A stretch of DNA of 25,497 nt, taken from IMG/VR virus record IMGVR_UViG_3300032011_000116, positions 1-25,497 of that record, one strand, 5' to 3'. The position numbers were made by a program, and so were the translations under genes. The DNA is from a virus. The notes below the pieces were generated by a model. That model was not told where the DNA came from and did not search any database. It saw only the letters and a list, made by a program, of their open reading frames with translations. Positions within the stretch are counted from its first letter, which is position 1; each line of letters opens with the position of its first letter. This document shows positions 1 through 25,497 of this stretch, piece after piece.

Positions 1-372
1 ATTACAGATGGAAGATATAGAGGTTATAGAAGAATGGTATTAAGTTGGGGCAAACTTAAATATCATTCAAAGCAACTAGTAGTATCAAAACTTACACAAG
101 AAATAAGAAGGTTAGGTCGTGGAAGTGAACTTATGAGTCCTATGACAAGCATGAATAAAGACCGAGGTTTAAGAGTGTCTTCAGATTACAAAGAACCTAG
201 AACAAGTTTAACAAGAAGAGTAGCAGGAACGGCCGCTGGAGCAGTCGTAGGAAGATATGCAGGCAAAAAAATTGCACAAAAGACTGGTGCTAATGTTGAT
301 AAATATAAGAAAGTAGGAACAGGACTAGGTGCAGTTGCAGGTTATTGGGCAAGTGGAAGAAAGAAACAATGA
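1..372 (+). CDS. Basic glycine-zipper-like protein, 5' partial
   Basis: The reading frame is open from the first base, so the start lies outside the window; the first in-window ATG is at 34. The visible part is rich in Arg and Lys. Its last third (from about base 210) is a small-residue segment with GTAAGAVVG and GTGLGAVAGY stretches separated by a charged piece, like a glycine zipper or a pair of membrane-active helices. It ends in a basic tail. The stop overlaps the next start as ATGA (369-372), so the two genes are translationally coupled. I do not recognise the family. A virion-internal or membrane-interacting role is a guess from composition and context. Confidence 0.7.
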   Translation: MTDGRYRGYRRMVLSWGKLKYHSKQLVVSKLTQEIRRLGRGSELMSPMTSMNKDRGLRVSSDYKEPRTSLTRRVAGTAAGAVVGRYAGKKIAQKTGANVDKYKKVGTGLGAVAGYWASGRKKQ

Positions 373-998
373 AAATAAATGAAATACAATCAGATCAAGT
401 AAAAAGTGATGCCGCTAAAGTGGTTGACTTAGTGAGATCTGGACAAGATATTAACCTAGCAGTTGATACATATAAAAATATTCATTCTGGTAAACTAGAT
501 TATGATGCCGCTTTTTCCGCCGCTAGAACCCAAAGCGATGCTGAACAAGGCAGAACGTCGCAACAACGTCAAGACATGGAAGCAAGAGCAAAAGCACAGA
601 AAAAACTAGACGACAAAATAAGAAACAATAAAGCATTAGCAAAAGATAAAGCACAAAGACTTAAAAACAAAGGAACATTTAAAAAAGATGATGATGCTTC
701 AAGAAAACAAAAAGCACAAGGAAGTGATTACACAATCGATCCTGAAACAGGGCAAATGTTTGCAAAAAAAGGTGCAAAAGGAACTTTCTATGGTAACCAA
801 TCAACAGGAAGTTTAGGCTTAGGCAAAGGCAGGCAATCAGTTAAAAAATATCTAGATGATCCGTCATTATTATTAAGCCTTGGAGCAGATGATTTTGATG
901 ATGCTATAAGCAGAGGCTCTGATATTGGCTCAAAGATATTTAAACCTAAAGGAAGTGGCGGAAAAGTAATTCCAAAATACTCTATACGTGATAATTAA
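369..998 (+). CDS. Lys/Gln-rich basic protein, putative internal virion protein
   Basis: 209 residues from the ATG at 369. A TTG start at 345 is also in frame, but the ATG makes a classic ATGA overlap with the upstream stop and yields the N-terminus MKINEI, which matches other genes here (9777, 12190, 13644). The middle is a long charged, probably helical stretch full of Lys, Asp, Gln and Ala. The C-terminal part is Gly/Ser-rich and basic. No enzymatic motif is visible. The MK-hydrophobic-x-E-hydrophobic start resembles T4 capsid-targeting sequences, so packaging in the head is possible. Function is unknown; that it is a real gene is supported by coupling and composition. Confidence 0.7.
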   Translation: MKINEIQSDQVKSDAAKVVDLVRSGQDINLAVDTYKNIHSGKLDYDAAFSAARTQSDAEQGRTSQQRQDMEARAKAQKKLDDKIRNNKALAKDKAQRLKNKGTFKKDDDASRKQKAQGSDYTIDPETGQMFAKKGAKGTFYGNQSTGSLGLGKGRQSVKKYLDDPSLLLSLGADDFDDAISRGSDIGSKIFKPKGSGGKVIPKYSIRDN

Positions 999-1030
999 TC
1001 AATTTTTTCACACAAAAAAATTCAAAATTA

Positions 1031-1038
1031 GATAAATA
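1031..1038 (+). promoter_or_regulatory. T4-type late promoter box GATAAATA
   Basis: GATAAATA differs from the T4 late core TATAAATA only at the first base. By T4 spacing (core at -13 to -6) transcription would start near 1044, giving a leader of about 38 bases before the ATG at 1082. The same octamer precedes seven other genes in this window. Confidence 0.75.
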
Positions 1039-1050
1039 AAAGTAACATAA

Positions 1051-1066
1051 GAGTTTATTGAAACTC
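1051..1066 (+). promoter_or_regulatory. 5' leader hairpin before AGGAG
   Basis: GAGTTT-ATTG-AAACTC is a perfect 6-bp stem with a 4-base loop. It lies about 8 bases from the predicted transcript start and just before the ribosome site AGGAG (1071-1075). It could stabilise the message or position the ribosome. The next gene has an equivalent hairpin. Confidence 0.5.
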
Positions 1067-1081
1067 TAATAGGAGATAAAA

Positions 1082-1426
1082 ATGGCACAATCAAAAGGAA
1101 ACGGAGCCGGTGTTGCACAGTTTGTAACTGGAACACTAGTTTCTAATCATAACTTAAAAGCAATCCTAGTTGACACTGGTGCAAACCTTCAAACAGAAGA
1201 CGATGCAACAAGAGAAGCAGTTGAAAGAGCATTAGGCTTTATTCAACCACTTATGTATGTTATACCATCAGCAAGTGGTGGAGAAATTCATGCAGTTGTT
1301 GATGCAAGTCAATTTGATGCGGCATCTTTACAGAAGCAACTCAGAGGAATTGGAACTGATAACGTAAACAGTTACAACTTTGCAGGCGCAACTGTTACAG
1401 CAGGAACAGGAATGGCTATAAGTTAA
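1082..1426 (+). CDS. Small virion-type protein, paralog 1 of tandem set
   Basis: 114 residues with AGGAG at 1071-1075, well spaced from the ATG. The protein starts MAQ, like the next two genes. It shares with the genes at 1906 and 2338 a pattern of a hydrophobic strand, a polar loop, a strand of the form IHAVVD/YFAVEVD, then a helix S-LQ-LR and a C-terminal A-T-TAG segment. It has its own GATAAATA promoter and an intrinsic terminator, so it is expressed late as a single gene. This suggests a high-copy virion component such as a decoration or tail protein. I recognise no named family, and the structural role is an inference from expression layout. Confidence 0.75.
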   Translation: MAQSKGNGAGVAQFVTGTLVSNHNLKAILVDTGANLQTEDDATREAVERALGFIQPLMYVIPSASGGEIHAVVDASQFDAASLQKQLRGIGTDNVNSYNFAGATVTAGTGMAIS

Positions 1427-1442
1427 TTTTTAATTAACATAG

Positions 1443-1474
1443 AAAAAATGGCGGTTTTAACTGCCATTTTTTTT
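1443..1474 (+). terminator. Intrinsic terminator
   Basis: ATGGCGG (1448-1454), loop TTTTAA, CTGCCAT (1461-1467), one G-T wobble, followed by a run of eight T. It ends the transcript of the 1082 gene just before the next late promoter. Confidence 0.85.
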
Positions 1475-1483
1475 GAGCATTTT

Positions 1484-1491
1484 GATAAATA
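1484..1491 (+). promoter_or_regulatory. T4-type late promoter box GATAAATA
   Basis: Exact GATAAATA, 10 bases after the terminator T-run. The predicted start is near 1497, giving a 58-base leader for the gene at 1555. Confidence 0.75.
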
Positions 1492-1504
1492 TTAGTAACA
1501 ATAA

Positions 1505-1539
1505 AATTAGTCAGACATTTATGAAAAAATTGACTAATT
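1505..1539 (+). promoter_or_regulatory. 5' leader stem-loop
   Basis: AATTAGTCA (1505-1513) pairs perfectly with TGACTAATT (1531-1539), a 9-bp stem with a 17-base loop. It starts about 8 bases after the predicted transcript start and ends just before AGGAG (1543-1547). This mirrors the hairpin in front of the 1082 gene. Confidence 0.5.
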
Positions 1540-1554
1540 ATTAGGAGATTAAAA

Positions 1555-1824
1555 ATGGCACAAGTAGATAGAAGAGCGGCAGACTCAGGTGAGTTCATTG
1601 GTAAAGATGTATTCCTAAAAAGTTTTCAACAACAATCAGGTAACATCAGTGCATCACAATTAACATCACTAGTTAGTTCAGTTCAAAACTTAAACCTTAC
1701 AGTATTAAAAGTAGGTAGTTTTACAGCAGGAACACAAGCAACTGTGAACTTTATACTAGAAGGTGCAGACAATTTAGCAAACGGTGACATAGCGGCACAC
1801 GTTATTGCAGACGTCTCATTCTAA
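1555..1824 (+). CDS. Small virion-type protein, second gene of tandem set
   Basis: 89 residues with AGGAG at 1543-1547. It starts MAQ. Its order of elements (helix with SQLTSLVSSV, strands around LNLTVLKVGSFTAG and ATVNFILEG) is generally like its neighbours, but it is shorter and more diverged, so common descent is less certain than for the 1082 and 1906 genes. It has its own late promoter, leader hairpin and terminator. The expression layout suggests an abundant late protein. No named family is recognised and no enzymatic motif is seen. Confidence 0.72.
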   Translation: MAQVDRRAADSGEFIGKDVFLKSFQQQSGNISASQLTSLVSSVQNLNLTVLKVGSFTAGTQATVNFILEGADNLANGDIAAHVIADVSF

Positions 1825-1840
1825 GTTTATAACTTATTTA

Positions 1841-1867
1841 AAAAGGCAGTTTATACTGCCTTTTTTT
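1841..1867 (+). terminator. Intrinsic terminator
   Basis: AAAAGGCAGT (1841-1850), loop TTAT, ACTGCCTTTT (1855-1864), a perfect 10-bp stem continuing into more T. It sits between the 1555 gene and the next GATAAATA box. Confidence 0.88.
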
Positions 1868-1869
1868 AT

Positions 1870-1877
1870 GATAAATA
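1870..1877 (+). promoter_or_regulatory. T4-type late promoter box GATAAATA
   Basis: Exact GATAAATA immediately after the terminator T-run. The predicted start is near 1883, with a short leader holding GGGAG (1895-1899) before the ATG at 1906. Confidence 0.75.
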
Positions 1878-1905
1878 TTAGCAACAATATATTCGGGAGA
1901 ATAAA

Positions 1906-2238
1906 ATGGCACAAATTAGAGTAAATGGAGCAACATCAGTTGACCAGTTTCTAACAGGTGAACTGAAGCATTTTATTTTAGATGCCGTTGATGCAATTAA
2001 TGTCCATCAATTTGGTTTTACAGCATCAGGCAATCCTAAAGGTGGAGAAGCGGCTCTTTCAGCAATGGGACTAGTAGCAAATCCAGTAATATTAAATACA
2101 CATGCTTCGAATACAAGAATATTATACTTTGCAGTAGAGGTTGATGGAATTTCAAATTCCGCTTTACAATCAGCATTAAGATCAAATACTTCTTTTGCTA
2201 ATGCAACAATTACAGCAGGAAGTTATTCAGTAGTATAA
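1906..2238 (+). CDS. Small virion-type protein, paralog of the 1082 gene
   Basis: 110 residues starting MAQ, with GGGAG about 6 bases before the ATG. It aligns by eye with the 1082 protein: QF-TGEL near the N-terminus, a VILNTHAS segment matching VIPSAS, YFAVEVD matching IHAVVD, a helix SALQSALR matching SLQKQLR, and the shared ending FANATITAG / FAGATVTAG. Divergence is high, so the duplication is old. It is transcribed alone between a late promoter and a strong terminator. A high-copy virion component is likely; which one is unknown. Confidence 0.75.
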   Translation: MAQIRVNGATSVDQFLTGELKHFILDAVDAINVHQFGFTASGNPKGGEAALSAMGLVANPVILNTHASNTRILYFAVEVDGISNSALQSALRSNTSFANATITAGSYSVV

Positions 2239-2260
2239 TAAAATTGAAAAATTTAAAATT

Positions 2261-2285
2261 AGCACTCTCCGGAGTGCTTTTTTTT
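2261..2285 (+). terminator. Intrinsic terminator
   Basis: AGCACTC-TCCG-GAGTGCT (2261-2278) is a perfect 7-bp stem with a tetraloop, followed by eight T. It closes the third single-gene unit. Confidence 0.9.
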
Positions 2286-2307
2286 GACCCCATGGTCGGC
2301 AACTTCT

Positions 2308-2315
2308 GATAAATA
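2308..2315 (+). promoter_or_regulatory. T4-type late promoter box GATAAATA
   Basis: Exact GATAAATA with predicted start near 2321 and AGGAGA (2327-2332) before the ATG at 2338. No terminator follows the 2338 gene, so this promoter may also supply the downstream block. Confidence 0.75.
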
Positions 2316-2337
2316 GTGTAATATACAGGAGACACAC

Positions 2338-2742
2338 ATGAGTTTAACAAGAAGTGGCGCAATGGGAAGTTCCGAGGTTGTTTCAGGCAATATCGAGTTC
2401 TACACATTGTTTACAAAGTTAGACATTACACAAACAGGCGATTACAGTGACAACAGTCAAAAGGATTTTGAAAGTGTTGTTCAGTGTATAGGCTTAAGAG
2501 CAATGCCTGTGGTGATGAACGAACCCGTAGAACTTAGCGGTTCTGGGGCATTTGTTTTAGAAAATTATGGTGCACCAACACTTACAGGAGCAGGTTGGAT
2601 TTATAAATTTGCTTTTGAAAGAGAAGGAGTGCATACTATAACAACTTTAACAGATGAATTAAATGGAATAGTATTGAATGCGGGAACAATTGATACAAAG
2701 AGTTCTGTAAATATGGAATTCACTAAACAAGATTTATTATAG
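2338..2742 (+). CDS. Small virion-type protein, diverged paralog
   Basis: 134 residues with AGGAGA before the ATG. It shares the arrangement of the 1082 and 1906 proteins: a GLRAMPVVMN segment matching GLVANPVILN, then a GWIYKFAFEREG strand pair matching ILYFAVEVDG, a helix, and an A-G-T ending. It carries a longer middle loop and a longer C-terminus. It has its own late promoter but no terminator, so its transcript probably runs into the following genes. A virion structural role is likely by context and kinship; the exact role is unknown. Confidence 0.72.
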   Translation: MSLTRSGAMGSSEVVSGNIEFYTLFTKLDITQTGDYSDNSQKDFESVVQCIGLRAMPVVMNEPVELSGSGAFVLENYGAPTLTGAGWIYKFAFEREGVHTITTLTDELNGIVLNAGTIDTKSSVNMEFTKQDLL

Positions 2743-2751
2743 AGATAAACA

Positions 2752-2991
2752 ATGCCAAGAAAATCAGAGCCAGAACAAGAATTAAAACCTTACGTAGAAA
2801 AGGGCAATATAGAAGCACATATTATTGCAGATATGTTGAGGATAGAAAGCATTACTGCAGAATTACGAGAGTTCAAAGAAACAACAAAAAGCAGATTAGA
2901 CAAATTAGAAAGTTGGATAATTGCTATTGTTGGGTTGACATTTACATCTCTGATTAGTATAATAATAGGTATAGTAATTAATTTAATATGA
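2752..2991 (+). CDS. Small coiled-coil protein with C-terminal membrane helix
   Basis: 79 residues. Residues about 25-55 are a charged helix with heptad-like hydrophobics (IADMLRIESITAELREF). Residues about 56-79 form one strongly hydrophobic helix ending the protein. The layout (coiled coil, then one C-terminal transmembrane helix) resembles XhlA-type haemolysin/holin-associated proteins and some lysis accessories. That resemblance is structural only, so a lysis or membrane role is tentative. A consensus sigma70-type promoter lies inside its last codons. The stop overlaps the next start by 4 bases. Confidence 0.65.
   Translation: MPRKSEPEQELKPYVEKGNIEAHIIADMLRIESITAELREFKETTKSRLDKLESWIIAIVGLTFTSLISIIIGIVINLI
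2935..2963 (+). promoter_or_regulatory. Perfect consensus sigma70 promoter inside a gene
   Basis: TTGACA (2935-2940), a 17-base spacer, TATAAT (2958-2963). Both hexamers and the spacing are the exact sigma70 consensus. It lies within the membrane-helix codons of the 2752 gene. The predicted start near 2970 gives a leader of about 18 bases before the ATG at 2988. It would give host-polymerase (early) transcription of the basic protein and possibly the giant gene behind it. Confidence 0.7.
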
Positions 2992-3272
2992 TATTAGAAG
3001 ATATAACACAAGACTTAGTTGTTGAAAACAGAATGGTCTGGCGCAAGATGGGGAACAAAGTAGTTCGTGCTGTCAGGTGCACATCTGGTCACAGGAAAGG
3101 TCGTGTTGTTTCTAAATCACAACAATGTAGTGCGCCAATCAATATGAAAAAACGCATGACAATCAAAAAGACTAAAGCAAAAATGGGTGCAAGGATCTCA
3201 AGAAAATCACAAAGAACAAAAAGAATGAATCCTGCAAGTAGAAGAGTAAGAGCATTAAACAAGAGAAGATAA
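2988..3272 (+). CDS. Very basic small protein with RCTSG-RKGRVVS motif
   Basis: 94 residues, extremely rich in Lys and Arg. The N-terminal third is less charged. A core around residues 30-40 reads VRCTSGHRKGRVVS, followed by a second Cys (SQQC) and a long basic tail ending PASRRVRALNKRR. Similar RCT-G-RKGR-VS proteins with basic tails are, to my memory, common in environmental T4-like phages without a known function. Nucleic-acid binding is likely from composition. The start overlaps the previous stop; no good ribosome site is visible, so coupling is probable. The stop abuts the next ATG. Confidence 0.72.
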   Translation: MILEDITQDLVVENRMVWRKMGNKVVRAVRCTSGHRKGRVVSKSQQCSAPINMKKRMTIKKTKAKMGARISRKSQRTKRMNPASRRVRALNKRR

Positions 3273-6200
3273 ATGAAATTTACTGAAGTAAAAACATTAG
3301 AACATTTATTAAAAGAATATGCTACACCAGTAGGACAACAAACCACTGGTAATACTGGTATAGGTTCAGTTGCTAAAAAAATGGCTGGACAAGCCGGTAA
3401 ATCTTTAAGTAAAAAAGTAGGCGGTAGTGTTGGTTCTGCAACTAGCATGGCTGGACAAGCCATTAAAGGTGCTGACAGTAAAACTACTCAAAGGTTAAAA
3501 AGTATAGCATCACCCAAGACCAGCAAAGCAAAAATAACATTAAGTCCAACAATAAATGGCGAAAGAAATATAGCCGAGCCAGTAGTAAAAACAAAAGCAG
3601 GAAAAGTAGAAAAAGGTGCAGATATATACGACCAATATGGTAACTATGCAGGTAAAGTTGATTCACCATTAGGTGATAATTCTGCAGGTGCTGGAGCAGA
3701 TGCAGTAGCAATCTTAAACAAGAACAATAAGTATGAAGTTAAAACAGGCGACGATGAAGTGTTTGTGCAAAATCCAGAAGCCAAAGAAGTCGATGAAGGG
3801 AAACTCAGCAAGATAGCAAATCGCAGAGGTAAAAAGAGAAAGATTAAAAAATTAAAACGCATACTTAAAAAAATAAATAGAAAAAGTTTAAAAGAAGCAG
3901 ATCCAAAACTTTTTGAAATAAACTTCAACAGACAAAGTGTAGCCAAAGAGGCTTTAGATGCTCCAGTAAGATGTGGATTTGAAGCCGAAACATTTTTCTA
4001 TAATGCTGATAGCAGAACTGCTAGTGACGATGTAGACAACATGAGTATCAGTGATGTTGAATACGAATTTGGTGACTTACCAGATAGTGCATATGAATAC
4101 TATCAAGACTGGCTTCGTGAAAAAGCAATGGACGAGTATTTGCCTGATCTTATAGATAATTGGATAGAAGAAAATCGTGACGAAGATGAATACATTCAAG
4201 ACTTTATGGATTCTGGTAATGGTCCCACAGAAGATGCTGTCGAAGAATACAAAGAAAATTATAAAGAAGATAACCCTAACGAATACGAAAATCGTGAAGA
4301 AGATGGTTGGGAGTTGGATAACTGGGCCAGAGACTTTATCAACGAAGAGTATGAAGATGAATACGAAGACTTCCTAAGAGATATAGCAAACGATGAAGAC
4401 CATCTGGTTGATGATGCTGTAGAAGAAGCCGAAGGCGATTATTCTATGGACGAGTATGTAAGCGATCAATATTATAGTATGAGTGAATTCTTAGATGACT
4501 TCAGTTATGACTACTCTAGAGAAAACGCCGGTGTCGACCAAGTAGCAGATATTTTACATAATTGGATCAACAAAAGCAGTGAATTCAAAGACTATCCAGA
4601 AGTAGGTGATTACGGAGATACTTATACAACAAGTGCTTATTCAGTAGAGCCTGACAGCAGTATAGAAGCAGACGAGGGTGCAGGGGCTGAAATTATATCT
4701 CCAGTATTTAGTAGTCCTAGACAGATGCTTAGAGAAATGAAAAGTTTATTTGAATGGGGAGAAGATCAGTTCGGCACTAATAACTCAACAGGCTTACATG
4801 TTACTATGAGTTGGCAAGCGGAAAAGAAAGATCCAAACAAATTAAAAATGGCATTGCTATTAGGTGATCCATACTTACTAGCAGAATTTGGAAGACTTAA
4901 AAATACTTATACTAAAAGTCAATATAATAGTTTACTAAAATACGCAAGTGACATACAAAAGGGTCAAGATAACAATCTAAAAGCATTAGAAAACCAATTA
5001 TCAAAAGGTATAGATAGTGGTAAATTTAATAGCATACATTTTAAAGACGAAAGAGATGATTCGACAGGCAATAAACTAATAGAATTTAGAATTGCTGGTG
5101 GCTCAGATTACAGTCTAATGTATAACGAGATTGTAAAAGCAGTTGTGCGATATGCTACTGTAATGAAAGCAGGATATGATGATGAGGCTTACAAAAAAGA
5201 TTATATCAATGCTTTATACAGAATACTTAACAAATCCCAAGAACCATCAGAAAGAGATATAGATAGATTAGCAAAAATTGACCATCCAGTAATTACTTCT
5301 GCTAAAGAAATTGTAAGCAAAAAAGAATACTTCGACGTTCTTAATAAATTAGAAATGAGTGTAACATATTTTGACACATATAAAAAACTGATACAACCTG
5401 ATGCTGACAAAAAATGGAAACAGAGTATAAAAGATTATCAAAAAGGAACTGGCAGAGATCCAAGTTGGATGGGCGAAAGCATCAACGAAGACGAAATTAC
5501 AGGTTATGTAGAACCAGATAGAGTAATGCCAAGCAAGATGGCTCCTTTAAAGTTAAAGCAGGCACAAGAAGCCTTTGGTCAAGCAGTAGCAATGTTGGCA
5601 AAACAACTTGCACAAAAAACAGCAAGAGCAACACCTAGGTCAGTAAATATAGGTCACTTTAGAAAGTATGCTGGAGAGTTAAAACTAGACCAAAAAGATT
5701 TAGAAAAACTTTTAGTTCAAAGCATAGACGATGCAAATTATGATAATTTAGAAAACGATAAAGAAAAACATAATGTTTTACAGCAAGGTATAGCAAAACT
5801 ATTTAAGAAAGATATTATAGGTAAGGCTGAATTTTTTGACAGTCAAGAATTTGATATTATTGCCGATGGCTTATGGCAATACTTTCAAAATGAGGACGCA
5901 AAAGACAATTTAGTATTAGATAAACTTGCAGAATTATTTGTAAATGTTAATCCGAGAAACGAAAAAGATAAAGTTAGAGATGAATTAATCGACCTCAGCA
6001 AAAAAAGACAAAAAAATGAAATGTATAGATATTTGTCTAATAACCATAGTAATCATGTAAGGGGTTCACTCCTAGCATCAGATATGCTTAGTAGTAGAAA
6101 AGCAATTGAAGAACTTAAAGCATTCTTAGAAAAATATTCAGGTTACGAACACCCCGTAAGTAGAGATCATCATATTAACATTAGAAGTGATGATAATTAC

Positions 6201-9200
6201 GGTAATGTATATCAAATGAATATGATTCAAAAAATGAGACAGAGGATAAGAATTCTAAACAGTATGCAGAAAACTGACCAAACAAAATATGAAAGCATTA
6301 AAAAACAGTTAATAAAACTTGGTCTAAACTATTTAGAAGAATTGAAACCATATGATCCACCGCCAGAACCTTACTCATGGGATGATACCAACGGAAGTGA
6401 TATGATGAGTTTTCGAAATATGGAACATTGGAATAACACTATGGACTCCATTGTTAAATTAGGCGATGACGATGATACCACTTATAACTTTAGTGGTCGA
6501 TATGATGATATTGTGTTTAGTTGTATTTGGTTATCAGAATATTATGAAAGAGTTCAAAATTATGGTGCACCTAAAGATAAATTTTTAAGATCGCTTATTA
6601 AAAATAGATTTAAAGCAATCAAAGAATTCTTATCTGGATTTGATAAAATTTTCCAAGCAGAGGGATTTGCAAATTTAGAAAAAGAAATTGCTGGTAAAAA
6701 TCAGTTAGACAAACGTAATAAAGATTTTGAAAAAAATGTTAGAGATAAATCTTTAGCAGAAATAAATATTCCTGCTCATAGTTTTGTGTATATTGAATGG
6801 AGTCTTCAAGGCAATTTACAAGATGTAGATTTAGATGAAGAAGATAATGAAATGAATGATTGGTTCAAGCGAACTGTAGTAAAAGAATTACAAAACAGTT
6901 GGTCGCATCAAGACGGAGGAAACAGGTTAATATATGTCATTCCAGGGGCGCATTGGGAACAAGCCAAAGATGCAAATGAAGGATTAGAAATAATAGATAG
7001 AGAATCAAAAGAGGATAATTTTTACCATAATTGGCGCAAAAGAGGTTATCAAAAAATATTGCAAAAGTTTACAAGAACGTATAATACCAAATTTAGTAGA
7101 CTTACAGACGAAGACGAAGGTGAGTATAAACTCGCTGATAGAAATTTTTACAAGGAACTAAATAGGTTAAATGTTGAGGTAACTAGAAAAGGTGATAGTA
7201 GAAGAGGTGCTCCTGGACAAAGTGATTTAATAAAACCTGAAGAATTAGAAAATCCAAAAAGCGGAGAACCTATTAATAGAAGTTCTGCAATGATGTGGGA
7301 GCAGTCTACAGAAGATGCTGAGCAAAAACGTTTTGATGCTTTTGATTGGAGCAGTTATCCGGAAGAATTTAAAGAAGCAGTTGCTGAAATGATGAAGAAT
7401 CATACTCAAACACACGGTAATTTTAGAGTAGCAATGAGTGACGTGATAGATAAAATTAACCAAAAAGAAGTTAATATACCTTTGAAAAAACAAAACAATA
7501 TACAAGGTATGATAAATGCGGCTGGTGTAGAAGACATGGATGGTGACAGTTCAAACGGTATAGCAAGTAAAACAAATTGGAGTAACTTAGCAGACTACTT
7601 AGGAATAGAACGTGGTGTTAATGACCAAGGTCCTAACTTACTTAAAAAAGTTTATGATCAATACGACGGCAACCACGAATGGCGACCAGAACCTGACCCA
7701 GATGCATGTTGTATGCCAAGATGGTCCTCCGCAGTTAAGGCCGCATATGAATATATCAAAACAAATTATAATGTAAGTGCTGGAAACTATTTTAGAAAAG
7801 ATGCAGACGGTAACGACGGTGATAATGTAAGTAGTGTGCATAGCACGCCGGACCAACAAGTGAACACAGATTACGACAAAGCCAGAGAAGACCATCCAGG
7901 GTTTAATACAATGATGCAAAATGGTATGCAGAATTACTTAGTGCGTGGCCAAGTAAATGACCTAGTAGGATTTTTAAACAATCCAAGCAATGATAATGTT
8001 TTCAAATCGGCGGTTTTAAATACTTTAGCAAATCGATTTGAGGTCAATCCTGGAAATCCTTTTAATAGTTTCCAAGATGCATTAGCAGTTACTCGTAGAC
8101 ACGGTTATGAAAGTGTATTTGATAAATTTGAGAAACTTCCGTTAGAAGAACAACTTATTAAATTACAAAAAATAGACAGTAAAAAAATAGACAAAGTATT
8201 AGAGGGCGGTGTTAAACAGTTGGCTTATGATAAAGAATGGGATAGAATGCATTCTAGAGACAATGTTCAAGTGTCAAGACCTAATCCTATGAAAGTTGTT
8301 AAACCTTACAATCCAGCACAACATAAAGAAGCAATGATCAAAAACAAAATGGATAGTCAGAAGATAACAAGACAACAAGCAGAAGCACAGATAGCCGCAA
8401 TGTTACGAAAGCCTGAAAATCAAGATTATTTTACAGCAAATGCAGATAAGAAAAGACAAGATAAGAAAAATAACGTTACAGAGAGTGTGCCAAATAATAC
8501 AAAAGTAAGAATGATTAATAAAATATTATCAGATCATTTTCCAGCAAGTGATTTGAAAAAACAAATGGATGCCTACTTTGCTATACCTGACCCACAAATG
8601 TTAAAAGACTTCAGGAAAAGACGTGCAGAAGCAGGAGATGATGTATGTTTAAGACCTATATTAAGGAACTATATACAAATGAAATTACATCCTAAACTAC
8701 ACTCAGCAATAAACTTAAACGAAAGCAAAGACGATTTAATTGCAAAAATTGATGCATTACCTGATGATGAAGGCACAAAAAAATTAGTTAATTACATAGA
8801 ACAATTAATTGACGATATGGGTGTAGGCGGAAAAATACAAAGTTTAAGTAATGAATTAGAAGTTATAGATGATATAGATGTTAAAAAGGCTATTAATCAA
8901 ATTGCAAAAATTATAGCAAGTATTGAGATGAGTCCTCAAGAAAGAGCACAATTATTTGTAGATTGGAAAGCAGACAAATTAGTAAATGTTGACGCATTAC
9001 TATCTACTTCAACAGTAAGTTTAGAAACTATTTTTAAAGGTTACGGAGAAAAAGGCGAAAGCCACGTAACTGAGTTAGTAGATGATTTAAATCAAGTAGT
9101 GCAGTATGGTATAGGCCCAGGTGAATTTGCATTATCAGTATTGTCACAGAGAATAGAAGGTATAGGTGCATCGTCTGGTGCTGATGATGATGGGCCAGAG

Positions 9201-9776
9201 GGCAAAGGTGACTTATTAATTGACGGCAAGCCAATAGAATTGAAAACTACAAGAAAAAATTCTGCAAGATTTAATGACAGACAAGTTACTGCATCTGATT
9301 CATATAAAAGTTTAGTAACAGCATTTTTTAATAAGTATGATGCAAAGTTTAAAGAACTTGAAGAACAAGGATTACAAGTTAGAGTGAAATCAGGTATGCA
9401 ACAAAATCATGTCATGGCGTTTTTAAAAGAAGTTCCAGAAGCAGAAAAAGAGGTTGCTAATATTATCTCAAATATATTTACAGCATTAAATGTAAGCGGT
9501 GGCCCGATTGCAAGATACTTGGCACAAGGTGATAAAAATCAAGCCATGCAATTAATAGCACAGTCAAATGTAAATAACTACCTTGCACAAAAAAGACAAA
9601 GCGGTAACTTACTTGGAATACTTTTCTTAGATCTTAACAAACAAGCATTTACTTTTATTAAAGAAGTTTCAGATCTAGAAGGCACAGGTTTAAGATTACA
9701 TGCAAAAACAAATTATTTAATTACAACAGTAGAAAACCCATTTGCCAATACGTCAATTGTGGATACAGGAGCATAA
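3273..9776 (+). CDS. Giant multidomain protein: amidoligase-like and PD-(D/E)XK nuclease-like domains
   Basis: 2167 residues, ribosome site AGAGAAG (3262-3268). Residues 1-70 are Gly/Ala/Lys-rich with a repeated MAGQA motif. Residues about 180-208 are very basic and end in LKE before A209. Residues about 230-640 match the amidoligase_2 pattern (ATP-dependent, glutamine-synthetase-like fold): CGFEAE (234-239), EIISP (473-477), TGLHV (506-510) and IEFRIAGG (603-610); a very acidic Tyr-rich insert separates the first two. The long middle is unrecognised, with a CC pair near DACCMPRW. The end is PD-(D/E)XK-like: GPGE (1948-1951), then D1980, E1989 and K1991 in GKGDL...IELK. Such amidoligases join amines or amino acids to carboxylates; the substrate here is unknown. 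Candidate processing sites (hydrophobic-x-E) fall near 208, 739, 1737 and 1817. Probably a head-packaged polyprotein; that is an inference. Confidence 0.8.
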   Translation: MKFTEVKTLEHLLKEYATPVGQQTTGNTGIGSVAKKMAGQAGKSLSKKVGGSVGSATSMAGQAIKGADSKTTQRLKSIASPKTSKAKITLSPTINGERNIAEPVVKTKAGKVEKGADIYDQYGNYAGKVDSPLGDNSAGAGADAVAILNKNNKYEVKTGDDEVFVQNPEAKEVDEGKLSKIANRRGKKRKIKKLKRILKKINRKSLKEADPKLFEINFNRQSVAKEALDAPVRCGFEAETFFYNADSRTASDDVDNMSISDVEYEFGDLPDSAYEYYQDWLREKAMDEYLPDLIDNWIEENRDEDEYIQDFMDSGNGPTEDAVEEYKENYKEDNPNEYENREEDGWELDNWARDFINEEYEDEYEDFLRDIANDEDHLVDDAVEEAEGDYSMDEYVSDQYYSMSEFLDDFSYDYSRENAGVDQVADILHNWINKSSEFKDYPEVGDYGDTYTTSAYSVEPDSSIEADEGAGAEIISPVFSSPRQMLREMKSLFEWGEDQFGTNNSTGLHVTMSWQAEKKDPNKLKMALLLGDPYLLAEFGRLKNTYTKSQYNSLLKYASDIQKGQDNNLKALENQLSKGIDSGKFNSIHFKDERDDSTGNKLIEFRIAGGSDYSLMYNEIVKAVVRYATVMKAGYDDEAYKKDYINALYRILNKSQEPSERDIDRLAKIDHPVITSAKEIVSKKEYFDVLNKLEMSVTYFDTYKKLIQPDADKKWKQSIKDYQKGTGRDPSWMGESINEDEITGYVEPDRVMPSKMAPLKLKQAQEAFGQAVAMLAKQLAQKTARATPRSVNIGHFRKYAGELKLDQKDLEKLLVQSIDDANYDNLENDKEKHNVLQQGIAKLFKKDIIGKAEFFDSQEFDIIADGLWQYFQNEDAKDNLVLDKLAELFVNVNPRNEKDKVRDELIDLSKKRQKNEMYRYLSNNHSNHVRGSLLASDMLSSRKAIEELKAFLEKYSGYEHPVSRDHHINIRSDDNYGNVYQMNMIQKMRQRIRILNSMQKTDQTKYESIKKQLIKLGLNYLEELKPYDPPPEPYSWDDTNGSDMMSFRNMEHWNNTMDSIVKLGDDDDTTYNFSGRYDDIVFSCIWLSEYYERVQNYGAPKDKFLRSLIKNRFKAIKEFLSGFDKIFQAEGFANLEKEIAGKNQLDKRNKDFEKNVRDKSLAEINIPAHSFVYIEWSLQGNLQDVDLDEEDNEMNDWFKRTVVKELQNSWSHQDGGNRLIYVIPGAHWEQAKDANEGLEIIDRESKEDNFYHNWRKRGYQKILQKFTRTYNTKFSRLTDEDEGEYKLADRNFYKELNRLNVEVTRKGDSRRGAPGQSDLIKPEELENPKSGEPINRSSAMMWEQSTEDAEQKRFDAFDWSSYPEEFKEAVAEMMKNHTQTHGNFRVAMSDVIDKINQKEVNIPLKKQNNIQGMINAAGVEDMDGDSSNGIASKTNWSNLADYLGIERGVNDQGPNLLKKVYDQYDGNHEWRPEPDPDACCMPRWSSAVKAAYEYIKTNYNVSAGNYFRKDADGNDGDNVSSVHSTPDQQVNTDYDKAREDHPGFNTMMQNGMQNYLVRGQVNDLVGFLNNPSNDNVFKSAVLNTLANRFEVNPGNPFNSFQDALAVTRRHGYESVFDKFEKLPLEEQLIKLQKIDSKKIDKVLEGGVKQLAYDKEWDRMHSRDNVQVSRPNPMKVVKPYNPAQHKEAMIKNKMDSQKITRQQAEAQIAAMLRKPENQDYFTANADKKRQDKKNNVTESVPNNTKVRMINKILSDHFPASDLKKQMDAYFAIPDPQMLKDFRKRRAEAGDDVCLRPILRNYIQMKLHPKLHSAINLNESKDDLIAKIDALPDDEGTKKLVNYIEQLIDDMGVGGKIQSLSNELEVIDDIDVKKAINQIAKIIASIEMSPQERAQLFVDWKADKLVNVDALLSTSTVSLETIFKGYGEKGESHVTELVDDLNQVVQYGIGPGEFALSVLSQRIEGIGASSGADDDGPEGKGDLLIDGKPIELKTTRKNSARFNDRQVTASDSYKSLVTAFFNKYDAKFKELEEQGLQVRVKSGMQQNHVMAFLKEVPEAEKEVANIISNIFTALNVSGGPIARYLAQGDKNQAMQLIAQSNVNNYLAQKRQSGNLLGILFLDLNKQAFTFIKEVSDLEGTGLRLHAKTNYLITTVENPFANTSIVDTGA

Positions 9777-11867
9777 ATGAAAATAGATGATTTAATAACA
9801 GAAACCGGAATTGGTTATTCAGACGGATGGTCACAGTTTTCAAATGCTGGTCAAGAAGCATTTAAAAAAGATAATTTGCAAGGCCTATTTGATTGGGCAA
9901 AGACTATATTTCCTGAGTTCGCTGAATTTAGCAAAGAAGATTTCGAAGAAGATTTTAGAAACTATGTAAAAGACAATGACGGCGATGTCAACGAAGGACT
10001 AATAGCATGGTTAGATTTTTATTATGAAACATACTATATACAAAATAAAGATGCAGTAAAAAATCAAGCAATGCAGAAATTATCACTTCAAGCATCCGCG
10101 GGAGGCGGAGGTGCTGGTGGCGGTGGCGGTGCAGGTGGCGGTGCTGGAGCAGGTGGCTCTGGTGGTGCAGGTGCAGGTGCTAGTGCTGGTGGCGACGGTG
10201 GCTCAGCAAGTTCAAGTGGAGACGGAGGGTCTGCAGATAGTGGTGGTGCTAGTGATAGTTCCCCTTCCTCCGACTCTGCTCCTAGTGATGCTCCGGCTAT
10301 TAGAGGTGGTGGTTTTTATGGATTAGGCACTATGACAAGTCGCAAAAAGAAGAAAAAGAAAAAGAAAAAGAATTTTGTTTTTGGTGGTAGCATATACAAA
10401 GAAATGAATGAGATGGATTCTTGCCCAAGAACAAAATCAAAAGGATGCCAATGCGAATCATTACAGAAAATTACAGAAGCAGAGGAAACAGTTAAAGCAA
10501 TAGCAACACTAGAACACACAGAAGATGATGTAGCAGGTGTAATTAAATTTAAACAAAAACCAGGAAGGCCAACTATTATTAAAGGAATAGTAAAAGGTCT
10601 AACACCTGGTAAACACGGTTTTCATATACACGAGTTCGGCGATCTAAGTGATGGTTGTGCTAGTGCAGGTGGACATTATAATCCAGACGGTGTTGACCAT
10701 GGAAGTTTACAACAAGGACATGTAGGCGATTTAGGTAACGTAACAGCAGATCAATCAGGCACAGCAAGATTTCAAATTAAAGCAGAACGTGTAGAATTAT
10801 CTGATGTGGTAGGCAGAGCAATAGTAATACATGCTGATGAAGATGACTTAGGAAAAGGTGGCGACGACGAAAGTTTAAAAACAGGTAATGCTGGTGACAG
10901 ATTAGGTTGTGGTGTAATACGTTTACGAAAAGTAGTTGAAGAAACATTTGAAAGAAAATATTCTGATAAACATTTTGATAGAAATCAATTACCGCAAATT
11001 AGAAAACCAGATATAAGAAAGTCCCCATTTACTTTTAGAGAAGGTATAATGAATCCTTTCTTAATAAAACCAGTGCAAAGTCAACGTGTAGAAGGTTTGG
11101 CAGAATCGGCTGAAAAAGGTTACTTTGATGATGACTACAGGCCACTTATATTAGATAAAGACAATTATCTAGTAAACGGACATCACAGATTAGATGCCGC
11201 ACATATTTTAGGTTTAAGAGAAGTTAAAGTTGTTAAGGTAAATGCAACTATAGAAGAACTTATGAAACATTTTAAACACAAAATAAGTTATGATAAAGTA
11301 ATGGAAAACAAGATAAATATTAAAGACATGAAAGCAAAAGATTTATTATACTTAAAATTCAAAAAATCATTAGTTGAATCAAACATTCAAGAAAGAATGT
11401 TTGGTGTAAACGAATATGACATGCTGGATATGTTTATGAGTTCAGACAATGTAAACAAAGTTTTTGGTAGTGTAAAACGCGGAACACCAGATATGAAACA
11501 TGAAGGTGTAAGAAATCTAAAAATGTATCTTAAAAAAGCAGGTATATTTGATGACAACAGAGGCGGCGGTCTTGCTTATAAAAATATAGATTTTGGTCGC
11601 ATTAATACAGATCAAATAAGCAATGCTAAATTTGATAATCTTATGTTACATGCAAGAAAACTTGCTGATAATACAAATAATCTTACTGATGTTGCAGAAG
11701 AAATGAGGACTACTATACTTGATAATCCTGTTCCTTCACAAAATGACTTAACATATATTTCTAAAAAGCAAAAAGAATTTGTGGGACTTAAAGCACAACA
11801 AATACAAATGATTAAAAATATTAATAATCTTATTAAAAGTGTATTTGGTTTAGGAACAACTGCATGA
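9777..11867 (+). CDS. Cu/Zn superoxide dismutase-ParB-like fusion, putative internal virion protein
   Basis: 696 residues, AGGAG at 9767-9771, start directly after the previous TAA. The N-terminus MKIDDLITE is followed by an acidic aromatic domain (to about 100), a Gly/Ala/Ser low-complexity linker (about 106-172) and nine Lys (190-198). ITE234 before A235 is a T4 gp21-type site. Residues about 239-385 are a complete Cu/Zn SOD: H283 and H285 (HGFHIH), H300, H308, H315, D318, H352 for metals; C294 and C378 for the disulfide; R375 for substrate guidance. It would turn superoxide into oxygen and peroxide. Residues about 425-500 are ParB/sulfiredoxin-like with NGHHR (467-471). The last 190 residues are unrecognised. 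No signal peptide, unlike most bacterial Cu/Zn SODs. Domain calls are strong; packaging in the virion is an inference. Confidence 0.88.
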   Translation: MKIDDLITETGIGYSDGWSQFSNAGQEAFKKDNLQGLFDWAKTIFPEFAEFSKEDFEEDFRNYVKDNDGDVNEGLIAWLDFYYETYYIQNKDAVKNQAMQKLSLQASAGGGGAGGGGGAGGGAGAGGSGGAGAGASAGGDGGSASSSGDGGSADSGGASDSSPSSDSAPSDAPAIRGGGFYGLGTMTSRKKKKKKKKKNFVFGGSIYKEMNEMDSCPRTKSKGCQCESLQKITEAEETVKAIATLEHTEDDVAGVIKFKQKPGRPTIIKGIVKGLTPGKHGFHIHEFGDLSDGCASAGGHYNPDGVDHGSLQQGHVGDLGNVTADQSGTARFQIKAERVELSDVVGRAIVIHADEDDLGKGGDDESLKTGNAGDRLGCGVIRLRKVVEETFERKYSDKHFDRNQLPQIRKPDIRKSPFTFREGIMNPFLIKPVQSQRVEGLAESAEKGYFDDDYRPLILDKDNYLVNGHHRLDAAHILGLREVKVVKVNATIEELMKHFKHKISYDKVMENKINIKDMKAKDLLYLKFKKSLVESNIQERMFGVNEYDMLDMFMSSDNVNKVFGSVKRGTPDMKHEGVRNLKMYLKKAGIFDDNRGGGLAYKNIDFGRINTDQISNAKFDNLMLHARKLADNTNNLTDVAEEMRTTILDNPVPSQNDLTYISKKQKEFVGLKAQQIQMIKNINNLIKSVFGLGTTA
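10098..10290 (+). repeat. Gly/Ala/Ser low-complexity coding tract
   Basis: GGT/GGC/GCT/GCA-type codons repeat to encode a flexible linker in the SOD-ParB protein. The local GC content is far above the surroundings. A purine-only run encoding nine Lys follows (10344-10370). Both tracts are prone to length change. Confidence 0.8.
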
Positions 11868-12190
11868 GGCTACTTGAACTTAACAAACTAAATGAGAAAT
11901 TTACTCCTCAAATAGAAGGCTGGTATGATTCTGATGATATGTTGAGTTGGATAAATCAAAATTATAAACAAGAAGCGGCAAATGAATGGAATGAAATGGT
12001 GAACTTATTAGCAACATCATTAGAAGAAGTTCAGAGATCTGAATCAGCAATGAATACTTACAAAGCAGGTGATGTTAGTATCATGAATGACTTTGTTGAG
12101 GATTTGCCTTTTGATATAACTGATCTGCAATATTATAAAAATAAACCATACTTTAAAACAGTATCTTCAAGAACTATGGATAGAGAATAA
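11864..12190 (+). CDS. Small unknown protein with capsid-targeting-like start
   Basis: 108 residues. The ATG overlaps the SOD-gene stop as ATGA, and its own TAA shares a base with the next ATG, so it sits in a coupled operon. It begins MRLLELNKLNE, with a hydrophobic-x-E site at residue 11, like its neighbours. The rest is acidic and helical with several Trp and Tyr. No family or catalytic motif is recognised. The context suggests a virion-internal or assembly protein. Confidence 0.65.
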   Translation: MRLLELNKLNEKFTPQIEGWYDSDDMLSWINQNYKQEAANEWNEMVNLLATSLEEVQRSESAMNTYKAGDVSIMNDFVEDLPFDITDLQYYKNKPYFKTVSSRTMDRE

Positions 12191-13014
12191 TGAAACTATT
12201 CGAATTCTTTAACGAAGACAAGGACAATGTTACAACCTTAAAACCTCAAACAAAAGGCACAAAGTATCCTTTGTTTAGTAAACAGAACATTCAAAAAGCA
12301 TACAATGAATGGGCAAATGGCGCCGAGGTAGACAGAGATATTAACATAGTAGGCAAAGACAACAAAGAGTATGTAATACGCCAAAACTATGATGATGCCA
12401 GCCAACACTTTGAGGAAGGAGAGTGGTATCTCACTAATGCTAATAACGAGATTGTAGATACTGAAGGTTATCCGGACCCAGGAGAACTTTTATACGACCA
12501 TAATGCAGATGAAGAATTTTATCCAGATGATGACATAGAAGAAGGAACACGTTGTTGGAAAGGTTACAAGAAGAAAGGCACAAAGAAAATGTTTGGTAAA
12601 ACAGTTCCTAATTGTGTAAAGAATGAAATGTATAATCAAGACGATTTTGATGATGTATTTGGAGATAGGAAATACAAAAATGAATTTGCATACTTAGATG
12701 ATCTTAGAGATTCAGGTGCAACTAATATGTATGGTGCAAGTGCATATCTTGTTCGAGACTTAGGATTAGACAAAGCAGAAGCAGATAAAATTCTTATAAG
12801 GTGGATGAGATCAAAAAAAGATAAAGACGTAAGCGAAAATTTTGCAGACGGTAAAAAAAAGGGCAAAAGTAAGCCTGGTAGAGTAAAAAAAGCAGGAGCG
12901 AGTTGCAATGGCTCGGTAACAAGCCTGCGTAAAAAAGCAAAAAACAGCAGTGGTGAGAAGTCAAAAATGTATCATTGGTGTGCCAACATGAAGAGCGGTC
13001 GCAAGAAAAAGTAG
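12190..13014 (+). CDS. Protein with Cys-rich basic modules, putative virion protein
   Basis: 274 residues beginning MKLFEFFNE, again a capsid-targeting-like start. The N-terminal half is acidic. A module CWKGYKKKGTKKMFG with C122 and C142 (NCVKNE) is familiar from environmental T4-like phage proteins. The C-terminal 45 residues are very basic and carry C239, H262 and C264 (GASCNGSV...MYHWCANM), ending in KSGRKKK; this part resembles a tail module I associate with the DUF5872-type family, from memory only. The Cys/His spacing could bind a metal or nucleic acid. Function is unknown. It is the last gene of the coupled block. Confidence 0.72.
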   Translation: MKLFEFFNEDKDNVTTLKPQTKGTKYPLFSKQNIQKAYNEWANGAEVDRDINIVGKDNKEYVIRQNYDDASQHFEEGEWYLTNANNEIVDTEGYPDPGELLYDHNADEEFYPDDDIEEGTRCWKGYKKKGTKKMFGKTVPNCVKNEMYNQDDFDDVFGDRKYKNEFAYLDDLRDSGATNMYGASAYLVRDLGLDKAEADKILIRWMRSKKDKDVSENFADGKKKGKSKPGRVKKAGASCNGSVTSLRKKAKNSSGEKSKMYHWCANMKSGRKKK

Positions 13015-13021
13015 TTAAATA
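13014..13021 (+). promoter_or_regulatory. Late-type promoter variant GTTAAATA
   Basis: GTTAAATA lies exactly 5 bases before the ATG at 13027 and overlaps the previous stop codon. With T4 spacing the transcript would start at the ATG itself. It has one mismatch to GATAAATA, so it is less certain than the others. Confidence 0.45.
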
Positions 13022-13026
13022 CTACT

Positions 13027-13629
13027 ATGCAAATATTTCCAACCTTAGATGATTTTCCAGTATTTGAATTGTCTGGAGTCGATTTACCTAACATACCTAT
13101 AAGTAATGAATTAGCATATGAAGAAAATCTTCTCAGTTCAGTATCGAATAAAAGAAAAGAAATAATCGATATACCTGACAATTTTTTAGAAAGGTGGCAT
13201 CAACATGGTGCAACAATAGAACAGTTTATAACAGATCCACAATTACAAATTAATACACCTGAGATAGGTGCTATGTGGTTTGGAAAAAATCAAAAATTTA
13301 AATGGAATAATGACTACCCGCCACGCATATTATTAGATGGTGGTGGATTTTATATGGAACCTCATTTGGATAACCGAGATGTTTTTGCAGTAGTGATTGT
13401 TAATTTGCAAGATAATCCAGAAGGCTCTGGAACACAAATGATAAGTCCGTTTGAACGTAGACCAAGTATGAAAGATCAAACAGTATATCAAGGTCCTACC
13501 GAAAAAGGAACAGGTATTTTATTTTTTAATAATTGGAATACTTGGCATCGAATTGAAAATAATTCAGATAAAAATAGATTAATTGCGTATTACACAATAG
13601 GTATTGACAGTTTATTAGTAGACAATTAA
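13027..13629 (+). CDS. 2OG-Fe(II) dioxygenase-like protein
   Basis: 200 residues. The Fe(II) triad is visible: H113 and D115 (EPHLD) and H174 (TWHRI). R184 (KNRLIAYY) is placed to bind 2-oxoglutarate. The strand order GGGFYMEPHLD, VFAVVIVNL, GTGILFFNN fits the double-stranded beta-helix. Enzymes of this type use oxygen and 2-oxoglutarate to oxidise a substrate, in phages often of unknown identity. The gene has no ribosome site and starts 5 bases after a late-type box. A second, unrelated-looking 2OG oxygenase lies at 16346. The family is fairly certain; the substrate is unknown. Confidence 0.82.
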   Translation: MQIFPTLDDFPVFELSGVDLPNIPISNELAYEENLLSSVSNKRKEIIDIPDNFLERWHQHGATIEQFITDPQLQINTPEIGAMWFGKNQKFKWNNDYPPRILLDGGGFYMEPHLDNRDVFAVVIVNLQDNPEGSGTQMISPFERRPSMKDQTVYQGPTEKGTGILFFNNWNTWHRIENNSDKNRLIAYYTIGIDSLLVDN

Positions 13630-13637
13630 GATAAATA
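13630..13637 (+). promoter_or_regulatory. T4-type late promoter box GATAAATA next to ATG
   Basis: Exact GATAAATA overlapping the end of the preceding stop region, 6 bases before the ATG at 13644. The predicted transcript start is at or one base before the ATG, so the message would be leaderless or nearly so. Confidence 0.7.
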
Positions 13638-13643
13638 CTTTAT

Positions 13644-13811
13644 ATGAAGATAAATGATATTATCAACGAGACAACTTCAGCAGGTGGCATAGCCGTTGTG
13701 GCGGCCCCTCTGTTTAAAGAACCTATTAAGAGAAAACCAAGTGCGAGCCGTAAAAGGAAAAAACGAAAAACTGAGTCTAATAAGCAGTCTAGAAGCAAAG
13801 ATATTCAATAA
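13644..13811 (+). CDS. Short protein with MKINDIINETTSAGGI start
   Basis: 55 residues, from the ATG 6 bases after a GATAAATA box to the TAA at 13809. The N-terminus MKINDIINE ends in a hydrophobic-x-E site. It is followed by TTSAGGIAVV, a Thr/Ser/Gly motif I associate with small proteins of environmental T4-like phages, then a very basic tail (RKRKKRK). The promoter placement and the shared start motif argue that it is real despite its size. A small head-packaged peptide or DNA-binding internal protein is possible. Its 3' part overlaps the next gene in another frame. Confidence 0.65.
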   Translation: MKINDIINETTSAGGIAVVAAPLFKEPIKRKPSASRKRKKRKTESNKQSRSKDIQ

Positions 13812-13956
13812 AATTGAAGAAGACGGCTTTACAGATGTAAATAGTATGTCAGAACGAGAAAGTTTTCTTGCAGACGACTTGTATAAAAGAAATATTCTTA
13901 AAAAAGTTAAAAGAGATAATACCATTGGCTACAAAATTTTCAAAAAAGAAATTTAA
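13741..13956 (+). CDS. Small protein with DGFTDVNSMSERESFLADDLYKR core
   Basis: About 71 residues if the GTG at 13741 is the start; the frame is open further up (TTG at 13696) and the true start is uncertain. AAGAGA at 13728-13733 is a weak ribosome site for the GTG. The C-terminal 55 residues look well folded, with a helix (SSLEAKIFNKIEEDGF), a conserved-looking FTDVNSMSERESF loop and a basic ending, a pattern that recalls a small winged-helix-like domain. It overlaps the 13644 gene by 71 bases and the following gene by 32 bases, each one frame further on. Function is unknown. Confidence 0.55.
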   Translation: MRAVKGKNEKLSLISSLEAKIFNKIEEDGFTDVNSMSERESFLADDLYKRNILKKVKRDNTIGYKIFKKEI

Positions 13957-14341
13957 TAAAAAGAAATTAGCAAAAAGTTTAGACAATATTGCGTCTAAAG
14001 TTGCTAAACGTAATGGTTATTTCTTTGTAAAAAATCAATTTAACTTTTACGATATACTTGAACAACATACAAAACAGAAAATTATAGTTGATATACCTTT
14101 CCAAAGAACTGCATCAGCAGTAACAAAAAGACTTAATACCAAAGACGATACACAAAACATTTCTGTAGACCGTTTACAGGCTAAAGTCCAACAGTTTCAT
14201 AAGCATTACAACGATACAGTATTCTATAATCATACTTTAGAAACATCAGTTGATAACTTTAAAAAGCAAGTTGTATTAACAAGACTCGATATATCTATAA
14301 CATATTTAAAGCATATTAAAGAAGACTTGATAAACTACTAA
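13925..14341 (+). CDS. Basic unknown protein
   Basis: 138 residues if the TTG at 13925 (MATKFSKKKF) is the start; an upstream TTG at 13868 is in frame but would overlap the previous gene much more. AGAG at 13912-13915 is a modest ribosome site. The N-terminal 20 residues are Lys-rich, then an alpha/beta-like part (ATKFSKKKF to VDIPFQRTASAVTKRLN) and a long C-terminal helical region (residues about 80-138) with mixed charge. No catalytic motif is visible. It is the last gene before the 14360 late promoter. Function is unknown. Confidence 0.62.
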   Translation: MATKFSKKKFNKKKLAKSLDNIASKVAKRNGYFFVKNQFNFYDILEQHTKQKIIVDIPFQRTASAVTKRLNTKDDTQNISVDRLQAKVQQFHKHYNDTVFYNHTLETSVDNFKKQVVLTRLDISITYLKHIKEDLINY

Positions 14342-14359
14342 TTTTTTCTGTGTAAAAAT

Positions 14360-14367
14360 GATAAATA
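14360..14367 (+). promoter_or_regulatory. T4-type late promoter box GATAAATA
   Basis: Exact GATAAATA with predicted start near 14373 and AGGA (14384-14387) before the ATG at 14395. This is the leadered form, as expected for an abundant structural gene. Confidence 0.75.
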
Positions 14368-14394
14368 ACACATATACAATATTAGGATTATAAA

Positions 14395-15702
14395 ATGTTT
14401 ATTAGAGATTTTAACCAAAACAATAAAGAAAAAATTGCAAATTTACAAAAAACTCTCAAGGAAGAGTTTGGTGTTGCATTTGTTCAAAAGTTTCCTACAC
14501 AAGATAAATTGAAACTTTTGAAAGATTCAGCAAGCCAAAAAATTATTAGCATCAAAGGCTCAACGCAACAATTTCAACTTGAACCAGATTACATTAAGTA
14601 TCTAGGAATTAGAGATTTATCTGCAACTATGTTAGCAGAAGGCATGTATGCTGAATCTCCAGCATATATGGAAATGAAAGATGCACTTATGGCAAGTGTT
14701 AAGCAATTAATGGATAGTGGTTACACTATGGAAGAAGCAAGTTCAGAATGTATGAACAGATACAGAATGGATAATAGATTTGCTTATGATGACGACCATG
14801 TAAAACATATTGTTTTACTTGCGGCCAAAGACTACATGGAAGCATGTGGCATGAAATCAGAAGGAATTGTTCAAGAAACAAATACAGAACTTAACGAATA
14901 CTTGCTAAGAGAACTTGCTAAAGAAGTTGGCATGGAAGTAGAAGATGTAGCCAGTTTAGATGCTATTGAAGAAAAGTTAAACCTATTTGCAGAAGTAAGT
15001 GGTAAAAGCAAAGATGCAGTTGTTGGTTTCCTAAATGGTTTAGAAGAAGATGCAGTTGTCGGTGGTATTCAAATGTTTGGCAGAAAGATTGCTGAAAAGA
15101 AACTTAACGACAGTATTCAATATATGTATAAATTACAAAAAGACGGTAAGAGTGTTGGTGAGATTGCAAAAGAACTAGACATGGAACCAGAAGAAGTTAG
15201 AGATGCTATGAAGAAAACAGACGAGTCAGTAGAGGAAAGCCAAATGAATATGTTTGATGATATAATAGACGAAATGATTTCAGAAGAAGTAGAATCAGTA
15301 GATGAAGCAGAAGTTGTTATGGCTGTTAGAGCATTAGCAGACGATATTCAAGATCATGTAGAAAGACTAGGCAGAATGGTTAACGAAGATTTACCAGCAA
15401 TAGCAGACTCTATGGTTAGCGAATTTGGATTAGAAAAAGCACAAGGCTTTAAAGAAAATGCAGAAGGTGTTTTATCAGGAGCATTAGAAAGTGCCAAACA
15501 GGCAAAAGAAGGAATGGACGGATTAGTAGGTAATATTACAGGAACTGGATCAATGGCAACAAGTGATTTAGAAAGTGATGAACCTATGGGTTTAGAAGAG
15601 CCAGGCGTTGATCCTTTAGCAGAACCAGATATGGACGTTAACGAACCAGCCGCGGCAGGACCTGAGGACGAGCCATTAGGCAGAGCACCAGTAGAGGTGT
15701 AA
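14395..15702 (+). CDS. Acidic helical virion or scaffold-like protein
   Basis: 435 residues, strongly acidic, rich in Glu, Met and Ala and predicted mostly helical. Visible parts: a mixed N-terminal region to about 85, a helical domain with repeated LLAEGMYAES-like segments, a small helix-turn-helix-like piece (VGEIAKELDMEPEEV), a long helical region (VRALADDIQDHVERLGRMV) and a Pro/Glu/Asp-rich disordered C-terminus. The leadered late promoter indicates strong late expression. Similar long acidic proteins in T4-like marine phages are annotated as virion structural or prohead-core proteins. I cannot assign a T4 gene number. Confidence 0.68.
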   Translation: MFIRDFNQNNKEKIANLQKTLKEEFGVAFVQKFPTQDKLKLLKDSASQKIISIKGSTQQFQLEPDYIKYLGIRDLSATMLAEGMYAESPAYMEMKDALMASVKQLMDSGYTMEEASSECMNRYRMDNRFAYDDDHVKHIVLLAAKDYMEACGMKSEGIVQETNTELNEYLLRELAKEVGMEVEDVASLDAIEEKLNLFAEVSGKSKDAVVGFLNGLEEDAVVGGIQMFGRKIAEKKLNDSIQYMYKLQKDGKSVGEIAKELDMEPEEVRDAMKKTDESVEESQMNMFDDIIDEMISEEVESVDEAEVVMAVRALADDIQDHVERLGRMVNEDLPAIADSMVSEFGLEKAQGFKENAEGVLSGALESAKQAKEGMDGLVGNITGTGSMATSDLESDEPMGLEEPGVDPLAEPDMDVNEPAAAGPEDEPLGRAPVEV

Positions 15703-15703
15703 C

Positions 15704-16045
15704 ATGCTCATCAATGAGGTTATCCAAACAGTAAAAGAGAACTACTACGAAGATTTAATTGTAGCAATTCAAGACGAATTATCTAAAGGAGAAGTCCAAG
15801 ATAAAGGCGAAATAGATACTGAAGAACTTCAAATGAGACTTTCAGAACTCAACTTTGATTTAGATATAGAAGACTTAATCCAAGCAGTCGAAGACAGTGG
15901 ATTTGCAAGTAGCCAAGACAGTGATATCATAAAAGTCAAGGGTGAAATACCAGCAGACATGGACACAGATGTAGAAGACCCTAGTGATAGAGTAGGAGAT
16001 CTTGCAGGCAATCAAGCAATGAAAGATATAAAGGCGGAGTTATAA
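15704..16045 (+). CDS. Small acidic protein
   Basis: 113 residues, ATG one base after the previous stop, with a strong ribosome site AGAGGTG (15693-15699). It begins MLINEVIQTVKE, loosely like the targeting-type starts upstream. The body is acidic, with two helical pieces (residues about 40-70, ELQMRLSEL and IEDLIQAVED) and an Asp-rich tail. It looks like an assembly partner or scaffold component of the preceding gene, based on coupling and shared acidity. No family is recognised. Confidence 0.65.
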   Translation: MLINEVIQTVKENYYEDLIVAIQDELSKGEVQDKGEIDTEELQMRLSELNFDLDIEDLIQAVEDSGFASSQDSDIIKVKGEIPADMDTDVEDPSDRVGDLAGNQAMKDIKAEL

Positions 16046-16046
16046 A

Positions 16047-16364
16047 ATGCCAGGAATTTTTGTTACGGCAACAGATGCCAGAACTAAAAGCAGAAATAAT
16101 ACTGTTATACACAGTGAAATAACATCGATCGAAAATGCCGTTTATGCCAATATAGACGCAGGCCTTTTGTATGCAAATGTAAACAATTCAACAATGACAA
16201 ACAGCAACGTTTACTACAATGTAAAAAATGGCGTGACTACAGATGCTACTAAAAAAGATCAATTAGACTATGTTACAAAATACTTTAAAGACTTAGGCTA
16301 TGGTATAAGTTGCGTATCAGATCCAAGTGCCAACACACATCTACAATGGAACATTTCCTGGTAG
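16047..16364 (+). CDS. Small structural-type protein with YF-LGY and W-I-W ending
   Basis: 105 residues with GGAG at 16036-16039. It contains a helix (SEITSIENAVYANIDAGLL), a strand-loop with MTNSNVYYNV, a helix (LDYVTKYFKDLGY) and an ending LQWNISW. This arrangement, helix then MT- loop then YF-LGY, is one I recall from conserved small proteins of T4-like marine phages; no function is known to me. It is coupled to the acidic genes upstream and overlaps the next gene by 19 bases. Confidence 0.68.
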   Translation: MPGIFVTATDARTKSRNNTVIHSEITSIENAVYANIDAGLLYANVNNSTMTNSNVYYNVKNGVTTDATKKDQLDYVTKYFKDLGYGISCVSDPSANTHLQWNISW

Positions 16365-16813
16365 AGCATTTCAAAGAACTCTTTAATCAAGATAATAACT
16401 TTACTAATTTAAATTATAACCCACCTTATCAAAATCTTAAAGGTGTTTCTAAATTTGGATTAGACGAAACTCATTCTCCTGTAATTCATTCTCACTTTAA
16501 AGAAGATATAAAACAAAAAGAAATTCATCCTAGAATTATAAAACTTTTAAAATATAAGTCAGGCTCATATGCATCTATACATACTGATGACCCTACAGAA
16601 CATGTTCCATTTACCTGGACATCAATAACATTAATCGATAAATCAGATAATCTTTTAGGTGGTGAAAATTTATTAGATGGTATTGCTCAAAGTTTTAATA
16701 TAGGTGAAACAGTATGGTATCCTGCAGGCATGCCTCATGGTGTAACTAAATTACATCAAGGATATAGAAATGTTTTAGTTATATTATGGACTTCAATTTA
16801 CTTGACAGAATAG
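16346..16813 (+). CDS. Second 2OG-Fe(II) dioxygenase-like protein
   Basis: 155 residues from the ATG at 16346 (MEHFLVEHF). A TTG at 16310 is in frame but extends into the upstream gene, so the ATG is preferred. The iron triad is H79 and D81 (ASIHTDD) and H131 (GMPHGV); R141 (GYRNVL) would bind 2-oxoglutarate. The segment LLGGENLL and the strand GETVWYPAGMPHGV are typical of prolyl-4-hydroxylase-like 2OG oxygenases. The substrate is unknown. It lies at the end of a late operon, so it is probably made late. Little sequence likeness to the 13027 oxygenase outside the motifs. Confidence 0.82.
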   Translation: MEHFLVEHFKELFNQDNNFTNLNYNPPYQNLKGVSKFGLDETHSPVIHSHFKEDIKQKEIHPRIIKLLKYKSGSYASIHTDDPTEHVPFTWTSITLIDKSDNLLGGENLLDGIAQSFNIGETVWYPAGMPHGVTKLHQGYRNVLVILWTSIYLTE

Positions 16814-16829
16814 CACCACTTCATATAAG
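16802..16829 (+). promoter_or_regulatory. Sigma70-type promoter
   Basis: TTGACA (16802-16807), 16-base spacer, TATAAG (16824-16829). The -35 box overlaps the last codons of the oxygenase gene. The predicted start near 16836 leaves about 23 bases before the ATG at 16859. It fits early expression of the exonuclease gene. Confidence 0.6.
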
Positions 16830-16858
16830 TAATACTACATTCACAATATAAAATTTTT

Positions 16859-17527
16859 ATGTTAAAAACAAAATACGACTACCCAAAATTAAAAAGAATA
16901 CAAACAAAACAAGGCAGACAATACACAGATGGACAGGGCGATCCTGTGCCAAGTGTTACTACAGTTCTAGGTGATACCGGTGATAAAACAGCCTTAATTG
17001 CTTGGCGTAAACGTGTAGGAAACGCAGAAGCAACTCGTATAAGCACAGAGTCAGCAGGACTTGGAACTAAAGTGCATAATGCTTTGGAAAAATATATACT
17101 ACAAGAAGACTACGAAATCAAAGGCAACAATCATATTAGTGTAATGGCAAAAAATATGGTAGATGAAATGATAGATAAAGGATTAGGCAAAGTAGATGAA
17201 CTATATGGTGTTGAAGTAGGATTAATTGCACAAGGTTTGTATGCCGGAACAGCAGACGGAATAGGAATGCACGAAGGCGAAGAATGTATTATAGACTTTA
17301 AAACTGCTAAAAAAATTAAAAAACGTGAATGGATTGAAGATTATTTCATGCAAGGTTGTGCTTATGCATTAGCACATAATGAAATGTTTAAAAGTAATAT
17401 CAAAAAAGTTGTTATTTTGATGGTAGACAGAGAGGGTAAATTTGCCGAATTTACTATCAAAGACGATGAATTCACTGAATACTGCAATAAGTGGTCGGAT
17501 AGACTTACAGATTACTATTCTAAGTAA
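16859..17527 (+). CDS. PD-(D/E)XK exonuclease, RecB/Cas4-like
   Basis: 222 residues. It opens with PSVTTVLG, typical of phage RecB-like exonucleases. The nuclease core is visible in order: H73 (GTKVHNALE), an acidic strand YGVEVGL, D133 (GTADGIG), D146 and K148 (IIDFKT) and Q165/Y169 (QGCAYALAH). These form the metal site and the QxxxY motif of RecB-family nucleases. It probably digests or processes DNA ends in replication, recombination or host-DNA breakdown. It lacks the four-Cys iron-sulfur cluster of Cas4. It follows a sigma70-type promoter and precedes a late promoter, so it is an isolated early-type gene among late ones. Confidence 0.85.
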   Translation: MLKTKYDYPKLKRIQTKQGRQYTDGQGDPVPSVTTVLGDTGDKTALIAWRKRVGNAEATRISTESAGLGTKVHNALEKYILQEDYEIKGNNHISVMAKNMVDEMIDKGLGKVDELYGVEVGLIAQGLYAGTADGIGMHEGEECIIDFKTAKKIKKREWIEDYFMQGCAYALAHNEMFKSNIKKVVILMVDREGKFAEFTIKDDEFTEYCNKWSDRLTDYYSK

Positions 17528-17538
17528 TATGCGAAAGT

Positions 17539-17546
17539 GATAAATA
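17539..17546 (+). promoter_or_regulatory. T4-type late promoter box GATAAATA
   Basis: Exact GATAAATA, predicted start near 17552, with AGGAG (17557-17561) before the ATG at 17572. Leadered form. Confidence 0.78.
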
Positions 17547-17571
17547 CATACTAACTAGGAGATAGATTAGT

Positions 17572-20136
17572 ATGGCTACGAGCAACAACGCAGTAATTAT
17601 TTCAAGGATCCAAAATAGACGTGGTCTAAAACAGGATCTGCCAAAACCTTTAAGATCAGGTGAGATAGGTTTTGCAACAGATACAAGACAAATTTACATA
17701 GGTGGGGATACCGACCTACTTGTCAACTCTGGTCTTAATAAAATTGCACAGTTTGAAAAGACGCCATCTGCTATCAACTACACAAGAAATATTGCAAACT
17801 TGCAAATTATAAAATTCCAAGTTCCAAGCAAGTTTTATGCAAAAGGAAATGTAACTTGGGATGGTGTAACAAAAACAACAGCATGGTTAGGCAGTGATGT
17901 ATTTAAATCTAGTGCAACAGTATTTAAGAATTTAGATACAAATGCAAAGTTTACATCTAATGATTTAAATGTAACTAGAGACGGAGTTATCCTTGAAGGA
18001 GATGACGTAACAAGTTCTGTTTCAAGTGTTGCCGCAAGTAAAGATTATGCTTTTATACAAGGCGGAGAATCTGCAAGTGATTCACAAAATTTAGGTTTTA
18101 GATCAGCACCACTAACAACAGAAGAGATAGGTCTTACATATTACAGTAATACAACACTAATATCAGCATTATCAAAAACATCCCCAGATACAGACGTTGG
18201 TAACTATGTAACAGGTGTAACAAGTTTTTACAATGATGCTACTCTTTGGACTAATTTAACAAGTCAAGTTATTCCTTCATATAGAAAACTTAATGATAAG
18301 AATATTAGAGTAACTCCTTCTACAGGGATTGGTTACATTGGTTTAGAATTTGGTAAACATATTACACCATCAACAGATGTAAAATATGCACCAGGAACAA
18401 TAGCATATACAAGTCCAACATTAGGAAAGTTTTTTGTTAGTAGAAATTCAGATATACAAACAACAGTTAGTAACGTAGCAATAGCATATACAGTAAGCGG
18501 AAGTAACATTGTAATTGCGGCAGATCCGTCAATTAAAAGTTATACAACTTCTGCACCAACCAATTATGTTTATACCTCAGGAGCAACTGCAGGTGCAACA
18601 ACAGGCTGGTTAGGTGGAAAGGTCTTACAAGTAGTTGCTGTAAATGGAACAACAAACTTCACAGCCGCGATACCAAGCAACTCAGCAACATATACAAGAG
18701 TTGTTGAATCAACAGATACAGAGCATTCAGCAAGTAACATATCTTTTACAGCACAAGATGTTGGTTCAATAAGTGTTAATGATGGAATAACATTTTTATA
18801 CAGCGGTAATAGTGCTGTTATAGATTCAGGCGTAGTTCATGCAGTTACATCTGCAAGTAGAAGTGTAACAGTAGATACATTAGCGGCAAGTAAAGGTAAC
18901 CTTATTGCATTACAAGGTAGCAATGTAAGGTTTATTACTCATAGCACAAATAATACAAGTAAGCCTGTGGTTTATTCTGTTAATCATGGTTTTGATAACA
19001 CTGAAACAGTAAACGTCTCAGGTAGCGGTGCTTTTGGTTCATCTATGACTGTAGCAAGTGCTAGTTCAAATGCATTTGTAGTAACAACATCAAGTCCTGT
19101 TACAACAGGCAATAGTAGTTTAACAGTTACACCAGTCTTAATAAATGGCACTATATCTATAACACCTGTAATAGGAGTAGATTTATCAAGCATAAATATT
19201 GCCCCATCAAACGGCGCAACACAAGTAGGAACAGTTGTAAATACTGTAAATGCTATTAACAAATGGCCTAAACTAAACAAAGTTCCTAATGCAGATAATC
19301 AACTATATCTAACACATTCTGAGTCATTCCAAAAGACACCACAATGGTATAACGGTTTTAGAATACATACAGACTCGGCCTTTACTGCTAACAAGTTAGG
19401 CTTAACAGTTGGTAACTATGATAAATCAGATGCTACAATTAAATCAAAATTAGAGAGTTGGTTATCAGGAGCATTGGCAGAAACTAAATTTAACTATTTT
19501 ACAAGTGTTTCAGTAGGTGCTGGTAATACAGGTATTTTTGCTAATTCTGTTTCAAACTTTAATAGTTACAGTTTAACAATAGACGAAGATTTAAAAGAAG
19601 CAACTTTTGGTTCACGTGAAGAAGCAAGAGATTTTGCAACAATTTGTAACAACGTTTACTTTACAAGTCAACAGTCAGGACTAACAGGTTACAATAAAGG
19701 ACTACTTAATTTAAAAACTAATATAGAACTTTTAACCAGAGACGCATTAGAGGCAGGTGAGGCAGTAACAGCATTTTCAAGTCCTGAATCTATTGCAATA
19801 CCAAACGGAAATGGAAACAATATTTTAACAAATCTTGACCCAGATGCATACAATACGTTCTTTGTAGAATACAGTATGAAAGATACTAATTCTAATACAT
19901 CTATTAATTATAGTCGTGTAGGTTCAGTAATGTTTGGTGCAGATAAAGATCAACAAGTAGCATATATAAACGATCAATATTCAGATAGCAAACAAACTAT
20001 ATCAGGAATTGGCAATGTGGATCTAGTTGTTTCATATGATGTAAGTTCAGATAAGTTTGACCTAAGAGCAAACAATAGTTTAAGTCCTTCTTCTTCCGTA
20101 ACGATGAATTACATCGTTCGTAAGTGGAAATCGTAA
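17572..20136 (+). CDS. Tail-fibre/baseplate-type structural protein
   Basis: 854 residues with AGGAG at 17557-17561. Residues about 10-50 (IQNRRGL..LPKPLRSGEIGFATDTRQIYIGGD) match the N-terminal attachment domain seen in phage fibres and in the Mtd-type receptor-binding protein. The middle is a long Ser/Thr/Asn/Val-rich, beta-type region with low charge, typical of fibres. A helical segment near residues 670-720 (EEARDFATICNNVYFTSQ) and a beta C-terminal domain (SINYSRVGSVMFG, IVRKWKS) follow. It likely forms an external virion fibre. The host receptor is unknown, and no reverse transcriptase or variable repeat is seen nearby. Confidence 0.78.
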   Translation: MATSNNAVIISRIQNRRGLKQDLPKPLRSGEIGFATDTRQIYIGGDTDLLVNSGLNKIAQFEKTPSAINYTRNIANLQIIKFQVPSKFYAKGNVTWDGVTKTTAWLGSDVFKSSATVFKNLDTNAKFTSNDLNVTRDGVILEGDDVTSSVSSVAASKDYAFIQGGESASDSQNLGFRSAPLTTEEIGLTYYSNTTLISALSKTSPDTDVGNYVTGVTSFYNDATLWTNLTSQVIPSYRKLNDKNIRVTPSTGIGYIGLEFGKHITPSTDVKYAPGTIAYTSPTLGKFFVSRNSDIQTTVSNVAIAYTVSGSNIVIAADPSIKSYTTSAPTNYVYTSGATAGATTGWLGGKVLQVVAVNGTTNFTAAIPSNSATYTRVVESTDTEHSASNISFTAQDVGSISVNDGITFLYSGNSAVIDSGVVHAVTSASRSVTVDTLAASKGNLIALQGSNVRFITHSTNNTSKPVVYSVNHGFDNTETVNVSGSGAFGSSMTVASASSNAFVVTTSSPVTTGNSSLTVTPVLINGTISITPVIGVDLSSINIAPSNGATQVGTVVNTVNAINKWPKLNKVPNADNQLYLTHSESFQKTPQWYNGFRIHTDSAFTANKLGLTVGNYDKSDATIKSKLESWLSGALAETKFNYFTSVSVGAGNTGIFANSVSNFNSYSLTIDEDLKEATFGSREEARDFATICNNVYFTSQQSGLTGYNKGLLNLKTNIELLTRDALEAGEAVTAFSSPESIAIPNGNGNNILTNLDPDAYNTFFVEYSMKDTNSNTSINYSRVGSVMFGADKDQQVAYINDQYSDSKQTISGIGNVDLVVSYDVSSDKFDLRANNSLSPSSSVTMNYIVRKWKS

Positions 20137-20147
20137 GTTAGTTTTCC

Positions 20148-20579
20148 ATGTTTGAAAAACATCACACTTCCCAAGATCGCCAAAGAATTTGGAGAGACTT
20201 TCGCAATCGCGACGACCTTACAATAGATACAATTATACAAGAATTTAGCCACGTAAAAGTATTAGACAGATACTTAGATTACTATACACCTCAGTCATGG
20301 CCAAACATTTTTACAATACTCTATGATGGGTATTTTTGTCAAACAGGTATCACATTATTAATGATTGCTACTTTAGATTTCAAAGGCTTCATAAAAGATG
20401 AAACACTTATATTGCCAGTGATAAGTAATAATGATATAGGCAACACAGGAATAGTGCTTGAACTGAATGATACCTTCCTTAATTTCTCACCCGGAGAAGT
20501 GACCCTCAAGGAACAAGCCTTAGAGCATGGCACATTGTTTCAGACCCATAAAGTGCCAAAAAAGTCAATTTATTCTTGA
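20148..20579 (+). CDS. Unknown protein downstream of fibre gene
   Basis: 143 residues, 11 bases after the fibre gene and probably cotranscribed with it. The N-terminal third is charged and helical (HHTSQDRQRIWRDF), followed by an aromatic segment (YLDYYTPQSWPNIFTILYDGYFCQTG) and a beta-rich half. The segment GITLLMIATLDF is hydrophobic, but too short and isolated to call a membrane anchor. No family is recognised. Position suggests a fibre partner or chaperone; this is only context. Its stop codon lies inside a hairpin and a -35 box. Confidence 0.65.
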   Translation: MFEKHHTSQDRQRIWRDFRNRDDLTIDTIIQEFSHVKVLDRYLDYYTPQSWPNIFTILYDGYFCQTGITLLMIATLDFKGFIKDETLILPVISNNDIGNTGIVLELNDTFLNFSPGEVTLKEQALEHGTLFQTHKVPKKSIYS

Positions 20580-20584
20580 CTTTT
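20560..20584 (+). terminator. Hairpin at operon end overlapping the nrd promoter
   Basis: AAAAGTCAA (20560-20568), loop TTTATTC, TTGACTTTT (20576-20584), a perfect 9-bp stem. It is GC-poor with a short T-run, so it would be a weak terminator. Its 3' arm includes the stop codon of the upstream gene and the -35 box of the nrdA promoter. Confidence 0.5.
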
Positions 20585-20604
20585 AAGTAGTTTTATATTA
20601 CAAT
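20576..20604 (+). promoter_or_regulatory. Sigma70-type promoter for nrdAB
   Basis: TTGACT (20576-20581), 17-base spacer, TACAAT (20599-20604); each hexamer has one mismatch to consensus. The predicted start near 20611 gives a leader of about 50 bases to the nrdA ATG. It implies early transcription by host polymerase. Confidence 0.7.
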
Positions 20605-20660
20605 AATATTTAGGTAAATATATTTTTTATAATAAAGAAAGACCAACGGATTTTACACAC

Positions 20661-22955
20661 ATGCAAGTTAAAAAGAGAGACGGAAGATTAGAAGACTTAA
20701 ACATAGACAAACTACACAAAGTCGTTATGTATGCCTGCGAGGACATCACAGGTGTTAGTGCAAGCCAAGTTGAAATAAACAGTCAAATACAATTCTTTGA
20801 AGAAATAGCAACAGAAGATATTCAAGAGACACTTATTAAAAGTGCCGCTGATCTTATATCTGAAGAAACCCCAAATTACCAATATGTAGCAGGTAGATTA
20901 ATTAACTATCATTTGCGTAAGCAAGTGTATGAAACATTTACACCACCATGCTTATGCGACATCATTCAAGACAATATTGACAAAGGATTTTATGATCCTG
21001 AGTTTACGGAACTTTATACCAAAGCAGAGATAGATGAACTTAATGATTACATTAAACATGAAAGAGATGAAGTGCTAACCTATGCGGCAATGGAACAATT
21101 CCGTGGTAAGTATCTAGTGCAAAACAGAGCAACAGGTGAAATATTTGAAACACCACAAGTTGCTTACATGATGATATCAGCAACACTATTTGCAAAATAT
21201 CCTGCAGATACTAGAATGAAGTATGTAAAAGATTATTATGATGCAATTAGTTTATTTAAATTAAGTTTACCAACTCCTATTATGGCTGGTGTTAGAACAC
21301 CTCAAAGACAGTTTAGCAGTTGCGTATTAATTGAAACAGACGACAGTTTAGATAGCATAAATGCAACTTCAAGTGCTGTGGTAAAATATGTAAGTCAAAA
21401 GGCAGGCATAGGTATAGGCGCAGGTAGTATTAGAGCAGTAGGTTCTAAGATTAGGAGTGGAGATGCTACCCATACAGGAGTTATCCCATTCTATAAATTA
21501 TTTCAGTCTGCTGTAAAAAGTTGTTCGCAAGGTGGAGTTAGAGGCGGAGCGGCAACATTATACTATCCTATTTGGCACTTAGAAATTGAGGATATGTTAG
21601 TCTTAAAAAATAATAAAGGCACTGAAGACAATCGTGTAAGACACATGGACTATGGTGTGCAATTGAACAAACTTATGTATGAGCGACTTATTACAGGTGG
21701 TAACATTACATTGTTTAGTCCTCATGATGTTCCTGGATTATATGATGCTTTCTTTCAAGACCAAGACAAGTTTCAAGAGTTATATGAAAAAGCAGAACGT
21801 ATGACCAGTATCAGAAAGAAAAGCATTCCTGCTATTGAATTGTTTAGTTCATTTATTCAAGAACGTAAGGATACAGGTAGAATATATTTAATGAATGTTG
21901 ACCATGCTAATACACATGGAGCATTTATTGAAGAAGTAGCACCAATTAAACAAAGTAATCTATGTTGTGAAATTGACTTACCAACTAAGCCATTAAATGA
22001 TATTAATGATCCTGAAGGTGAAATTTCTCTTTGCACATTATCAGCAATCAATTGGGGTGTTTTAAAAGACTTAGATGAAATGCAAAAAGTATGTAATTTG
22101 GCTGTTAGGGCACTAGATGAACTATTAGATTATCAAAGTTACCCAGTAATAGCGGCAGAACTTAGCACAATGAAAAGACGTCCACTAGGTGTTGGTATTA
22201 TTAACTTTGCATATTGGTTAGCAAAAAATGATAGCAATTATCAAGAACCGAATTTAGAGTTAGTAGACGAATGGGCAGAAGCATGGAGTTATGGACTTAT
22301 AAAAGCAAGTGCCGATTTGGCAGTTGAAAAAGGTGCAATATCAGGTAACATGGAAACAAAATACGGCCATGGTATTACTCCTAATCAAACATACAAAGTA
22401 GAAGTAAATGAACTTATTAAACACAAAGAACGTATGGATTGGAAAGGATTGCGTAAGCAATTAGCAGATACAGGAATAAGAAACTCCACTTTGATGGCTA
22501 TTATGCCAGCAGAAACGTCTGCTCAGATAAGTAACAGCACGAACGGAATTGAGCCGCCACGTAGTTATGTAAGCATTAAGCAAAGTAAACATGGTGTGCT
22601 GAAGCAAGTAGTTCCTGGATATCCAAGATTAAAAAACAAATACGATCTATTGTGGGATCAAAAATCACCGGAAGGTTATTTAAAAATAATGGCAGTCCTG
22701 CAAAAATATATTGACCAAGGCATTTCGGTAAATACATCATACAATCCGGAACACTACGAAGACGAAAAAGTTCCTATGAGTATGCTTATCCAAGATGTAT
22801 TAATGTTTTATAAGTATGGCGGTAAACAGTTATACTACAACAACACATTTGATGGACAAGGCGAAATAGATATTAATAAAAAAGAAGTAGAACAACCAAT
22901 GTTCGTCACTACAGAAATTATAGATGACGAAGACTGTGAGAGTTGTAAAATTTGA
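20661..22955 (+). CDS. nrdA: Ribonucleoside-diphosphate reductase class Ia, alpha subunit
   Basis: 764 residues, close to the E. coli enzyme (761). It reduces ribonucleoside diphosphates to deoxy forms for phage DNA synthesis. An N-terminal ATP-cone (about 1-95, starting VKKRDGRLEDLNIDKLH) is the allosteric activity site. The catalytic set is complete: C221 (FSSCVLIE), N433, C435 and E437 (NLCCE), C458 (ISLCTLS), and the radical-transfer tyrosines Y725/Y726 (LYYNNT). The tail CESCKI carries the C759/C762 pair re-reduced by thioredoxin or glutaredoxin; E. coli has CESGACKI. The gene has its own sigma70-type promoter and overlaps nrdB by TTGA. The ribosome site is weak. The likeness to bacterial and T4 class Ia enzymes is strong throughout. 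Confidence 0.97.
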   Translation: MQVKKRDGRLEDLNIDKLHKVVMYACEDITGVSASQVEINSQIQFFEEIATEDIQETLIKSAADLISEETPNYQYVAGRLINYHLRKQVYETFTPPCLCDIIQDNIDKGFYDPEFTELYTKAEIDELNDYIKHERDEVLTYAAMEQFRGKYLVQNRATGEIFETPQVAYMMISATLFAKYPADTRMKYVKDYYDAISLFKLSLPTPIMAGVRTPQRQFSSCVLIETDDSLDSINATSSAVVKYVSQKAGIGIGAGSIRAVGSKIRSGDATHTGVIPFYKLFQSAVKSCSQGGVRGGAATLYYPIWHLEIEDMLVLKNNKGTEDNRVRHMDYGVQLNKLMYERLITGGNITLFSPHDVPGLYDAFFQDQDKFQELYEKAERMTSIRKKSIPAIELFSSFIQERKDTGRIYLMNVDHANTHGAFIEEVAPIKQSNLCCEIDLPTKPLNDINDPEGEISLCTLSAINWGVLKDLDEMQKVCNLAVRALDELLDYQSYPVIAAELSTMKRRPLGVGIINFAYWLAKNDSNYQEPNLELVDEWAEAWSYGLIKASADLAVEKGAISGNMETKYGHGITPNQTYKVEVNELIKHKERMDWKGLRKQLADTGIRNSTLMAIMPAETSAQISNSTNGIEPPRSYVSIKQSKHGVLKQVVPGYPRLKNKYDLLWDQKSPEGYLKIMAVLQKYIDQGISVNTSYNPEHYEDEKVPMSMLIQDVLMFYKYGGKQLYYNNTFDGQGEIDINKKEVEQPMFVTTEIIDDEDCESCKI

Positions 22956-24061
22956 AGAAAAAATTGAGTGTATTAGACGTAAAAAATAAATCCGATCATA
23001 CTAAAGCAAACATGTTTCTTGACGAAAATGGTGGCTTAGGTATGCAAAGATTTGATGTGATCAAATATAAGCAGTTTGAAAAATTAACTGATAAACAGTT
23101 AGGATTCTTTTGGCGTCCAGAAGAAGTTGATATTCTAAAAGATGCAACTGACTTTAAAAATTTAACAGACTTTGAACAGCACATTTTTACTAGTAATTTA
23201 AAAAGACAAATATTACTAGATAGTGTCCAAGGACGTTCACCTAATCTTGCATTACTACCCATTGTTAGTTTACCTGAGTTAGAAGCCTGGATTGAGACAT
23301 GGGCATTCTCAGAAACTATCCACAGTAGAAGTTATTCACACATTATTAGAAATGTATATTCTAATCCAAGTAAAGTGTTTGATGATATGTTAGAGATGGA
23401 AGAAATAGTAAATTGTGCAGATAGTATTACAGAAAAATACGATGAACTTATAGAATTTAATGAACTAAGAAATAAAGGTTATAAGTCTTATAACGAATAC
23501 GAACATAAAAAAGCAATATGGTTATGCTTAATGAGTGTAAACATATTAGAAGGTGTTCGCTTTTATGTTTCATTTGCTTGTAGTTGGGCATTTGCAGAAC
23601 TTAAAAAAATGGAAGGCAATGCTAAGATTATTAAACTAATTGCTAGAGATGAAAACGTCCATTTAGCCAGCACACAGCAAATGTTAAAATTACTTCCACT
23701 AGAAGATAAAGACTTTGCAAAAATAAAAGAAGAAACATATGAAGAAGTTACCCAAATGTATTTAGATGCAGTTGCACAAGAAAAAGAATGGGCAGACTAT
23801 TTGTTTAAAGACGGAAGTATTATTGGACTTAATGCAGAACTACTCAAACAGTATGTAGAATTTATTGCAGGTAAAAGAATGCATGCCGTAGGACAAGAAA
23901 AAATATTTAACACAGGCACAAACCCTCTTCCTTGGACGCAACAATGGATTGCAGGTGGTAGTGTTCAAGTTGCACCACAAGAAACTGAAATTAGTTCTTA
24001 CGTTATCGGCGGAACTAAACAAGACGTAGAAAAAGATACGTTTAAAGGTTTCAGTTTATAA
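22952..24061 (+). CDS. nrdB: Ribonucleoside-diphosphate reductase class Ia, beta subunit
   Basis: 369 residues from a TTG that overlaps the nrdA stop as TTGA, a four-base coupling overlap. The protein houses the diiron-tyrosyl radical for NrdA. The motif SETIHSRSYSHIIRN gives iron ligands E121 and H124 and radical tyrosine Y128. RDENVHLA gives E234 and H237. The acidic ligand upstream (DATDFKNL) and ILEGVRFY are also present. The first 25 residues are variable, so a TTG at 22964 could be the start. The C-terminus (DTFKGFSL) is the expected alpha-binding tail with an aromatic residue, not the NFQL ending of E. coli. It is the last gene of the nrd operon. Confidence 0.96.
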   Translation: MKKKLSVLDVKNKSDHTKANMFLDENGGLGMQRFDVIKYKQFEKLTDKQLGFFWRPEEVDILKDATDFKNLTDFEQHIFTSNLKRQILLDSVQGRSPNLALLPIVSLPELEAWIETWAFSETIHSRSYSHIIRNVYSNPSKVFDDMLEMEEIVNCADSITEKYDELIEFNELRNKGYKSYNEYEHKKAIWLCLMSVNILEGVRFYVSFACSWAFAELKKMEGNAKIIKLIARDENVHLASTQQMLKLLPLEDKDFAKIKEETYEEVTQMYLDAVAQEKEWADYLFKDGSIIGLNAELLKQYVEFIAGKRMHAVGQEKIFNTGTNPLPWTQQWIAGGSVQVAPQETEISSYVIGGTKQDVEKDTFKGFSL

Positions 24062-24081
24062 TATACAAAATTAATCCCCCA

Positions 24082-24089
24082 CATAAATA
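24082..24089 (+). promoter_or_regulatory. Late-type promoter box CATAAATA next to ATG
   Basis: CATAAATA lies exactly 5 bases before the ATG at 24095. By T4 spacing the transcript starts at the ATG. There is no ribosome site between box and start. Confidence 0.6.
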
Positions 24090-24094
24090 TTAGC

Positions 24095-24376
24095 ATGTAT
24101 AATTTACAAGACGATCTCGGAAAAGTAAAATCTGTTAAACTTACAAATGGTGTTGAAGTTATTGCAACATTACTGGCCGCTGAAGATGATTATATTAATT
24201 TAGGAGAGCCTAGAGTAGTTGTTATCAATGACGACGAACTTGCATTGATTCCTTATATTTTTACAGGATCATCTGAAGAAGTAGTTGTTAGATTTACAGA
24301 AGTTCAAGCAATAGTAGACACTTTAGAACAGAGTGCAAAAGATTACGAAAGCATCATAGAAGGCAAAGAAGATTAG
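24095..24376 (+). CDS. Small beta-rich protein, Sm-like pattern
   Basis: 93 residues. The first 70 residues alternate short strands (VKSVKLTNGVEVIATLL, INLGEPRVVVI, LALIPYIF, EVVVRFTEV) like a small beta-barrel, followed by an acidic helix. The K-LTNG-EVIA--L...I-L--PR pattern recalls small Sm-like or barrel proteins seen in T4-like cyanophages, where their role is not known. It is placed directly behind a late box and just before the PAAR gene, with its own promoter. RNA binding would be a guess. Confidence 0.65.
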   Translation: MYNLQDDLGKVKSVKLTNGVEVIATLLAAEDDYINLGEPRVVVINDDELALIPYIFTGSSEEVVVRFTEVQAIVDTLEQSAKDYESIIEGKED

Positions 24377-24380
24377 TATA

Positions 24381-24388
24381 GATAAATA
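24381..24388 (+). promoter_or_regulatory. T4-type late promoter box GATAAATA next to ATG
   Basis: Exact GATAAATA, 5 bases before the ATG at 24394, so the message is predicted to begin at the ATG. It would drive the PAAR gene and the radical SAM gene 3 bases behind it. Confidence 0.72.
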
Positions 24389-24393
24389 CTAAT

Positions 24394-24660
24394 ATGCCAA
24401 GTATAGCAAGAGTTCAAACAGATAATGCACAAGGAGTCATTACAGGTCCTGGTGCTCCCACAGTAAAAGCAGACAACAAAAAAGTATCAGTAGAAAACGA
24501 TAAAGTTGCTGGTCACGGAGATGCTCCTCATTCTGCACCAACATTAACATCTAATTATTCAAGCACAGTAAAAGCAAATAACAAATATGTTGCAAAAAAT
24601 GGAACTATAGCCACATGTGGGCATAGTGTTAGTTCCGAATCGACTGTAAAAGTGGATTAA
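24394..24660 (+). CDS. PAAR-type spike-tip protein
   Basis: 88 residues with the PAAR layout: an N-terminal strand set (GVITGPGAPTVKADNKKVSVENDKVAGHGDAPH split over residues about 14-46), then VKANNKYVAKNGTIATCGHSV and a final strand ending TVKVD. H40, H46, C73 and H75 are candidate metal ligands, which in PAAR proteins pin the tip of a sharp cone. PAAR proteins cap the VgrG or gp5 spike; the T4 counterpart is gp5.4. It would sit at the tip of the tail spike and help pierce the outer membrane. Late expression fits. It lies 3 bases upstream of a radical SAM gene. Confidence 0.85.
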   Translation: MPSIARVQTDNAQGVITGPGAPTVKADNKKVSVENDKVAGHGDAPHSAPTLTSNYSSTVKANNKYVAKNGTIATCGHSVSSESTVKVD

Positions 24661-24663
24661 CAA

Positions 24664-25497
24664 ATGGCCAATTTACTTTCTGTAAGAGGCCCGCATTCAA
24701 GAAGCACTAACAACAATTTAAGAGTCCAATGGAATATGGGAAACCCATGTAATTACGAATGTAGTTATTGCCCTCCAATACTACACGATGGCTCTAAACC
24801 TTGGTTTAAAAGTCAGGTATATATTGACACCATTGAACGACTAAACATGCATTACACGGCGTTAAACAAAGTCTTAGACTATGAATTAATAGGTGGAGAA
24901 GTAACTGTTATACCTGGATTTGAAGATATTATACGCAAAATACGAGAGTCAGGAGCAAGGTCTTTAGTGTTTACAAACGGTGGCAGAACAGTTAATTGGT
25001 GGTCTAAAGCAAAGTATTACTTAGACTCTATAGTATATACATATCACCCTTTAAGCCAGGATAAAGAGCATTTTAAGGCGGTTTTAAACGAAATAAAAGA
25101 CTTTGTGCATGTTGATATTAACATAGCCGGTATAGGCGGCAGAGTCGACGAATTAGGCGTCTTAACAGAAGAGATTAGAGACCTTTTTAAAGACTGTAAA
25201 CGTAATAACTATGATAGTATCAGTATATGTGTTAAAACCATGTATAAGAAGTTACTAGGCGCCCGTAGTAAGCAAGAAACATATTGGGAATACACAGACA
25301 GCGAGTTAGAAGTTTTAAGCAGACCAGGTATTAAACCACGTCCTGCACCGCCACCAGATCCTAATGCTCCAGCACCTACGCCACCAGATCCTAAAACATA
25401 TATGACAGAGTTTTTATATGATGATGGAACTGCGAAATATGTGCAAAATCATCAGATAATAAATGAAAGATTAAATCAGTTTTATGGTATGAGATGC
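24664..25497 (+). CDS. Radical SAM enzyme, 3' partial
   Basis: The frame is open from the ATG at 24664 to the window end (278 codons), so the C-terminus is missing. The cluster motif CNYECSYC gives C29, C33 and C36 (CxxxCxxC) for the 4Fe-4S cluster that cleaves S-adenosylmethionine. GGEVTV stands where the GGEP motif lies, and LVFTNGG is a typical later strand of the TIM barrel. A Pro-rich linker with two PPDP repeats lies near residues 225-245. It begins 3 bases after the PAAR gene and should be cotranscribed late. The substrate is unknown. A queuosine-type or peptide-modifying reaction are both possible; no specific subfamily is assigned. Confidence 0.82.
   Translation, partial: MANLLSVRGPHSRSTNNNLRVQWNMGNPCNYECSYCPPILHDGSKPWFKSQVYIDTIERLNMHYTALNKVLDYELIGGEVTVIPGFEDIIRKIRESGARSLVFTNGGRTVNWWSKAKYYLDSIVYTYHPLSQDKEHFKAVLNEIKDFVHVDINIAGIGGRVDELGVLTEEIRDLFKDCKRNNYDSISICVKTMYKKLLGARSKQETYWEYTDSELEVLSRPGIKPRPAPPPDPNAPAPTPPDPKTYMTEFLYDDGTAKYVQNHQIINERLNQFYGMRC

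Follow-up and report, generated by a model that had tools for sequence, protein, structure and literature searches.

A 2167-residue amidoligase and nuclease-like protein as probable processed head cargo of a large T4-related marine phage

Introduction

The propeptide motif of phage T4 and its role in targeting have been described (PMC9026906). In SPN3US, long propeptides are cut multiple times; the cuts that have been mapped take off N-terminal propeptides and, in the protease itself, one C-terminal propeptide (PMC10052503). Phage N4 packages its vRNAP, a large protein, uncut (PMC5512222); the main text of that paper does not contain the words amidoligase, glutamine synthetase or superoxide. 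For other phage amidoligases, a role in modifying the cell wall or metabolites has been suggested (PMC10580990).

The window analyzed here is a viral DNA stretch of 25,497 nucleotides (IMG/VR record IMGVR_UViG_3300032011_000116). The giant protein it encodes is proposed, with a probability of about 0.62, to be a head-packaged cargo of a large T4-related marine phage, processed by the prohead protease, possibly as a polyprotein, and injected at entry.

Results

The giant open reading frame

3273 to 9776, plus strand: open reading frame of the giant protein, 2167 aa (open frame, ATG start)

The frame runs without interruption from the ATG to its end. Full-length copies with 99.95% identity were found in two other IMG/VR metagenome contigs (L001 and L002), and it is therefore not an assembly artefact. 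Thirteen loci were recovered with the full protein as query and 155 relatives with the amidoligase domain, all in viral contigs; the family is common in marine ones, and its source is best read as a large marine virus infecting bacteria, a T4-related phage. Direct sequence searches of the giant protein against Pfam, PHROG and the PDB gave no meaningful match, nor did PDB profile searches using four of its domain alignments. An earlier note, made from the sequence, had reported a giant frame carrying both amidoligase and nuclease motifs; this observation is confirmed, and the quoted motifs are all present (CGFEAE at residue 234, AEIISP at 472, TGLHV at 506, IEFR at 603, GPGE at 1948, KGDL at 1978 and IELK at 1988). 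They are not due to chance, since the key residues are near-invariant across a 58-member amidoligase alignment and 48 nuclease domains.

Amidoligase domain

3918 to 5477, plus strand: amidoligase (glutamine synthetase-like) domain, residues 216-735 (PF12224 in relatives, AlphaFold model, conserved residues)
4005 to 4607, plus strand: acidic helical insertion within this domain, residues 245-445 (secondary structure of the model, charge count)

Based on sequence comparison and modelling, residues ~216-735 are an Amidoligase_2/glutamine synthetase-fold domain with invariant putative catalytic residues. PF12224 (Amidoligase_2) was found above its curated cut-off in five related records, among them G003, which carries a full-length homologue of 31% identity, and Agrobacterium phage Atu_ph07; the giant protein of the window did not itself reach the Pfam cut-off. 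With an AlphaFold model of residues 200-1200, the top 28 fold matches in the PDB were glutamine synthetases (best E 8.7e-3, probability 0.96), while the top BFVD matches were viral amidoligases, down to E 1e-15. The amidoligase call of the earlier note was thus right, and the glutamine synthetase-like fold it placed at residues 230-640 is clearly present. In the 58-member alignment Glu237/239 are fixed in 57/57 rows having a residue there, Glu459 is kept in 57 members, and Asp461, Glu473, His509, Lys525, Arg541, Glu604 and Arg606 are found in all 58. The ExE, E, E, H and ExR elements, which by analogy with glutamine synthetase we take to be metal and ATP ligands, are therefore kept in 57-58 of 58 members, and the domain would be expected to form amide bonds in an ATP-dependent manner. 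The insertion (~200 aa) contains 69 D/E versus 12 K/R. A scan of bacterial genomes using the amidoligase gave no relatives.

Middle region and C-terminal modules

5490 to 8192, plus strand: mostly helical, conserved middle, residues 740-1640 (models with pLDDT ~80-85)
8484 to 8723, plus strand: "adaptor" of 80 conserved residues ahead of the variable C-terminal module, residues 1738-1817 (conservation)
9081 to 9773, plus strand: PD-(D/E)XK-type nuclease core, residues 1937-2167 (conserved motif, element order of the model)

Residues 740-1640 matched neither families nor PDB entries; the ~1300 residues previously listed as unrecognised proved to be helical and without informative relatives in Pfam, PHROG or the PDB.

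Glu1951, Asp1980, Glu1989 and Lys1991 have equivalents in 48, 46, 48 and 48 of 48 nuclease domains, respectively, and the model displays a helix-strand-strand-strand-helix order, which fits a PD-(D/E)XK core. On this motif and the predicted secondary structure the assignment of the C-terminus to a PD-(D/E)XK-type core holds, as had been suggested. The nuclease fold looked for near residues 1940-2000 was found weakly: a fold search with the C-terminal half gave a single, non-significant match to the restriction enzyme 3ndh (E 5.3). No relatives of the nuclease segment were detected in cultured phages. A DUF6175 match at the C-terminus fell below its cut-off and was taken as chance.

The adaptor is the best-conserved part of the C-terminal region and is combined with several tail types. 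Among relatives the C-terminal modules are swapped after residue 1817, and three proteins (L101, L110 and L111) terminate at this junction. Pfam searches of the alternative tails and middles of relatives gave nothing informative. A segment of L101 and L110 matches PHROG 3560 (unknown function); its D..SxK motif also occurs in Synechococcus phage ACG-2014f.

N-terminal propeptide

3273 to 3317, plus strand: predicted capsid-targeting propeptide, residues 1-15, ending LKE15/Y, the slash marking the predicted cut here and below (homologue conservation)
3318 to 3896, plus strand: hypervariable linker, residues 16-208, ending LKE208/A (alignment, charge count)

The N-terminus reads MKFTEVKTLEHLLKE/Y and is patterned like the capsid-targeting propeptides of T4, with a gp21-type cut at (L/I)xE. 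The stretch that could serve as a candidate packaging tag is MKFTEVKTLEHLLKEY. The propeptide pattern was absent from the earlier note.

The site, with a hydrophobic P3, a free P2 and Glu at P1, is present in every 5'-complete homologue. Among 65 distinct propeptides, tallied with a pattern requiring Glu at P1, P3 is L/I in 63 and P2 is any of 12 different residues; Glu15 is conserved in 38/39 full-length members. In the alignment the first 16 residues are conserved and a hypervariable segment follows, and the phi-x-E site survives three-residue insertions ahead of it (LLKQLKE/Y in L125, LLKKLNE/Y in L110). The linker ends in a basic strip (residues 181-208, 15 K/R of 28), phi-x-E stands directly ahead of the amidoligase in 79/79 members, and the linker is probably a long propeptide. 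Genome-wide, N-terminal (L/I)xE was not enriched in a 250-kb relative (37/202, compared with 37-41/202 in later sequence windows). The presence of this short and common motif was accordingly rejected as evidence, and the case rests on the pattern of its conservation.

Internal junction sites

5481 to 5489, plus strand: possible cleavage site INE739/D in the disordered linker that follows the amidoligase (pLDDT <50 at 734-743)
8475 to 8483, plus strand: possible cleavage site VTE1737/S in a disordered linker (pLDDT <50 at 1731-1741)
8715 to 8723, plus strand: predicted cleavage site LNE1817/S, splitting off the C-terminal nuclease (conservation, linker with pLDDT <50)

At residue 1817 Glu is found in 36/38 members and P2 is variable (2.4 bits). 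The 39-member full-length alignment has only 10 columns with at least 90% Glu, five of them with L/I/V/M at P3; three of these five fall within the amidoligase domain or right at its start, and the remaining pair is Glu15 and Glu1817. The sites at 739 and 1737 are conserved less well, phi-x-E occurring near the 739 junction in 60/67 members and near 1737 in 48/62. Within the window protein alone, LxE is modestly enriched in disordered linkers (4 of 22, p 0.026).

A true capsid polyprotein is put forward tentatively, at somewhat under even odds. Conserved interdomain (L/I/V)xE cuts by the prohead protease would release the amidoligase, the helical middle and the nuclease as separate enzymes, so that in many marine T4-related phages one gene loads the head with several effectors at a fixed ratio, the C-terminal effector being exchanged at a conserved junction. 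Removal of the N-terminal propeptide only, with amidoligase, middle and nuclease injected whole as one polyvalent effector of ~1950 aa, would agree with the cuts mapped in SPN3US (PMC10052503), with the uncut N4 vRNAP (PMC5512222) and with sites 739 and 1737 not being universal. It is judged unlikely, however, since Glu1817 is conserved nearly as well as Glu15 despite its disordered linker and modules swap or stop exactly there.

Neighbouring genes

369 to 998, plus strand: upstream protein starting MKINE/ (propeptide-like starts in relatives)
2988 to 3272, plus strand: 94-aa basic protein with a propeptide-like start ending VVE/N (66 relatives, charge count)
9777 to 11867, plus strand: 696-aa protein starting MKIDDLITE/TG, with Cu/Zn superoxide dismutase (SOD) and ParB-like domains (Pfam, PHROG)
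11864 to 12190, plus strand: 108-aa protein with the propeptide-like start MRLLELNKLNE/KF (variants in relatives)
12190 to 13014, plus strand: 274-aa protein starting MKLFEFFNE/DK (C-terminus recurs fused to other proteins in the cluster)

Relatives of the first protein start, for example, with MKINDLIIE/V or MKINDFITE/V. The 94-aa protein (29 K/R, 4 D/E) is a probable internal head protein; in 66 distinct relatives, scored with a pattern requiring Glu, P3 is I/V/L, P2 is any of nine residues, P1 is Glu (66/66) and P1' is A/G/N/S/T. The 696-aa protein matches Pfam Sod_Cu (6.9e-44) and has ParB-like matches in PHROG. A second site, KITE234/AEE, immediately precedes its SOD domain, and an I/L-x-E junction followed by A/S was counted there in 29 relatives, again with Glu required. 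Site variants in relatives of the 108-aa protein are LNE, ISE and IDE. Neighbours are fused or split with their sites retained in L102/L103, where the ParB-like domain is fused, and in the 250-kb contig, where segments of the 696-aa and 274-aa types are joined in one 1414-aa protein. Further downstream come a gene of tail-fibre type, with an Mtd_N domain, and a PAAR gene.

These surroundings bear on two further explanations. An unpackaged enzyme, made after infection and acting, for example, on nucleotides, on the bases of DNA or on the cell wall, would accord with the roles proposed for other phage amidoligases (PMC10580990), its conserved N-terminus then having another role. It is improbable, given that no recognisable glutamine amidotransferase or comparable partner adjoins the giant gene, that the surrounding genes show the same propeptide pattern, and that the N-terminal phi-x-E is kept despite insertions and the hypervariable segment behind it. 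The earlier note's linkage to the virion is supported, though as head-internal cargo with a capsid-targeting-type propeptide. Its idea of a protein that modifies cell-wall peptides of the host during entry, here as part of the tail or baseplate, has the downstream Mtd_N and PAAR genes in its favour but is very improbable, as nothing found points to cell-wall peptides, no tail, lysozyme or other domain supporting such a role was found in the giant protein (Pfam, PHROG), its N-terminal pattern is of the head propeptide type, and it is hard to see what a nuclease would do in the periplasm.

Head protease and capsid protein

A Peptidase_S77 (gp21-type) prohead protease is encoded on the 250-kb contig of a relative, the window being a 25-kb fragment; it was seen in one of eight records, most of which are fragments. 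The same contig encodes a gp23-like (T4-type) capsid protein with LSE/A close to where the T4 protein is cleaved. Among standalone amidoligases, those of Salicola phage SCTP-2 begin RTIQE/G and NQINE/G; that of Atu_ph07 (AUZ94978.1) begins KKLTE/LKMN and is located two genes from the portal gene.

Discussion

Sequences and models show the amidoligase fold with its residues, the nuclease motif, the conservation of the propeptide and junction sites, the swapping of modules and, in one relative, genes for the protease and a T4-type capsid protein. Packaging, cleavage, injection and enzymatic activity are what we infer for the giant protein as processed head cargo. The first ~15 residues would act as a capsid-targeting sequence bringing it into the prohead core. 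A gp21-type prohead protease would then cut after (L/I/V)xE and remove the propeptide, probably the whole basic segment 1-208/215; the disordered junction before the nuclease would probably be cut after Glu1817, and perhaps other linkers as well. If internal cuts occur, one translation product would give two or more mature proteins. Like T4 Alt and the internal proteins, the mature pieces would be delivered together with the DNA, alongside the co-packaged SOD/ParB-like and basic proteins. In the host the amidoligase, using ATP, would couple an amine with a carboxylate on a host protein or metabolite, a virion target being less likely, and the nuclease would attack DNA of the host or of a competitor.

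If this is true, amide-bond formation and superoxide dismutation join the chemistries which phages bring ready-made into the host. A phi-x-E that is conserved while its middle residue varies freely would also provide a sequence rule for spotting head cargo in genomes of uncultured phages, among proteins now annotated as "hypothetical". Internal cleavage, if real, would represent a polyprotein strategy, for which no description was found for phage head effectors in the literature examined.

Comparison with known systems

The polyvalent proteins described by Iyer et al. (2017, PMC5512222) are large, multidomain and presumed to be co-injected with DNA, and carry hub domains (MPTase, ART, DdrB-ParB and others) within one polypeptide. 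The giant protein is likewise multidomain, with shuffled modules, but the ParB-like domain sits in a neighbouring protein, to which it is joined by fusion in L102/L103; processing of the giant protein, in contrast, would fall to the prohead protease. The ejection proteins of phiKZ and SPN3US, with propeptides of 100-250 aa and several x-x-E cuts, are likewise head cargo, a likeness of features; their cleavage motif is A/S-x-E, and in the passages considered release of a C-terminal enzyme is not described (PMC10052503). The Amidoligase_2 proteins of Atu_ph07 (A0A2L0UZM1) and SCTP-2 (gp124/125) have the same fold, conserved residues and phi-x-E propeptide-like start; they are 500-650 aa long and lack the middle and the nuclease, whereas the giant protein adds the acidic insertion, the helical middle and the nuclease. 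T4 itself offers a short N-terminal propeptide ending (L/I)xE in Alt and IPI-III, a T4-type protease and capsid protein, seen here in one relative, and, in the ADP-ribosyltransferase Alt, an enzyme as cargo. Compared with Alt and IPI-III, the giant protein is far larger, combines an amidoligase with a nuclease, and has added conserved sites at its domain junctions.

Proposed head targeting of the giant protein

We infer that the giant protein most likely reaches the prohead core by means of its N-terminus, undergoes processing by the prohead protease and is delivered along with the DNA. The features concerned are listed below (residue numbers are those of the giant protein; L-numbers denote other viral contigs carrying relatives; arrows mark predicted cleavage points).

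3273-9776, + strand: giant protein frame, ATG start, 2167 aa
Residues 245-445: acidic helical insertion in the amidoligase domain, 69 D/E versus 12 K/R
Residues 740-1640: helical middle of the giant protein
2988-3272: small basic protein directly upstream of the giant gene, 29 K/R of 94 residues
9777-11867: protein combining a Cu/Zn superoxide dismutase (SOD) domain (6.9e-44) with a ParB-like one, downstream of the giant gene

The virus record behind the window (25,497 bases) is a fragment. Near-identical copies of the giant protein (99.95% identity) were found on two further contigs and full-length homologues (30-52% identity) on others, and a scan with the domain alignment gave 155 viral-contig relatives of the amidoligase domain.

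Strong conservation over the first 16 residues of the homologues is followed by a hypervariable low-complexity stretch. The presence of an (L/I)xE motif is by itself uninformative, the evidence being its pattern of conservation: in a set of 65 distinct N-terminal peptides, position three ahead of the break was L/I in 63 and position two took twelve different identities, every 5'-complete member has the Glu, and the site survives insertions ahead of it (LLKQLKE↓Y, LLKKLNE↓Y). It matches the substrate pattern of the T4 protease gp21 (L/I-x-E); the T4 capsid-targeting sequence is an N-terminal peptide of ~10 residues (PMC9026906). The 250-kb contig of one relative encodes a Peptidase_S77 prohead protease and a gp23-like capsid protein, which carries LSE↓A near the point where its alignment with the mature T4 chain begins and is 64-69% identical to the capsid proteins of jumbo phages PA5oct and Phosso. 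A propeptide-like peptide of this kind also opens the amidoligases of Salicola phage SCTP-2 (two paralogues) and Agrobacterium phage Atu_ph07; in Atu_ph07 the amidoligase gene is two genes away from that for the portal and, judging from published gene numbers, within virion-protein cluster CDS 170-215 (PMC6102473). Since phage SPN3US has propeptides of 111-254 aa that are cut at multiple points (PMC10052503), residues 1-208/215 may be propeptide throughout.

Amidoligase and probable nuclease domains

The motifs on which the earlier note had based an amidoligase and a nuclease were all found, each where expected. The Pfam search gave no PF12224 match for the giant protein itself, probably because the insertion of ~200 residues splits the profile; five related records passed the cut-off. 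The AlphaFold model of residues 200-1200 had a mean pLDDT of 84.6, and its first 28 PDB fold matches were glutamine synthetases. Viral amidoligases, among them the Atu_ph07 and SCTP-2 proteins, were its top BFVD matches (E as low as 1e-15), and profile comparison with the proteins of these two phages gave 98% probability. Glu237, Glu239, Glu459, Glu473, His509, Glu604 and Arg606, invariant in 57-58 of 58 members, are putative ligands, which we take to correspond to the metal and substrate ligands of glutamine synthetase.

The assignment of residues 1937-2167 to a PD-(D/E)XK-like nuclease is good but not conclusive. E1951, E1989 and K1991 are present in 48/48 members and D1980 in 46/48, the modelled elements run helix-strand-strand-strand-helix, and the sole fold match, to the restriction enzyme 3ndh, was weak (E 5.3). 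Once delivered, the amidoligase would modify a protein or metabolite of the host, whose DNA, or that of a rival, the nuclease would attack.

Four relatives (L160, L146, L147, L148) share the predicted N-terminal propeptide, the adaptor (residues 1738-1817) and the nuclease; the amidoligase domain was not detected in them. An alternative region at L101:12243-13820 and L110:11742-13511 matches PHROG 3560, a family of unknown function also present in Synechococcus phage ACG-2014f, and has a nuclease-like D-x-K-V-D ... S-x-K motif.

Internal junctions

In the 39-member full-length alignment just ten columns were at least 90% Glu, five of them with L/I/V/M at P3: Glu15, Glu215 at the start of the amidoligase domain, Glu488 and Glu604 within it, and Glu1817. 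The last (LNE↓S, P2 free) lies in a linker of pLDDT<50 between the conserved 80-aa adaptor and the nuclease. The module that follows varies, being the nuclease in some proteins and a 450-aa type in others (L169, L068, L053, L152, L177, L158), and the L101, L110 and L111 proteins stop at this junction. Weaker sites, 739 and 1737, are likewise in disordered linkers. In L102/L103 the SOD/ParB unit is joined to the C-terminus, with hydrophobic-x-Glu sites at the joint, and the products of the genes at 9777 and 12190 are parts of one protein on the 250-kb contig; units bounded by such sites thus change places among genes.

Other candidate cargo

The 2988-3272 protein, a candidate DNA-condensing internal head protein, shows the same propeptide pattern, with Glu in 66/66 distinct relatives, a tally made from an anchor that imposed no Glu. 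Its conserved site is (I/V/L)xE↓A/G/N/S, and it adjoins the giant gene in many contigs. The SOD/ParB-like protein is probably further head cargo; it has a propeptide-like start and a second site, I/L-x-E↓A, directly ahead of the SOD domain. A DUF6267 protein (1.8e-105; L018:16530-17786, minus strand) may be cargo too, since its Pfam domain begins directly behind the propeptide-like sequence ILLE↓A (for the L030 relative, from about 1860, this reads IICE↓A). Its KWDG motif resembles ligase motif I.

Three small tandem proteins (1082-1426, 1906-2238, 2338-2742) are weakly related to each other (E about 1e-3). Two recurring modules (PHROG 727/4359), GTRCWKGY..KKMFGK..PNC and KSRPGRVK.AGASC.GSVTSLRKKAK...MYHWCANMKSGRK, occur at 12190-13014 and at many loci, with fusion partners that differ from contig to contig.

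Comparison with known systems

Among known kinds, the giant protein stands nearest to T4-type internal proteins and to polyvalent proteins; the paper on polyvalent proteins (PMC5512222) uses neither the word amidoligase nor the word superoxide in its main text. New here are an amidoligase, an SOD and a nuclease as putative cargo, the size of the protein, and the conserved junction sites.
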